From Egicoccus sp. AB-alg6-2 (GTDB lineage: Bacteria; Actinomycetota; Nitriliruptoria; Nitriliruptorales; Nitriliruptoraceae): DNA of 64,000 nt. A program made the translations under genes and the position numbers. Position 1 is the first letter of the stretch. Each line of letters opens with the position of its first letter. Below, piece by piece: positions 1 to 64,000 of this stretch. The DNA lies in the NCBI RefSeq assembly GCF_041821025.1, contig NZ_JBGUAY010000004.1:248001-312000 (forward strand). The letters run 5' to 3'. The notes beneath the pieces are model-generated. The model was not told the origin of the DNA, ran no database searches, and worked only from the letters and a program-made list of their open reading frames with translations.

Positions 1-4
1 ACCG

Positions 5-1198
5 GTGCTGCTCGCGCAGACCGCCGACCAGCTCACCCGGGTGTGTGGTGTCGGCGAGGACCTGGAGATCGACTTCGTCTGCGAGGTGTTGTTCCGCCTG
101 ACGGGCAACGACCTCGTCGCGCGGGCCGGCGGCATCGTCCGCGCCGGCCTGCAGCTGCTGCTGATCCTCGTCGTCGCCTTCGTCGTCACCCGGCTGCTGC
201 GCGGCGCGATCAGCCGCTTCGGCGCCACGATGGAGCGCCGGATCGAGGCCCGCCTCGAACGTGGCGAACGTCGCGGCACGCTGGACGTGGCCCGCTACCG
301 GGTCCGCCGGTTCCAGCGCCTCCACGCCATCACCGGGGTGATGCGTGGCGCGGCCGGCGTCCTGGTCTGGGTCGTTGCCGTCTTCGCGGTCCTGCAGACG
401 CTGCGCATCGACCTGCGTCCCATCCTCGCCGGCGCCGGACTCGCCGGCATCGTGATCGGCTTCGGAGCCCAGCAACTGGTCCGCGACGTCCTGGCCGGCA
501 TCGCCATGCTGATCGAGGACCAGTACGGCGTCGGCGACTGGATCGAGGTCGACGGTCGTATCGGGCAGGTCGAGCGCGTGGGTCTGCGCGCGACCTCGAT
601 CCGCGACCTCGACGGCATCGTCTGGCACACCCTCAACGGCCACGTCCAACAGGTCGGCAACCTGTCGCAGGAGTGGAGTCGTTCGCTCCTCGACGTCCCA
701 CTCGCGCTCGACAGCGACGTCCCGGCTGCGAAGGCGATCATCCACAAGGTCGCCAGCGACCTCGCCGCCGACCCGATCTGGGGCGAGGACATCATCGGGC
801 CGCCCGAGATCTGGGGGGTCCAGGACTTCGGACCCGAGGGCCTGTCGATCCGCCTCGTGATCCCGACGAAGCCGATGGCGAACTGGGACATCAACCGCCA
901 GTTGCGCGAGCGACTGCACCGCGCCTTCGGCCAGGCCAACATCCGCATGCAGGGGCGGTTGGTCGAGGTCGGCGGGATGGCGTCCGGCTATCCGCTGCTG
1001 AGCAGGGCGCCCAGCGGCGAAGGCGCCCAGCAACAGCGCCCGCGCCGCCGTGGCCTGGTCCCCACCGACGTCGGTCCGCTCGACCAGCCACCGAAACGGC
1101 CGGCAGGCGACCCGGCCGACGTCGACACCGGCGAGTTCGGCCGCGACCAGACCACCGAGCTGCGGCTCGAGCGGGGGCGGGAGCCCCGTCCGGACTGA
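5..1198 (+). CDS. MscS-family small-conductance mechanosensitive channel
   Basis: Membrane channel of the MscS/YggB family, which opens under membrane tension to release solutes on osmotic downshock. The 397-residue protein starts at a GTG five bases into the window. Its N-terminus (a short stretch with two cysteines, then a membrane helix near residues 47-66) looks like the normal beginning of actinobacterial homologues, so it is probably complete. Further helices lie near residues 110-132 and 138-160. The last is the Gly/Ala-rich pore helix leading into the beta domain, with GFGAQQLVRDVLAG and GDWIEVDGRIGQVE typical of MscS. The C-terminal ~70 residues are charged, Pro-rich and variable. 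It converges with the next gene with a gap of only 3 bases. An upstream start outside the window cannot be excluded. Confidence 0.9.
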   Translation: MLLAQTADQLTRVCGVGEDLEIDFVCEVLFRLTGNDLVARAGGIVRAGLQLLLILVVAFVVTRLLRGAISRFGATMERRIEARLERGERRGTLDVARYRVRRFQRLHAITGVMRGAAGVLVWVVAVFAVLQTLRIDLRPILAGAGLAGIVIGFGAQQLVRDVLAGIAMLIEDQYGVGDWIEVDGRIGQVERVGLRATSIRDLDGIVWHTLNGHVQQVGNLSQEWSRSLLDVPLALDSDVPAAKAIIHKVASDLAADPIWGEDIIGPPEIWGVQDFGPEGLSIRLVIPTKPMANWDINRQLRERLHRAFGQANIRMQGRLVEVGGMASGYPLLSRAPSGEGAQQQRPRRRGLVPTDVGPLDQPPKRPAGDPADVDTGEFGRDQTTELRLERGREPRPD

Positions 1199-1201
1199 CG
1201 A

Positions 1202-2614
1202 TCAACGGCGTGGGGCGGCGATCCCGTCGTCGATGAGGTTCGCCAGCCAGCGCGTGAGGAAGATCGCCATCTGGTCGCGCTGCACGCCCTGACCCGGGCG
1301 GAAGGTGCCGTCGCCGAACCCGCCGGTCCAGCCCGCGTCCGCCGCCTGGTTGATGCTGCGCGCGAACGTCGTGCCGGTCACGTCGGAGAACCACCGGTAG
1401 CGGGGCTCGGGCATCGGCGTCCCCGCACGGTGTTCGAAGGCCCGGACGAGGATCTGGGTCAGCTGCCCGCGCGAGATGGTGGCGCTGGGGTCGTAGGTGC
1501 CGTTGGCGCGCCCGCCGACGATGCCGGCCTCGGCCAGCTTGTTGATGGCGGCCGCATGGACCGAATCGACCGGGACGTCCGGGTAGTGGTGACGTGTCGG
1601 AGTCGGCAGGCTGCCCCCCGACTGCTCGATGGCGCGGGCGAGGAACGACGCCATCTGGTCCCGCCGCACCTCCCGGCCTGGGGCGAAGGTGGTCGGTGAC
1701 GTTCCCTTGGCGATGTCCCACCAGACCAGGCACGAGACGGCACGCACGGCCTCGGGTCGACTGACGTCGGTGAACGGCGCCCGCGGCACGGAGGCGGGGC
1801 ATGCTGCCGCGACGGCCCGTGGGGGCGGGTTCAGGTCCGCGAGCCCGCCGGTGGGCGGCGTCGCCGGTGGTGGGGTCCCCGCGCCACCGGGGTCGTTGGG
1901 GTCGGTCGTGGTTCCGCCGCCGGTCCCGGGGGTGCTGCCACCCGTGCCGCCGCCCGTCCCCGGCGTGCTTCCACCCGTGCCACCGCCCGATCCCGATCCA
2001 CCGCCGGTCCCGGTGTCACCACCCGAGGGCGGGGGCGCGGGCAGCGGATGCGGATACGTCGTCGTGCCGGGAGGCGCCCCGGGGCCGGGCTCGCGCAGGA
2101 TGATCGACACCCACAGCCGGCCGGCGTTGTCGATCGTGGCACCGGCTCCGACCTGGGTGAACTGCGGGGTCATGAGCCGGTTGCGGTGCCCGGTCGAGGC
2201 CATGACCATCGTGACGATGTGGTCGGCCGCGGCCTCGACGGTGTAGTACCCCTCGACGCCCTTCACCTGGCCGATGATCTCGGTCACCTGGACGGCGCAG
2301 CAGACCTGCGTCGAGGCGTTGGGGTTGGCGGTGTAGACGCCGGTGCGGGCCATGGTGTCGGACCAGTCACGCGCAACCTCGGCGACGTCCTCGGCCCACC
2401 GCAGCGCGGGGGCCGCCGGCATCGTCTGCGCGTACGACCCCGGGTCGGTCCGGGCGAGGTTCATGCGATCGAACAGCCGCGACTCCGCGACGCGTTCGTG
2501 ACCGCTGCGGTCCGGCGCGGCCGCGGCCGGTGACGGTGACCACCAGCCGACGAGCAGCACGAGCAGGACGACCAGCGCCACGGTGCGGCGGGTGGCAGGC
2601 GCGGTCGACGTCAT
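1202..2614 (-). CDS. Secreted CAP-domain protein with SLH repeats
   Basis: Predicted exported surface protein. Residues 10-35 form a signal peptide ending in an Ala-rich cleavage region. A CAP/SCP-like domain follows at about residues 40-165, with the usual HRNRLM segment after a Ser-Thr-Gly. Then comes a Gly/Pro/Thr linker of about 80 residues, and three S-layer-homology repeats fill the C-terminus (each with a FxDV-like start and a RDQMAxFL-like core). SLH repeats normally bind cell-wall polymers, so the protein is probably anchored on the envelope. The catalytic role of the CAP domain is unknown. I chose the ATG at 2614 because GAGGA lies ten bases upstream. A GTG at 2641 would add nine residues. 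Confidence 0.85.
   Translation of the reverse strand: MTSTAPATRRTVALVVLLVLLVGWWSPSPAAAAPDRSGHERVAESRLFDRMNLARTDPGSYAQTMPAAPALRWAEDVAEVARDWSDTMARTGVYTANPNASTQVCCAVQVTEIIGQVKGVEGYYTVEAAADHIVTMVMASTGHRNRLMTPQFTQVGAGATIDNAGRLWVSIILREPGPGAPPGTTTYPHPLPAPPPSGGDTGTGGGSGSGGGTGGSTPGTGGGTGGSTPGTGGGTTTDPNDPGGAGTPPPATPPTGGLADLNPPPRAVAAACPASVPRAPFTDVSRPEAVRAVSCLVWWDIAKGTSPTTFAPGREVRRDQMASFLARAIEQSGGSLPTPTRHHYPDVPVDSVHAAAINKLAEAGIVGGRANGTYDPSATISRGQLTQILVRAFEHRAGTPMPEPRYRWFSDVTGTTFARSINQAADAGWTGGFGDGTFRPGQGVQRDQMAIFLTRWLANLIDDGIAAPRR
1921..1986. repeat. 33-bp imperfect tandem repeat in the CAP/SLH linker
   Basis: Two adjacent 33-base copies (1921-1953 and 1954-1986) differ at a few positions and encode repeats of the type GGSTPGTGGGT in the linker of the secreted protein. 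In-frame copy-number change would lengthen or shorten the linker without a frameshift. Confidence 0.7.
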
Positions 2615-2695
2615 GGCCGTCCTCGAGCGGGGATCCGCCACCCCCGTCGACCGCCTGAGGCGATGCTCAAGCGGGCCGTCCAGCCGAGGGAACGA

Positions 2696-5590
<2,895 letters not shown>

Positions 5591-5713
5591 GGGCGTTCCC
5601 CTGCGCACAGGTGCGGGCACGACCGCAGTCGGCCTCGCGAACGAATGGAGGCGACGCACCGGTCGCCTTCGGCCCGGCTGGTCCCCGAGCATCGGCGAGG
5701 GTACTGGCCGATC

Positions 5714-5754
5714 ACGCTAGCGCCATGGCGTCCGGGAGTCGAACACCTGTTCGT
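5714..5754 (-). promoter_or_regulatory. uvrA promoter with LexA (SOS) box
   Basis: Positions 5739-5754 read TCGAACACCTGTTCGT, a near-perfect match to the actinobacterial/Bacillus-type LexA operator CGAACNNNNGTTCG. On the minus strand the box overlaps a TTCGAC -35 (5738-5743). It is followed after 18 bases by a TAGCGT -10 (5714-5719), placing transcription toward uvrA. LexA bound here would block RNA polymerase. The match is seen directly; the regulation is inferred from known SOS control of uvrA. Confidence 0.8.
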
Positions 5755-5870
5755 GTAGGCGGCGGTGGCGCGCCCGGCCGGTTCGAGCAGCGCGCGCCCC
5801 CAGGACCTCCCTAGGATCCACCACCGGACGCCGACGCATGCCGGCGTCGTCCCTCCTCCGGAGAGATCCC

Positions 5871-6878
5871 GTGCGCATCGCCGTCTTCAGCGCCCGCGCC
5901 TACGACCGCCGCTTCCTCGACGAGGCGAACCAGCGGTACGGACACGAACTGCACTACCTCGAGGCCAGACTCGACGCCAGCACGGTCGCGTTGGCGGACG
6001 GGTACGAGGGCGTCTGCGTGTTCGTCAACGACACCGTCGACGCCCCGACCATCGCGCAGCTCGCGGCCAACGGCACCCGTCTGCTCACGTTGCGTTCCGC
6101 CGGCTACAACCACGTCGACCTCGAGGCCGCCGAAGCCAGCGGCATCACCGTCGCCCGGGTGCCGGCGTACTCCCCGTACGCCGTCGCCGAGCACACGGTC
6201 GCGCTGATGCTCTCGGTCCAGCGCAAGATCCACCGGGCCCACAACCGGGTACGCGAGGGCAACTTCGCGCTCGACGGCCTGCTGGGCTTCGATCTGCGCA
6301 ACAAGCGCATCGGCATCATCGGCACCGGCAAGATCGGCATGATCGTCGCCCGGATCATGCGCGGGTTCGGGTGCTCGATCCGCGCCTACGACCCCTTCCC
6401 CAGCGACGACGTCAAGGACCTCGGCGTCCGCTACGAGGACCTCGACACCCTCCTCGGGGAGTGCGACGTGATCACGCTGCACTGCCCCCTGACGCCGGAC
6501 ACCCACCACATCATCGACGACGAGGCCCTGCGCAAGACCAAGCCCGGCGTCATGATCGTCAACACCTCCCGTGGGGCGCTGATCGACACGCGCGCCGTCA
6601 TCGAGGGGCTCAAGGACGGTCGTATCGGACACCTCGCCCTCGACGTCTACGAAGAGGAGGGCGACCTGTTCTTCGAGGACCTCTCGGACACGGTGATCCG
6701 CGACGACGTCTTCTCGCGCCTGCTGACGTTTCCCAACGTGCTGATCACCGCCCACCAGGCCTTCTTCACCGAGGAGGCACTGCGCAACATCGCCGAGGCG
6801 ACGCTCGGCAACGCCGCGGCGTTCGCCGAGGGGCGCCGCAGCGGCAACGAGGTCCAGGTCCACGCCGTTCGCGGCTGA
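5871..6878 (+). CDS. ldhA: D-lactate dehydrogenase (D-2-hydroxyacid dehydrogenase)
   Basis: NAD-dependent enzyme predicted to reduce pyruvate to D-lactate in the cytoplasm. The 335-residue sequence resembles the E. coli LdhA type along its whole length. It has the VFVND and LRSAGYNHVDL segments, the Rossmann motif GTGKIG near residue 150, the catalytic Arg in NTSRGALID, the family-specific YEEEGDLFFED with the catalytic Glu, and the catalytic His in TAHQAFFTEEAL. I chose the GTG at 5871 because GGAGAG lies just upstream; an ATG at 5838 lacks a site. It is transcribed away from uvrA, and the hydrolase gene follows 21 bases later, probably in one transcript. With the pyruvate:ferredoxin oxidoreductase at 35-38.7 kb, it suggests some fermentative capacity. 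Confidence 0.88.
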   Translation: MRIAVFSARAYDRRFLDEANQRYGHELHYLEARLDASTVALADGYEGVCVFVNDTVDAPTIAQLAANGTRLLTLRSAGYNHVDLEAAEASGITVARVPAYSPYAVAEHTVALMLSVQRKIHRAHNRVREGNFALDGLLGFDLRNKRIGIIGTGKIGMIVARIMRGFGCSIRAYDPFPSDDVKDLGVRYEDLDTLLGECDVITLHCPLTPDTHHIIDDEALRKTKPGVMIVNTSRGALIDTRAVIEGLKDGRIGHLALDVYEEEGDLFFEDLSDTVIRDDVFSRLLTFPNVLITAHQAFFTEEALRNIAEATLGNAAAFAEGRRSGNEVQVHAVRG

Positions 6879-6899
6879 GTCGACGTCAGGATTGAATCG

Positions 6900-7556
6900 A
6901 TGCGCGAGTACACCGGTCACGTCGAGCCCGACGGGGACTGGCAGGACCGACGCGACGGACACCTGTTCGTACGCAAGCTCGCCGTCGAGGAGATGGCGAA
7001 CAACGTGTACGTGATCGGGTGCACGGTCACCGGCGACGCGTTGCTGGTCGACGTCGCCGCCCGTCCGGACCGGCTGCGTCACGCTCTGGAGGGATTCGAG
7101 CCCGTGGCCGCCGTGCAGACCCACGGGCACTGGGACCACGTCCGCGCCTGGGACGGCATCCGCGACGACGGCGGCATCGAGGTGTGGGGGCACGCCGGCG
7201 ACGCCGCGCTGTTCCCCCGCGCGGTGGACCGCGAACTGTCCGACGGCGAGCGTCTGCCGGTCGGCGACCTCGAGGTCGAGGTGATCCACGTGCCCGGCCA
7301 CACCGAGGGATCGTTGCTCTACCTCGTCCAGGGCGACGAGCGACCGCACCTGTTCAGCGGCGACACCCTCTTCCCCGGAGGACCCGGCAACACGTTCGGG
7401 AGTGCCGACAATCACCGGCGGATCATGGACGGCCTCGAGGCGAAGATCTTCGGGCGCCTCCCCGACGGGACCTGGGTCTATCCCGGCCACGGCGACGACA
7501 CGACCCTCGGCGCCGAGCGCCCTCATCTGCGGGAGTGGCGCGAGCGCGGCTGGTGA
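6900..7556 (+). CDS. MBL-fold metallo-hydrolase (glyoxalase II-like)
   Basis: Zinc hydrolase of the metallo-beta-lactamase fold, 218 residues. The metal-binding motif THGHWDH lies near residues 74-80. A second His is in HVPGHTEGS, an Asp in FSGDTLFPGG, and a final His in YPGHGDDTT near the C-terminus. This set matches the glyoxalase II/YcbL group, which hydrolyses thioesters such as S-lactoyl conjugates. The substrate here is not known. It directly follows ldhA, so a role in detoxifying methylglyoxal-derived products beside D-lactate metabolism is plausible but inferred. A long hairpin follows the stop codon. Confidence 0.85.
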   Translation: MREYTGHVEPDGDWQDRRDGHLFVRKLAVEEMANNVYVIGCTVTGDALLVDVAARPDRLRHALEGFEPVAAVQTHGHWDHVRAWDGIRDDGGIEVWGHAGDAALFPRAVDRELSDGERLPVGDLEVEVIHVPGHTEGSLLYLVQGDERPHLFSGDTLFPGGPGNTFGSADNHRRIMDGLEAKIFGRLPDGTWVYPGHGDDTTLGAERPHLREWRERGW

Positions 7557-7566
7557 CGATGTCACC

Positions 7567-7627
7567 GCTCATCGTCGATGTCGCGCCTGATCGTCACCGG
7601 TGGCGATCAGGCGCGACACGGATGAGC
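7567..7627. terminator. Bidirectional hairpin terminator between convergent genes
   Basis: A perfect 15-bp stem (7579-7593 with 7604-7618) closes a loop that can itself fold as CACC/GGTG, and an outer 7-bp stem (7567-7573 with 7621-7627) extends it. It lies between two convergent genes, 10 bases after the first stop. There is no T-run, as is common for high-GC actinobacterial terminators. Confidence 0.75.
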
Positions 7628-7665
7628 TCGCATGACATGGCACCGTGCGTGGACGCGCGGCCCGG

Positions 7666-7941
7666 CTACCGGTTCGTACGGCGCTTGTTCCCGGTGACGG
7701 CCCGGTAGATCAGCAGCAGGATGATCGAGCCGACGATGGCGGCCACCCAGGTGGAGATGCTGAAGAACTCGTCGACCGGATCGACGTCGAAGATCAGTCC
7801 GGCGAGGAATCCACCCAGGATGGCGCCGATGACCCCGATGATCATCGTCACGATGATGCCGCCCGGGTCGTCGCCCGGCAGCAGGGCCTTCGCGATCGCG
7901 CCGGCCAGCAACCCGAGGATGAGAAACGCGATGATGCCCAT
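7666..7941 (-). CDS. GlsB/YeaQ/YmgE-family stress-response membrane protein
   Basis: Small integral membrane protein of 91 residues. Three hydrophobic helices (about residues 2-20, 30-52 and 62-82) are separated by short turns. The Gly-rich pattern GLLAGAIAKALLPGDDPGG and a second helix with GVIGAILGG are hallmarks of the GlsB (transglycosylase-associated protein) family. A cationic tail ends the protein. Members are often induced by general stress, but no biochemical role is established. The ATG at 7941 is preceded by AAGGAGG at ideal spacing; an upstream ATG at 8007 has no such site. Confidence 0.88.
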   Translation of the reverse strand: MGIIAFLILGLLAGAIAKALLPGDDPGGIIVTMIIGVIGAILGGFLAGLIFDVDPVDEFFSISTWVAAIVGSIILLLIYRAVTGNKRRTNR

Positions 7942-8182
7942 CTGGGCCTCCTTGTCCAGGTGCGACGTGGGTGTCTGCCCGGTCAACCATAAAGGGATGC
8001 CGCACACCGGGCCGGCCCACTCGGCCAGTCCGCGGCCAGTGCCAGGGCGGTCCGAGACCAGCCTGGGTCATCCGTACGCGTCGAGCCAGAACTCCAGGCC
8101 GGCCAGGATCGCGTGCATGCGGAGGTCGTCAGGCCGTTCGCGCCGACGTGCGTGCCGTCGTAGCGACGACACGAACACGTGG

Positions 8183-8212
8183 CGGCCCCGTCGGGGAGAG
8201 ACGACGGGGCCG
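8183..8212. other. GC-rich hairpin in gene-poor stretch
   Basis: An 11-bp perfect stem (8183-8193 with 8202-8212) has an 8-base purine loop on the plus strand. It resembles a U-less actinobacterial terminator but follows no clear gene. It would be consistent with termination of a small RNA from either side. Confidence 0.45.
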
Positions 8213-8252
8213 CAGCGGCACGGGACGAAGGTGCCGACGGCACTGTCCACGT

Positions 8253-8266
8253 CCTACCGCGGTAGG
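8253..8266. promoter_or_regulatory. Perfect 14-base palindrome CCTACCGCGGTAGG
   Basis: The 14 bases are an uninterrupted dyad, which is typical of a dimeric repressor operator. It lies about 155 bases before the antiporter start. The protein that binds it is unknown, and it could also be chance in GC-rich DNA. Confidence 0.4.
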
Positions 8267-8420
8267 CGCAAGTAGAAGCGCCCTCGACCTCGCACTGCCC
8301 GAGACGCCCGTTCGGGGACGACGCGACAGGAACGGTCCGACCGGCCCCGACCGCGCGAGCATTGCCGCCGACCGTGGGGACGGGTATCCATTCGGCCGCA
8401 ACCGAACCTCGGCGTGGTCC

Positions 8421-9654
8421 GTGGATGTGGTCCTGCTCGGCGCCGGCGCCGTCGCCATCCTGGTCGGCGTCCTCCTCACGCATCTCGAACGCTGGTCGAT
8501 CTCGCCGCCGCTCCTGGGGCTGCTGACCGGGGTCGTCCTCGGGCCCCCGCCTGCTCGACGCGGTCAGCATCCCGGCACCCGAGCAGTTGCGCGTCCTGCA
8601 CGTCGCCGCCCGGCTGCTGCTCGCCGTCGCGCTGATGGCGACGGCGCTGCGGTATCCGGTCGACGAGGTGCGCGGCCACGTGCGGGAACTGGCGCTGCTC
8701 CTGCTCGTCGTGCTGCCGGCGATGGCGACCGTCCTGGCCGGCGGCGCGGTCTGGTTGCTCCAGTTGCCGCTCGGCGTGGCCCTGGTGCTCGGCGCCGCCC
8801 TGTCCCCCACCGACCCGGTGCTCGCCTCCGGGATCGTGACCGGCAAACCGGCCGAGGAGGACATCCCGCGCACGGACCGCCGCCTGTTGTCGCTCGAGTC
8901 CGGCTTCAACGACGGGCTCGCGCGACCATTCGTCCTGCTGGCGATCGCGGCGGCGGCGGGCGGCTCCCTCGCCTCCGAGCTCGGTCGGGCGATGGCCGAG
9001 GTCCTCGGCGGCGTCTCGCTCGGCGCCGCCGGCGGGTTCGTCGCCGGACGCGCCATGCGCTGGGCCGAGCAGCATCGCGAGATGAACCGCGCGATCCGCT
9101 CGCTGTACACGCTCGTCCTGGCCGCGTTCCTCCTCGGTGCCGGTGGGCTGCTCGGGGTCAACGACCTGTTGGCGGTGTTCGTCGCCGGACTCGTGCACGG
9201 CGGCGTCATCAGCAGCGGCGACCGGGAACGCGAGATGGCCGTCGACGAGACCCTCAACCAGTTCCTGGTGATCCCGGTGTTCGTGCTGCTCGGGGTCGTG
9301 CTGCCGTGGGACGGCTGGGCGGAGCTGGGCTGGGCCGGACCCGGCTTCGTGGTGGTGGCGTTGCTGCTGCGCCGGCTGCCGGTCGTGGTCGCCCTGCGCC
9401 GTCCACTGCGGGCGTCGCCGGCCCAGGTCACCTGGCTCGGTTGGTTCGGCCCGATCGGCGTGGCGGCGGTGCTGTACCTCGGTCAGGCACACCAGGAGGG
9501 CGTGACCGATCCCCGGCTGTGGACGGCAGGCAGCCTCGTCGTCGCCGTCAGCACGGTGGTCCACGCCATCACTGCCGGGCCCGCCCGCCTGCTGTATCGC
9601 CGGACCGGACGGCTCTACGCCTCGGCGGGCGAGTCGGCAAGCGGCACGGTGTAG
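8421..9654 (+). CDS. Na+/H+ antiporter, NhaP/CPA1-type, interrupted by a frameshift
   Basis: Multi-helix cation:proton antiporter. The N-terminal helix (VVLLGAGAVAILVGVLL and the following LLGLLTGVVLGP) is read in one frame from the GTG at 8421. The rest (RLLDAVSIPAPEQLRVLH onward, about 370 residues) is read in another. Removing one C from the run at 8544-8548 joins them exactly into GPRLLD. The downstream part carries the family core SPTDPVLAS, the ion-site motif ESGFNDG, and about ten hydrophobic helices, so apart from this one base the gene looks intact. It is either a recent frameshift or a homopolymer base-calling error. The longest single open frame would start at a TTG at 8587. The 3' end overlaps the convergent kinase gene by 40 bases. 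Confidence 0.8.
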
Positions 9655-11063
9655 CAGAAGGTCGCGCCCTTGCCGGCGTCGCTCTCGACCCAGATCCGAC
9701 CGCCCTGCCCCTCGACCAGCGCCTTCGCGGTGTGCAGTCCGAGGCCGGTGCCGCGAACGACCCGGTCCGAGCGGTTGTGCAGGCGCGAGAACGGCAGGAA
9801 GAGCCCGGCCTGCTCCTCCGGGCTGATGCCCACACCTTCGTCGCGGACCCGGACGACCTGGTGGTCGAGCCCGGGCTCGATGGTGACCTGCACGGCCGCC
9901 GTCTCCGGCGAGAACTTGACCGCGTTGGTGAGCAGGTTGGTGAGGATCTGCAGCTGGCGGTCGGCGTCGGCCCGGACCCGTCCGAGATCGGCACCGGCGG
10001 CCACGTCGATCCGACGGCCCGTGGCGCCGTGGACGTCGGTCACCGCCCGCTCGACGACATCGCGGAGACGGACGTCGTGCAGGTCGTAGGTGAAGTTGCC
10101 CGACTGGATCCGCGCCACCGTCAGGATGTCCGCGGTCAGCCGTTCGATCCGGCGGATGCTCGCCAACGCCGTGTCGAGGTGGTCGTCGACGACGTCGTCC
10201 GGCATGTCGGGCCAGTTGTCACGCAGCAGCCCGAGCAGCGCCGAGACCACGGTCGTCGGGCTCTGGATGTCGTGGACGACCATGGAGACGAACTCGTTGC
10301 GCAGGGCGTCGCGTTCGCGCATCTCGTCGAGCATCGCCTCGAGCTCGCGCTGTCGGGCCTGCAGGGCGTCGCGGTCCTGACGGGCCGAGGTGAGCTCCTG
10401 CTCGAGCAGGGCGACGAGGCGCGCGTGCGCATCCAGCCCGCCCGGCTCGTGCAGTGCCTGGCTCGGCAGCACGTGGGTGTGGCGTTCCATGACCGCACCG
10501 AAGGCCTCAGCGGCCTCCGGCTGGTTGAACCCGTGCATCGGATAGGCGCAGAACAGCACGAACGGGTGCTCGTGGGCGAGGTCGTTCCACGCGTCCTCGA
10601 GCTCGACGACCGCGGTGACGTTGTCACGTTCCCACAGCAGCGCGACCATCTCGCCGAAGACGTTGACCTCGCGGCCGCCGGTGCCGGCACGGGCCAGCAC
10701 CTCGCCGACGACGCGGCGGAACGCCTGACGGTCGGTGACCGCGTCCCGCAGGAACTGATCGATCAGGTCGGAGGCGTCGAGCAGGATCAGTGCGTCGGCC
10801 TCGATGGCCGCCTCGACGTCGACCCCCTCGGTCCGCAGCGCCGCCGCGAACTGCTCGCGGTGCGCCGGCGTGGCGACGACCACACCGGCATCGCCGGCAC
10901 GGAGGGCCGGCGCGAGGAACGAGGCCACGGCGTCGGCGAGGTAGGTCTCGTCCTCGTAGAACCCGACGAGGTGGTCACCCGGCCCGTGACCGGCGACCGA
11001 ACGGCGCACGTTCGAGGTCGCCAGCTGCGGCAGCTGCTTCACCGACTCGTTCTTTCCTTGCAT
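9615..11063 (-). CDS. MEDS-domain sensor histidine kinase
   Basis: Cytoplasmic sensor kinase, 482 residues. Residues about 28-185 form a MEDS domain (DHLVGFYEDETYLADAV is its typical start). This domain is found in DcmR-type regulators of methanogens and methylotrophs and is thought to bind hydrocarbon-derived ligands. A coiled segment (about 210-255) leads to a HisKA box with the phospho-accepting His in FVSMVVHDIQSP. An HATPase domain follows, with the N box NLLTNAVKFS, G1 DEGVGIS and G2 RGTGLGLHTAK. No membrane segment is present. No partner response regulator is adjacent, so it is probably an orphan. The ATG at 11063 has AAGGAA-like bases a few positions upstream. Confidence 0.85.
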   Translation of the reverse strand: MQGKNESVKQLPQLATSNVRRSVAGHGPGDHLVGFYEDETYLADAVASFLAPALRAGDAGVVVATPAHREQFAAALRTEGVDVEAAIEADALILLDASDLIDQFLRDAVTDRQAFRRVVGEVLARAGTGGREVNVFGEMVALLWERDNVTAVVELEDAWNDLAHEHPFVLFCAYPMHGFNQPEAAEAFGAVMERHTHVLPSQALHEPGGLDAHARLVALLEQELTSARQDRDALQARQRELEAMLDEMRERDALRNEFVSMVVHDIQSPTTVVSALLGLLRDNWPDMPDDVVDDHLDTALASIRRIERLTADILTVARIQSGNFTYDLHDVRLRDVVERAVTDVHGATGRRIDVAAGADLGRVRADADRQLQILTNLLTNAVKFSPETAAVQVTIEPGLDHQVVRVRDEGVGISPEEQAGLFLPFSRLHNRSDRVVRGTGLGLHTAKALVEGQGGRIWVESDAGKGATFCYTVPLADSPAEA

Positions 11064-11095
11064 GACGTGGAATCGGTCGCGACGGTACCCCAGCA

Positions 11096-11121
11096 GTTCG
11101 GCCGGGGAGGACCGGCCGAAC
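11096..11121 (-). terminator. Hairpin terminator after small membrane protein gene
   Basis: A perfect 10-bp stem (11096-11105 with 11112-11121) and 6-base loop start seven bases after the stop of the upstream membrane-protein gene, before the kinase start at 11063. It has no T-run. Confidence 0.6.
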
Positions 11122-11127
11122 GTCCGC

Positions 11128-11529
11128 TCACACGATGCCGCGCACGGCCAGCGTCGACGCCATCACCGCGCCGAAGACCAGCACCAGGGCGACGAGGAGG
11201 CCACGGCCCGCGGCCTGGTGGGCGTCGACGGCCATCTGCTGCCTGCGGCCACGCTTGACCCCGACGTGTGCGGCGACCAGCGCCAGCAACGCGAGGACGG
11301 GGTGCACGTAGCGGAGCAGCGCCGACGGGTGGTCCCAGTACTGCCCCATGCCGTAGATCACCAGTCCCACCAGCACCTGGATGTCGAGCAACACGGCCGC
11401 CGCGACGTAGGGACCAGCAGCGAACTCACGCGCGTCGCGGGCGCGACCGAACGCCGCCACGACGGCGACGAGCACCACCGCGGCCACCACGTAGCCGGTG
11501 AACTGGTGGATCGTGGTCACGACATCCAC
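11128..11529 (-). CDS. Four-helix membrane protein of unknown function
   Basis: I do not recognise the family with confidence. The 133-residue protein has four hydrophobic segments (about residues 10-30, 45-62, 80-97 and 112-131). A His lies in TIHQF, and an H-x6-H-type pair occurs around DHPSALLRYVHP. Membrane histidines of this kind are compatible with haem or metal binding, as in cytochrome b-like or Cox15-like proteins, but this is speculation. The GTG at 11529 follows AGGAGG at good spacing; a longer reading upstream would run into the divergent crt promoter region. It is transcribed away from the carotenoid operon. Confidence 0.65.
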   Translation of the reverse strand: MDVVTTIHQFTGYVVAAVVLVAVVAAFGRARDAREFAAGPYVAAAVLLDIQVLVGLVIYGMGQYWDHPSALLRYVHPVLALLALVAAHVGVKRGRRQQMAVDAHQAAGRGLLVALVLVFGAVMASTLAVRGIV

Positions 11530-11668
11530 GGGCTGCCTCCTGATCGCGGCGCAGCCTAGCCGCCACCGTCGTCCGTCCTGGTCAGGCCCTGAGCCCGCGG
11601 CCGGACCATCCACGGCACCGCCGAGCACGAATGTCCACGAGGCAGCGACGTCGGCGTTCGGAGGGCAC

Positions 11669-12685
11669 ATGGAGTTCCTGCACCTCCTGGCACCGCCGGT
11701 CCGAGGGTGGCTGGACGAGCGGCTCGGCGAGGTCGACCAGCGGCTGCACGCGCTGGCCGGATCGGCCACGCCCTTGACCGATCGCAGCGGACGCCACCTG
11801 CTGTCGGCCGGCGGCAAGCGCTTCCGCCCCCTGGTCACCCTGCTGGTGGCCGCGGCCCTCGATGCCGACGCCACCCCCGCCAGGATCCGGGACGCCGCGG
11901 CGTCCGTTGAGCTGCTGCACCTGTCGACGCTCTGTCACGACGACGTCATCGACGGTGCCGCCACCCGGCGCGGCGTCCCGAGCGTGAATGCACGATGGGG
12001 CGAGCGGCTGGCCGTCGCCGTCGGGGACCGGCTGACCGCCCTCGCGTTCGAGGCGGCCGCCGGCGTCGGTGACGAGCTGCCGGCGCTGATGTCGCGGACG
12101 TACCGCCGACTGGTCGAGGGAGAGCGGCTCGAGACCCGCCTCGTCGGTCGGCTCGACGGCGGACCCGGCGCCTACCTCGACGTCGTCGACGGCAAGACGG
12201 CGTCGCTGCTCGCCGCGGCCGCACGGGCCGGAGCGGTGACCACGGACACACCGGGCGCGGTGCGCGCCGGGATCGAGTCCTGGGGGCGGACCGTGGGCGT
12301 CGCGTTCCAGCTGGCCGACGACCTGCAGGACCTCACCGCGACGGAAGCGCGTGCCGGCAAGCCCGTCGGTCGCGACCTCGAACTCGGCGTCTACACGTGG
12401 CCGGTACTGGACGCGAGCGCGTCGCGGACCGGCGCGCGACTGCGTACGGTGTTGGCAGCCCCGCCGCCTCATCCACCGCGGGTCGTCGAGGAGGCGATGG
12501 GCATCGTCCGCAGCAGTGGCTCCCTCGAACGGGCCGACGCGCTGGTGCAGCGCCTGCTCGACCGCGCCGACCACCACCTCGAGATCCTGCCGCCGGGGCC
12601 GGCATGTTCCGCTCTGCGGGCACTGTCGCGGACGCTGGTCCCAGCCGCCGCGCCCGTCCGCACCCCTGCCGGGGTCGGGGCATGA
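11669..12685 (+). CDS. crtE: Polyprenyl (geranylgeranyl) diphosphate synthase
   Basis: Trans-prenyltransferase that builds the C20 diphosphate used by phytoene synthase. The 338-residue protein shows GGKRFRP near residue 50, the first aspartate-rich motif DDVID in LCHDDVIDGAATRRG, and the second DDLQD in FQLADDLQD, which bind Mg-diphosphate. Chain length cannot be read safely from sequence. The C20 assignment rests on its place as first gene of the carotenoid operon. The ATG at 11669 is preceded by GGAGG four bases away. Its stop overlaps the next start as ATGA, which implies translational coupling. Confidence 0.88.
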   Translation: MEFLHLLAPPVRGWLDERLGEVDQRLHALAGSATPLTDRSGRHLLSAGGKRFRPLVTLLVAAALDADATPARIRDAAASVELLHLSTLCHDDVIDGAATRRGVPSVNARWGERLAVAVGDRLTALAFEAAAGVGDELPALMSRTYRRLVEGERLETRLVGRLDGGPGAYLDVVDGKTASLLAAAARAGAVTTDTPGAVRAGIESWGRTVGVAFQLADDLQDLTATEARAGKPVGRDLELGVYTWPVLDASASRTGARLRTVLAAPPPHPPRVVEEAMGIVRSSGSLERADALVQRLLDRADHHLEILPPGPACSALRALSRTLVPAAAPVRTPAGVGA

Positions 12686-13587
12686 GGGGTGATGCCGTCT
12701 GGCCCGAGGTCAGCGCCCTGATCCGGACGCACTCGCGGACGTTCTGGCTCGGCAGTTGCCTGATGACCGGCGACCGGCGACGCGCGGCCCGGGCCGTCTA
12801 CGCCGCCTGCCGGATCGGTGACGACGCCGCCGACCTGTCGTCGCGCCCGCAGGAATCGGTCGCCGACTGGCAGACGCGCGTCGAGCGGGCCTATCTGGGG
12901 CGTCCCGTCGCGCCGTGGGAGCGCGCCCTCGCCTGGGCGGTACGCCGCTACCCCGTGCCCCGCAGCGCCTTCCACGCACTCGCCGACGGGTTCCGTGCCG
13001 ACCTCGAGCCGGTTCGGCTCGGCACGATGGCAGAGCTCGACCGGTACTGCTATCAGGTCGCCGGCACCGTCGGGCACATGATCGCCCCGATCTGCGGCGC
13101 CGCCGGCGTGGAGGCCGAGGACGCGGCGGACCAGCTGGGACGCGCGATGCAGCTCACCAACCTCCTGCGTGACGTCGGTGAGGACCTGGCTCGGGACCGG
13201 ATCTACCTCCCGACGCAGCTGATGCACGAGTACGGGGTGGAAGCCATCGACCTGCACCTCGACCGGCGTCGCCCCGGGTACCGGCGGCTGATGGAACACC
13301 TGGCACACGACGCGGAGCGTCGGTACGCGATCGGGCTCGACGGACTGCACCACCTCCGCCACCACCGCACGGCGATCGCGTTCGCCGCGGTGCAGTACCG
13401 CGGCATCCTCGACGAGCTGCGTGCCAGCGGCTGGGACAACCTGCGCCGTCGCGCGGTCGTCCCCGCGGGCCGGCGTGCGCAGTTGCTGGTCACCGCCGGC
13501 TCGACGGCTCGGGCGGCCACGCGCGAACCCGGTCGGACGGGCGGAGGTGTCCGTGCCGTGCGTCTGGGCGCGGGAGGAGTGCGGTGA
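12682..13587 (+). CDS. crtB: Phytoene synthase
   Basis: Condenses two geranylgeranyl diphosphates head-to-head into phytoene, the first committed carotenoid. The 301-residue sequence has the squalene/phytoene synthase aspartate motif in YAACRIGDDAADL and the second in NLLRDVGEDLARDRIYLP, plus GTVGHMIAPICG in the active-site region. The start overlaps crtE by four bases (ATGA), and its stop overlaps the cyclase start as GTGA. It is a normal-length family member. Confidence 0.95.
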   Translation: MRGDAVWPEVSALIRTHSRTFWLGSCLMTGDRRRAARAVYAACRIGDDAADLSSRPQESVADWQTRVERAYLGRPVAPWERALAWAVRRYPVPRSAFHALADGFRADLEPVRLGTMAELDRYCYQVAGTVGHMIAPICGAAGVEAEDAADQLGRAMQLTNLLRDVGEDLARDRIYLPTQLMHEYGVEAIDLHLDRRRPGYRRLMEHLAHDAERRYAIGLDGLHHLRHHRTAIAFAAVQYRGILDELRASGWDNLRRRAVVPAGRRAQLLVTAGSTARAATREPGRTGGGVRAVRLGAGGVR

Positions 13588-14309
13588 CCTACCTGCAGTT
13601 CCACCTCGTCTTCCTGCTGCCGCCGCTGGCGCTGCTGTCCGTACCGGTCCTGCGCACCCTGCGGCAGCGTCCGTTCCTGGCCGCCGGGCTCGCGGTCCTG
13701 GTGGGCGTGGCGTACCTGTGGACCACGCCGTGGGACAACTACCTCGTCGCTACCGGTGTCTGGGGGTACGGCGACGGGCGCGTCCTCGGCACCCTCTGGT
13801 ACGTGCCGATCGAGGAGTACCTGTTCTTCGGCCTGCAGACGCTGCTCACCGGCGGCTGGACCCTGCTGCTGATGCGGCGGGCCGACCTGCTCAACCCCCC
13901 GCCGCCCGACCGACGCACCGCCGGCACGACCGTCGCGGCGTGGCTGGCCGCGATCGGACTCGCCGCCGCACTGACCATCTTCGCCCCCACGCGTTACCTG
14001 GGGCTGATCCTGGCCTGGATCGGACCGCCGCTCGCCGTGCAGTGGTGGTACGGCGGGCGGTGGTTGGCCGAGCGGTTGCGGACGCTGTGGCCGGCCGTCG
14101 CCGTCCCGACGGTCTACCTGTGGCTGGCCGACGGGTACGCGATCGCCAACGGCATCTGGTCCATCTCGGAGCGCTACACCACCGGCCTGGCGCTCGGTCC
14201 GTTGCCGATCGAGGAGGCGACGTTCTTCCTCGTCACCAACCTGGTGGTCGCGCAGGGACTGATCCTGTTCGCGTCGGTGCGTCGCGAGGAGCTCGCATGG
14301 GCCCGCTGA
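13584..14309 (+). CDS. crtYcd: Fused heterodimer-type lycopene cyclase (CrtYc-CrtYd)
   Basis: Integral membrane lycopene cyclase of the type found as two small subunits, CrtYc and CrtYd, in many Actinobacteria; here both are in one 241-residue chain. The tandem organisation is visible. The first half contains TTPWDNYLV and YVPIEEYLFFGLQT; the second contains the parallel ADGYAIANGIW and LPIEEATFFLVTN. PIEE-type glutamates are conserved in this family. Six or more hydrophobic helices span the chain. It likely forms beta rings from lycopene, although epsilon-type or C50 products cannot be excluded from sequence alone. The GTG start overlaps the crtB stop. Confidence 0.88.
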   Translation: MTYLQFHLVFLLPPLALLSVPVLRTLRQRPFLAAGLAVLVGVAYLWTTPWDNYLVATGVWGYGDGRVLGTLWYVPIEEYLFFGLQTLLTGGWTLLLMRRADLLNPPPPDRRTAGTTVAAWLAAIGLAAALTIFAPTRYLGLILAWIGPPLAVQWWYGGRWLAERLRTLWPAVAVPTVYLWLADGYAIANGIWSISERYTTGLALGPLPIEEATFFLVTNLVVAQGLILFASVRREELAWAR

Positions 14310-15376
14310 GGTGGCTGCGTCGCACGGTCGTCGGGTTCCTGCTCGCCCGGATCGCCGTCAACGTGGTCAACCTCACGACGTTCCCACGGCTGCGCCCGTC
14401 GTCACGCGACGACCTCGCGCAGGTGTCGATCCTGGTTCCCGCACGCGACGAGGCCGCGACCCTCCCGCTGACGCTGCAGGGCCTGGCCGCCCAGGGCGCC
14501 GGTGAGGTCCTTGTGCTCGACGACCATTCCGAGGACGGCACGGCCGAGATCTCCGCGGCCGTCGACGGCGTCGACGTGCTGACCGGCGCTCCGCTGCCCG
14601 ACGGCTGGCTGGGCAAGGCCTGGGCGCTGGAGCAACTGGCGGAGAAGGCGCGCGGGACGTGGTACGTGTTCACCGACGCCGACGTCCACTGGGAGCCGGG
14701 GGCCGTCGCCGGCTTCCTCGACGCCCTGGACGACCAGCAGGCGCGCGTCGGTTCGATCTTCCCGACGCAGGACACGCGCACGTGGGGCGAGCGGCTGACC
14801 GTGCCGGTCATCGACGAGGTGCTGCTGTCCGGGCTGCCGTACCCGATCCTGCACGCCGACGTGTCGCCGCTGGCGGTCTCGCTCAACGGGCAGGCCATCG
14901 CCGTCCACCGTGACGTCTACGCCGCCATCGGAGGGTGGGCGGCCGTCCGCGGACGCATCGTCGAGGACGTCGCCTTCGGGCGGCTCGCCCGGCGCGAAGG
15001 ACACGAGGTCGCCCTCGTGCTCGGCGACGGCGTGGTGCACACCCGCATGTACCGCGGCTACCGCGAGGCACTGGCCGGGTTCGGGAAGAACCTCCTGACC
15101 GCCCACGGGCGCAGCCGTGCGCTGCTCCTCGCCGACGTGGCCTGGCACGCGGCCGCCTACACCCTGCCCGCCGTCCTGGCCCCACGCGTCCGCTCCTGGC
15201 GCCTGCCGCTCGTCCTCGGCATCGTCCAGCGAATCGTCGTCGGCGCCACGACCCGCCGCCATCCGGCCGAGGCGCTGCTCGCCCCGCTGTTGCCGCTGGC
15301 CGGCTTCCCCGTCGCCCTCCGCGCGCTCCGCCGGCGTCAGCACTGGAAGGGTCGCAGCTTCGAGGTGGCACGATGA
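14297..15376 (+). CDS. GT2-family glycosyltransferase, carotenoid-associated
   Basis: Membrane-associated family 2 glycosyltransferase, 359 residues. After one N-terminal hydrophobic segment come SILVPARDEAATLPLTL and VLVLDDHSEDGT, the nucleotide-sugar site. FTDADVHWEPGA contains the DxD metal motif, and RIVEDVAFGRLARREGH contains the acceptor-side ED. The C-terminus has two or three hydrophobic segments and ends with a HWKGRSF motif, as in CrtQ/HpnB-like transferases. In this operon it most probably adds a sugar to a hydroxylated or carboxylated carotenoid; that acceptor is an inference. Its start lies 13 bases inside the cyclase gene, and its stop overlaps the P450 start as ATGA. Confidence 0.82.
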   Translation: MGPLRWLRRTVVGFLLARIAVNVVNLTTFPRLRPSSRDDLAQVSILVPARDEAATLPLTLQGLAAQGAGEVLVLDDHSEDGTAEISAAVDGVDVLTGAPLPDGWLGKAWALEQLAEKARGTWYVFTDADVHWEPGAVAGFLDALDDQQARVGSIFPTQDTRTWGERLTVPVIDEVLLSGLPYPILHADVSPLAVSLNGQAIAVHRDVYAAIGGWAAVRGRIVEDVAFGRLARREGHEVALVLGDGVVHTRMYRGYREALAGFGKNLLTAHGRSRALLLADVAWHAAAYTLPAVLAPRVRSWRLPLVLGIVQRIVVGATTRRHPAEALLAPLLPLAGFPVALRALRRRQHWKGRSFEVAR

Positions 15377-16568
15377 GGCGAGCGCGCACCGACCTGCCCT
15401 CGCCCGTGGGCCATCCCGTCCACGGCCACCTCGGTCGGTGGGGCACCGAGCCGATCGCCCTGCTCGAGGAAGGCGCGGCACTCGGCCCCGTGTTCGAACT
15501 CCGCCTGCCGCGCCGCCCGGCGCTGGTCGGCTCGTCGCCGGCCTGGAACCGTTTCGTGCTGCGCGACGGCGACACGTTCGTCGCCCGGCGCAGCATGGCG
15601 GCACTCGTTCCCCACCTGCGCGGCGGGATCATCACCACCGACGCGCCGGCGCACCGACCGCGACGCGTCGTGCTCGAACCGCGGTACCGCGACGTCGACG
15701 GCCTGCGGGCGCGGGTGCGCGCGAGCCTGGACTCGGTGGCCCCACCGGATGAGTTCGATGCCCTCCAGTGGGCGATGCGGGCCGTGCCCGTGATGCTCAA
15801 CGCGGCGCTGTTCTCGGGACGATTCCCTCCGTCGCTGCTGGCCACCTATCTCCATCCGCTGGAGCAGGGCATGCCACACGCCCTGCTCCCCCGGCCACGC
15901 GCACGTCGTGCGGTCCGCCGTGAACTCGCGCGGCAACTCCAGCGGCGTCGGAAGGAACCCGGGACCGACGACCTCGCCGCGGCGATGGCCGGCGTCCCCG
16001 GTGCCGTCGAGGAACTGCGCGTCGGCCTGGCAGCGGGCTTCGACACCAGCGCGCACACCCTGGCCTGGGCCTTGTGGTATCTGGCGTCGTATCCCGAGTG
16101 GCAGCCGCAGAGCCGCCGGCGTGCCGCGGTCGACGAGGTGCTGCGTCTGCACCCCCCGGGCTTCATCGGCTCTCGGCGCGTGGCGCGGAACACCACGTTC
16201 GAGGACGTCCCGCTGCGGGCCGGAACGCTGGTCTTCTACAGCCCGTTGCTGACCCACCGGCGTCCGGAGCTGTGGACACACCCGGACCGCTTCGACCCGA
16301 CACGGTTCGAGACCGGAATTCGTGCCTGGACCTACATCCCCTTCGGTGCCGGGCAACGAACCTGCCTCGGTACCCATCTCGCCCGCCTCATGCTCGACGA
16401 GGCGATCGACCTGGTCCTGCAACGCCCCCTGCACGCCGGTCACGGGGACCCGAGCCCCGTCGCCGCGGTCACCATCGCGCCGCGCGGTCCCCTTCCCGTG
16501 ATCCGCGGGCGTGTGGCAGCTACCACCGACGTCGGCGCCACGACCGGCCCCGCAGAAAGCAGACGACC

Positions 16569-16572
<4 letters not shown>
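15373..16572 (+). CDS. Cytochrome P450, probable carotenoid hydroxylase
   Basis: Haem monooxygenase, 399 residues, without a membrane anchor. The I-helix oxygen-activating motif is AAGFDTSAHTLAW, the K-helix ExxR is EVLRLHP, and the haem-binding loop is FGAGQRTCLGTHLA with the axial Cys. It sits inside the carotenoid operon where non-haem CrtZ or CrtR hydroxylases usually occur. The best-known parallel is Thermus CYP175A1, a beta-carotene 3-hydroxylase of similar length. Ring hydroxylation would create the hydroxyl group for the adjacent glycosyltransferase. Family membership is clear; the substrate is inferred from context. Confidence 0.85.
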
Positions 16573-20977
<4,405 letters not shown>

Positions 20978-21095
20978 CCCCACCGCTCCGTCTCGTTCCC
21001 GTTTCCGGGGCTCCCAAGCACCCATCGGCACGGACGGACGGTCGATAAAGGCCCAGATGGCACAGGATGCCGTCGGGCTAGTCAGCGACGCGTGG

Positions 21096-23180
21096 TCAGA
21101 CGTTCGCGGCTTCCATCGCGGCCAGCTCGCGCTTGAGGTCGGCGAGCTCGTCGCGCAGGCGGGCCGCGAACTCGAAACGCAGGCCCGCGGCTGCCTCGTG
21201 CATCTCCTCCTCGAGACGCTGGATGAGCGCCCGCAGATCCTCCTGCGGCACCTCCGAGACGTCGACGAGGTCGCGTGACACCGGCGCCTCGTCCGGCTGG
21301 TAGGCCTCGCCCTGCTCCTCGGCCCGGACCGCCGCGATGATGTCGCCGACGCGCTTGCGGACCGTCTGCGGATCGATGCCGTGCTCGAGGTTGTACGCCA
21401 ACTGCTTCTCGCGACGTCGTTCGGTCTCGTCGAGGGCACGACGCATCGAGTCGGTGACGTGGTCGGCGTACATCACCACCTCGCCGTCGACGTTGCGGGC
21501 GGCACGCCCGATCGTCTGGATCAGCGAGGTCTCCGAGCGCAGGAACCCTTCCTTGTCCGCGTCGAGGATCGCGACCAGCGACACCTCGGGCAGGTCGAGA
21601 CCCTCCCGGAGCAGGTTGATGCCCACGAGGACGTCGAACTCGCCCAACCGCAGTCCCCGCAGGATCTCGACCCGCTCCACGGTGTTGATGTCGGAATGCA
21701 GATACCGGACGCGGACGCCGTGCTCGAGCAGGTAGTCCGTGAGGTCCTCGGCCATCTTCTTGGTCAGCGTGGTGACCAGCACCCGCTGGTCGCGGTCGGT
21801 GCGCTGCCGGATCTGCTCCATCAGGTCGTCGATCTGACCCGTCGTCGGCTTCACCACGACCTGGGGGTCGACCAGCCCGGTCGGACGGATGATCTGCTCG
21901 GCGATGGTGTCGGACTCGCGGCGTTCGTAGGCACTGGGCGTGGCGGAGATGAACAGCCGCTGCCCGATCCGGTCGAGGTACTCGTCGAAGGTCAGCGGCC
22001 GGTTGTCGAACGCCGACGGCAGCCGGAACCCGTGCTCGACCAACGACTCCTTGCGGGAGCGATCGCCCTCGTACATGCCGCCGATCTGGGGCACGGTCAC
22101 ATGCGACTCGTCGAGGAACACCACGAAGTCGTCGGGGAAGTAGTCGAGCAGCGTGTACGGGGCCGTGCCGGGGGCCCGCCCGTCGAAGTGGCGCGAGTAG
22201 TTCTCGATGCCGTTGCAGAAGCCGACCTCGCGGATCATCTCGAGGTCGTAGTTGGTCCGCATCCGCAGACGCTGGGCCTCGAGCAGCTTGCCCTGGCGCT
22301 CGAGTTCGGCGAGCCGTTCCTCGAGTTCGGCCTCGATGGAGGCCTGCGCGCGCACGACGGCCTCGGTCGAGGAGACGTAGTGCGACGCAGGGAACACCCC
22401 CACCTGCTCGACCGGCCGCGAGACCTCGCCGGTCAGGGGGTCGACGCGCACGATCCGATCGATCTCGTCGCCGAAGAACTCGACGCGAACAGCGCGTTCG
22501 TCGTCGGCCGGGAACACCTCGAGCGTGTCGCCGCGGACCCGGAAGGTCCCGCGGATCAGGTTGAGGTCGTTGCGCGCGTACTGCAGATCGACGAGCTTGC
22601 GCATCGCCGACTCGAGCCCGACCTCCTCGCCCGAGCGCAGCCACAGAATCTTGTTCTCGTACTCGTGCGGCGAGCCGAGGCCGTAGATGCACGACACCGA
22701 GGCGACCACGACCACGTCGCGGCGCGACAGCAGGGCCATGGTGGCGCGGTGACGGAGGCGGTCGATCTCGTCGTTGATCGACGAGTCCTTCTCGATGTAG
22801 GTGTCGCTGGAGGCGATGTAGGCCTCGGGCTGGTAGTAGTCGTAGTACGAGACGAAGTACTCGACGGCGTTGTCGGGCAGGAAGTCGCGGAACTCGTTCG
22901 CCAGCTGCGCCGCGAGCGTCTTGTTGGGCGCCATGACCAGGCAGGGTCGCTGCAGCCGTTCGAGCACCTTCGCGGCCGTGAACGTCTTGCCCGTGCCGGT
23001 GGCGCCGAGCAGCGTCACCGCCCGTTCCCCCGCCTCGAACGCCGCCGCGATCTCCTCGATCGCGCGCGGCTGGTCACCGGAGGGCGTGAAGTCGCTGACC
23101 ACCCGGAACCGGCCGTCTCCGGCGCGGCGCTCGTCGAGGTCGCGACGGCGGGCGGCGAAGGGCGTGGTGGGCTCGGGCAT
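21096..23180 (-). CDS. uvrB: Excinuclease ABC subunit B
   Basis: DNA helicase-like subunit that verifies damage and recruits UvrC. The 694-residue protein is complete. Walker A GATGTGKT is at residues 59-66, the beta-hairpin [10 protein letters not shown] inserts between DNA strands, DESHV is the Walker B region, and helicase motifs SATP and QTIGRAARN follow. A UVR domain at the C-terminus (from about residue 650) binds UvrC. I see no LexA box upstream of this gene, unlike uvrA. Confidence 0.97.
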
Positions 23181-23283
23181 GGGCCCGAGCGTACCCGCGG
23201 GTCCCGGACGGTCCCCGACCGCATCTCACCGGTTGCGGCGACGCCCCGGGCTCGAGACCGCCGATGCGCTGCGAGGGTGCGGG

Positions 23284-24060
23284 TCAGGACCGGCCGTTGC
23301 CCGAACCGTTCCCCCCGCCGTGGTCGACGACCGCGCGGGCCACGTCGCGCAGCCGTCGGTTGGCGTCCTGGGAGGCCTTGCGCAGCAGGGCGAACGCCTG
23401 GTCCGCGTCGCAGCCCTCGCGGGCCATGAGCACGCCCTTCGCCTGCTCGATCACGACCCGGCTGGCGAGCGCCTCCTGCAGCTGCTCGGCCAGGCGGCTG
23501 ACGCGCAGGAAGGCGCGCGCGTTGGCCACCGTGCTGGCCGCAGGCGCCGCGATGCGGTGCAGCAGTTCACGGTCGGCGGTCGAGAACCCTCCGGCCTCGC
23601 CGCCGAAGACGTTCAGTGCGCCGATCACGACGCCGTTCACCGCGAGCGGCACCGCGACGACCGAACGGAACCCGAGTTCGACGGCGCGCTGAGCCACCTC
23701 CGGCCAGCGCCCGTCGTCGACGAAGTCGGCGACGTGCTGGGTCTCGCCCGACTCCAGCGCCTCGATGCACGGGCCCTCGACCAGCTCGTACTGCACGACG
23801 TCGACCAGTTCCGCGTCCTCACTGCTGCGCGCCGCCGTGCGGTACCTGCCGCCATCGTCGACGACCGTGACACTGACGGCCGCCGACGTGCTGACGGCAC
23901 GGGCCGTCAGCTCGAGCACCTGCGTCAGCAGCTCGTCGAGCGTGGCGTCCTCGACGAGCAGTGCCGTCAGCTCCTCGAGCGTCGCCAGATAGGCGCGTTC
24001 GGCGTCGACGTCGTCACCGACGGCACCGTCGAGCGCCAACGCCATGTCCAGTTGCTCCAC
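23284..24060 (-). CDS. GAF-ANTAR transcription antitermination regulator
   Basis: Soluble one-component regulator of 258 residues. An N-terminal GAF domain (about residues 28-180) senses an unknown ligand. A C-terminal ANTAR domain (about 190-245, with RVVIEQAKGVLMAREGCDADQAF) binds two-hairpin RNA antiterminators. The Arg/Lys-rich turn and the Ala-Lys-Gly core match the ANTAR consensus. Such GAF-ANTAR proteins are common in Actinobacteria and usually act at distant transcripts. No two-hairpin leader is obvious next to this gene. It stands alone between coaE and uvrB. Confidence 0.85.
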   Translation of the reverse strand: MEQLDMALALDGAVGDDVDAERAYLATLEELTALLVEDATLDELLTQVLELTARAVSTSAAVSVTVVDDGGRYRTAARSSEDAELVDVVQYELVEGPCIEALESGETQHVADFVDDGRWPEVAQRAVELGFRSVVAVPLAVNGVVIGALNVFGGEAGGFSTADRELLHRIAAPAASTVANARAFLRVSRLAEQLQEALASRVVIEQAKGVLMAREGCDADQAFALLRKASQDANRRLRDVARAVVDHGGGNGSGNGRS

Positions 24061-24151
24061 CTCGCCACCACCCCAGAGCAGATCCCCGAGCGAACCAGAT
24101 GCGCGACCCCGCTCCCGCGCAGGATACCCCGTTCCGAGCTGCCGCCGGCCT

Positions 24152-24772
24152 TCAGCCGGCTTGCGCGGCCGTCACGAGTCGACCGTGCAGGTCGTCGGCC
24201 GCGCGGAGAAGTGTCGCCAGGTCCCCGTCGTTGACCAGGACGTGGGTGGCGTGTCGACGACGCTCGTCGTCGGTGCACTGCGCGGCCAGCCGCGCGCGGG
24301 CGTCGTCCTCACGCAGGCCGCGCTGGTCGACCAACCGACGCAACCGCACCGGCTCGGGGGCCAGCACGACCACCACGGCGTCGAACCGGCCCGTCTGCCC
24401 CGTCTCGATCAGCAGCGGGTGGTCGACGACCGCGAGGCGGGACTGCGGCCGGCCGTCATCGGCATCCAGCGCCGCGATGCGCTCGGCGATGCGGGCCGCG
24501 ATCCGCGGATGCATGATCCGGTCGAGCTCGCGCCGAGCCTCGTCGTCGGTGAACACCACGTCGGCGAGCCCCTGGCGGTCGAGCCGTCCGGCGTCGTCGA
24601 CCAGGTGCGCGCCGAAGCGCGCCGCGATGTCGGCGAGCGCGGGCTCACCCGGCTCGACGATCTCACGCGCGACCAGGTCGGCGTCGAGGACCGTGGTCCC
24701 GAGCTCGGCCCAGCGGCGAGCGACGGTCGACTTGCCACTGCCGATGCCGCCGGTCAGGCCGACCAGGAACAT
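24152..24772 (-). CDS. coaE: Dephospho-CoA kinase
   Basis: Final step of coenzyme A synthesis, phosphorylating the ribose 3'-hydroxyl of dephospho-CoA with ATP. The 206-residue P-loop kinase has Walker A LTGGIGSGKSTV at residues 6-17, DADLVAREIVEPG, the CoA-domain MHPRI, and an Arg-rich lid with RLVDQRGLREDDARARLAAQ. It follows rpsA, the standard actinobacterial pairing, separated by a strong hairpin. Confidence 0.95.
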   Translation of the reverse strand: MFLVGLTGGIGSGKSTVARRWAELGTTVLDADLVAREIVEPGEPALADIAARFGAHLVDDAGRLDRQGLADVVFTDDEARRELDRIMHPRIAARIAERIAALDADDGRPQSRLAVVDHPLLIETGQTGRFDAVVVVLAPEPVRLRRLVDQRGLREDDARARLAAQCTDDERRRHATHVLVNDGDLATLLRAADDLHGRLVTAAQAG

Positions 24773-24805
24773 GTGCCACCTCGGGGTCGCGCGCGAGGAC
24801 GCAGT

Positions 24806-24830
24806 GCGCCCCGGCCAGGGGCCGGGGCGC
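24806..24830 (-). terminator. Hairpin terminator between rpsA and coaE
   Basis: An 11-bp perfect GC stem (24806-24816 with 24820-24830) has a 3-base loop, 20 bases after the rpsA stop. Partial pairing continues outside the stem. It would end or reduce rpsA transcription before coaE. Confidence 0.7.
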
Positions 24831-24850
24831 GTGCGTGGATCAGGAGGGGC

Positions 24851-26389
24851 TCATGCCTCGTCGGAGTCCTCCGTGGCCGCCTCGTCGGCGTCCGTGGTGT
24901 CCGCCGCAGGCTCCTCGGCGTCCGGCGTCTCCGCGTCGGCGTCGGTCTGCGCCTCGACGGCCGGCTCCTCGACGGCCGGCGCCTCCTCGGCAGCCGGCTC
25001 GGCGGGAAGCTCGGCCTCGGCGAGCGCCATCTCCTCGGGGGTCGGCTCGGCGTCGCGACCGAAGCCCGCCTGCGCGAACGCGGCGGCCAGCGTGCCACCT
25101 GCCGGGGCCTCGTCGCCACCGGAGGAGTACGCCGTCGAGACGGCCGGACCGGCGTCGTAGGGGTCCTGCTCGACGGGAGCGGCGTCCGGCGCCTGTGCCT
25201 GCTTCAGCGACAGGCTGATACGACGCCGCACGGTGTCGATGTCGATGACCTTGACCTCGATCTTGTCACCGACGTTGACCACGGCCTCGGGGACCTCGAC
25301 GTGACGGTCCGCGAGCTCGGAGATGTGGACCAGGCCCTCGATGCCGTCGGCGACCTTGACGAAGGCACCGAAGGGCACCAGCTTGGTGACCTCGCCCTCG
25401 ACGACCTCGCCGACCGCGTGCTCGCGGGCGAACTTCTGCCACGGGTCCTCCTGCGTGGCCTTCAGCGACAGCGAGACGCGCTCGCGGTCGAGGTCCACGT
25501 CCAGCACCTCGACCTCGACCTCGTCACCGACCTCGACCACCTCGGACGGGTGGTCGATGTGCTTCCAGGACAGCTCGGAGACGTGCACGAGGCCGTCGAC
25601 GCCACCGAGGTCGACGAACGCACCGAAGTTGACGATGCTGCTGACCACACCCGCGCGGACCTCGCCCTTCTGCAGCGAGGTCAGGAACTCGTTGCGGAAC
25701 TCGCTCTGCGTCTCCTCGAGGAACTTGCGGCGCGAGAGGACGACGTTGTTGCGGTTCTTGTCGAGCTCGATGATCTTGCACTCGAGCGTCTCGCCGACGT
25801 AGGGCGCGAGGTCGCGCACACGGCGCATCTCGACCAGCGAGGCGGGCAGGAAGCCGCGCAGGCCGATGTCGAGGATGAGCCCACCCTTGACGACCTCGAT
25901 GACCGTGCCCTGGACCGTCTTGTCCTCGGTGTAGATCTTCTCGATCGTGCCCCACGCACGCTCGTACTGGGCGCGCTTCTTGGACAGGACCAGGCGGCCC
26001 TCCTCGTCCTCGGAGCGCATGACGAGCGCCTCTACGACGTCGCCGACCTGCACGACCGTGTTGGGGTCGACGTCGAGCTTGATCGACAGCTCGCGCGAGG
26101 GGATCACGCCCTCGGACTTCCAGCCGATGTCGAGCAGCACCTCGTCGGGGTCGACCTTGACGACGACGCCTTCGATGATCTTGCCTTCCTCGACGGCACC
26201 GACGGTGCCCTCGAGCGCGGCTTCGAAGTCCTCGTCGGACAGGTCGTTCTCCACGATGACGTCACCGGTGGACGTCATGGTGTTGCCGGGGTCCTGCATG
26301 ACGACGAAGGCGTCGGGGGAAGCGGCGCCGGGATTCGCGGCGGCACCGGGGGTCGCGGACGTGTCGGGGGTCTGGGGGGCGTCGGACAT
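24851..26389 (-). CDS. rpsA: 30S ribosomal protein S1
   Basis: RNA-binding ribosomal protein that helps load mRNA. Four S1 (OB-fold) repeats cover about residues 66-395, the usual actinobacterial number (six in E. coli). Each shows a G-x-V/F-x-x-L-x-x-G-V-D/E-G-L-V/I-H-x-S pattern, for example FVDLGGVDGLVHVSELSW. The N-terminal 60 residues and the C-terminal 110 residues are low-complexity, rich in Ala, Glu and Asp. The ATG at 26389 gives 512 residues. An internal ATG after about 37 residues is possible, but the Met at 26389 is in the standard place. A TTGACA promoter lies about 140-170 bases upstream. Confidence 0.95.
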   Translation of the reverse strand: MSDAPQTPDTSATPGAAANPGAASPDAFVVMQDPGNTMTSTGDVIVENDLSDEDFEAALEGTVGAVEEGKIIEGVVVKVDPDEVLLDIGWKSEGVIPSRELSIKLDVDPNTVVQVGDVVEALVMRSEDEEGRLVLSKKRAQYERAWGTIEKIYTEDKTVQGTVIEVVKGGLILDIGLRGFLPASLVEMRRVRDLAPYVGETLECKIIELDKNRNNVVLSRRKFLEETQSEFRNEFLTSLQKGEVRAGVVSSIVNFGAFVDLGGVDGLVHVSELSWKHIDHPSEVVEVGDEVEVEVLDVDLDRERVSLSLKATQEDPWQKFAREHAVGEVVEGEVTKLVPFGAFVKVADGIEGLVHISELADRHVEVPEAVVNVGDKIEVKVIDIDTVRRRISLSLKQAQAPDAAPVEQDPYDAGPAVSTAYSSGGDEAPAGGTLAAAFAQAGFGRDAEPTPEEMALAEAELPAEPAAEEAPAVEEPAVEAQTDADAETPDAEEPAADTTDADEAATEDSDEA

Positions 26390-26530
26390 CGGGGTCGGGT
26401 CTCTTCGTTGTAGGGGCGTTCGGGACGGCGTGCCGACGACGCGCCGGCAGGCCGCCGGCGTCGAGTCGCACGTCGATCCGCCACGGAACGCGGGCATGCG
26501 GAAGCGCACGCGCGCAGCGGATGACCCGAA

Positions 26531-26559
26531 AGGGTCGCAGCAGACCCCGCCGCTGTCAA
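26531..26559 (-). promoter_or_regulatory. Predicted rpsA promoter
   Basis: On the minus strand a consensus TTGACA (26554-26559) is followed after 17 bases by GACCCT (26531-26536), the G-start -10 variant common in actinobacterial ribosomal promoters. It leaves a leader of about 135 bases. Motifs are seen; start site and activity are inferred. Confidence 0.55.
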
Positions 26560-26638
26560 TCGGACGCGCCCCAGGCGGCCGTGGCCTCCGACGCACCGGT
26601 CGACGCCGGCCTACGGTGCCCCCGACCGGGAGGTGGCC

Positions 26639-27229
26639 GTGGACGAGGGACTCGGCGGCGGCGACGACGGCCGCCCCCGCTGCTGGTGGTGCGGCGACGA
26701 GCCGATCTACGTCGCCTATCACGACACCGAGTGGGGCGTTCCCGTCCACGACGACGCCCGCCTGTTCGAGAAGCTGTGCCTCGAGGGCTTCCAGGCGGGC
26801 CTGTCGTGGTTGACGATCCTGCGCAAGCGCGAGCGGTTCCGCGAGGTCTTCGCCGGCTTCGATCCCGCGGTCGTCGCGCAGTTCGGCGACCACGACGTGG
26901 CCCGCCTGCTCGCCGATCCGGGCATCGTCCGCAACCGCGCCAAGGTCGAGGCGACCATCACCAACGCCCGTGCCTACCTGGACCTGGTCGCCGTCGAAGG
27001 CTCGCTGGACGCGTACGTGTGGCGTTTCGCACCCGAGCACCGATCCGCGCCCCGCTCCCCCGCCGACGTGCGCGCGACCTCCCCCGAGTCGGTCGCGATG
27101 TCCAAGGACCTCAAGCGTCGCGGCTGGGCCTTCGTCGGTCCGACGACGGTGTACGCCTTCCAGCAGTCGATGGGAATCGTCGACGACCACCTCGTGGGTT
27201 GCTTCCGTCGCGGCGCGGCGGCGCCGTAG
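26639..27229 (+). CDS. tag: DNA-3-methyladenine glycosylase I
   Basis: Base-excision enzyme removing 3-methyladenine from alkylated DNA. The 196-residue protein has CWWCGDEPIYVAYHDTEWG near residue 14 and FQAGLSWLTILRKRERFREVF, the Tag helix-hairpin region. It ends with DDHLVGCFRRG. The two Cys and two His positions match the structural zinc site of the family. I chose the GTG at 26639 because GGGAGG ends five bases upstream; a GTG at 26633 overlaps that site. It is divergent from rpsA. Confidence 0.93.
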   Translation: MDEGLGGGDDGRPRCWWCGDEPIYVAYHDTEWGVPVHDDARLFEKLCLEGFQAGLSWLTILRKRERFREVFAGFDPAVVAQFGDHDVARLLADPGIVRNRAKVEATITNARAYLDLVAVEGSLDAYVWRFAPEHRSAPRSPADVRATSPESVAMSKDLKRRGWAFVGPTTVYAFQQSMGIVDDHLVGCFRRGAAAP

Positions 27230-27275
27230 CCGCCGGTACCGTTGCGGCCCCCGTCGCCGAGCAGGATCGCTGCCC

Positions 27276-27692
27276 GTGGTGCTCCATCGTTTCCGCCGGG
27301 CCGTGCGGCGTGCGCGGCCGGCGCAACCGTTCACCCTCGAGCGCCAACCCGACGCCCTGCCGAAGACGGGCCTGTTCAGCGAACCGGTGCGGGTCGCCTC
27401 CGTGCGGGCGCTCGACCCCGAGGCACGCGACGACGGCTACCGCGTCACGTTCCTCGTCGAGGTGCGCGACGCCGAGGACAAGCGGTGCTCGGACCTGGCG
27501 GTCGAGGCCCGGGTGCAGGGTCCCGACCGGGAGCGGGTGGTCTCGGGGACGACGGACCTGATGGGTCGCATCCGGTTCCGCATGTCCGGGCCGGCCGGTG
27601 CGTATGCCATCGAGGTACGGGACGTGGCAGCGGGCGGACTGACCTTCGACCCCGCCGCGGCGCCGGTCACCACGTCGACCACGGTCGGCTGA
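27276..27692 (+). CDS. Hypothetical protein with one Ig-like beta domain
   Basis: I do not recognise a named family. The 138-residue sequence has a basic N-terminus without signal peptide. Then comes a stretch (about residues 45-130) with the rhythm of a bacterial Ig-like/carboxypeptidase-regulatory domain: VTFLVEVRDAEDKRCSDL, then GTTDLMGRIRFRM, then GAYAIEVRDV and a Thr-rich end. A pair of GTG codons begins the frame at 27276, 46 bases after tag, and no good ribosome-binding site is visible. GC bias at third positions and length support a real gene, but the start is uncertain. Confidence 0.6.
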   Translation: MVLHRFRRAVRRARPAQPFTLERQPDALPKTGLFSEPVRVASVRALDPEARDDGYRVTFLVEVRDAEDKRCSDLAVEARVQGPDRERVVSGTTDLMGRIRFRMSGPAGAYAIEVRDVAAGGLTFDPAAAPVTTSTTVG

Positions 27693-27741
27693 CGCGCCAG
27701 GCGTCCGACCACGCCAACTGGCCGTCGGACGCCGTCGCGGG

Positions 27742-29196
27742 TCACGGGGGGCGGCGCACGATGCCGGTGTAGTCACCGGCCCGCTCGCGGTGCCACCATG
27801 CGCCGGTGTCGCGGCGCTCGGCGCGGGAGGTGAACCGGTAGTGGTAGCGGCGCGCCCGCACCGCGGTCGGCGCCCGCCCGTCGAACGGGTCGACACGCAG
27901 CAACCGCCGGATCCCCGGATCGCCCTCGAGCAGGCGCTCGAGCAGCGCGAGGAACCACCGGTCGCGGGGACCGGGCCCGGGGCGCATCGCGGCGAACCAC
28001 AGCAGCCAGTCCAGGCGCAGGTGGTAGGGCGCGACCTGCGGTGGCCGTCGCCGGGGGTCGGTCGGCTTCGCCGGGAACTCGTAGGCATGCCAATCGGCGT
28101 CCTCGTCCGGGTCCGGGTCGAGCGTGCCCTCCAGCACGATCTCGAAGCGGTGGCGGGTGACACTGCCGAAGGCGCCGTAGGTCCCGACGAGGTGGAGCGG
28201 GTTGAACGAGGCGTTCATCCGCTGCGTGCGCGACAGCAGGTTGCGGACCGGCCACCAGCTCATCACGACCTGGGCGGCGGCCACCATCGACACGAGGACG
28301 GCGAACCAGCCGGGGGTCGTCGCCGCCACCTCGCGCGGGGCGAGGACGCCCAGCGGACCACCCGTCCCCCCGAGCCAGGTGTCGGGCAGGGCCGCGGTCG
28401 CCAGCACCATGGTCACGAGGTTGAGCCAGGCGAAGTTGCCGCTGACGACCAGCCACGCCTGCGTGACCAGGACGGCGACGGCGGTGATTCCCGCCAGGGG
28501 TTGGGGCAGGAACAGCAGCGCCGGCAGCAGCAGCTGCGTCACGTGGTTGGCGGCCACCTCGATCCGGTGCAGGGACCGGGGCAGGCGGTGGAAGTGCCAG
28601 CTGAACACGCTCGGCAGCGGCTGGGTCTCGTGGTGGTAGTCGAGGCAGGTGAGGTCGCGCCAACACGGATCGCCGCGCCACTTGATCAGGCCGGCCCCGA
28701 ACTCGACCCGGAACAGCAGCCACCGCACCAGCAGCAGCGCCGGCCACGGCACGGCGCTGTCGTGGCCGCCGAGGAACATGGCGAGGAAGCCGGCCTCGAG
28801 CAGGATCGACTCCCAACCGAACGCGTACCAGACCTGGCCGACGTTGACGTAGGACAGATACAGCAGCCACAGCACCGCGAACGTCGCCAGCGTCGTCGCG
28901 GTTCCGGCGGCCTGGGGCAGGCCGAGGACCACGGCCGCACTCAACGCCATGCCGAACCAGGCCCCACCCACCGCGAGCCGGTCGGCGTACCCGAGGTGGA
29001 ACAGGCTCGGACTGCTCCGCCAGGACACGCGCGCCACGAATGCGGGGACCGGCGTCAGCCCGTCGGAACCGAGCAGCGGGCGCCACTGGTGGACGACGGC
29101 CGCGAACGCCACGACATAGACCAGGCCGACGCCGCGCTGGAACAGCTCGCGGGCGATCACGTAGCCGTCGGCGCTCCAGGGGTCCATGGGGACCAT
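27742..29196 (-). CDS. Lipase maturation factor family membrane protein
   Basis: Polytopic membrane protein, 484 residues, homologous to animal lipase maturation factor 1 (LMF1). Seven or more hydrophobic helices lie in the first 330 residues. Diagnostic family segments are RVEFGAGLIKWRGDPCWRDL, LTCLDYHHETQPLP, and the C-terminal NPLHLVGTYGAFGSVTRHR. Bacterial members are widespread and have no known substrate. It stands alone and diverges from the PASTA lipoprotein. The promoter region between them is about 150 bases. Confidence 0.85.
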   Translation of the reverse strand: MVPMDPWSADGYVIARELFQRGVGLVYVVAFAAVVHQWRPLLGSDGLTPVPAFVARVSWRSSPSLFHLGYADRLAVGGAWFGMALSAAVVLGLPQAAGTATTLATFAVLWLLYLSYVNVGQVWYAFGWESILLEAGFLAMFLGGHDSAVPWPALLLVRWLLFRVEFGAGLIKWRGDPCWRDLTCLDYHHETQPLPSVFSWHFHRLPRSLHRIEVAANHVTQLLLPALLFLPQPLAGITAVAVLVTQAWLVVSGNFAWLNLVTMVLATAALPDTWLGGTGGPLGVLAPREVAATTPGWFAVLVSMVAAAQVVMSWWPVRNLLSRTQRMNASFNPLHLVGTYGAFGSVTRHRFEIVLEGTLDPDPDEDADWHAYEFPAKPTDPRRRPPQVAPYHLRLDWLLWFAAMRPGPGPRDRWFLALLERLLEGDPGIRRLLRVDPFDGRAPTAVRARRYHYRFTSRAERRDTGAWWHRERAGDYTGIVRRPP

Positions 29197-29348
29197 GGTG
29201 GTCCGGGAGGCTGGTCGGACCGCCGGTCCCGACCCGGTCCAACGGGCGACTCCCGCGCGAGCAGGCGGAAATCCGGACCGATCGGGGCCGCAGGATCTAT
29301 CGTTCGCCGCCGGTGGGAGCCACCTCGGGAGAAGGATGGGTCGGACAC

Positions 29349-29708
29349 GTGAGGACGACGACGAAGGCAGGGTGGGCCGGGGTGCTCGGGGCAGCGGTGC
29401 TGCTCGCGGGGTGCGGTGGCGGGGACACCGGAACGACCGCGCCAGAAGAGGAGGCTCCGGCGGGCTCCACCACCGACGAGGCGGCTGAGGAGGCCGAAGA
29501 GGCGTCCCGGATGCCCGACATGATCGGGCGCCCGGTCGACGAGGCGGTCGCCGAACTCGAGGAGCTCGGATTCGTGGTGTCCACCGGGCTGGTGCGCACC
29601 ACCGAGATGGAGCCCGACCTCGTCTACCGCAGCGAGCCGGCGCCGGGTCGCCAGGTCACCGAGGGGCAGCGGGTCACGCTCCGCGTCGCCGCCGAGCCGC
29701 GCCAGTAG
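29349..29708 (+). CDS. Lipoprotein with a single PASTA domain
   Basis: Small exported protein, 119 residues. The signal peptide ends in a lipobox-like LLAGC (Cys near residue 21), followed by an acidic, Thr/Glu-rich spacer. One PASTA domain (about residues 53-115) starts MPDMIGRPVDEAVAELEELGF and ends in the usual APGRQVTEGQRVTLRVA. PASTA domains bind peptidoglycan fragments or muropeptides in kinases and penicillin-binding proteins; a free lipoprotein form may be a wall sensor or adaptor. The GTG at 29349 is the only start that keeps a complete signal peptide. Confidence 0.78.
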   Translation: MRTTTKAGWAGVLGAAVLLAGCGGGDTGTTAPEEEAPAGSTTDEAAEEAEEASRMPDMIGRPVDEAVAELEELGFVVSTGLVRTTEMEPDLVYRSEPAPGRQVTEGQRVTLRVAAEPRQ

Positions 29709-29720
29709 CGGCGGGTCGTC

Positions 29721-29754
29721 CGGCCGCGCCCGACGGCCGCGCCCGACGGCCGCG
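29721..29754. repeat. 13-bp GC-rich tandem repeat, 2.6 copies
   Basis: CGGCCGCGCCCGA occurs at 29721-29733 and 29734-29746, and its first eight bases again at 29747-29754. It lies in the 66-base gap between the stop codons of two convergent genes and is self-complementary enough to fold. Confidence 0.7.
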
Positions 29755-29774
29755 CGTGCCGTCGCGTTCGACCC

Positions 29775-32465
29775 TCAGTGCTTCTGCGCGTCGAACCAGG
29801 TCGGGCCGAACGCCGTGTCGACCTCCAGCGGCACGGCCAGGTCCACCACGCCGGACAGTTCACTGACCACCAGGTCCCGCGCCGCGTCCATCTCGTCCTC
29901 GGGCACCTCGAGCACGACCTCGTCGTGAACCTGCAGCAGCAGCTGCGTCCGCAGGCCAGAACGGTCCAGGGCGTGCTGCAGGGTGATCATCGCCAGCTTG
30001 ATCACGTCGGCCGCGGTGCCCTGGATCGGGGCGTTGAGCGCCATGCGTTCCGCCATCTGGCGCCGGTTGCGGTTGTCCGAGAGCAGATCGGGCAGGTACC
30101 GACGACGACCGAACAGGGTGGTCGTGAATCCGTCGCGCCGGGCCTGGTCGACCGCGGCGTCGAGGAACGAGCGCACCTTCGGGAAGCGCGCCATGTAGGC
30201 GTCGACGATCTCGACCGCCTCGTCGGGCGGGATGCCCAGCTGCTGGCCGAGGCCGAACGGGGTCAGCCCGTAGGCGAGCCCGTAGTTGACGGCCTTCGCC
30301 CGGTCCCGCAGCGGACCGTCCACCTGCTCGAGCGGCAGGTCGAACACCTTGGCTGCGGTGGTGGCATGGATGTCCTCGCCCGACGCGAACGCGTCCAGCA
30401 GCCCGTCGTCCTGGGACAGGTGGGCCATGATCCGCAGCTCGATCTGGGAGTAGTCGGCGATCAGCAGCTGGGCGAAGCCGGGGCCGGGGACGAAGGCGCG
30501 CCGGATCTCGCGGCCCTCCTCGCGGCGGACCGGGATGTTCTGCAGGTTGGGATTGGACGAGGACAGCCGGCCGGTCGCGGCGATCGTCTGCGACAGCGTC
30601 GTGTGGATGCGACCGGTCTCGGGATCCACGAGCGGCGGCAGCGCGTCGACGTAGGTGGTCAGCAGCTTCGAGGTCTCGCGCCACTCCGAGATGGCGTCGA
30701 TGATGGGGTGCATGCCGGCGAGGTTCTTCAGCGCCTGCGCGTCGGTGGTGTAACCGGTCTTGATGCGGCGCGTCTTGGGCAGCCCGAGCTCGTCGAACAG
30801 CACGGTCTGCAGCTGCAGCCCCGAACCGATGTTGAACGCCTTCCCGGCGTGGTCGTGGACCTCGCGCTCCATCTCGGCGATCCGGCGGGCCAGCCGCTCG
30901 CGGATCTCGTCGAGCACGTGCAGGTCGATGGTCACGCCGGCACGTTCCATGCGTGCCAGGACCGGCGCGAGTGGGAGCTCGATCGTCTCGTTGAGCTCGG
31001 TCTGGCCGCGCTCCTCGAGCTGTCCGGCCAGGTAGGTGGCCAGCTCGAAGGTCGCCTCGGCCCGCAGCGCCCGCTCCTCCCACGGATCGTGTTCCTCCAC
31101 CTCGAGGCTGAGCTGGTCGCCGTCGTCGGCGGCGTCCTCGGGGCTGATCGTGCGCTGCAGGTACTGCAGCGCCAGCCGCTCGAGGTCGAAGGTGCGCTGC
31201 TCGGGGTTGAGCAGGTAGGCGCCGAGTTCGGTGTCGAGGGTGACCCCCGACACGGTCCAGCCGCGGGCGTGCGCCGCATGGTCGAGCGTCTTGGCGTCGT
31301 GGGTGACCTTGGCATGGGTGGGATCAGCGAGCACCGCCGCGAGCGCGTCGAGGTCGGTCGCATCGAGGTCGTCGATGCGGGCCGACGCCGGGTCGCGGTC
31401 GGGAGCGGCCACCGCGATCGCCGTCAGCGTCACGTGCGGCACGCGATCCGTGACGACCGGCACGATCGCCAGCGGCTGGGCGGCACCGTCGAGCCACGCC
31501 TCGAGGCCGCCGGCCTCCAGCCGGGTCGGCGCACGCTCGAACTGTTCCGCGGCCGCCTCCTCCTGCTCGCCGAGCACCTCGTCGACGAAGCGGTCGTACA
31601 ACGCCCGGAACTCCAGCGAGCCGAACAGCGCCCGGACGGCCGCGGTGTCGATGTCGCCGAAGCGCAGGTCGGACAGGTCGCACGGGCAGTCGACGTCGCG
31701 GCGCAGGCGCATGATCCGCTGGTTGGTGCGGACCTGTTGCTCGTGTTCGACCAGCATGGCCGGCACCTTCTTGCCCGAGATCTGGTCGATGTTGGCGTAG
31801 ATGCCGTCGATGTCGCCGAACTGGTTGACCAGCTTCGCCGCGGTCTTGTCGCCGACGCCAGGGACCCCGGGCAGGTTGTCGGAGTTGTCGCCGCGTAGGG
31901 CGGCGACGTCGACGTAGCTGGTGGGCCGTACGCCGTAGCGGTCCTCGACGGCGTCGGGAGTCATCTCGGCCATCTCGCTGATGCCGCGCAACGTGTAGAG
32001 CACCGTCAGGTGCTCGTCGACCAACTGCATCGCGTCCCGGTCGCCGGTGACGATGTAGGCGTGGAAACCTTCGTCGATCGCGCGCTCGGCGATGGTGGCC
32101 AGCACGTCGTCGGCCTCGACACCGGGCACCTCGATGATCGGAATCTCGAGGACTTCGAGGACCTGCTTGATCAGGTCCACCTGGGGCCGGAACTCGTCGG
32201 GCGCGGTGACCCGGTTGGCCTTGTACTCCGGGAACGCCTCGGTGCGGATGACGTCGCGGCCCTTGTCGAACGCGACCGCGATCGCGTCCGGGCGCCGGTC
32301 GCCCAACATCTTGATCAGCATGGAGGTGAAGCCATAGACGGCGTTGGTGAGCTGCCCCGTCTGCGTGCGCAAGGTGTCCGGCAGGGCGTAGAAGGCGCGG
32401 TAGGCGAGGCTGTGACCGTCCAGCAGCAGCAGCGAGCGACGGTCGGCGGGGCGGGGCGAGCTCAC
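29775..32465 (-). CDS. polA: DNA polymerase I
   Basis: Repair and Okazaki-fragment polymerase, 896 residues. The N-terminal 5'-3' exonuclease (about residues 10-290) has GVEADDVLATIA, TGDRDAMQLVD and RGDNSDNLPGVPGVGDKTA. The middle 3'-5' exonuclease region (about 310-480) lacks the catalytic Asp-x-Glu motif, as in mycobacterial and Taq enzymes, so proofreading is probably absent. The polymerase domain carries motif A DYSQIELRIMAHLS, motif B RDRAKAVNYGLAYG and motif C QVHDEVVLEVP. It diverges from the thioredoxin gene across about 160 bases. Confidence 0.97.
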   Translation of the reverse strand: MSSPRPADRRSLLLLDGHSLAYRAFYALPDTLRTQTGQLTNAVYGFTSMLIKMLGDRRPDAIAVAFDKGRDVIRTEAFPEYKANRVTAPDEFRPQVDLIKQVLEVLEIPIIEVPGVEADDVLATIAERAIDEGFHAYIVTGDRDAMQLVDEHLTVLYTLRGISEMAEMTPDAVEDRYGVRPTSYVDVAALRGDNSDNLPGVPGVGDKTAAKLVNQFGDIDGIYANIDQISGKKVPAMLVEHEQQVRTNQRIMRLRRDVDCPCDLSDLRFGDIDTAAVRALFGSLEFRALYDRFVDEVLGEQEEAAAEQFERAPTRLEAGGLEAWLDGAAQPLAIVPVVTDRVPHVTLTAIAVAAPDRDPASARIDDLDATDLDALAAVLADPTHAKVTHDAKTLDHAAHARGWTVSGVTLDTELGAYLLNPEQRTFDLERLALQYLQRTISPEDAADDGDQLSLEVEEHDPWEERALRAEATFELATYLAGQLEERGQTELNETIELPLAPVLARMERAGVTIDLHVLDEIRERLARRIAEMEREVHDHAGKAFNIGSGLQLQTVLFDELGLPKTRRIKTGYTTDAQALKNLAGMHPIIDAISEWRETSKLLTTYVDALPPLVDPETGRIHTTLSQTIAATGRLSSSNPNLQNIPVRREEGREIRRAFVPGPGFAQLLIADYSQIELRIMAHLSQDDGLLDAFASGEDIHATTAAKVFDLPLEQVDGPLRDRAKAVNYGLAYGLTPFGLGQQLGIPPDEAVEIVDAYMARFPKVRSFLDAAVDQARRDGFTTTLFGRRRYLPDLLSDNRNRRQMAERMALNAPIQGTAADVIKLAMITLQHALDRSGLRTQLLLQVHDEVVLEVPEDEMDAARDLVVSELSGVVDLAVPLEVDTAFGPTWFDAQKH

Positions 32466-32625
32466 GTGGCGGACCTCGGTGACGGTACGAAGGCGACCGG
32501 ACGACCCAGGTGCACGACGGCGGCGGGCCAGGGACGACCGAGCCTACTGACCGGTCGTGTCCCACACCGTCCTGGTCCTACCCTGCCGCGACAGCGCCCG
32601 TCCGATCGCCACCGAGGTGGTTTCC

Positions 32626-33483
32626 GTGACCTCACCCTTCTCGTTCCCGCACACCGACGCCGGCGACCTCCCGCGCGTGTACGACGTCGACGAGGCCAGC
32701 TTCGAGGGCCTGGTCGTCGAACGCTCACACGCCGTCCCGGTGGTGGTCGACTTCTGGGCCGCCTGGTGCGGACCCTGTCGGACGCTGGGCCCGATGCTCG
32801 AGCAGGCCGTCGAAGCGCGTGACGGCCGGGTCGTGCTCGCCAAGGTCGACGTCGACGGCAACCAGGCGCTCGCGCAGGCCTACCGCGTCCAGGGCATTCC
32901 CCAGGTGGTGGGCTTCCGTGACGGTCGACCCGCCGGCTCGTTCACCGGTGCGGTGCCCGCCACCGAGATCGAGCGCTTCCTCGACGGCCTGGTGCCCAGC
33001 GAGGCCGACGTGCTGGTGAAGACGGCCCGTGCACTGCCGGCGGAGCAGGCCGAGGCGGCACTGCGTCAGGCCCTCGCGGCGCAACCCGGTCACCGCGAGG
33101 CCGCGATCGGTCTCGCCGAACTGCTCGTGGACCGCGATCCCGACGCCGCGCGTGAACTGGTCCGACCGCACCGGCCCGACCCCGCTGCCGAGGCCGTGCT
33201 GACCCGGGTCGACCTCGCCGACGATCGTGGTGACCTCGGTGCACTGCAGGCCGCCGTCGACCGTGGCGACGCCGACGGCTCCACGCTGCGGGCACTCGGT
33301 CGCGCCCTCGCCGCCCGCGGTGACTACGAGCCGGCCATCGACCGGCTGATCGCCGCGGTGGAGTTGGGCGGCGAGGACCGCGAGGCCGCCAGGGAGCAGC
33401 TCGTGGCGATCTTCGGTGTGCTGGGTGACGACGACGAGCGCGTCCGTGCCGCCCGCCCGAGGCTGGCGAGGGCACTGTTCTGA
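32626..33483 (+). CDS. Thioredoxin-TPR protein (YbbN/CnoX-like)
   Basis: Soluble protein of 285 residues. It has a thioredoxin domain (about residues 15-125, active site WCGPC at 47-51) followed by a helical tetratricopeptide-like region (about 130-280), the CnoX/YbbN layout. E. coli CnoX is a holdase that protects and delivers oxidised proteins to chaperonins. Here the CxxC motif is intact, so redox activity is likely. The GTG at 32626 is preceded by GAGGTGG; an upstream GTG at 32557 lies in a weaker context. The last base of its stop is the first base of the thioesterase ATG. Confidence 0.88.
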   Translation: MTSPFSFPHTDAGDLPRVYDVDEASFEGLVVERSHAVPVVVDFWAAWCGPCRTLGPMLEQAVEARDGRVVLAKVDVDGNQALAQAYRVQGIPQVVGFRDGRPAGSFTGAVPATEIERFLDGLVPSEADVLVKTARALPAEQAEAALRQALAAQPGHREAAIGLAELLVDRDPDAARELVRPHRPDPAAEAVLTRVDLADDRGDLGALQAAVDRGDADGSTLRALGRALAARGDYEPAIDRLIAAVELGGEDREAAREQLVAIFGVLGDDDERVRAARPRLARALF

Positions 33484-33986
33484 TGGCGCTCGATCCCCGC
33501 CCCGTCTCCGCCAGCCGCGTCCGGCTGGCGCGGACCATGTCCGTGCTCGACGCGAACAACCTCGGCAACGTGCATGGCGGCGTCGTCATGCGCGAGGTGG
33601 ACAACGCCGCCGGCATCGCGGCGGCACGCCACGCCGGGCGCCCGGCCGTCACCGCCGGCATCGACGAGCTGTCCTTCAAGGCGCCGGTCCACGTCGGCGA
33701 CGTCCTGATCGTCGAGGCCAGCGTCAACGACGTCGGCAGGACCTCGATCGAGGTCGGGGTGCGGGTCGAGGCCGAACCGTGGCAGGGCGGCGCGCGGCGG
33801 CACACCACGTCGGCCTACCTGGTGTTCGTCGCGATCGACGAGGACGGCAACCCGATGCCGATCCCCCCGCTGCTTCCCGAGACCGACGACGAGCGCCGAC
33901 GACAGGCGCAGGCCCGGATCCGCCGCGAGGTCCGCAAGGAGCGCATCGCCCGCATCGGCGAATGGCGACCCGAGCACGTCGTCTGA
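33483..33986 (+). CDS. Acyl-CoA thioesterase, hotdog fold
   Basis: Hydrolyses acyl-CoA to fatty acid and CoA. The 167-residue single-hotdog protein has the BACH/YciA-type core: ANNLGNVHGGVVMREVDNAAG carries the conserved Asn, His-Gly-Gly and Asp. ELSFKAPVHVGDVLIVEA and TSAYLVFVAIDEDGNP follow. The C-terminal tail is rich in Arg and Glu. It is coupled to the thioredoxin-TPR gene by a TGATG overlap, and converges with the DHOD-like gene 28 bases away. A hotdog thioesterase near polA is also found in Mycobacterium and Streptomyces. Confidence 0.9.
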   Translation: MALDPRPVSASRVRLARTMSVLDANNLGNVHGGVVMREVDNAAGIAAARHAGRPAVTAGIDELSFKAPVHVGDVLIVEASVNDVGRTSIEVGVRVEAEPWQGGARRHTTSAYLVFVAIDEDGNPMPIPPLLPETDDERRRQAQARIRREVRKERIARIGEWRPEHVV

Positions 33987-34014
33987 CGGCCGACCCGGCC
34001 GTGGTAGATCGGCG

Positions 34015-35040
34015 CTACCAGGGACCGCCGCCCTGCGCGCTGTCGAAGCTGTTGGCGAACGCGACCAGTCCCTCGACGTAGTTGGCACGTTCGAAGGCCT
34101 CGGGATCGGCGACGTTTCGCTGGCTGGCGCTGCCGCGCAGCTCTGCGATCGAGGTCACCCCGAGCTCACGGGCCCAGGCGGTCAGCTCGGCCTCCACCGT
34201 CGCGACGTGCGCAGGTCCATGACGGAGCAGCGACGAGGTCATCATCGCGACGTCCGCCCCGGCCAACAGGGCGCGGGCGGCGTCGAGTCCGCTGTGGACA
34301 CCCGTCGTGAGCGCCAGCGAGGCGTCGACCCAGCCGTGCAGCAGCGCGGTCCAGCGCAGCGGCAGGCGCAGTTCCTCCGGGCTCGACAACGCCAACGAAG
34401 ACACGACTCTCCGTGTGAACGGATCGATGTCGGGCTGGTAGAACCGGTTGAACAGCACCAGGCCGCGCGCGCCGGCATCGACCAGCCGCCGCGCGAAGTC
34501 GGCGAAGGCGGTGTAGTGCGGGCCGACCTTCACGGCCACCGGCACGCTCACCATCTCGGCGACCGACGCCACCATCTCGAGCTGCTCGGCCTCGACCTGC
34601 GCCGCCGACACCGCGACGTCAGCGGCGACGCGGTAGAGGTTGAGCTCGATCGCATCGGCACCGGCCTCCTCGAGCCAGGCGGCATACCGCGTCCAGCCGC
34701 CCCCGCTCGTCCCGTTGAGGCTGGCAACCACCGGCACGTCGAGGGCGTCCTTGGCCTCGCCGAGCAGGCGCAGGTAGCGGTCGCAGACAGTCTCGTAGCC
34801 GGCGAGGTCCGGGAAGTAGCTGCTGGCCTCGGGATTGCCACCCTCGCCGAGCAGGAACAGTGCCGTGGTCTGCAGCTCGTCGTGGATCACCTGCTCCTCG
34901 AACAGCGACGGCAGGACGACGGCCCCGACGCCGGCTGCCTGCAGTTCGCGGAGGCTGTCGACGCGGCCCGTGAAGGGCCCGGAGGAGGCGACCAGCGGTG
35001 AGCGCAGTCGCAGCCCGAGATAGTCGGTGGTCAGATCCAT
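34015..35040 (-). CDS. Dihydroorotate dehydrogenase-like flavoprotein paired with PFOR
   Basis: TIM-barrel protein of 341 residues related to dihydroorotate dehydrogenase. It shows SPLVASSGPFTGRVDSLREL at the N-terminus, GADAIELNLYRV, PVAVKVGPHYTAF and the FMN-site GVHSGLDAARALLAGADV. It is probably not the pyrimidine enzyme. Homologues of this subfamily are typically encoded next to pyruvate:ferredoxin oxidoreductase, as here, and their true substrate is unknown. The start overlaps the nifJ stop by one base (TGATG), implying co-expression. Confidence 0.82.
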   Translation of the reverse strand: MDLTTDYLGLRLRSPLVASSGPFTGRVDSLRELQAAGVGAVVLPSLFEEQVIHDELQTTALFLLGEGGNPEASSYFPDLAGYETVCDRYLRLLGEAKDALDVPVVASLNGTSGGGWTRYAAWLEEAGADAIELNLYRVAADVAVSAAQVEAEQLEMVASVAEMVSVPVAVKVGPHYTAFADFARRLVDAGARGLVLFNRFYQPDIDPFTRRVVSSLALSSPEELRLPLRWTALLHGWVDASLALTTGVHSGLDAARALLAGADVAMMTSSLLRHGPAHVATVEAELTAWARELGVTSIAELRGSASQRNVADPEAFERANYVEGLVAFANSFDSAQGGGPW

Positions 35041-38000
35041 CAGGACACCTCCTCGGCAGCGATGCCGGCCTCGTCGACGATGGCGCCCGGCTCGTGCGGG
35101 ATGCTGCGTTCGACGCCGGCGAGTTGCTCGTAGTAGCGCCAGCGTTCGTCGACGTCCGCCTGCGCCAGCCGCATCAGCTGCGCGGCCCGGTCGGGGTCGG
35201 ACCGCATCAGCATGGCGAACCGGCCCTCACGACCGGCGAACTCGGCCACCGGCATGGCGGGCTTGCGCGAGTCGATCCGGAACGGCTTGGCGTGCGCGTC
35301 CTCGTCGGGGCGGTAGCGGTACAGCGGCCAGTAGCCGCTCTTGACCGCGTCGCGCTGCTGGTGCATCGAGTGCTTCATGTCGAAGCCGTGCGCGATGCAG
35401 GTCGAGTAGGCCAGCACCAGCGACGGGCCGTCCCAGGCGGCGGCCTCCTGCAGGGCCCGCACCGTCTGCACCTCGTTGGCACCCATGGCGATCTGGGCGA
35501 TGTAGACCGTGCCGTACTGCATGGCGAGCGCGCCGAGATCCTTCTTGGGCACCGCCCGGCCGCCGCTGGCGAACTTGGCGACGGCCGCGCGCGGCGTCGC
35601 CTTCGAGGCCTGACCACCGGTGTTGGAGTACACCTCGGTGTCCATGACGAGCACGTTGACGTTCACGCCCGACGCGAGCACGTGGTCGAGCCCGCCGTAG
35701 CCGATGTCGTACGCCCAGCCGTCCCCGCCGATGATCCACACGTCCTTGCGGACCAGGGAGCCGGCCAGCGTGCGCAGGTGTGCCGCGCAGTCGTCGCCGT
35801 TCGCATCGGCGAGGCGGTGCTGGAGCTCGACGACCCGTCCCCGCTGTGCCTCGATGCCCGTCTCGTCGCGCTGGTCGGCGTCGAGCAGGGCGGTGACGAG
35901 GTCGTCGCCGATTCTCGGACCCAGGTCGCGGAGCAACCGTCGCGCGATCGCGGTCTGCTGCTCGACCGCCAGGCGCAGGCCGAGGCCGAACTCGGCGTTG
36001 TCCTCGAACAGGCTGTTGGCCCAGGCCGGTCCGCGCCCCTCGGCGTTGGTCCCCCACGGCGTCGTCGGCAGGTTGCCGCCGTAGATCGACGAGCAGCCGG
36101 TGGCGTTGGCGATCAGCAGGCGGTCGCCGAACAGCTGCGAGACCAGCTTGAGGTAGGGCGTCTCGCCGCAGCCCGCGCAGGCGCTCGAGTAGCTGAACAG
36201 GGGCTCGAGCAACTGCGACCCCTTGACCGTGTCGTGGGGCAGCAGGCCCCGTTCGAGCCGCGGGATGTCTTCGAAGAAGGCGAAGTTCTCGCGCTCGCGG
36301 TCCTGGTGGTCCGCGTACGGCTCCATGTTGATCGCCTTGTGCCCGGCCACCTGCTTGCTGGCGGCGGGGCACTGCTCGACGCACACGTTGCAGCCGGTGC
36401 AGTCGTCGGGCGAGACCTGGACGGTCAGCAGGTGTGGCGTCGCCAACTCGCGGGCCTTGAAGTCCTTCGCGAGGTAGCCCCCCGGCGCGCCTTCGAGCGT
36501 CCCGGGCTCGAAGATCTTCATCTTGATGGCGTCGTGGGGGCAGACGATGGCGCACTTGCCACAGTCGATGCAGATGTCGGGGTCCCAGATCGGGATCTCC
36601 TGCGCGATCGCCCGCTTCTCGTACCTCGTGGTGCCGGTCGGGAACGTTCCGTCCACCGGCAGGGCACTGACGGGCAGCAGGTCCCCCTCGCCCTCGAGGA
36701 TGCGGGCGGTCACCCGTTCGACGAAGTCGGGAACCTCGGCCGGGACCGCCGGTCGACGCCCGAAGGTCGAGGTGACCTCCGACGGGATCGGTACCTCCGC
36801 GAGGACGCCGATCGCTCGGTCGATGGCGGCGAGGTTGCGGTCGACCACCTCGTGGCCGTAGCGGCCGTAGCTCGTGCGGACCGAGTGCTCCAGGGCGGCC
36901 CGCGCCGCGTCCCACGGCAACGTGTGCGACAGGCGGAAGAAACAGGCCTGCATGATCGTGTTGATGCGACCGCCGAGCCCGAGCTCCCGTGCCAGGGACT
37001 GGGCGTCGATCACGTGCAGCGACAGGCGCTTGTCGATGATGGTGCGCTGCACGGGCTCGGGGAGGGCGTTCCAGACGTGCGCGGCGCCGAACGGGGCGTT
37101 GAGCAGGAACGTCGCGCCGGGCCTCGCGCGATCGAGCACCTCGCGGGTGAGCAGGAAGCCGAACTGGTGGCAGGCCACGAAGTCGGCCTGGTCGATGAGG
37201 TAGGTCGAGCGGATCGGGCGGCGCGAGAAGCGCAGGTGCGAGACGGTCTGCGCCCCCGACTTCTTGGAGTCGTAGACGAAGTAGCCCTGGGCGTGCAGGT
37301 CGGTGTGCTCACCGACGATCTTGACCGTGTTCTTGTTGGCGCCGACCGTGCCGTCCGCACCGAGGCCGTAGAAGACGGCGGCCACGTCGCCGTCCTGGTG
37401 CGGCAGCGCGAAGTCGGCCGCCGGCAGCAGCGACAGGTGCGTGACGTCGTCGTGGATGCCGACCGTGAACCGCTTCGGTGGGTCGTCGGCGGCCAGCGCC
37501 GCGAAGACGCCCGCCACCATCTGCGGGGTGAACTCCTTCGACGACAGCCCGTAGCGACCGCCCGACAGGCGCGGCAACGAGGCGACGTCGAGACTGCCGT
37601 CGAGGACCGCCTCGGTCAGCACGGTCGCCACATCGGTGAACAACGGTTCGCCGACCGCGCCGGGCTCCTTGGTCCGGTCCAGGACGCCGAGGCTGCGCAC
37701 CGTCGCCGGCAGGGCGGCCAGGAACGCCGCGACGGGGAACGGCCGGTACAGGCGGACCTTGATCAGCCCGACACGCTCGCCCCGGCGGTTGAGTTCCTCG
37801 ACCGTCTCCTCGACCGCGCCGATCCCCGAGCCCATCAGGACCAGCACGCGGTCGGCCTCGGGATGCCCGACGTAGTCGACGAGGTGGTAGCTGCGCCCGC
37901 TCACCTGCGCGAACGCGTCCATCGCGGTCTGGACCGCGTCCGGGACGGCGTCGTAGAACGGGTTGGCGGCCTCGCGGGCCTGGAAGAACACGTCGGGGTT

Positions 38001-38654
38001 CTGGGCCGTCCCGCGGAGCTTCGGCGCGTCGGGCGTCAGGCCGCGGGCCCGGTGGGCGTGAACGTCGCGGTCGTCGACGAGGCGGCGCAGGTCGTCCTCG
38101 GACAGCTCGTCGATGCGGTTGAGTTCGTGCGAGGTCCGGAAGCCGTCGAAGAAGTGCAGGAACGGCACGCGCGTCCGCAGCGTGGCGACGTGGGCGACGG
38201 CCGCGAGGTCCTGCGACTCCTGCACCGACGCCGAGGCGAGCATGGCCCAACCCGTCGACCGCACCGACATGACGTCGGAGTGGTCGCCGAAGATGGACAG
38301 GGCATGGGTGGCGATCGTGCGGGCGGCGACGTGGATCACCGTGGGGGTGAGCTCCCCTGCGATCTTGAACATGTTCGGGATCATCAGCAGCAGGCCCTGC
38401 GACGCCGTGAACGTCGTCGCCAGGGCGCCGGTCATGAGGGCGCCGTGCAGGGTGCCGGCGGCCCCGGCCTCGCTCTGCATCTCGATGACCCGGGGCACCG
38501 AGCCCCACAGGTTCTCGCGACCGGCGGCCGCCCAGTCGTCGGAGCTCTCCCCCATCGGTGACGCCGGGGTGATCGGGTAGATGGCGACCACTTCGCTCAG
38601 TGCATAGGCGACCCGGGCAGCAGCTTCGTTGCCGTCGTAGACGTGGGATCCCAT
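35040..38654 (-). CDS. nifJ: Pyruvate:ferredoxin (flavodoxin) oxidoreductase
   Basis: Oxidises pyruvate with CoA to acetyl-CoA and CO2, passing electrons to ferredoxin or flavodoxin. The single-chain enzyme of 1204 residues has the DGNEAAARVAYALSEV start and the pyruvate domain with YPITPASPMGE. Two 4Fe-4S motifs follow (CIDCGKCAIVC near residue 695 and CTGCNVCVEQC near 752). A further cluster-binding CAGCGETPY segment lies before the thiamine diphosphate domain with GGDGWAYDIGYGG and TEVYSNTGGQASKATPR. AAGGA precedes the ATG. The enzyme is oxygen-sensitive in most organisms, so microaerobic use is likely. It lies downstream of the ABC transporter genes but may have its own promoter. Confidence 0.96.
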   Translation of the reverse strand: MGSHVYDGNEAAARVAYALSEVVAIYPITPASPMGESSDDWAAAGRENLWGSVPRVIEMQSEAGAAGTLHGALMTGALATTFTASQGLLLMIPNMFKIAGELTPTVIHVAARTIATHALSIFGDHSDVMSVRSTGWAMLASASVQESQDLAAVAHVATLRTRVPFLHFFDGFRTSHELNRIDELSEDDLRRLVDDRDVHAHRARGLTPDAPKLRGTAQNPDVFFQAREAANPFYDAVPDAVQTAMDAFAQVSGRSYHLVDYVGHPEADRVLVLMGSGIGAVEETVEELNRRGERVGLIKVRLYRPFPVAAFLAALPATVRSLGVLDRTKEPGAVGEPLFTDVATVLTEAVLDGSLDVASLPRLSGGRYGLSSKEFTPQMVAGVFAALAADDPPKRFTVGIHDDVTHLSLLPAADFALPHQDGDVAAVFYGLGADGTVGANKNTVKIVGEHTDLHAQGYFVYDSKKSGAQTVSHLRFSRRPIRSTYLIDQADFVACHQFGFLLTREVLDRARPGATFLLNAPFGAAHVWNALPEPVQRTIIDKRLSLHVIDAQSLARELGLGGRINTIMQACFFRLSHTLPWDAARAALEHSVRTSYGRYGHEVVDRNLAAIDRAIGVLAEVPIPSEVTSTFGRRPAVPAEVPDFVERVTARILEGEGDLLPVSALPVDGTFPTGTTRYEKRAIAQEIPIWDPDICIDCGKCAIVCPHDAIKMKIFEPGTLEGAPGGYLAKDFKARELATPHLLTVQVSPDDCTGCNVCVEQCPAASKQVAGHKAINMEPYADHQDRERENFAFFEDIPRLERGLLPHDTVKGSQLLEPLFSYSSACAGCGETPYLKLVSQLFGDRLLIANATGCSSIYGGNLPTTPWGTNAEGRGPAWANSLFEDNAEFGLGLRLAVEQQTAIARRLLRDLGPRIGDDLVTALLDADQRDETGIEAQRGRVVELQHRLADANGDDCAAHLRTLAGSLVRKDVWIIGGDGWAYDIGYGGLDHVLASGVNVNVLVMDTEVYSNTGGQASKATPRAAVAKFASGGRAVPKKDLGALAMQYGTVYIAQIAMGANEVQTVRALQEAAAWDGPSLVLAYSTCIAHGFDMKHSMHQQRDAVKSGYWPLYRYRPDEDAHAKPFRIDSRKPAMPVAEFAGREGRFAMLMRSDPDRAAQLMRLAQADVDERWRYYEQLAGVERSIPHEPGAIVDEAGIAAEEVS

Positions 38655-38769
38655 GCGCGCGTCCTTCTCGGCCGGCCTGTCGATGCCGGCGGCTGCGCGT
38701 AGTTGACCGCGCGGTGAGAAGGGCGGGCAGAGCCGAAGGTCTTCGCGGAAAGGACGGAGGTCCCCGTCG

Positions 38770-39525
38770 TCAGAGGACCATCTGCAGGAACTGTCGGGTG
38801 CGCTCGTGCTGCGGGTCGGTCAGGATCTGCGCCGGCGGGCCTTCCTCGACCACGACGCCGCCGTCCATGAACACGACCCGATCGGCGACCTCGCGCGCGA
38901 ATCCCATCTCGTGGGTGACGACCATCATGGTCATGCCCTCGTCGGCGAGCCGGCGCATGACCTCGAGCACCTCGCCGACCAGCTCCGGATCGAGGGCGGA
39001 GGTCGGCTCGTCGAACAGCATCATGTCGGGGTCCATCGAAAGCGCTCGGGCGATCGCCACGCGCTGCTGCTGACCGCCCGAGAGGTGGGCGGGGTAGGCG
39101 TGGACCTTGTCGGAGAGCCCGACGCGGTCGAGGTTGCGGTGCGCGATCTCGGCGGCCTCGGTCTTGGAACGCTTGCGGACCCGCTGCTGGGCGATGGTCA
39201 GGTTGCGCAGCACCGACAGGTGCGGGAACAGGTTGAACGACTGGAACACCATGCCGATCCGACTGCGCAACCGGTCCACGTCGGCGTCGGGATCGGTGAT
39301 GTCCTCGCCCTCGATGAGGATCTGGCCCGCCGTCGGTTCCTCGAGCCGGTTCACGCAGCGCAGGAGGGTGGACTTGCCCGAGCCGGAGGGCCCGATGACG
39401 CACACCACCTCCCCGTGGCCGACCGTGAAGTCGATGCCCGTCAGCACCTCGAGGTCACCGAACGACTTGTGCAGGTCGCGGATCTCGATCGCGTGCGTGG
39501 CCGTCGGGGCGGAAGCCGTCGCCAT
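38770..39525 (-). CDS. Polar amino acid ABC transporter, ATP-binding protein
   Basis: ATPase of the GlnQ/HisP group powering uptake of polar amino acids. The 251-residue protein has Walker [10 protein letters not shown] near residue 45, Q-loop [10 protein letters not shown], signature [15 protein letters not shown], Walker [14 protein letters not shown] and switch His in VVTHEMGFA. It is the third gene of the set binding protein, permease, ATPase. Only one permease gene is present, so the permease probably works as a homodimer. Confidence 0.93.
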
Positions 39526-39591
39526 GTCGTGGTGCTCCGGGTGTCGGAGGGCTCGGGCGAGCCTACTGGGCGGATCTGCTCGGAAGAGGAG

Positions 39592-40371
39592 TCACCGGGC
39601 TCGCCGGTTGCGCCGCTCGAGCATGGCGACCAGTTGGGTCAGCGGCACGGTGATCGCCAGGTAGACCAGCGCGATCACGATCAGCGGCGTGGCGTTGGCA
39701 CGGCGGTCCAGGATCTGGCGTCCGAACTTCAGCAGCTCCACCGTCGCGGGCGTCGTGCCGAGCACGAACAGCAGCGAGGTGTCCTTGATCAGCAGGACCA
39801 GCTCATTGGTCAAGGGCGGGATGATGATCCGGAACCCCTGCGGGATCACGATGGAGAGCATGGCCCGGCTGTAGGACATGCCCAGCGAACGCGCCGCCTC
39901 CATCTGGCCCTTCGGCACGCCCTCGATGCCGGCACGGATGGTCTCGGCCATGTACGCGGCAGCAACCAGGCCCAGACCCAGCGTGATGTAGATGAGGATG
40001 TTCCAGCGCACCCGGAACGCGATCGGGATGCCGAGACCGACGAGGAAGATCGTGACCAGCGCGGGCAGGCCTCGGAAGATCTCGATGTAGATCCGGGCGA
40101 ACCAGCGGTAGGGGCCGATCGTGGACAGCCGCATCAGGGCGAGCAGGAGCCCGAGGCCGAGCCCGAACACGAACGCGAGGAAGGTGTAGAAGACGGTGTT
40201 GCGGGCCGCGACCGTCAGCACCCGCGGGAACATCTCGCGGGCGATCTCGACGTTGAAGAAGTTTCGCCGGATCACGGGCCAGTCGGCGACCGCGACCAGG
40301 AGCGCGATCACGCCGAAGAACAGCGCGTACATGACGAGGCGGATCAGCCGCTGACGCTGGCGTTTCGTCAC
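39592..40371 (-). CDS. Polar amino acid ABC transporter, permease
   Basis: Inner-membrane permease of the HisM/GlnP family, 259 residues. There is an N-terminal helix (about 12-30) and then the transport core with four or five helices. The family loop that contacts the ATPase, EAARSLGMSYSRAMLSIVIPQ, is intact. EIFRGLPALVTIF and AYMAETIRAGIEGV are typical. The GTG start is preceded by AGGA at good spacing. It follows the binding-protein gene after 160 bases that include a hairpin, so it may be expressed less than the binding protein. Confidence 0.92.
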   Translation of the reverse strand: MTKRQRQRLIRLVMYALFFGVIALLVAVADWPVIRRNFFNVEIAREMFPRVLTVAARNTVFYTFLAFVFGLGLGLLLALMRLSTIGPYRWFARIYIEIFRGLPALVTIFLVGLGIPIAFRVRWNILIYITLGLGLVAAAYMAETIRAGIEGVPKGQMEAARSLGMSYSRAMLSIVIPQGFRIIIPPLTNELVLLIKDTSLLFVLGTTPATVELLKFGRQILDRRANATPLIVIALVYLAITVPLTQLVAMLERRNRRAR

Positions 40372-40480
40372 CGCGGTTCCTGTCCTGGTCGTGCCGGCCG
40401 GGCCGGGCGAAACCTAGGCGACCGCCGGCCGACATGGTCGCCGGTGCGACGGCGGTCTTCCGCAGGTGCCCGCAGCGGTC

Positions 40481-40508
40481 GTGAGGGGGCCGTCGCCGAC
40501 CCCCTCAC
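40481..40508 (-). terminator. Intercistronic hairpin after the substrate-binding gene
   Basis: A 9-bp stem (40481-40489 with 40500-40508), GTGAGGGGG/CCCCCTCAC, with a 10-base loop starts 24 bases after the stop of the binding-protein gene and before the permease start. Such hairpins often keep binding-protein mRNA in excess by partial termination or by blocking 3' decay. Confidence 0.65.
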
Positions 40509-40531
40509 CACCCACCGGAACCGCCGGACGG

Positions 40532-41377
40532 CTACTCGACGACGGCGAAGTACGACTCGAACAGCTCGTCGTAGGTGCCGTTGTCACGCAACTCGGCCAG
40601 GGCCTCGTTGACGACGTCGATCAGGTCGTCCTCACGGCCCTGCTCGAACGCGAACCCGTAGGTCTCGTCGGTCTCGTACTCCTCGACGACCTCGAGGTCG
40701 CCGTCCTGCGCCGCACGGGCCCGGTTGACGGGCTCGTCCTGCAGGATCGCGTCGATCGAGCCCGCCGCCAGCGCGGTGAACAGGTCACCGCCGCCCTCGA
40801 ACTCGGTGATGGTCGCGCCCGGGACGTTCGCCTCGGCGTACTCCGCGCCGGTGGTTCCCGACTGCACGCCCAGGGTGACGCCCTCGGTCAGGTCGTCGAT
40901 GCTGCTGATGTCGGAACCGGCCGGGACCAGCAGCGACTGCAGGGACTCGTAGTACGGCTCGGAGAAGTCGATCTGCTCCTCGCGCTCCTCGGTGATGGTC
41001 ATGGCCGAGGCGGCGACGTCGCAGGTGCCGGCGGCCATCGTGGCGCCGGAGGTCAGGCCCTCGAAGCCGGTGTCGACGACCGTCATCTCCAGGCCCGCGA
41101 TCTGGGCGATCTCGTACATCAGCTCGATGTCGAAGCCGCTGTAACCGGTCGGGTGCTCGGGGTCTTCGAACTCGAACGGCTCGTAGGGGATCTCGCTGCA
41201 GACGGTGAGCGTCCCGTCGGCGACCAGCTGCAGATCGCGATCTTCGGCGTCGCCCTCGGCGGTGCCGGTGTCGCCGGTGTCACCGGCATCACCGGCGTCC
41301 CCGTCGTCGCCGCAGGCGGTCAGGACCAGGGTGAGCGCCGCGGCGGCAGCGGCAGCCCGGCGGGTGGTGGCACGCAT
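40532..41377 (-). CDS. Polar amino acid ABC transporter, substrate-binding lipoprotein
   Basis: Extracellular type II binding protein (SBP_bac_3 family), 281 residues. The signal peptide ends at LVLTACGDD, with the lipidated Cys near residue 21. An acidic Gly-Asp-rich linker of about 25 residues follows (repeats of GDAGDTGD type). The binding domain starts at LTVCSEIPYEPFEFED and includes GYSGFDIELMYEIA, MTITEEREEQIDFSEPYY and the late GSIDAILQDEP. The ligand is probably a polar or acidic amino acid, but it is not fixed by these motifs. The ATG at 41377 has AAGGA upstream; a TTG at 41392 is less likely. Confidence 0.9.
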   Translation of the reverse strand: MRATTRRAAAAAAALTLVLTACGDDGDAGDAGDTGDTGTAEGDAEDRDLQLVADGTLTVCSEIPYEPFEFEDPEHPTGYSGFDIELMYEIAQIAGLEMTVVDTGFEGLTSGATMAAGTCDVAASAMTITEEREEQIDFSEPYYESLQSLLVPAGSDISSIDDLTEGVTLGVQSGTTGAEYAEANVPGATITEFEGGGDLFTALAAGSIDAILQDEPVNRARAAQDGDLEVVEEYETDETYGFAFEQGREDDLIDVVNEALAELRDNGTYDELFESYFAVVE

Positions 41378-41447
41378 GGGTTGTCCTTGCAACTCGGTGG
41401 TCGCCGCGGGGCGCGCGACGAAGTCGACGACTCCGGCCGTCTCCCCC

Positions 41448-41477
41448 GGTCTACGACCGTGGTCGGAGGGTCCGCAA
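41448..41477 (-). promoter_or_regulatory. Candidate promoter of amino acid ABC operon
   Basis: On the minus strand TTGCGG (41472-41477) and TAGACC (41448-41453) are 18 bases apart, about 70 bases before the binding-protein start. Both boxes are imperfect. Confidence 0.35.
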
Positions 41478-41526
41478 CCTAAGCCAAGACGCGCGCCACG
41501 TCACGGAGCCTGCGCGCATCGTGCGC

Positions 41527-42147
41527 TCAGGCCTCGAAGCGTTCGATGACCTGTTCGGCGACCTGGCGCATCGTGACGCGCCGCTCCATCGCCTGGCGCT
41601 GCACGAACCGGAACGCCTCGGCCTCGGACATGCCCTCGTGCTGTTGCAGGAGCCCCTTGGCCTTCTCGACCAGTTTGCGGGCCTCGAGCCGGCCCTGCAG
41701 GTCGTCGACCTCGCGTTCGAGTCCCGACATCTCGCGGAAGCGACCCGCCGCGATCTCGACCGCCGGCAACAGGTCGTGCTTCTGGAACGGCTTGACCAGG
41801 TAGGCCATGGCACCGGCGCGGCGGGCCTTCTCGACGAGATCGCGCTGGCTGAAGGCCGTGAGGATCAGGATGGCGGCGAGCCGCTCCTTGGCGATCTCCT
41901 CGGCCGCCTGGATGCCGTCCATGACCGGCATCTTGACGTCGAGGATGACCAGGTCGGGCTCGAGTTCGCGGGTGAGCCGCACCGCCGACGCACCGTCGGC
42001 GACCTCGGCCACCACCTCGAAGCCCTCCTCCTGCAGCATCTCCTTGAGATCGAGGCGGATCAATGCCTCGTCCTCGGCGATCAGCACGCGGGTCGGGCGG
42101 CGCTCGGAGTCGGTCATGGGCTCGTGGCCGGGCGTCGTCTCGCTCAC
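41527..42147 (-). CDS. pdtaR: ANTAR-type response regulator
   Basis: Two-component regulator of 206 residues. The receiver domain (about residues 19-135) has the acidic pair in IAEDEALIRLD, the phospho-accepting Asp at residue 70 (VILDVKMPVMDG) and the Lys in YLVKPFQ. The ANTAR RNA-binding domain (about 145-200) carries RKLVEKAKGLLQQHEGMSEAEAF. The position near polA-rpsA matches PdtaR of Mycobacterium, which acts by transcription antitermination. Its partner kinase is not in the window. The GTG at 42147 overlaps the stop of the coiled-coil gene as GTGA, and AAGGGA precedes it, so I prefer it to the ATG at 42117. Confidence 0.88.
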   Translation of the reverse strand: MSETTPGHEPMTDSERRPTRVLIAEDEALIRLDLKEMLQEEGFEVVAEVADGASAVRLTRELEPDLVILDVKMPVMDGIQAAEEIAKERLAAILILTAFSQRDLVEKARRAGAMAYLVKPFQKHDLLPAVEIAAGRFREMSGLEREVDDLQGRLEARKLVEKAKGLLQQHEGMSEAEAFRFVQRQAMERRVTMRQVAEQVIERFEA

Positions 42148-42497
42148 GTGTGGTCCCTTCCAGGCCGCGCGGCCTCGAGCTCGAAGAGGCGGTCGAGGAG
42201 GCCGTCGCGCCGGTCGATCAGCGCCTGGGCCTCGTTGCGTGCTTCCTCGAGCAGTCCTGCGTGTCGGTCCAGATCGGTACGGGCTTCCCGCCACTCGCGG
42301 TCGGCCAGCGGTGTCTGCGCCACCAGCTTGCGGGTCTCGGCGTCCTCGGCGACCTCCCGGAGGTAGGCCACCTGCTCGGCCAGGACCCGTTCGGTCGCGC
42401 GGACCCGCTTCAGATCGTCCTGGATCCGGGCGAGGCGCTCACGCACCCGAGTGGTTTCGCGGTCGGTACCCGTGGCGGCTCCCGTCGTCTTCGTCAC
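42144..42497 (-). CDS. Coiled-coil protein coupled to the ANTAR regulator
   Basis: Unrecognised small protein of 117 residues. It is almost entirely charged helix with heptad-like spacing, from TDRETTRVRERLARIQDDL through LVAQTPLADREWREA to a Leu-rich end. No membrane segment and no Cys are present. Translational coupling (GTGA) with the response regulator suggests a shared function, such as an adaptor or inhibitor, but that is inference. The GTG at 42497 is the best start; upstream in the same frame is sequence overlapping the tRNA. Confidence 0.68.
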   Translation of the reverse strand: MTKTTGAATGTDRETTRVRERLARIQDDLKRVRATERVLAEQVAYLREVAEDAETRKLVAQTPLADREWREARTDLDRHAGLLEEARNEAQALIDRRDGLLDRLFELEAARPGRDHT

Positions 42498-42656
42498 CGA
42501 GTGGTGCGGTCCCGGCGGCGCGACGGCCAGGAGGCCACCCGGGGAAGCCACGTACGCGTGGACGTGCGGCCCCCGAGCCGCCGCTGGGCCATCGAACGGT
42601 AGTCGCCCCGCTCGAAACCGGCCAAACACCCGTGCGGGAAGACGGTTCGATGAGCG

Positions 42657-42733
42657 TGGTACCCCGGGCGGGATTCGAACCCGCACTGGAACGAGTTTGA
42701 GTCGTTTGCCTCTGCCGGTTGGGCTACCGGGGC
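42657..42733 (-). tRNA. tRNA-Leu (anticodon CAA), short variable loop, CCA encoded
   Basis: A full cloverleaf folds on the minus strand. The acceptor stem GCCCCGG pairs with CCGGGGT, and the D arm has GG in the loop. The 5-bp anticodon stem AACGA/TCGTT holds loop CTCAAAC, and the T arm GCGGG-TTCGAAT-CCCGC and a 3' CCA are all present. The anticodon CAA (42697-42699) reads UUG, leucine. The variable loop has only five bases, unlike the long arm of ordinary bacterial tRNA-Leu, so charging by leucyl-tRNA synthetase is uncertain. The gene is intact in all stems. Confidence 0.88.
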
Positions 42734-42772
42734 CTGTGCGGCGACAGGGTAACGGGCTCGACTGAGAAGCGG

Positions 42773-43614
42773 TCAATCGGGGTCGCGCTGCACGTTCTTA
42801 CCGCAATGGGTCGGCGTCTGGGCATGGCAGTTGGGGCACAGGAGCCGGAGGTTCTCGAGTCGATTGTCGCGCGGGTCGCCGCTGATGTGGTCGAGGTGCA
42901 GGCTCAGGGGCCGCCCTCGCCATGCGCAGATCCCACAGACCGCGCAGGCCTACGACAGGATGCCCTCCTCGACCAAGCGCAATTTGAGGCGGTGCGTGTC
43001 GCCGAGCGCTCGACCGAAGACGAGAATGTCCGCCAACGGCTTGCGGCGCCGGCGCGGTTGACGGGTCCCGGAGGACCAGGCCTGGCCGGGCAGGGAGCCT
43101 GGGTCGATGCCCACCTCCCAGAGTCGCCGTTCGGTTGCGCGCCGCCCGAGGTGCTTCGTCGAGTCGAGTCCGAGGCGCCGCATGACCTCGTTCACCGACC
43201 GGGCGCCGTCGGCGGCGTGTCGGATCTCGTCGTCCGACCAGTCGAACCGGCGCCGTCGTCGAGCACCGTTCGGGGAGACGGGACGGTCCCAGTGGGCCGT
43301 GTCGAGGGCCAACCGACGGATGTGATCCTGCATCGACATCCAGGTGCCGCCGCCGACGGCGAGGCCGAGGGCGAGGAACACCTGGCGCATGTTGGTCGAT
43401 GCCGCGACCGCGTCCACCAGCTGGTCGTCGGTCCAGCGACGACGGCTCTCGGGCGTACCGATGTGGGGGCGTGGTCGAGCCCCAGTTCGTCGCAACGCCG
43501 GCGAACGGCGTCACTGCGGCCGCGCAGGCCCAGGTGGCGGTGCACCGCCGCCCAGGTCGTGCAGGCGGCGATGGCGTCGCGGAGTTGATCGTCGGTCCGA
43601 CGACGTGCAGGCAT
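42773..43614 (-). pseudogene. Broken HNH endonuclease with three N-terminal repeat modules
   Basis: The reading runs from the ATG at 43614 (MPARRRTDDQLRDAIAAC) but leaves frame at a run of five G on the plus strand (43465-43469). One extra base there would restore HIGTPESRRRWTDDQL. A TAG at 42950-42952 then interrupts it just where homologues have Tyr. Beyond the stop the same frame gives the HNH core LSLHLDHISGDPRDNRL and LLCPNCHAQ, ending at 42773. The repaired protein would have three helical modules starting TDDQL, TDDQL and SDDEI, probably DNA-binding, followed by the nuclease. Two independent lesions make decay more likely than error, though the frameshift alone could be base-calling. 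Confidence 0.75.
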
Positions 43615-43923
43615 GGGCGGGCTCCAATCACCGCCCCCGGATCAGGAGCCAGACATTCTGCCGTGGGGTGAGACACGCCGTGGCGCGGGATCCGCGGCCT
43701 GTGGGTTGGCTGAACGTTCCGCCGCGCATGTACGATCGGACAGGGTCCGGCCTTGGCCGCTCGTACGTCCCCTCCTACGGTCGCGACCACATCTCCGCTG
43801 TGCGAGCGTGCCTCAGTTCGCGTCGACGACGTCTTCGGCGTCCGTCCCTTTTTCCGGTAGGGCAGCCGGCCAAGCGATTTCCGGGCACGCATTCCGCACG
43901 ATCCGCGCGCCACGAGGAATCCG
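43615..43923. other. 309-base region upstream of osmoprotectant transporter
   Basis: No gene is supported here. The region should contain the promoter of the transporter operon. TTGGCT (43706-43711) and TACGAT (43731-43736) are the closest pair I see, but the 19-base spacer is long. GAGGA just before 43924 is a good ribosome-binding site. No clear riboswitch or operator stands out. Confidence 0.4.
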
Positions 43924-44577
43924 TTGTCCTTCCTGGACTACATCACCGATGCCGGCACCCAACGGGTGCTGGTCGACCTGTCGCTCGAGCACGTCGCCCT
44001 GACGGCCTCAGCGGTCGTCGCCGGCGGCATCATCGGCCTGCTGCTCGGCGTGATCGCGCAACGGGTTGCCGTGCTGCGCGTCGCGATCGTCAACCTCACG
44101 GCCCTGCTGCTGACCATCCCCTCGCTGGCACTGTTCGCCATCCTCATCCCCCTGGTCGGCATCGGCTTCCAGCCCGCCGTCGTGGCCCTGACCCTGTACT
44201 CGTTGCTCCCGATCGTCCGCAACACCGTTTCCGGGCTGCAGGGCGTCGACGCCGCGACGGTCGAAGCCGCGAAGGGCATGGGCATGGGCGGCATGAAACG
44301 CCTCCTGCGCATCGAGCTGCCCACCGCGTGGCCGGTCATTCTCGCCGGACTGCGGGTCTCCACCCTGCTCGTGATCGGGATCGCCGCCGTCGCGGCGCTG
44401 GTCGGCGGACCGGGCCTTGGCAACGAGATCTTCCGTGGGATCCGCCGCATCGGCTCGGTCGGGGCCGTCGAGTCCATCGCGGGCGGGACCGTCGCCATCG
44501 TGGTGCTGGCCCTGTTGTTCGACCTGCTCTACCTCGCCATCGGCCGCCTGACCATCTCCCGAGGCCTACGTGACTGA
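43924..44577 (+). CDS. Osmoprotectant ABC transporter, permease 1
   Basis: Inner-membrane permease of the OpuCB/ProW type for glycine betaine, choline or related compounds, 217 residues with about six helices. The coupling loop EAAKGMGMGGMKRLLRIELP is intact, and GGPGLGNEIFRGIRR near the end is typical of this family. The TTG start at 43924 follows GAGGA at correct spacing. It is the first gene of a four-gene operon. Its 3' end overlaps the ATPase gene by 8 bases. Confidence 0.9.
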   Translation: MSFLDYITDAGTQRVLVDLSLEHVALTASAVVAGGIIGLLLGVIAQRVAVLRVAIVNLTALLLTIPSLALFAILIPLVGIGFQPAVVALTLYSLLPIVRNTVSGLQGVDAATVEAAKGMGMGGMKRLLRIELPTAWPVILAGLRVSTLLVIGIAAVAALVGGPGLGNEIFRGIRRIGSVGAVESIAGGTVAIVVLALLFDLLYLAIGRLTISRGLRD

Positions 44578-45751
44578 CGCCATGATCCAGCTCCGCGAGC
44601 TGACCAAGCGCTACCCCGGATCCGCCGACGCGGCCGTCGATCGCCTGACGCTCGACATCCCCAAGGGCGAGATCGTCGTCTTCGTCGGGCCGTCCGGCTG
44701 CGGCAAGACCACCAGTCTCAAGATGATCAACCGCATCATCGAGCCGACCTCGGGGCACATCCTGCTCGACGGCGAGGACGTCACCGACGGCGACCCCAAC
44801 CGGCTCCGCCGCCGGATCGGTTACGTGATCCAGCAGGTCGGGTTGTTTCCGCACCAGACCATCGCCGACAACGTCGCCACCGTCCCCGGTCTGCTCGGCT
44901 GGGACCGCGACCGCATCCGCGCGCGGGTCGACGAACTGCTCGACGTGGTCGGACTCGACCCCGACGAGTACCGGGACCGCTACCCGAAGGAGCTTTCCGG
45001 CGGGCAGCGCCAACGGGTCGGCGTGGCACGCGCCCTGGCCGCCGACCCACCGGTGTTGCTGATGGACGAGCCCTTCGGCGCCATCGACCCGATCACCCGC
45101 ACCCGGCTGCAGAACGAGTTCCTCCGACTGCAGGACGAACTGCAGAAGACGATCGTCTTCGTCACCCACGACATCGACGAGGCGATCAAGATGGGTGACC
45201 GGATCGCCATCCTGCGTGAACAGTCCCACATCGCCCAGTTCGCCACGCCCGAGGAGATCCTGACCAACCCCGCCGACGACTTCGTCGAGGACTTCGTCGG
45301 CTCCGGCGCGACCCTCAAGCGGCTCAAGCTGTCGCGGGTCCGCGACGTCGAGTGGTTGACCGACTGCCCGACCGGGACCGTCGACGAAACGCGCGAGGTC
45401 CTGCGCCAGCGCCTCGACGCCTCCGACTGGACCGCGCTGCTCGTCCTCGACGAGCGGGGTCGGCCGCTGCGGTGGCTGCGCGCCCCCGACTTCCGCCACG
45501 AACGACCGGTGCGCGAGCTCGGCCTGCCGGCCCGCGCCATGGTCGAGCCGCACGCGACGCTCTCGGACGCGCTCGAGGAGATGTTGCTCGGCTCGGCCGG
45601 CGTCGCCATCGTCGTCGACGGGCGCGGCGCCTTCCAGGGCATCGTCGACGTCGACGCACTGATCGCGACCATGCAGGCCATGCGTGACGCAAACGCCGAG
45701 TTCTACCGGGCGGCCAAGCTGATCGATCCCGCGGCCGCGGTGACGCCATGA
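44570..45751 (+). CDS. Osmoprotectant ABC transporter, ATP-binding protein with CBS region
   Basis: ATPase of the OpuCA/ProV group, 393 residues. It has Walker A GPSGCGKTT near residue 42, Q-loop VIQQVGLFPH, signature LSGGQRQRVGVARAL, Walker B LLMDEPFGAID and switch His in VTHDIDEA. The C-terminal part (about 255-375) resembles a tandem CBS domain, which in OpuA senses ionic strength or nucleotides. Here the second repeat (VDGRGAFQGIVDVDALI) is clearer than the first. The start lies within the upstream permease gene, and the stop overlaps the next start as ATGA. Confidence 0.92.
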   Translation: MTDAMIQLRELTKRYPGSADAAVDRLTLDIPKGEIVVFVGPSGCGKTTSLKMINRIIEPTSGHILLDGEDVTDGDPNRLRRRIGYVIQQVGLFPHQTIADNVATVPGLLGWDRDRIRARVDELLDVVGLDPDEYRDRYPKELSGGQRQRVGVARALAADPPVLLMDEPFGAIDPITRTRLQNEFLRLQDELQKTIVFVTHDIDEAIKMGDRIAILREQSHIAQFATPEEILTNPADDFVEDFVGSGATLKRLKLSRVRDVEWLTDCPTGTVDETREVLRQRLDASDWTALLVLDERGRPLRWLRAPDFRHERPVRELGLPARAMVEPHATLSDALEEMLLGSAGVAIVVDGRGAFQGIVDVDALIATMQAMRDANAEFYRAAKLIDPAAAVTP

Positions 45752-46566
45752 GTACCACCCTCGACACCGCACCGGAGCCGACCCGGGATGCGGTCGTTCG
45801 GGACCCCACAGCGCGGACCCGCGTCGGCGCGTTCCTGCACTGGTTCGGGATCCCGCTGCTGTGCGCGGTGCTGCTCGTCGGGCTGTACGTGTGGGTGCAG
45901 GGCCAGGAACTCGACTCGATCACCGCACGACGACTCACCCAGGACATCCTGACCACCCAGCTGGTCCGGCACCTGCAGCTGACCGTGCTGTCCACCGCAC
46001 TCGTGCTTCTGCTGGCCGTGCCCCTGGGCATCGTCGCGACCCGCCCGTCGACGCGGCGGTTGGCGCCGGCCATCATCGGCCTCGGCAACGCCGGACAGGC
46101 CATCCCGTCGCTCGGCCTGCTCGCGCTGCTGTTCGTCGCCTTCCGTTACCTGCCGTTCCTGCCGACGACGGGCATGGTGCCGGTCGTCGCGGCCCTGGTC
46201 GGCTACTCGTTCCTGCCGATCCTGCGCAACACCATGGTGGGGCTGGAGCAGGTCGACGGCAGCGTGCTCGAAGCAGGCCGCGGCATGGGCATGTCGGACC
46301 TCGGCATCCTGCGCCGGATCGAGCTGCCCCTGGCCGTTCCGGTGATCCTCGCCGGGGTGCGTACGGCACTCATCCTCAACGTCGGCACCGCCACGCTCGC
46401 GTTCCTGATCGGCGGCGGTGGGCTCGGCGAGACCATCTTCCAGGGCTTCCAGCTGCGTCGGACCGCGATCCTCGTGACCGGTTCGGTGCTGGTGGCGGTC
46501 CTCGCCCTGCTCGTGGACTACCTCGCGGGCCTGGTCGAGGAGAAGCTCACGCCGCGCGGGCTGTAG
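45748..46566 (+). CDS. Osmoprotectant ABC transporter, permease 2
   Basis: Second permease of the pair, 272 residues, OpuCD type. A non-conserved hydrophilic N-terminus leads to about six helices. The coupling loop EAGRGMGMSDLGILRRIELP and the end motif GGGGLGETIFQGFQLRR parallel those of permease 1. The two likely form a heterodimer. The ATG overlaps the ATPase stop by four bases, so expression is coupled. Confidence 0.9.
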   Translation: MSTTLDTAPEPTRDAVVRDPTARTRVGAFLHWFGIPLLCAVLLVGLYVWVQGQELDSITARRLTQDILTTQLVRHLQLTVLSTALVLLLAVPLGIVATRPSTRRLAPAIIGLGNAGQAIPSLGLLALLFVAFRYLPFLPTTGMVPVVAALVGYSFLPILRNTMVGLEQVDGSVLEAGRGMGMSDLGILRRIELPLAVPVILAGVRTALILNVGTATLAFLIGGGGLGETIFQGFQLRRTAILVTGSVLVAVLALLVDYLAGLVEEKLTPRGL

Positions 46567-46637
46567 CCCGCGGGCGCTCGCGCGCGGCGAACACGTCACA
46601 CCCTCCGAAGAACCCGATCAACCATGAAGGACACCCC

Positions 46638-47642
46638 TTGCTGCATGCACGACATCTCCGACTGACCGGCGGGCTCGCCGCCGCCGCGCTGCTGGCCGCC
46701 GCCTGTGGTGGCGACCAACTCGAGGGCGACGACAGCGCCGCGACCAGCGACGGCGACGGCGCGGCCACCACGGTCGAGGCGGGCACCGAGTCGCTCGACG
46801 GCGCCGAGATCACCGTGGGCTCCAAGGACTTCGACGAGCAACTCGTGCTGGGCCACATCTCCCGGCTGCTGCTCGAGGACGCCGGTGCCAGCGTCACCGA
46901 CCAGATCAACCTCGGCGGCACCGACGCGTCCCGCGGGGCGCTCGAGTCCGGCGAGATCGACCACTACTGGGAGTACACCGGCACGGCCTGGATCTCGTTC
47001 TTCGGCGAGACCGACCCGATCCCGGACCGCGAGGAGCAGTACGAGGCGGTGCGCGAGCGCGACGCCGAGGAGCGCGGGCTGTACTGGCTCGACCCCTCAC
47101 CGTTCAACAACACCTACGGCATCGCCTACCAGGCCGACGCCGCCGACGACCTCGGCAACATCACCTCCATCTCGCAGCTCGGTGACCTGATCGAGTCGGA
47201 CCCCGACCTCGTGTCGCTGTGCGTAGAGACCGAGTTCAACGCCCGTGACGACGGTCTGCCCGGCATGGAGGCCCACTACGGGTTCGACGTGCCCGACGAC
47301 AACGTGACCGTGCTCGACACCGGCATCGTGTACTCGGCCACCGCCGACCGTGACCCGTGCAACTTCGGCGAGGTGTTCACCACCGACGGGCGTGTCGCCG
47401 CCCTCGACCTGGTGGTCCTCGAGGACGACGAGGCGTTCTTCCCGCTCTACAACGTCTCGCCGGTGTTCGTCGAGTCCGTCTACGAGCAGTACGGGCAGAC
47501 GCTGGCCGAGCTGTACGCCCCGGTGACGGCCGCGCTCGACGACGAGACCATGGCGTCGCTCAACGCCCGGGTGTCCGCGGAGAACGAGCGGCCCGAAGCG
47601 GTCGCCGAGAGCTGGCTGACCGAGAACGGCTTCATCGGCTGA
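46638..47642 (+). CDS. Glycine betaine/choline-type substrate-binding lipoprotein
   Basis: Extracellular binding protein of the OpuAC/OpuCC/OsmF family, 334 residues. The signal peptide ends with LLAAACGG (Cys near residue 23), followed by an acidic Ser/Thr/Asp linker. The binding domain begins ITVGSKDFDEQLVLGHI and contains IDHYWEYTGTAWISFF and NVSPVFVESVYEQYG. Aromatic residues in these segments suit quaternary-amine ligands, but the exact compound is not known. The TTG at 46638 is used because AAGGA lies six bases upstream and no ATG or GTG fits. A 13-bp stem hairpin ends the operon. Confidence 0.88.
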   Translation: MLHARHLRLTGGLAAAALLAAACGGDQLEGDDSAATSDGDGAATTVEAGTESLDGAEITVGSKDFDEQLVLGHISRLLLEDAGASVTDQINLGGTDASRGALESGEIDHYWEYTGTAWISFFGETDPIPDREEQYEAVRERDAEERGLYWLDPSPFNNTYGIAYQADAADDLGNITSISQLGDLIESDPDLVSLCVETEFNARDDGLPGMEAHYGFDVPDDNVTVLDTGIVYSATADRDPCNFGEVFTTDGRVAALDLVVLEDDEAFFPLYNVSPVFVESVYEQYGQTLAELYAPVTAALDDETMASLNARVSAENERPEAVAESWLTENGFIG

Positions 47643-47664
47643 CGCAACAGCAGCCGCAGGCAAC

Positions 47665-47694
47665 GACGCCCCGCCGGTTCGCCGGCGGGGCGTC
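47665..47694 (+). terminator. Strong UUCG-loop hairpin terminator
   Basis: A perfect 13-bp stem (47665-47677 with 47682-47694) is closed by TTCG, the very stable tetraloop, 22 bases after the osmoprotectant operon. No T-run follows. Confidence 0.85.
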
Positions 47695-47769
47695 GCCCGT
47701 GTGACCGCCTGCTCCGGAGCGAGTTCCGAGCGCGTCCGGACGACTCGCCTGCTTCTGGCACGATGCCGT

Positions 47770-49587
47770 ATGCCCGTTCACCCGCACTCCGCCGTCGTGC
47801 CAGCCGCTCTCCCCCGCCGCGTGCTCGCGGCCTTCGGCCTCGACGCCGACGCCCCCCGCCGGCACCTCGGCTCCGTGTGGCTCTACGACGGCGCGGTGCT
47901 CAAGCCCGTGGACCACGGGCCCGAGGCGGCCTGGTGTGCCGACGTCCTCGAGGCGATCGAGGTCGAGGACGTACGACTCCCCCGGCCGCTGCGCACCCCG
48001 GCCGGCGAGGCGGTCGTCGCCGGGTGGTGCGGCTGGGAGCGCCTCACGGGCGAACCCGCCCCCGAGCGTTGGCAGGACGTGCTGGCCGTCGCCGACCGCC
48101 TGTACGGCGCGCTCGCCCACCTGGAACGGCCGGGTTGGCTCGAGACGAAGGACGACCCGTGGCGCCGGGCGGACCGCCACGCCTGGGGCGAGGCGCCGCT
48201 GACGAGCCACCCGTCCCCGCGCACGCATCCATTGCAGGCCCTGCTGAACCGGGTCGACGACCTCCGCCCGCCGGCGCCCGAACGGTCGCCGGCGCAGGTC
48301 GTGCACCTCGACCTGCTCGGCAACGTCCTGTTCGCCGACGGGGCCGCACCCGCCGTGATCGACCCGACGTTCTACTGGCGTCCCGCCGGCTACGCGGCAG
48401 CCGTCGTCGCCGTGGACGCCGCGGCGTGGACGGAGGCCGGCACCGCACCGCTGGAGCATCTCGCCGACCGTGGCCACCTCGACCTGCTGGTGCGCGCCGC
48501 TCGGTTCCGGATCGCCCGCGACGTCCTCGAACCGGATGCCGAACCAGCCAGGCTCGCCGGTCACCGCCGGGTGGTCGACTGGCTCGCGGACCGCTGCGGA
48601 CACCGCCCCTCGATGCGTCCGCCTTCCGCCGTCGGAGGCACCGGACGGTCGCAACGGCTGCACTCCGACGAGGTCGCGATCGACACGGCGCTGGCGCAGC
48701 GGCTGGTGGCGGCACAGCATCCCGGATTCGCAGGCGAGCCACTCCTGCCGCTCGCCACCCAGGGCACCGACAACGTCGTCTTCCGCCTCGGCGAGCGGTG
48801 GTCCGTCCGTCTCCCACGCAAGGAAGCCGCCGTCCCGGGACTGCTGGCCGAACTCGAGTGGCTCCCGAGGTTGGCGCCCGAACTGCCCCTCCCGGTCCCC
48901 GTGCCCGTCGCGGCCGGCGCACCGTCGGCCGACTACCCCTTCCCGTGGGCGGTCTGCCGCTGGATCGACGGCACGACACCGGCCGAACACGCTGACCTCG
49001 ACCCGGCCGACACGGCAACCCGGCTGGGACGGTTCGTGCGCGACCTCCAGCGCATCGACACCACCGGCGCTCCCGTGGCCGACGAGCGGACCCAGCGAGG
49101 GGGCTCCCTGCGCGCGTCCGACGGCGTCACCCGTGAGGCGCTCGCTCAGGTCGTCGCCCTGATCGCATCCGGCCGCCTCGAACCGGACCTGTTCGACCCG
49201 GCGCAGGCGCTGGAGCTCTGGCAGGCGGCGGTCGGGGCACCGGCCTGGACCGGTGCCGGGGTGTGGCTGCACCGTGATCTGCACCTCGCGAACCTGCTCG
49301 CCGAGCGCGGTCGTCTGCGTGGCGTCGTGGATTTCGGTGGCTTGGTGGTCGGCGACCCCGCAGGCAACGCCATGGCCGCCTGGCACGTGCTGCCCCCGCA
49401 GCATCGCGCTCGCTTCCTCACCGTCGTCGGCGCCGACGCGGCGACGCAACTGCGTGCCCGTGGGTGGGTGCTGTCGCAGGGACTGTTGGCGTTGCCGTAC
49501 TACCTCGACACCCACGCCGGCATGGTGCGGATGGCGCGACGCGCCATCACGGCCGCAGTCGACACCACGGTCGCCTGCCCGCCGTGA
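47770..49587 (+). CDS. Fused protein with two APH-like kinase domains
   Basis: The 605-residue protein joins two phosphotransferase-like domains that usually occur as separate proteins. Residues 1-285 resemble an actinobacterial conserved family (TIGR02569-like), with VWLYDGAVLKPVDHG at the nucleotide side and a VVHLDLLGNVLF catalytic-loop equivalent near 178, then VIDPTFYWRP. Residues about 300-600 resemble aminoglycoside/macrolide-type APH kinases, with TQGTDNVVFRLG, VRLPRKEAA, the catalytic loop WLHRDLHLANLL near 500 and VVDFGGLVVGDPAGN. Both loops keep their Asp and Asn. Substrates are unknown; antibiotic resistance is possible but unproven. The ATG at 47770 is chosen over a GTG inside the terminator flank. 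Confidence 0.8.
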   Translation: MPVHPHSAVVPAALPRRVLAAFGLDADAPRRHLGSVWLYDGAVLKPVDHGPEAAWCADVLEAIEVEDVRLPRPLRTPAGEAVVAGWCGWERLTGEPAPERWQDVLAVADRLYGALAHLERPGWLETKDDPWRRADRHAWGEAPLTSHPSPRTHPLQALLNRVDDLRPPAPERSPAQVVHLDLLGNVLFADGAAPAVIDPTFYWRPAGYAAAVVAVDAAAWTEAGTAPLEHLADRGHLDLLVRAARFRIARDVLEPDAEPARLAGHRRVVDWLADRCGHRPSMRPPSAVGGTGRSQRLHSDEVAIDTALAQRLVAAQHPGFAGEPLLPLATQGTDNVVFRLGERWSVRLPRKEAAVPGLLAELEWLPRLAPELPLPVPVPVAAGAPSADYPFPWAVCRWIDGTTPAEHADLDPADTATRLGRFVRDLQRIDTTGAPVADERTQRGGSLRASDGVTREALAQVVALIASGRLEPDLFDPAQALELWQAAVGAPAWTGAGVWLHRDLHLANLLAERGRLRGVVDFGGLVVGDPAGNAMAAWHVLPPQHRARFLTVVGADAATQLRARGWVLSQGLLALPYYLDTHAGMVRMARRAITAAVDTTVACPP

Positions 49588-49643
49588 CGGATCGCCGCAC
49601 CCGGGACAACGCGGTGATGGGACGGCGCGGTCGTGCGGTCAGC

Positions 49644-49659
49644 CAGAGGTGCACCTCTG
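49644..49659. other. Perfect 16-base palindrome between convergent genes
   Basis: CAGAGGTGCACCTCTG is a full dyad. It can fold as a 6-bp stem with a TGCA loop and is flanked by GTGCGG and CCGCAC, which could extend pairing. It lies between the stops of the kinase fusion and trpA, so a terminator role fits better than an operator. Confidence 0.5.
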
Positions 49660-49707
49660 CCTGCCATCACGGCCGCACCGAAGCATCACCGCAGGGCACC
49701 GCAGAAG

Positions 49708-50535
49708 TCAGCCGCGTTCGACGCCGGCGCGCAGCTCGCGGACGAGGGTGGCGACCCGCTCCGGGGCGCCGGCGGGATCGCCGCCTGCCGCCGCCTCGAC
49801 GACCGAGGACCCCACGATGACGCCGTCGGCGTAGGCGGCGACCTGGGCCGCCGAGTCGCGGTCCTTCACGCCGATGCCGACGGCGATCGGCAGCGACGTC
49901 CGGGGCCGCAACCGGGCGACGAGGTCGCGCGTGACGTCCTGCGACACGCCCTTCACGCCGGTGACGCCGAGCAGGCCGACCGCGTACACCCACCCGCGTG
50001 ACGCGGCGCCGATGGCGTCGAGGCGCTCGTCGGTCGACACCGACGAGGCGAGGAAGACCGTAGCCAGGCCGGCGCGGTCGGCCTCGCGCCGCCAGGCGTC
50101 TGCCTCGGGCACCGGCAGGTCGGGCAGGATCACCCCGGACAGGCCGGCCGCGGCGCACTCGTCCGCGAAGGCCGCGTAGCCGCGCGTGTCGGCGATGGTC
50201 ACGTAGGTCATGACCAGCTTCGGGACGTCGAGGTGGTCCAGCGAACGGATCAACTCGAGGTGGTCGGCGACCCGGGTCCCGGCGTCGAGGACCTGCTGGT
50301 TGGCGGCCTGGATGATCGGCCCGTCCATCATCGGGTCGCTGAACGGCACCCCGATCTCGAGGATGTCCGCACCGGCCTCGACGGCGGCCTCGAAGCAGGC
50401 CCTCGAGGTCGCAGGGTCGGGGAAGCACGAGGTCAGGTACACGATCAGCGCGGCGCGGTCCTGCTCCCGGGCGCGGTCGAACGCGGCTTGGATCCGCTGC
50501 GCCCCGGCGACGGGTGCGGCGGTGGTCCCGGTCAT
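49708..50535 (-). CDS. trpA: Tryptophan synthase alpha chain
   Basis: Cleaves indole-3-glycerol phosphate to indole and glyceraldehyde 3-phosphate, passing indole to the beta chain. The 275-residue TIM barrel has catalytic Glu and Asp in ILEIGVPFSDPMMDGP (about residues 58-73), YVTIADTRGY, GVILPDLPVPEA and the phosphate site PIAVGIGVKDRDSA. It is the last gene of the trp operon; its start overlaps trpB by four bases. Confidence 0.96.
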   Translation of the reverse strand: MTGTTAAPVAGAQRIQAAFDRAREQDRAALIVYLTSCFPDPATSRACFEAAVEAGADILEIGVPFSDPMMDGPIIQAANQQVLDAGTRVADHLELIRSLDHLDVPKLVMTYVTIADTRGYAAFADECAAAGLSGVILPDLPVPEADAWRREADRAGLATVFLASSVSTDERLDAIGAASRGWVYAVGLLGVTGVKGVSQDVTRDLVARLRPRTSLPIAVGIGVKDRDSAAQVAAYADGVIVGSSVVEAAAGGDPAGAPERVATLVRELRAGVERG

Positions 50536-51854
50536 GACGACACCTCCGGGGTCGCATCGGACACCGGTGGGACGTCGCTGCCCGCGACGCCACCGGGCGC
50601 ACGGTCGCCGCCCGACGCGCCGAACGCTTTCGCGACCCCGAGGTCCCAGCCGGCCACCTCGACGACCTCGTCGACGTCCTTGTCACCGCGTCCCGACATC
50701 GTCAGGATCACCCGGGCCCCGTGCCCCAGTTCGGTCCGGCCGTGACGCAGCAACCAGCCGACCGCGTGGGCCGGCTCGAGCGCCGGGATGATGCCCTCGA
50801 GTTCGCAGGTCCGCCGGAAGCCCTCGAGCGCGTCCTCGTCGGTGGCGGCGACGTACTGGCCCCGCCCGGTGGAGGCGAGCCAGGCGTGCTCGGGACCGAC
50901 CCCGGGATAGTCCAGGCCGGCGGACACCGAGTGCGCCGGCCTGACCTGCCCGTCGTCGTCGACCAGCACGATGGATCGCGAGCCGTGGAGGACGGCCTCG
51001 CGTCCCTCGCTGATGGTGGCCGCCGAACGGCCGCTGCCGACCCCCTCGCCGGCGGCTTCGACGCCGATCAGGCGCACGCCCTCCACCTCGATCCACTCGG
51101 CGAAGGACCCGATGGCGTTGGAACCGCCGCCGACACAGGCGATCACGGCGTCGGGGACGCCACCGGCCTGGGCGGCGAACTGCTCCTTGTCCTCGACCGA
51201 GATCACCTTCTGCAGTTCGCGCACGATCGTCGGGAAGGGGTGGGGCCCCATCGCCGAACCGATGAGGTAGTGGGTGTCGTCGACGTTGGTGACCCAGTCG
51301 CGCATGGCCTCGTTGATCGCGTCCTTGAGCGTGCGGGTGCCGGACTCGACCGGTACCACCTCCGCGCCGAGCAACTGCATGCGGACCACGTTCAGCCGCT
51401 GACGGCGGCAGTCCTCGGCGCCCATGTAGACCGTGCACCGCAGGCCGAACAGGGCGGCGGCGGTCGCGGTCGCGACGCCGTGCTGGCCGGCCCCCGTCTC
51501 GGCGATGACGCGCGGCTTGCCCATGCGCCTGGCCAGCAGCGCCTGGCCGACCACGTTGTTGAGCTTGTGCGAGCCCGTGTGGGCGAGGTCCTCGCGCTTG
51601 AGCCACACCTCGACACCGGCGGCCTCGGACAGGCGGCCGGCGCGGTACAGCGGGGTCGGCCGGCCGCCGTAGTCCCGGCGGAGCGCGTCCAGTTCCTCGC
51701 CGAACGACGGGTCGGCCTGGGCGTCGGCCCAGGCGTCGACGAGCCGGGTGAGGGCGTCGGAGAGGGACTCCGGCACGAACTGGCCGCCGAAGGCGCCGAA
51801 GTAGCCCTCGCGGACGGCCGCGGCCGGATCGGTGCTGGGCTGGGATGCGGTCAT
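50532..51854 (-). CDS. trpB: Tryptophan synthase beta chain
   Basis: PLP enzyme joining indole and serine to tryptophan. The 440-residue protein contains the PLP Lys in HTGSHKLNNVVGQALLA (about residue 97), ETGAGQHGVATATAA, the phosphate-binding CVGGGSNAIG, and the HSVSAGLDYPGVGPEHAWL loop that contacts the alpha chain. It is about 30-40 residues longer than average because of a C-terminal tail after MSGRGDKDVDEVV. Four-base overlaps link it to trpC and trpA. Confidence 0.96.
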   Translation of the reverse strand: MTASQPSTDPAAAVREGYFGAFGGQFVPESLSDALTRLVDAWADAQADPSFGEELDALRRDYGGRPTPLYRAGRLSEAAGVEVWLKREDLAHTGSHKLNNVVGQALLARRMGKPRVIAETGAGQHGVATATAAALFGLRCTVYMGAEDCRRQRLNVVRMQLLGAEVVPVESGTRTLKDAINEAMRDWVTNVDDTHYLIGSAMGPHPFPTIVRELQKVISVEDKEQFAAQAGGVPDAVIACVGGGSNAIGSFAEWIEVEGVRLIGVEAAGEGVGSGRSAATISEGREAVLHGSRSIVLVDDDGQVRPAHSVSAGLDYPGVGPEHAWLASTGRGQYVAATDEDALEGFRRTCELEGIIPALEPAHAVGWLLRHGRTELGHGARVILTMSGRGDKDVDEVVEVAGWDLGVAKAFGASGGDRAPGGVAGSDVPPVSDATPEVSS

Positions 51855-52750
51855 TCCTGCTCCGATGGGTCGGTACGGCCGGCGACGTCGGTCCTGGCGG
51901 CGCCGTCGGCAAGCCGTTCGGCCCCGGCGTCGGAGGTGGCGTCGGAACTGCCCCCGGAGGTCGGGCGCCCGGCGCCGGCCGCGACCAGCTCGACGACGGC
52001 GGCACGCGGGTCACGCGCGCGGACCAGGGTCTCGCCGACCAGGACCGCGTCGGCGCCCTCCTCGGCCGCGCGACGGACGTCGGCGGCGTCGCGGACGCCG
52101 GACTCGGCGACCGCCAGGACGCCGTCGGCCAGTTGCGACCGCAGGCGCGCGAACCCGTCGCGGTCGAGTTCGAAGGTCCGCAGGTCCCGTGCATTCACGC
52201 CAACGACGTCCGCGTCGATACGGGTCGCGGCCGCGACCTCGCTGGCGTCGTGCACCTCGACGAGCACGTCGAGGCCGGCGGCACGTGCCTCGTCGTGCAG
52301 CAACGCGAGGGTTGGCTCGTCCAACGCCGCCACGATGAGCAGCACGGCCGCCGCACCAGCCGCCCTGGCCTCCCACACCTGGTAGGGATCGACCAGGAAG
52401 TCCTTGCGCAGCGCGGGGACGCCGAGGGCGGCGACATCGGCGAGGTCGAGCAGGTTGCCGGCGAACTGGTCCGGTTCGGTCAGCACCGACACCGCGGCCG
52501 CTCCACCGGCGACGTACGCGGCCGCCTGGGTCGGCGCATTCAGGTCGGCGGCGATGGTCCCCTTCGACGGCGACGCACGCTTCACCTCGGCGATGACCGA
52601 CACACCTGATCCGGCCAGGGCTTCGCGGAAGGCCGGTCCGCGCGGCGCCTCGCGCGCCCGCTCGCGCAACGCCTCGAGTGGTTCCCGCGCACGCGCCTCG
52701 TCGACGCGACGGCGCGCGCCGGCGAGCAACCCATCGAGGTAGGTCGTCAT
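51851..52750 (-). CDS. trpC: Indole-3-glycerol phosphate synthase
   Basis: Closes the indole ring from carboxyphenylaminodeoxyribulose phosphate. The 299-residue protein has VIAEVKRASPSKG with the catalytic Lys near residue 53, PALRKDFLVDPYQVWEA, VGVNARDLRTFELD and VAESGVRDAADV. About 35 residues beyond the normal end form a low-complexity Ser/Asp/Ala tail. It starts and ends in four-base overlaps (trpE before, trpB after). No phosphoribosylanthranilate isomerase domain is fused to it. Confidence 0.95.
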   Translation of the reverse strand: MTTYLDGLLAGARRRVDEARAREPLEALRERAREAPRGPAFREALAGSGVSVIAEVKRASPSKGTIAADLNAPTQAAAYVAGGAAAVSVLTEPDQFAGNLLDLADVAALGVPALRKDFLVDPYQVWEARAAGAAAVLLIVAALDEPTLALLHDEARAAGLDVLVEVHDASEVAAATRIDADVVGVNARDLRTFELDRDGFARLRSQLADGVLAVAESGVRDAADVRRAAEEGADAVLVGETLVRARDPRAAVVELVAAGAGRPTSGGSSDATSDAGAERLADGAARTDVAGRTDPSEQE

Positions 52751-54288
52751 CGTCGACCCTCCGCCGTGTCGGCCGTGAGCCCTTCGGCGGCCCGGACGGC
52801 GGCGAGCACGGCACCGGCCTTGCTACGCGTCTCGCGTTCCTCGGCGTCCGGCCTCGAGTCGGCGACGATGCCGGCACCCGCCTGCACGTGGGCGGTGCCG
52901 TCCTGCAGCACGACCGTGCGGATCGTGATGCAGGTGTCGACGTTTCCGGCGAAGTCGACGTAACCGACGGCGCCGGCGTAGGGGCCGCGGCGGGTCGGCT
53001 CGAGCTCGTCGATGATCTGCATCGCGCGGACCTTCGGCGCACCGCTGACGGTGCCCGCCGGGAACACGGCGCGCACGACGTCGACCGGGCCGAGCCCGTC
53101 CTTGAGCGTTCCGGTGACCGAACTCACCAGGTGCATGACGTGGCTGTAGCGCTCGACGTGCATCAGGTCGCCGACGCGGACGCTGCCGATGTCGCAGACG
53201 CGCCCGAGATCGTTGCGGGCGAGGTCGACGAGCATGACGTGCTCGGCGCGCTCCTTGGCGTCGGCCAACAGTTCCTGCTCGTGCTGACGGTCCTCGGCCG
53301 GTGAGGCACCCCGGGGGCGCGTGCCGGCGATCGGCCAGGTCTCGACGTGGCGGTCCTGGACCTGGACCAGCGCCTCGGGCGAGGAGCCGACGATCTGGGT
53401 CGGCAGACCGCCGTCGACACCGCCGATCGCACCGAGGTCGAGCAGGTACAGGTAGGGCGAGGGGTTGATGACCCGGAGGACGCGGTAGATGTCGAAGGCG
53501 CTGGCGCCGGTCGGCACGCTGAAACGCTGGCTGACCACGGTCTGGAAGGTGTCGCCGGCCGCGACGTAGTCCTTGACGGCCTCGACCATCGCCTGGTACC
53601 GGCCCGGTTCGAGGTTGCTCGGCGCATCGGCCGGCGCGACGTCGGGCAGGGGTGGCGTGGCGGCGGGCAGCGACGTCGTCGACGACGACAGTTGTGCGAC
53701 CACGGCGTCGGTGGCCGCGACCGCCGCGTCGTAGGCAGCCTCGAGATCATCGGGGGCCACCGCGTCGACGACGACGTTGGTGACCACGGTCAGCACCTGC
53801 CGCAGGTGGTCGAGCGCGACCACGTGCCGCGGGAACATCATGGCGAGGTCGGGCAGGCCGAGGTCGTCACGGCCCGTGTCCGGAATGCGCTCGACCTCAC
53901 GGACGGCGTCGTAGCCGATGTAGCCCACCGCGCCGCCGTGCAGAGGCAGGTCGAGCACCGCCGGCGCCCGGAAGGCGTCCGTGACCTTCGCGAGCGCGTC
54001 GAGCGGGCCGCTGGCGTCGGCGGCGGCAGCGGGCGGCGTGCCCTCCCAGCTCACGTCGCCGTCGCGGCCGTGCAGGACCAGGAACGGGTCGGTGCCGACG
54101 AACGAGTAGCGGCCCCAGCGTTCCCCGTGTTCGGCGGACTCGAGCAGGAAGCTCGGGCCGTCGCCGGCGAGCCTCGCGTACACCGACAGCGGCGTGTGCA
54201 GGTCCGAGAGCACCTCGCGCCACACCGGCACCACCCCGTGCGTTGCGGCGAGGCGGACGAACTCGGCACGGTCGGGGCTGACGGTCAC
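52747..54288 (-). CDS. trpE: Anthranilate synthase component I
   Basis: Makes anthranilate from chorismate, using ammonia from the glutaminase TrpG, which is not encoded nearby. The 513-residue protein keeps the feedback site [10 protein letters not shown] in its N-terminal domain, where tryptophan binds. Chorismate-domain signatures are [32 protein letters not shown] and [17 protein letters not shown]. The GTG at 54288 overlaps the hisI stop as GTGA and gives a usual N-terminus; longer starts would run into hisI. Regulation is probably by feedback; no leader peptide with tandem Trp codons is evident. Confidence 0.95.
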
Positions 54289-54641
54289 GTCGGGTCGCTC
54301 CTCGAGAAGGTCGGCTGGCGGTGGAAGCACGTGCGCTCGCCGGTGTGACACGCCACGCCGGTGTCCCCCTGGTCCACGAGGACGAGCAGGGTGTCCGCGT
54401 CACAGTCGACCCGCAGTTCCACGACGCGCTGCGTGTTCCCCGACGTCGCGCCCTTGTGCCACAGCGCCGCACGGGACCGGCTGTAGAACACCGTCTCGCC
54501 CAGCTCGTGGGTGCGCGCCAGCGCCTCGGCGTTCATCCACGCCACCATCAGCACCTCGCCGGTGTCGTGCTGCTGCACGACCGCCGGGATCAGGCCACGC
54601 TCGTCGAAGCGCAGGTCGTCGACCCCGACCGCTTCGTGCAT
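54285..54641 (-). CDS. hisI: Phosphoribosyl-AMP cyclohydrolase
   Basis: Third step of histidine synthesis, opening the adenine ring of PR-AMP. The 118-residue single-domain enzyme (no HisE fusion) has [29 protein letters not shown], the Mg/Zn-binding [13 protein letters not shown] and CHTGERTCF with the zinc cysteines. GGAGGAAG is well placed before the ATG at 54641. It is the first gene of the hisI-trpECBA operon, separated from hisDCBHAF by two unrelated genes in the other direction. Confidence 0.95.
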
Positions 54642-54718
54642 GGACACTTCCTCCGTCGCCCCGGGCGGGACCGACCGTGGCGCGCGCGACGGGCCGGTTC
54701 GGCAGACCTGGACCGTCG

Positions 54719-54746
54719 AGACTACCCCCGGGCAAGGGGGCACCAA
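54719..54746 (-). promoter_or_regulatory. Candidate hisI-trp promoter
   Basis: On the minus strand TTGGTG (54741-54746) is followed after 16 bases by TAGTCT (54719-54724). The spacer itself is a CCCCC...GGGGG dyad. This leaves a leader of about 75 bases before hisI, without a visible attenuator peptide. Confidence 0.4.
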
Positions 54747-54819
54747 CGTCAGTGCATGCAGGCGTGCCGTTCGTCTAGCGTGACCGATCGATGCGAACGA
54801 CTCGGTGAGGATGACGCGC

Positions 54820-55689
54820 ATGAGCAGCCCCGCGGCCTGGCACCCGGACCCGACCCGCAAGCACGACCACCGGTGGTGGGACGGCACCAAGTGGACCGAG
54901 CACGTCGCCGACGCGGGCGAGTCGAAGATCGACCACCTCGCCCCCGGTGATGCACCCCCGGCTCCGACCGGCGGTGTCCCGCCGACGGCGGAGCCCGATC
55001 CCGACATCACCACCGGCGGCTCCAGCGCCTATGGCGCCGCGGACGCGGCCGGCCACGGTGGTCTCGCCGGTGGCGCGGCGTCCGGCACCGGCGCCGGCGC
55101 CGACGCGGGTGCCGAAGGTGGAGCCGGCGGCCGGCCCGGTGCCTGGGAGGGAACCGCCGATCCCGACCAGGGGCAGCGGTGGCAGCAGCCGGGCGCGGGC
55201 GACCCGCACGACACGGCGCGGCAGCCGGCGTGGCAGCAGGGCCCGGGTTCGTACCAGCAGGGTTCCGGTGCGTATCAGCACGACGACGCGTATGGGCAGC
55301 AACCCGCCTGGGACCAGGGCGGTCAGGCCTACAGCCAGCGGGCCCAGTCCGGCACCGACGGTGTCGCCATCGCCGCGCTGGTGATCGGCATCCTGTCACT
55401 GCTGACGTCGTGGTTCGTGCTCGGTGGCCTCGGTGGCGTCATCGCCCTGATCCTGGGCTTCGTGGCCCTCGGGCGCATCAAGCGCAACCGTTCCGGCGGG
55501 CGCGGCATGGCGATCACGGGCATCGTGACCGGCGTGCTGTCCATTGTCGTCGCGATCCTGGTCGTGATCTTCGCGGTCGGCTTCTTCGGTGACGCCGCGG
55601 CCGAGTACGAGCAGTGCCTGCAGGAGAACTCGGAGGAGTTCTGCAACGAGCAGCTCGAGCAGGGCATCCTCGAACGCTTCAGCAACTGA
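54820..55689 (+). CDS. DUF2510/DUF4190-type membrane protein
   Basis: Envelope protein of unknown role, 289 residues. A DUF2510 motif ([18 protein letters not shown]) opens the chain. About 130 residues of Gly/Ala/Gln/Tyr-rich low-complexity sequence follow, including short QQGSGAYQ-like repeats. Two hydrophobic helices joined by a conserved [20 protein letters not shown] segment form the DUF4190 end. A short acidic tail with two Cys closes the protein. The ATG at 54820 has GAGGA eight bases upstream; a GTG at 54805 is less likely. It is coupled to the zinc-ribbon gene by TGATG. Confidence 0.82.
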
Positions 55690-56123
55690 TGTCGTCGCCG
55701 GTCTGCCCGGCGTGCGGAGCGGGGCTGGCCCCCGTACCGGCGCCGGGCGGCGAGGCGACGGTGGGGAGCGTCGCGGGCGTGCTCGAGCAACGTCCCCGCT
55801 GGCGATGCGACAACGGGCACGACGCGGGCCCGGTGATCACCCCGGAACGCGCGCGGACCGAGGTGGCCGCGGCCATCACGATCGCGCGGGCGCGTCGTCT
55901 GCGCCGCGGTGACCGCTGCCGCGTCTGTGACGCCGACCTCGTCATGCCCGTGCGACGCACGGTGTGGGCCGCCACCCTGACCGACGACGAGCGCCGGGCG
56001 GCCGTCACGCTCACCTACGACGTCCCGGCGACGCGGTGCCCGGACTGCGGGTGCAACCAGGTGCCGACCCGGTCGGTGGACGACCTGTTCGCGGTCCTCG
56101 ACCGCCTGCTCCGCGAGGAGTGA
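55689..56123 (+). CDS. Zinc-ribbon protein of unknown function
   Basis: Unrecognised 144-residue soluble protein with three Cys-pair motifs: CPACG at the N-terminus, CRVCD in the middle and CPDCGCNQ near residue 120. A CDNGH segment also occurs after residue 38, so one or two zinc sites are likely. The N-terminal ribbon resembles those that read nucleic acid or stabilise small regulatory proteins, but I cannot name a family. Its start overlaps the DUF2510 stop by one base, and it converges with hisF 33 bases away. Confidence 0.7.
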
Positions 56124-56156
56124 GCCGGACGGGGCAGGCCGCCCGCCGTGCCGACG

Positions 56157-56975
56157 TCAGGGCGTCTGCGGCGGCGTACGGCGGACGGTGACACCGCGGT
56201 CGGCCATGTGCGCCTTCACGTCGCGGATGCGCAACTCGCCGAAGTGGAACACCGAGGCCGCGAGCACCGCCGACGCGTGGCCCTGCAGGATGCCGTCCGC
56301 GAGATGGTCGGGCGTGCCCGCGCCGCCCGAGGCGATCACGGGCACGTCGACGAGGTCGGTGACCGCCCGCAGCAGGTCGAGGTCGAACCCGGCCTTGGTT
56401 CCGTCCCGGTCCATCGACGTCAGCAGGATCTCACCCGCCCCCCGGCGGGCGACCTCTCGGCACCATGCCACGGCATCGGTTCCCGTGGGGGTGCGTCCGC
56501 CGTTGACGAACAGTTCCCAGCCGGCGGACGGGTCGTCGCCGACACGGCGGCGGGCGTCGACCGCGGCGACGACGGACTGGGCACCGACGGCGTCGGCACA
56601 CTCGGTGAGCAGTTCCGGTCGCCGGACGGCGGCGGTGTTGAACGCGATCTTGTCCGCACCCGCGTGCAGCATCCGGCGGGCATCGGCGACGCTGCGCATG
56701 CCCCCGCCGACGGCGAACGGGATCGAGACCTGTTCGGCGACCCGATGGACGACGTCGACCATGATGTCGCGTGCGTCGCTGGAAGCGGTGATGTCGAGGA
56801 AGACCAGTTCGTCGGCGCCCTCGAGGTCGTACAGGCGGGCGAGTTCCACGGGGTCGCCGGCGTCGCGCAGGTCGACGAAGTTGACGCCCTTGACGACCCG
56901 TCCGGCGGTGACGTCGAGGCACGGGATGACCCGTGCGGCGAGGGTTTGCGCCCCCGTGGTGACGGGCACGTTCAT
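56157..56975 (-). CDS. hisF: Imidazole glycerol phosphate synthase, cyclase subunit
   Basis: Forms imidazole glycerol phosphate and AICAR from PRFAR with ammonia from HisH. The 272-residue barrel shows [19 protein letters not shown] with the first catalytic Asp, [25 protein letters not shown], the second Asp in [10 protein letters not shown], and [16 protein letters not shown]. It is slightly longer than usual at the N-terminus. The ATG at 56975 overlaps hisA by four bases. Confidence 0.95.
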
Positions 56976-57706
56976 GCCGGTTCCGAACCGCCGACGACGG
57001 CCAACGCCTCGCCGAGGGTGAACGCCCCGCTGTAGAGCGCCTTGCCGACGATGGCGGCATCGACCCGCGGGTGGCAGTCGGCCAGGATCCGCAGATCGGC
57101 GATGGTGCTCACGCCCCCGGACGCGGTCACGTGGGCGTCCGTGGCGTCCGCGACGCGGGTCAACATCCCGACATTCGGTCCCTGCAGCATTCCGTCCTTG
57201 GCCACGTCGGTGTAGACGAAGCGCGGAACGCCCATCGTCGTGAACGTCTCGAGCGCGTCGAAGAGGTCGCCGGCCTCCTCGGTCCACCCCCGCGCCTGCA
57301 GCGTGGTGCCCCGGGCGTCGAGCCCGACGGCGATGCGCGGCCCAACGGCATCGAGCACCTCGGCGACGAACGCCGGCCGAGACAGCGCCATCGTGCCGAT
57401 GACCACGCGCTCGGCGCCGTAGGACAACGACGCCTCGACGTCGGCCAGGGTCCGTACGCCACCCGACGCCTGGACCCGGCAACCGGTCGCCTCGACGATC
57501 GCCTCGATCAGGTGCCGGTTCCTCGGCTCGCCGGTGAACGCCGCATCGAGGTCGACGACGTGCAACCACTCCGTCCCGACGTCGGCGAAACGCTGGGCGG
57601 CTGCCACGGGATCGGCGTCGTAGACGGTCTCCGCATCGGCGCGGCCCTGGGTCAGGCGGACGGCGCGGCCGTCCTTGATGTCCACGGCCGGGTACAGGGT
57701 CAACAC
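56972..57706 (-). CDS. hisA: ProFAR isomerase, possibly dual-function PriA (HisA/TrpF)
   Basis: Amadori isomerase of histidine synthesis, 244 residues. The barrel has [17 protein letters not shown] with the catalytic Asp, [45 protein letters not shown] with the second Asp, and [18 protein letters not shown]. In Actinobacteria lacking trpF, the enzyme (PriA) also isomerises phosphoribosylanthranilate, using an Arg-Gly-Trp loop; here [13 protein letters not shown] carries that RGW. No trpF lies in the trp operon of this window. Dual function is therefore plausible but not shown. Confidence 0.93.
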
Positions 57707-57724
57707 GTTCGGTGCTCCTCGTGG

Positions 57725-58363
57725 TCAGGCCGCGAGCGTGGCGACCCAGTTGGCGAGCAGGCGTCGCCCGATCTCGCCGGACTTCTCGGGGTGGAACTGG
57801 GTGCCGACCACGCTCGACTGGCGGACGAGGCTCGGGAAGTCGACGCCACCGTAGGCGGTGCGCCCCACGACCGGTTCCTGGTCGGTCGGCACCGCGTAGT
57901 AGGAGTGCACGTAGTACACCCGCTCCCCCGCCACCCCGTTCAGCAGTTCGTCTTCCTCGTGGCCGTCGGCGGCGTGGAGCACGTCCCAGCCCATGTGCGG
58001 GACGATCGCACCGGCGGGGAACCGCTCGACCCGCCCGGCCAGGAGCCCAAGTCCCGGTTCGTCACCCTCGGACGAGCCGTCGTAGAGCAACTGCATCCCG
58101 ACGCAGATGCCGAAGACCGGACGCCGGGCGGCGATCCAATCCTGCAGCAGGGCATGCAACCCGGAACGGCGGAGGGACGCGACGCAGGATCCGAAGTGAC
58201 CGACTCCCGGGACGACCAGGCCGTCCGCCTCGGCCGCCGCGTCCGGGTCGGCGGTGACGAACGCGTCGGCACCGGCAGCGTCGAACCCGCGCTTGGCCGA
58301 GCGCACGTTGCCTGCGTCGTAGTCCAGCACCGCGAGTCGAGGGCGCGACCGGGCGTCGGTCAC
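57725..58363 (-). CDS. hisH: Imidazole glycerol phosphate synthase, glutaminase subunit
   Basis: Class I glutamine amidotransferase supplying ammonia to HisF. The 212-residue protein contains the nucleophile Cys in [16 protein letters not shown], the oxyanion region [11 protein letters not shown], and the His-Glu pair in [15 protein letters not shown]. It overlaps hisB by four bases and is 18 bases upstream of hisA. Confidence 0.95.
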
Positions 58364-58950
58364 TGCAGGACGCCCTTGGTGGAGGGCACGGTGCCCTCGC
58401 CGGTGACGGCGACCGCGCGTCGCAGCGCGACGGCGAACGCCTTGAAGACCGACTCGAAGACGTGATGGGTGTTCTCACCGGACACGTTGTGGACGTGCAC
58501 GGTGATGCGGGCGTTGGCGACCAGCGCCTCGAAGAAGTGCTTCAGCAGGTGGACCTCCAGCGTTCCGATGGTGGGCACCGGGGGGGTCACGTCCCAGACC
58601 AGGAAGGGGCGACCGGAGAGGTCGACGGCCACGCGCGTGAGTGCCTCGTCGATGGGCACCTGGGAGTCGCCGAACCGCTCGACGCCAGCACGGTCGCCCC
58701 AGGCCTCCGTCAGCGCCTGGCCGAGCGCGATGCCGACGTCCTCGATGGTGTGGTGCTCGTCGATCTCGAGGTCGCCCTCGGCCTTGACCGTGAGGTCGAG
58801 ACGGCCGTGCCGCCCGAGCTGGTCGAGCATGTGGTCGAAGAACGGAACCCCGGTGGCGACGTCGACGGTGCCACGACCGTCGAGGTCGACCTCGACCTCG
58901 ATGCGGGTCTCCTTGGTGTCGCGGCTGACGCGACCGACACGGCTGCTCAC
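58360..58950 (-). CDS. hisB: Imidazoleglycerol-phosphate dehydratase
   Basis: Mn-dependent dehydratase, sixth step of histidine synthesis. The 196-residue monofunctional enzyme has the metal-binding FFDHMLDQLGRHG, DEHHTIEDVGIALGQAL, HLLKHFFEALVANA and ENTHHVFESVFKAFA. No HisB-N phosphatase domain is fused, as usual in Actinobacteria. The GTG at 58950 follows AGGAG at good distance; longer frames upstream lie within hisC spacer sequence. It overlaps hisH by four bases. Confidence 0.95.
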   Translation of the reverse strand: MSSRVGRVSRDTKETRIEVEVDLDGRGTVDVATGVPFFDHMLDQLGRHGRLDLTVKAEGDLEIDEHHTIEDVGIALGQALTEAWGDRAGVERFGDSQVPIDEALTRVAVDLSGRPFLVWDVTPPVPTIGTLEVHLLKHFFEALVANARITVHVHNVSGENTHHVFESVFKAFAVALRRAVAVTGEGTVPSTKGVLQ

Positions 58951-58984
58951 GGGTGCTCCTGGTACGGGAAGGTGGACGGGCGGG

Positions 58985-60073
58985 TCAGGCCAGCGCGTTG
59001 TGGAGCGCGGCGAGGAAGGCGTCGTTCTCGGCCGGTGTGCCGATCGTGACACGGAGGCAGCCGGTCAGGCGCGGCTTCGACGTGAAGTCGCGCACCAGCA
59101 CGCCCTGGTCGAGCAGGCGCGTGAAGAGGTCGTCGACGTCGGTGCGGAACAGCAGGAAGTTCGCCGCCGACGGCCACACCCGGACGCCGTCCATGCCTGC
59201 CAGCACGGCCGACACCCGGTCACGCTCGTCGGCGACCTGTTGGCGGTGGCCGAGGAAGTCGGCCTCCTGCTCGAGCGCGACCAGGCCGGCGACCTGTTTC
59301 ATGGCATCGAGGTGGTAGGGCAGGCGGACCTTTTGGACGTCGTCGACGACCCAGTCCGCCGCCGCGAGGTACCCCAACCGCAGGCCGGCGAGCCGGAAGG
59401 CCTTGGAGAAGGTGCGGACGACCGCCAGGCGCGGCAGTTGCCCGACGAGGTCGACCACCGACGCATCCGGGCCGCCGAACTCGACGTAGGCCTCGTCGAC
59501 GACGACCAGGGCCCGGGTCGTGTCGTGGACCGTCCGGATCGCGTCGTGCCCGACCGGCGTGCCGACCGGGTTGTTCGGGCTCGGGACCAGGACGAGGTCG
59601 GGGTCCTCGGCGGCGATCGCCTGCGCCACGTCGGGTGTGAGCTGGAAATCGTCGTCGAGGTCGACCTCGACGGCGGAGGTGAGGCTGGTCCGGCACAGCT
59701 CGGGGTACATCGAGTAGCCGGGCCGGACATACACGGCGCGTCGGCCGGGACCGCCGTAGGCCTGCAGCAGTTGCTGGAGGACCTCGTTGGAGCCGTTGGC
59801 CGCCCAGACCTGGTCGGCGCGCAGCCGGAGCCGACGGGCCAGCGCCTCGCGCAGTCGTCGGTGGGGCCGGTCCGGGTAACGGTTGAGCTGCAGCGCGGTG
59901 ATCCGCCGGGCCACCTCGTCGAGGTAGCCGGCGGGTGGGAGGTCGGCGGTCTCGTTGGTGTTGAGCCGGACCGGCACGTCGAGCTGTGGCGCCCCGTACG
60001 GCTCGACGTCCGCGAGGTCCGCGCGTACGGGCAGCCGCTGCGCCGCGGCGCGCGGCGGGACCCCGGCGCTCAC
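58985..60073 (-). CDS. hisC: Histidinol-phosphate aminotransferase
   Basis: PLP aminotransferase of fold type I, 362 residues. Key segments are VRLNTNETADLPP, NRYPDRPHRRLREALA, ANGSNEVLQQLLQAYGG (phosphate site), SPNNPVGTPV, VVDEAYVEFGG and the PLP Lys in VVRTFSKAFRLAGLRLGYL. The GTG at 60073 overlaps the hisD stop by four bases. The N-terminal 25 residues are variable. Confidence 0.95.
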   Translation of the reverse strand: MSAGVPPRAAAQRLPVRADLADVEPYGAPQLDVPVRLNTNETADLPPAGYLDEVARRITALQLNRYPDRPHRRLREALARRLRLRADQVWAANGSNEVLQQLLQAYGGPGRRAVYVRPGYSMYPELCRTSLTSAVEVDLDDDFQLTPDVAQAIAAEDPDLVLVPSPNNPVGTPVGHDAIRTVHDTTRALVVVDEAYVEFGGPDASVVDLVGQLPRLAVVRTFSKAFRLAGLRLGYLAAADWVVDDVQKVRLPYHLDAMKQVAGLVALEQEADFLGHRQQVADERDRVSAVLAGMDGVRVWPSAANFLLFRTDVDDLFTRLLDQGVLVRDFTSKPRLTGCLRVTIGTPAENDAFLAALHNALA

Positions 60074-61407
60074 GCGTCGCCCCGCGGCTCGAAGCGCACG
60101 TCCACGGCACGGGCGTGGGCCGGCAGGTCCTCGCTGTGGGCCAGCGCGTCGACGTCTGCGGCGAAGTCGCGCAACTGCTGCTCGGTGTACTCGACGTAGT
60201 TGACGGGCACCAGGAACGAGGTCGTCGACAGCCCGCCCGAAAACCGGGCGGTGCCCGAGGTGGGCAGGGTGTGGTTGGGCCCCGCGCCGTAGTCGCCGAC
60301 CGAGACCGGGGTCCACGGCCCGATGAAGGTGGTGCCGGCGTAACGGATGCGTTCGGCCACCTTGGCCGCGTCGGCCGTGTGGACCTCGAGGTGTTCGGCC
60401 GCGAACACCTCGGCGACCTCGATGGCGTGGTCGAGGTCGTCGACGAGCACGACGGTGCCCTGGTTGCGCAGGGCGGTCTCGATGCGCTGGGCGTGCCGGG
60501 CGCGCGGAACCTCCTCCTCGAGCGCCGCCTCGACCGGGTCGACGAGGCCGGGCTCGGTCGTGATCAGCAGGGACACGACCAGTTCGTCGTGCTCGGCCTG
60601 TCCGACGAGGTCGGCCGCGACGTTGCGGGCGTCGGCCGTGGCATCGGCGACGATGGCCACCTCGGTGGGGCCGGCATAGCCCTCGATGCCGATGACACCC
60701 TCGGCCGCCAGCTGCTGCTTCGCCAGCGCGACGTGGAGGTTGCCCGGTCCGACGACCATGTCGCAGTGCGGGACGGCATCGGTGCCATACGCCATGGCGG
60801 CGATGGCCTGGGCCCCGCCGACCCGTACGACGCGGTCGACGCCCAGCAGCGCCGCCGCGGCCAGCACGGTGCGGTTGGGCCAACCGTCGCGCTCCCCCGA
60901 CTCGGGCGGCGCGAACCCGGTGCCGGACGGCGGGGTGCACAGCACGATCTCGTCGACACCGGCGACCTGCGCGGGCACGACCGTCATGATCACGGTCGAG
61001 GGATAGGCGGCCTTGCCGCCGGGCACGTACACGCCGGCGCGCGCGACCGGTCGGTGCCACACGCCCATCCGCACGCCGTCGAGGTGGTCCTCCCAGTCGG
61101 CGGGGCGGCTCCTCTCGTGGAACCAGCGCACCTGCTCGATCGAGCGTTCGAGCGCGGACCGCAGAGCGGGGTCGAGCCGGTCGAGCGACTCATGCAGGAC
61201 GTCCGACGGGACGACGAGGTCGTCGAGGTCCTGGCCGTCGAACCTGGCGGTGAGCTCGCGGAGGGCGGCATCACCGCGGTCGCGGACCGCCTGCAGCGTC
61301 GCTTCGACGCCCTGACGGGCCGTGGCGAGGTCGGTACGGGGCCGCGGCAGCCGGTCGCGCGGGTCGGACCGGTCGCCGCGCAGGTCGACGACGGTCAGGC
61401 GGGCCAT
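60070..61407 (-). CDS. hisD: Histidinol dehydrogenase
   Basis: Oxidises histidinol to histidine in two NAD steps, with zinc. The 445-residue protein shows VYVPGGKAAYPSTVIMT, the family signature VVGPGNLHVALAKQQL with GIEGYAGPTEVAIVAD, AEHLEVHTAD and the zinc-site stretch PNHTLPTSGTARFSGGLS. It is the first gene of hisDCBHAF. About 160 bases upstream separate it from the small membrane protein gene; I see only a weak TACGCT -10 there. Confidence 0.96.
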   Translation of the reverse strand: MARLTVVDLRGDRSDPRDRLPRPRTDLATARQGVEATLQAVRDRGDAALRELTARFDGQDLDDLVVPSDVLHESLDRLDPALRSALERSIEQVRWFHERSRPADWEDHLDGVRMGVWHRPVARAGVYVPGGKAAYPSTVIMTVVPAQVAGVDEIVLCTPPSGTGFAPPESGERDGWPNRTVLAAAALLGVDRVVRVGGAQAIAAMAYGTDAVPHCDMVVGPGNLHVALAKQQLAAEGVIGIEGYAGPTEVAIVADATADARNVAADLVGQAEHDELVVSLLITTEPGLVDPVEAALEEEVPRARHAQRIETALRNQGTVVLVDDLDHAIEVAEVFAAEHLEVHTADAAKVAERIRYAGTTFIGPWTPVSVGDYGAGPNHTLPTSGTARFSGGLSTTSFLVPVNYVEYTEQQLRDFAADVDALAHSEDLPAHARAVDVRFEPRGDA

Positions 61408-61571
61408 GCGGGAGACCTCGGGGAGGGGACGTTCGGGAGCGTACCCACGCGCGCCCCCCGCCCGGTTCCCGCGCGGCTGCGTGGCGCCGACGGCCCCGCC
61501 GCCGGTGACCGTTTGGAAGCGCGTACCGATGTGCCCGGTGCGGAGCCATCAGGAACCGGCGGCAGTGCGAT

Positions 61572-61793
61572 CTAGTTGCCGATGATGCCGGCGCCCACCA
61601 GGGCATAGACGAGCAGGCCGAGCACGAGGGCGCCGACGATGACCATCATCGTGCCCTTCGAGCCCGTACCGGACTTCTGCGCCTCGGGGTGCATGCCCGG
61701 GCGGCGGCCCGCGTCGTTTCGGTTCTCGGGACGGTTGCGCGCCGCCTCGCGGTTGGCGTCGCCGGGCTCGTCCTGGTGCGGGTGGGTGCTCAT
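61572..61793 (-). CDS. Small single-helix membrane protein
   Basis: Unrecognised 73-residue protein. The first 45 residues are polar and charged (rich in His, Asn, Arg, Asp). The last 25 form one hydrophobic helix (MMVIVGALVLGLLVYALVGA) ending at the C-terminus, giving a tail-anchored topology. AAAGGT lies six bases before the ATG at 61793. It is placed between the L,D-transpeptidase gene and hisD on the same strand. No function can be assigned. Confidence 0.65.
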   Translation of the reverse strand: MSTHPHQDEPGDANREAARNRPENRNDAGRRPGMHPEAQKSGTGSKGTMMVIVGALVLGLLVYALVGAGIIGN

Positions 61794-61885
61794 GCCGGAC
61801 CTTTCGTGGTTGCTGATCCCCCAGCGAACCGCACGGCGGCGCCGACGCACGGCGCCACGGTCCGCCGTTGGGCCAGGTTCGGCCC

Positions 61886-63412
61886 TCAGGACACCGAGAC
61901 CACGGTCGTGCCCGACGGCACCAGGTCGAAGAGCTCGATGACGTCGGCGTTGTACATCCGCACGCAGCCGTTGGACGACGCGCTGCCGACCGACGCCTCG
62001 TTGGGCGTGCCGTGGAACCGGATCAGGGTGTCGCGCCCCGACGTGGTGTTCCAGTTGAGGGCGCGGGGACCGAGCGGGTTGTCCGGGCCGGGTCCGATGC
62101 GCTCGGGCATGTCGGCCCCCCAACGGTCGGGGGCCGGGTTCACCCAGGTCGGCTCGAAGCGCTTGGCGCCGATGACGAACGTGCCGGTCGGCGTGGGACT
62201 GTTGTTCGTGCCGACCGCGACGGGCCAGGTCCGTTGCCGGTCGGCGCCCCGGTACAGGTGCAGCTCGCGGGCGGACTGGTCGAGCAGGAGCACCGTCCCG
62301 AAGCTGTCGGCCGTGACCGAAGGACGCGTCGTCACGAGCTCGAGCTGCACCTCGGCGGTCTCGCCCGCCAGGGCACGCGCCAGCTCGGCCCGGGCTTCCG
62401 CGCGGTCGAGGGAGACGCCGGTGCGCTCGGGCCGCACGGTGAACGCGCCGTCGACGAACGTGATCTCGGCGTCGCGGCGCGCCACCACGTGGTCCGCGGC
62501 CAGCTCGTCGACGACTGCGGCGACCTCGGCGTCGTCGATGTCGAGTTCGATCGGGCCGAGCTCGATCTGCCCGGTCGAGGCCGCACGGGCGAGGGCGCCG
62601 TCGAGCACGGCCGCGGCGTTGCTGCCGGCACCGAGCTCGCGCGGCGTCACCGTCCGTTCGTCGTCGGCGAGGTGGACGGTGACGGCGTGGTCGTAGGCGC
62701 TGCGCACCGCGGCCTCGACCGCGTCGGCGACCTCGCGCACGAGGTCGGTGTCGAGCTGCGGGGGAAGCTCGGCGACGGTCAGCTCGGCGTGGTCGTCCTC
62801 GCCGGCCAGCAGGCCCCGGAGTGCTTCCTCGGCGCCTGCACGGTCGAGCTGACGACCGGTGACCGCGGCGTCGACGTGGGCCCCGTCGGCGTCCCAGGCC
62901 GCATAGGCGTCGGTGGCCGGCCGGTCGATGTCGTCGGCCACCCCGGCGACGAAGGACTCGATGCCGGACTCCGGGACGTCGATCCCGACCTCGGCGGCGA
63001 AGCTGGCGGTGCCGTTGGCCCACCGCATGCGCGCGAGGTCGCCGAATCCTGCGGCGTCGGTGTGCGCTCGTGCCTCGGCGACGGCGGCCTCGACGTCGGC
63101 GACGCCACCGAGCCCGCGGGCCGTCGTGGTCCAGGTCTTCGACCCGTCGGTCAGCGTCAGCTCGCGGTCCAGGCGGGCCGCGAGGTGGTCGCGGACGGCC
63201 TCGGTCGCCTCGTCGGCGGTCTGACCGCCCACGGGCACCGAGGCGATCGTCGTCCCCGGCAGCAGGCGGCCCTCGTCGCGGAGCTGGTCCCCCCAGGCGA
63301 CGGTCGCGGCACTCATGGCCGTTCCGAGCGCCAGCAGGACCACCAGGAAGGCCCCGACGATGATCGTGCCCCGACTCGGCCGCGCCCGGGCGGCCGTACG
63401 CCTCGTCTGCAT
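61886..63412 (-). CDS. L,D-transpeptidase with VanW/PG-binding-like repeats
   Basis: Cell-wall crosslinking enzyme of the YkuD family, 508 residues. One membrane anchor (about residues 18-40) precedes two or three extracytoplasmic PG_binding_4-like regions (about 55-370). The catalytic domain (about 375-505) contains TPTGTFVIGAKRFEPTW and the active site IRFHGTPNEASVGS followed by SNGCVRMYN, with Cys near 483 and its His partner. Such enzymes form 3-3 crosslinks or attach proteins to peptidoglycan. It is transcribed in the same direction as dnaE, 141 bases downstream of it. Confidence 0.9.
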   Translation of the reverse strand: MQTRRTAARARPSRGTIIVGAFLVVLLALGTAMSAATVAWGDQLRDEGRLLPGTTIASVPVGGQTADEATEAVRDHLAARLDRELTLTDGSKTWTTTARGLGGVADVEAAVAEARAHTDAAGFGDLARMRWANGTASFAAEVGIDVPESGIESFVAGVADDIDRPATDAYAAWDADGAHVDAAVTGRQLDRAGAEEALRGLLAGEDDHAELTVAELPPQLDTDLVREVADAVEAAVRSAYDHAVTVHLADDERTVTPRELGAGSNAAAVLDGALARAASTGQIELGPIELDIDDAEVAAVVDELAADHVVARRDAEITFVDGAFTVRPERTGVSLDRAEARAELARALAGETAEVQLELVTTRPSVTADSFGTVLLLDQSARELHLYRGADRQRTWPVAVGTNNSPTPTGTFVIGAKRFEPTWVNPAPDRWGADMPERIGPGPDNPLGPRALNWNTTSGRDTLIRFHGTPNEASVGSASSNGCVRMYNADVIELFDLVPSGTTVVSVS

Positions 63413-63553
63413 CTGTTGCGTCCCCGTATCAGATTGCCCTGCGCCCGCGACGCGGCGCGCAGGTCGAGGATAACCAGGACACCCGTCCCTGCCGACGGCG
63501 TGCGCCTGCCGGGAAGGCCAGGATCCGATGCAACCGATGGAGGTCGTCGAGCG

Positions 63554-64000
63554 TCAGGTCAGGGCCGGTTCCCGCTCCCGTGAACGTCGCCACCGTGGCT
63601 CGTCGTCCTCGGCGCCGAAGGTCTTGTCGCCGGCGTCGTCGTCGACCGAGTCGGGGCCGAAGGCGGCCTTGATCTCGCCGAAGAGCCCGGGGCGCCGTTC
63701 GACGCGGAGATCGTCCCCGAGTCGGTAGGTCCGGCTGGCGCCGTCGGGCGTGCGCACCTGCAGGTGCACCGGGACGGCGCCCTGGTGGTGCACCAGGACG
63801 TCCTTGAGGCGGCGGACGGCATCGGCGGTGCACTGTTCGGCGGCGAAGCGCACGACGACCGGCGACCCGAGCGCCTCGGACAGGTCGGGGGCCGACACGC
63901 GGTTGGCCTGCAGCTTGATGGCCTCGTCGCGGATCTCGAGGCGCCCCGTCACGACCAGCACCGCGTCCTCGACCAGCACCTCGTGGGCGGCGCGGTAGGT
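63554..64000 (-). CDS. dnaE: DNA polymerase III alpha subunit, C-terminal end (partial)
   Basis: The frame is open to the window edge and encodes the last 148 residues. An OB-fold (YRAAHEVLVEDAVLVVTG, then LEIRDEAIKLQANRV) and the C-terminal domain VVVRFAAEQCTADAVRRL plus VPVHLQVRTPDG match the tail of replicative DnaE-type polymerases, which binds ssDNA and the tau subunit. About 35 variable charged residues end the protein. The location next to the his operon agrees with the dnaE1-hisD region of Mycobacterium. The rest of the gene lies outside the window. Confidence 0.85.
   Translation of the reverse strand, partial: TYRAAHEVLVEDAVLVVTGRLEIRDEAIKLQANRVSAPDLSEALGSPVVVRFAAEQCTADAVRRLKDVLVHHQGAVPVHLQVRTPDGASRTYRLGDDLRVERRPGLFGEIKAAFGPDSVDDDAGDKTFGAEDDEPRWRRSREREPALT

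Follow-up and report, generated by a model that had tools for sequence, protein, structure and literature searches.

A class I tRNA-Leu(CAA) at the pdtaR locus of Egicoccus sp. AB-alg6-2, a probable replacement for the long-armed class II gene

In reviews, cytosolic tRNA-Leu is a class II tRNA, and tRNAscan-SE 2.0 counted a missing long variable arm against leucine identity. In E. coli, the leucine determinants are A73, A14, the A15:U48 Levitt pair, G18G19 and A20a, and the long arm is not crucial for LeuRS, which still charges armless variants (PMC9976931). An initial annotation of the tRNA described here presumed a long arm to be required for leucine identity, a premise that fails for the E. 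coli enzyme. In a search of mostly open-access literature we found no paper that treats short-loop tRNA-Leu of bacteria or phages as a class of its own, and a prior description is possible; class I tRNA-Leu sequences are already in databases, and the lineage is apparently undescribed in the literature.

The window, the whole 64-kb stretch of Egicoccus DNA analysed, contains a single tRNA gene. Direct reading of the minus strand at 42657–42733 gives an intact 77-nt tRNA with the anticodon CAA (42697–42699, loop CTCAAAC) and an encoded CCA. ARAGORN calls it tRNA-Leu(CAA) and the sole tRNA of the window, and Rfam RF00005 matches it over its full length (55 bits against a gathering score of 29; E = 4e-9). 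The acceptor stem is GCCCCGG/CCGGGGT with a terminal G1-U72 wobble, the D arm has three pairs with C13-A22 unpaired, and the T arm reads GCGGG-TTCGAAT-CCCGC. On the same strand lie a leucine-type D loop, AACCGGCAG (A14 A15 C16 C17 G18 G19 C20 A20a G21; 42712–42720), the discriminator A73 with the encoded CCA (42657–42660), and the variable loop CCAGT (42685–42689), whose last base, U48, stands opposite A15. The long arm of at least ten bases that marks a canonical class II tRNA-Leu is absent, as CCAGT has five. The five-base loop, intact cloverleaf, encoded CCA and CAA anticodon reported in the initial annotation are thereby confirmed, and the minus strand, which it did not give, is added. An allo-tRNA or tRNA-Sec-like identity, defined by a long variable arm together with acceptor and anticodon stems of extra length, was rejected given the 7/5 acceptor-T arrangement and short loop. 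Scanning for a sigma-70-like promoter and a terminator of the gene returned neither, a result of little weight in a high-GC actinobacterium. Beside the tRNA, a TAG just below 42953 interrupts, in frame, an HNH-endonuclease-like frame (42770–43495, minus strand), with an HNH-type motif (CAVCG...LHLDHISGD...CPNCH) located past the stop. A relative of the first part of this frame occupies the equivalent place in the related genome G215 (L327), and Pfam gave no match for the HNH-like frames neighbouring the tRNA.

The body of the tRNA bears all of the E. coli tRNA-body determinants: A73, A14, A15:U48, G18G19 and A20a. Within the same genome, the four class II tRNA-Leu all have A20a and G21, neither of which occurs in the 35 other class I tRNAs. 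Position 13-22 is unpaired in our tRNA and in those four, as against a pairing rate of 97% among the remaining class I tRNAs. A15:U48 is not diagnostic alone, being found also in tRNA-Lys, tRNA-Gln, tRNA-Trp and one tRNA-Gly. With these determinants in place and E. coli LeuRS having no need of the long arm, the earlier suggestion that the tRNA is charged differently is unsupported.

We then considered the leucine tRNA complement of Egicoccus sp. AB-alg6-2 (3.74 Mb in 24 contigs, 98.4% complete), from which 45 tRNAs were gathered by searches and region-wise readings. The four other leucine tRNAs (UAG, GAG, CAG and UAA) are all class II, and the class II tRNA-Leu(CAA) sought genome-wide is missing from these 45, leaving the class I gene as the only CAA tRNA found. 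UUG accounts for 87 of the 15,606 codons in the 37 predicted genes of the window (5.6 per 1000), so there is a real demand for reading it. Of the proposal that this is a specialised UUG decoder, what stands is that it is the only dedicated UUG decoder found in the genome, a special role being unsupported; the class II tRNA-Leu(UAA) could read UUG too. The 37 genes contain no UUA codon (0/15,606) and yet a class II tRNA-Leu(UAA) is kept, which is reminiscent of the bldA situation in Streptomyces. The genome encodes a single full-length LeuRS, an 874-aa frame scoring 908 bits (contig C7:174511-176994).

Taken with the genomic comparisons below, these data make it highly probable that the gene encodes a genuine leucine tRNA that decodes UUG, is charged by the single LeuRS and belongs to a structurally distinct lineage, one that would have displaced the class II gene repeatedly and here takes the place of the class II tRNA-Leu(CAA) at the pdtaR locus. 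LeuRS would recognise the body signature A73, A14, A15:U48, G18G19 and A20a with 13-22 unpaired, the long arm being dispensable. As read from its sequence, the tRNA appears to function in the ordinary way, and what sets it apart is its structure and its history.

BLAST with the gene matched phage and plasmid tRNAs, including some on actinobacterial plasmids, and a consensus query for DNA similarity reached 283 phage records with class I UUR-leucine-like tRNAs; most of the annotated phage matches among those listed are labelled simply tRNA-Leu. In our assembled tRNA pool, 239 distinct short-loop tRNAs combine A73, A15:U48 and A20a with an unpaired 13-22; their anticodons are those of leucine without exception (UAA 178, CAA 47, UAG 10, GAG 3, CAG 1). 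The UAA and CAA members were partly selected by anticodon through the UUR scan patterns, whereas the 14 CUN members were unselected and came in as neighbours. Stem positions are paired in 99.3% of cases over the 239, with compensatory changes of many types in the acceptor, anticodon and T stems. The Egicoccus tRNA carries this entire signature and belongs to a coherent class I tRNA-Leu lineage common to Actinomycetota and many phages. Pattern searches found class I UUR-leucine tRNAs in 78 of 296 sampled Actinomycetota genomes. In pattern scans of wider genome and viral collections, named hosts among the matches listed include Nocardia, Pseudonocardia, Microbacterium, Arthrobacter, Amycolatopsis, Cutibacterium, Corynebacterium and Mycobacterium, as well as a few genomes labelled Rokubacteria, Acidobacteria, Deltaproteobacteria and planctomycetes. 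The lineage in phages appears also to serve CUN codons, judging by its anticodons. Bacillus phage P59 (L079, 1417-1571) has two adjoining 77-nt class I tRNA-Leu genes with the anticodons UAG and UAA. In Mycobacterium phage prophiGD02-2 (L370), positions 1-50 resemble the 3' 50 nt of a class I tRNA-Leu and a second match lies elsewhere in the record; from these two matches, a class I tRNA-Leu is probably the attachment site of this phage in Mycobacterium abscessus.

To see whether the two classes exclude each other, we used just the 78 genomes that bear a class I form, of which 51 combine one class I anticodon with a detectable class II UUR tRNA. In none of the 51 was the same anticodon found in both classes: 40 have class I UAA with class II CAA, and 11 the reverse. 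Shuffling gave an expectation of 17.2 same-anticodon overlaps versus the 0 observed, and none of 20,000 shuffles was as low, although relatedness among the genomes inflates this test. The class I and class II UUR patterns miss divergent genes; matches to a strict class II CAA pattern, applied to 16 genomes, were too sparse to be useful, and patterns reaching the T loop superseded it. Seven genomes have class I genes for both anticodons with class II undetected by pattern, and one (G268) has class I for both together with class II CAA. Twenty named genomes are concordant, for example Nocardia pseudobrasiliensis with class I UAA and class II CAA, and in Pseudonocardia dioxanivorans both anticodons are class I. 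In genomes whose sole detected UAA tRNA is class I, UUA must be read by the class I form, and a charge other than leucine would be hard to reconcile with this.

The gene adjoining the tRNA encodes a pdtaR-like response regulator with an ANTAR domain (41527–42294, minus strand; Pfam PF00072, Response_reg, and PF03861, ANTAR, together with synteny), which bears out the ANTAR neighbour named in the initial annotation. The coordinates are those of a mechanical frame, and the true start is probably downstream of its first GTG. Families far apart in the phylum have a tRNA-Leu(CAA) within about 0.03-1.6 kb upstream of pdtaR, codirectional with that gene in some families and divergent in others. This slot is occupied by class I tRNA-Leu(CAA) at 28 loci and by class II at 15, and five further class II loci that we fetched had no pdtaR within about 3 kb. 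A single genus, g41, holds both forms, class II in G128 and G171 and class I in G023, G107, G161 and G193; a class II UAA tRNA looking like bldA, among other hints, suggests that this genus is Streptomyces. On a PdtaR tree we counted at least 12 class changes, 7 of them forced by well-supported branches, in counts uncorrected for all relatedness. Such changes are what functional interchangeability predicts, and the class I gene would stand in for the class II tRNA-Leu(CAA) at this conserved locus. Two genomes have more than one such gene: G268 (L358, L359) has class II at the pdtaR slot and an extra class I tRNA-Leu(CAA) away from pdtaR, and Micromonospora sp. HM5-17 (G305; L365, L366) has class I copies both at the slot and away from it. 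These arrangements are possible replacement intermediates.

That both classes use the same chromosomal slot would also be expected if each lineage had, on its own, converted its resident class II tRNA-Leu(CAA) into a class I form by losing the arm in place. However, class I copies from phages and distant bacteria alike have in common A9, C12-G23, C13 and a variable loop that is mostly NCAGU, features lacking in the class II copies of this genome. One spreading lineage fits this better than repeated arm loss, within the limit that a tRNA of approximately 75 positions is too short for a firm tree, and we consider arm loss in place unlikely. Displacement by a class I gene would therefore be the better account of the Egicoccus locus. 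In a broader and more tentative form, which we put forward as a possibility somewhat short of even chances, class I tRNA-Leu would be a single phage-borne lineage that has repeatedly invaded chromosomes and displaced native class II tRNA-Leu(UUR) genes in place, perhaps favoured because it evades nucleases or toxins acting on host or long-armed tRNA-Leu, and that has become the sole decoder of UUA and UUG in several actinobacterial groups.

As UUG is a minor leucine codon here, the tRNA might be specialised or regulatory, either as a controlled, bldA-like UUG decoder or as a partner of the neighbouring RNA-binding ANTAR regulator. The conservation of the pdtaR neighbourhood across the phylum is in keeping with this proposal, but the neighbourhood is retained with either class and in both relative orientations and so shows no tie to the short arm, and we saw no sign of regulation in the sequence. 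Since an ANTAR gene accompanies tRNA-Leu(CAA) of either class phylum-wide, the neighbour says nothing special about this tRNA; the regulatory role put forward in the initial annotation is unsupported, and we regard it as quite improbable.

A third proposal is that the tRNA has the body of a tRNA-Met with a mutated CAA anticodon, as in a human CAA tRNA that tRNAscan-SE 2.0 flagged partly for its missing long arm (PMC8450103). The initial annotation had likewise named, as an outcome that would refute it, a strong match to another tRNA family whose anticodon had been misread, and the nearest overall relative in the genome is indeed a CAU-anticodon tRNA (74%, against 58–64% for the class II leucine tRNAs). 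The diagnostic positions are nevertheless leucine's: the D loop, A15:U48, A20a, G21 and the unpaired 13-22 are of the leucine type, with A20a/G21 in no other class I tRNA here, and the CAU tRNAs of this genome differ on three counts, having G15:C48, a paired 13-22 and no A20a. Overall similarity and identity elements thus point apart, and we place more weight on the identity elements and the genomic evidence. MetRS depends on a CAU anticodon, the 239 distinct tRNAs of this architecture all have leucine anticodons, and the gene occupies the slot of its relatives' class II tRNA-Leu(CAA), all of which leave the tRNA-Met origin with very little probability. Equally improbable is a recent arrival of the tRNA with a phage or integrative element, for although relatives occur in the 283 phage records and on actinobacterial plasmids and the broken HNH-like frame adjoins the gene, the tRNA-pdtaR block and its surrounding transporter genes are syntenic in G039, G215 and G279, and these conserved flanks indicate that the locus itself is no mobile element and refute a recent insertion; a phage source may lie in the deeper past of the class I lineage.

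If true, a widespread natural class I tRNA-Leu would mean that the reduced determinant set known from the test tube suffices for bacterial LeuRS in vivo, and related genomes that differ in class at one locus would be a ready test system for arm-free recognition by LeuRS. The locus would also be a clean case of repeated tRNA gene replacement, with phages as a possible source, and isotype filters may misjudge genes of this kind.

Among known systems, the human CAA tRNA flagged by tRNAscan-SE 2.0 shares the CAA anticodon and the lack of a long arm but differs in its tRNA-Met body (PMC8450103). Human mitochondrial tRNA-Leu(UUR) is likewise recognised via A73 and A14 without a long arm (PMC9976931), but it is mitochondrial, has a structurally weak anticodon branch and is served by another LeuRS. 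In Mycobacterium tuberculosis, tRNA-Leu-2, 3 and 5 have been singled out for a long loop comparable to that of tRNA-Ser (PMC11541572); although that source does not take up the point, its choice of these three suggests that tRNA-Leu-1 and Leu-4 are short-looped, in agreement with the pair of class I UUR tRNAs present in genus g53 and with a class I CAA in Mycobacterium sp. IS-3022. Canonical bacterial class II tRNA-Leu shares with the Egicoccus tRNA a leucine anticodon, A73, A14, A15:U48, G18G19, A20a, G21, an unpaired 13-22 and, in relatives, the pdtaR-adjacent chromosomal slot; it differs in having a long arm in place of the five-base loop, and G9, G12-C23 and G13 in place of A9, C12-G23 and C13. 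The short tRNA-Leu genes of phages (Mycobacterium, Streptomyces, Gordonia, Pseudomonas, Bacillus P59, Enterococcus and others), annotated simply as tRNA-Leu and carrying UAA, CAA and also UAG anticodons, have the same architecture and identity set, and whereas they often lie in tRNA arrays, the Egicoccus gene is chromosomal and occupies a conserved locus.
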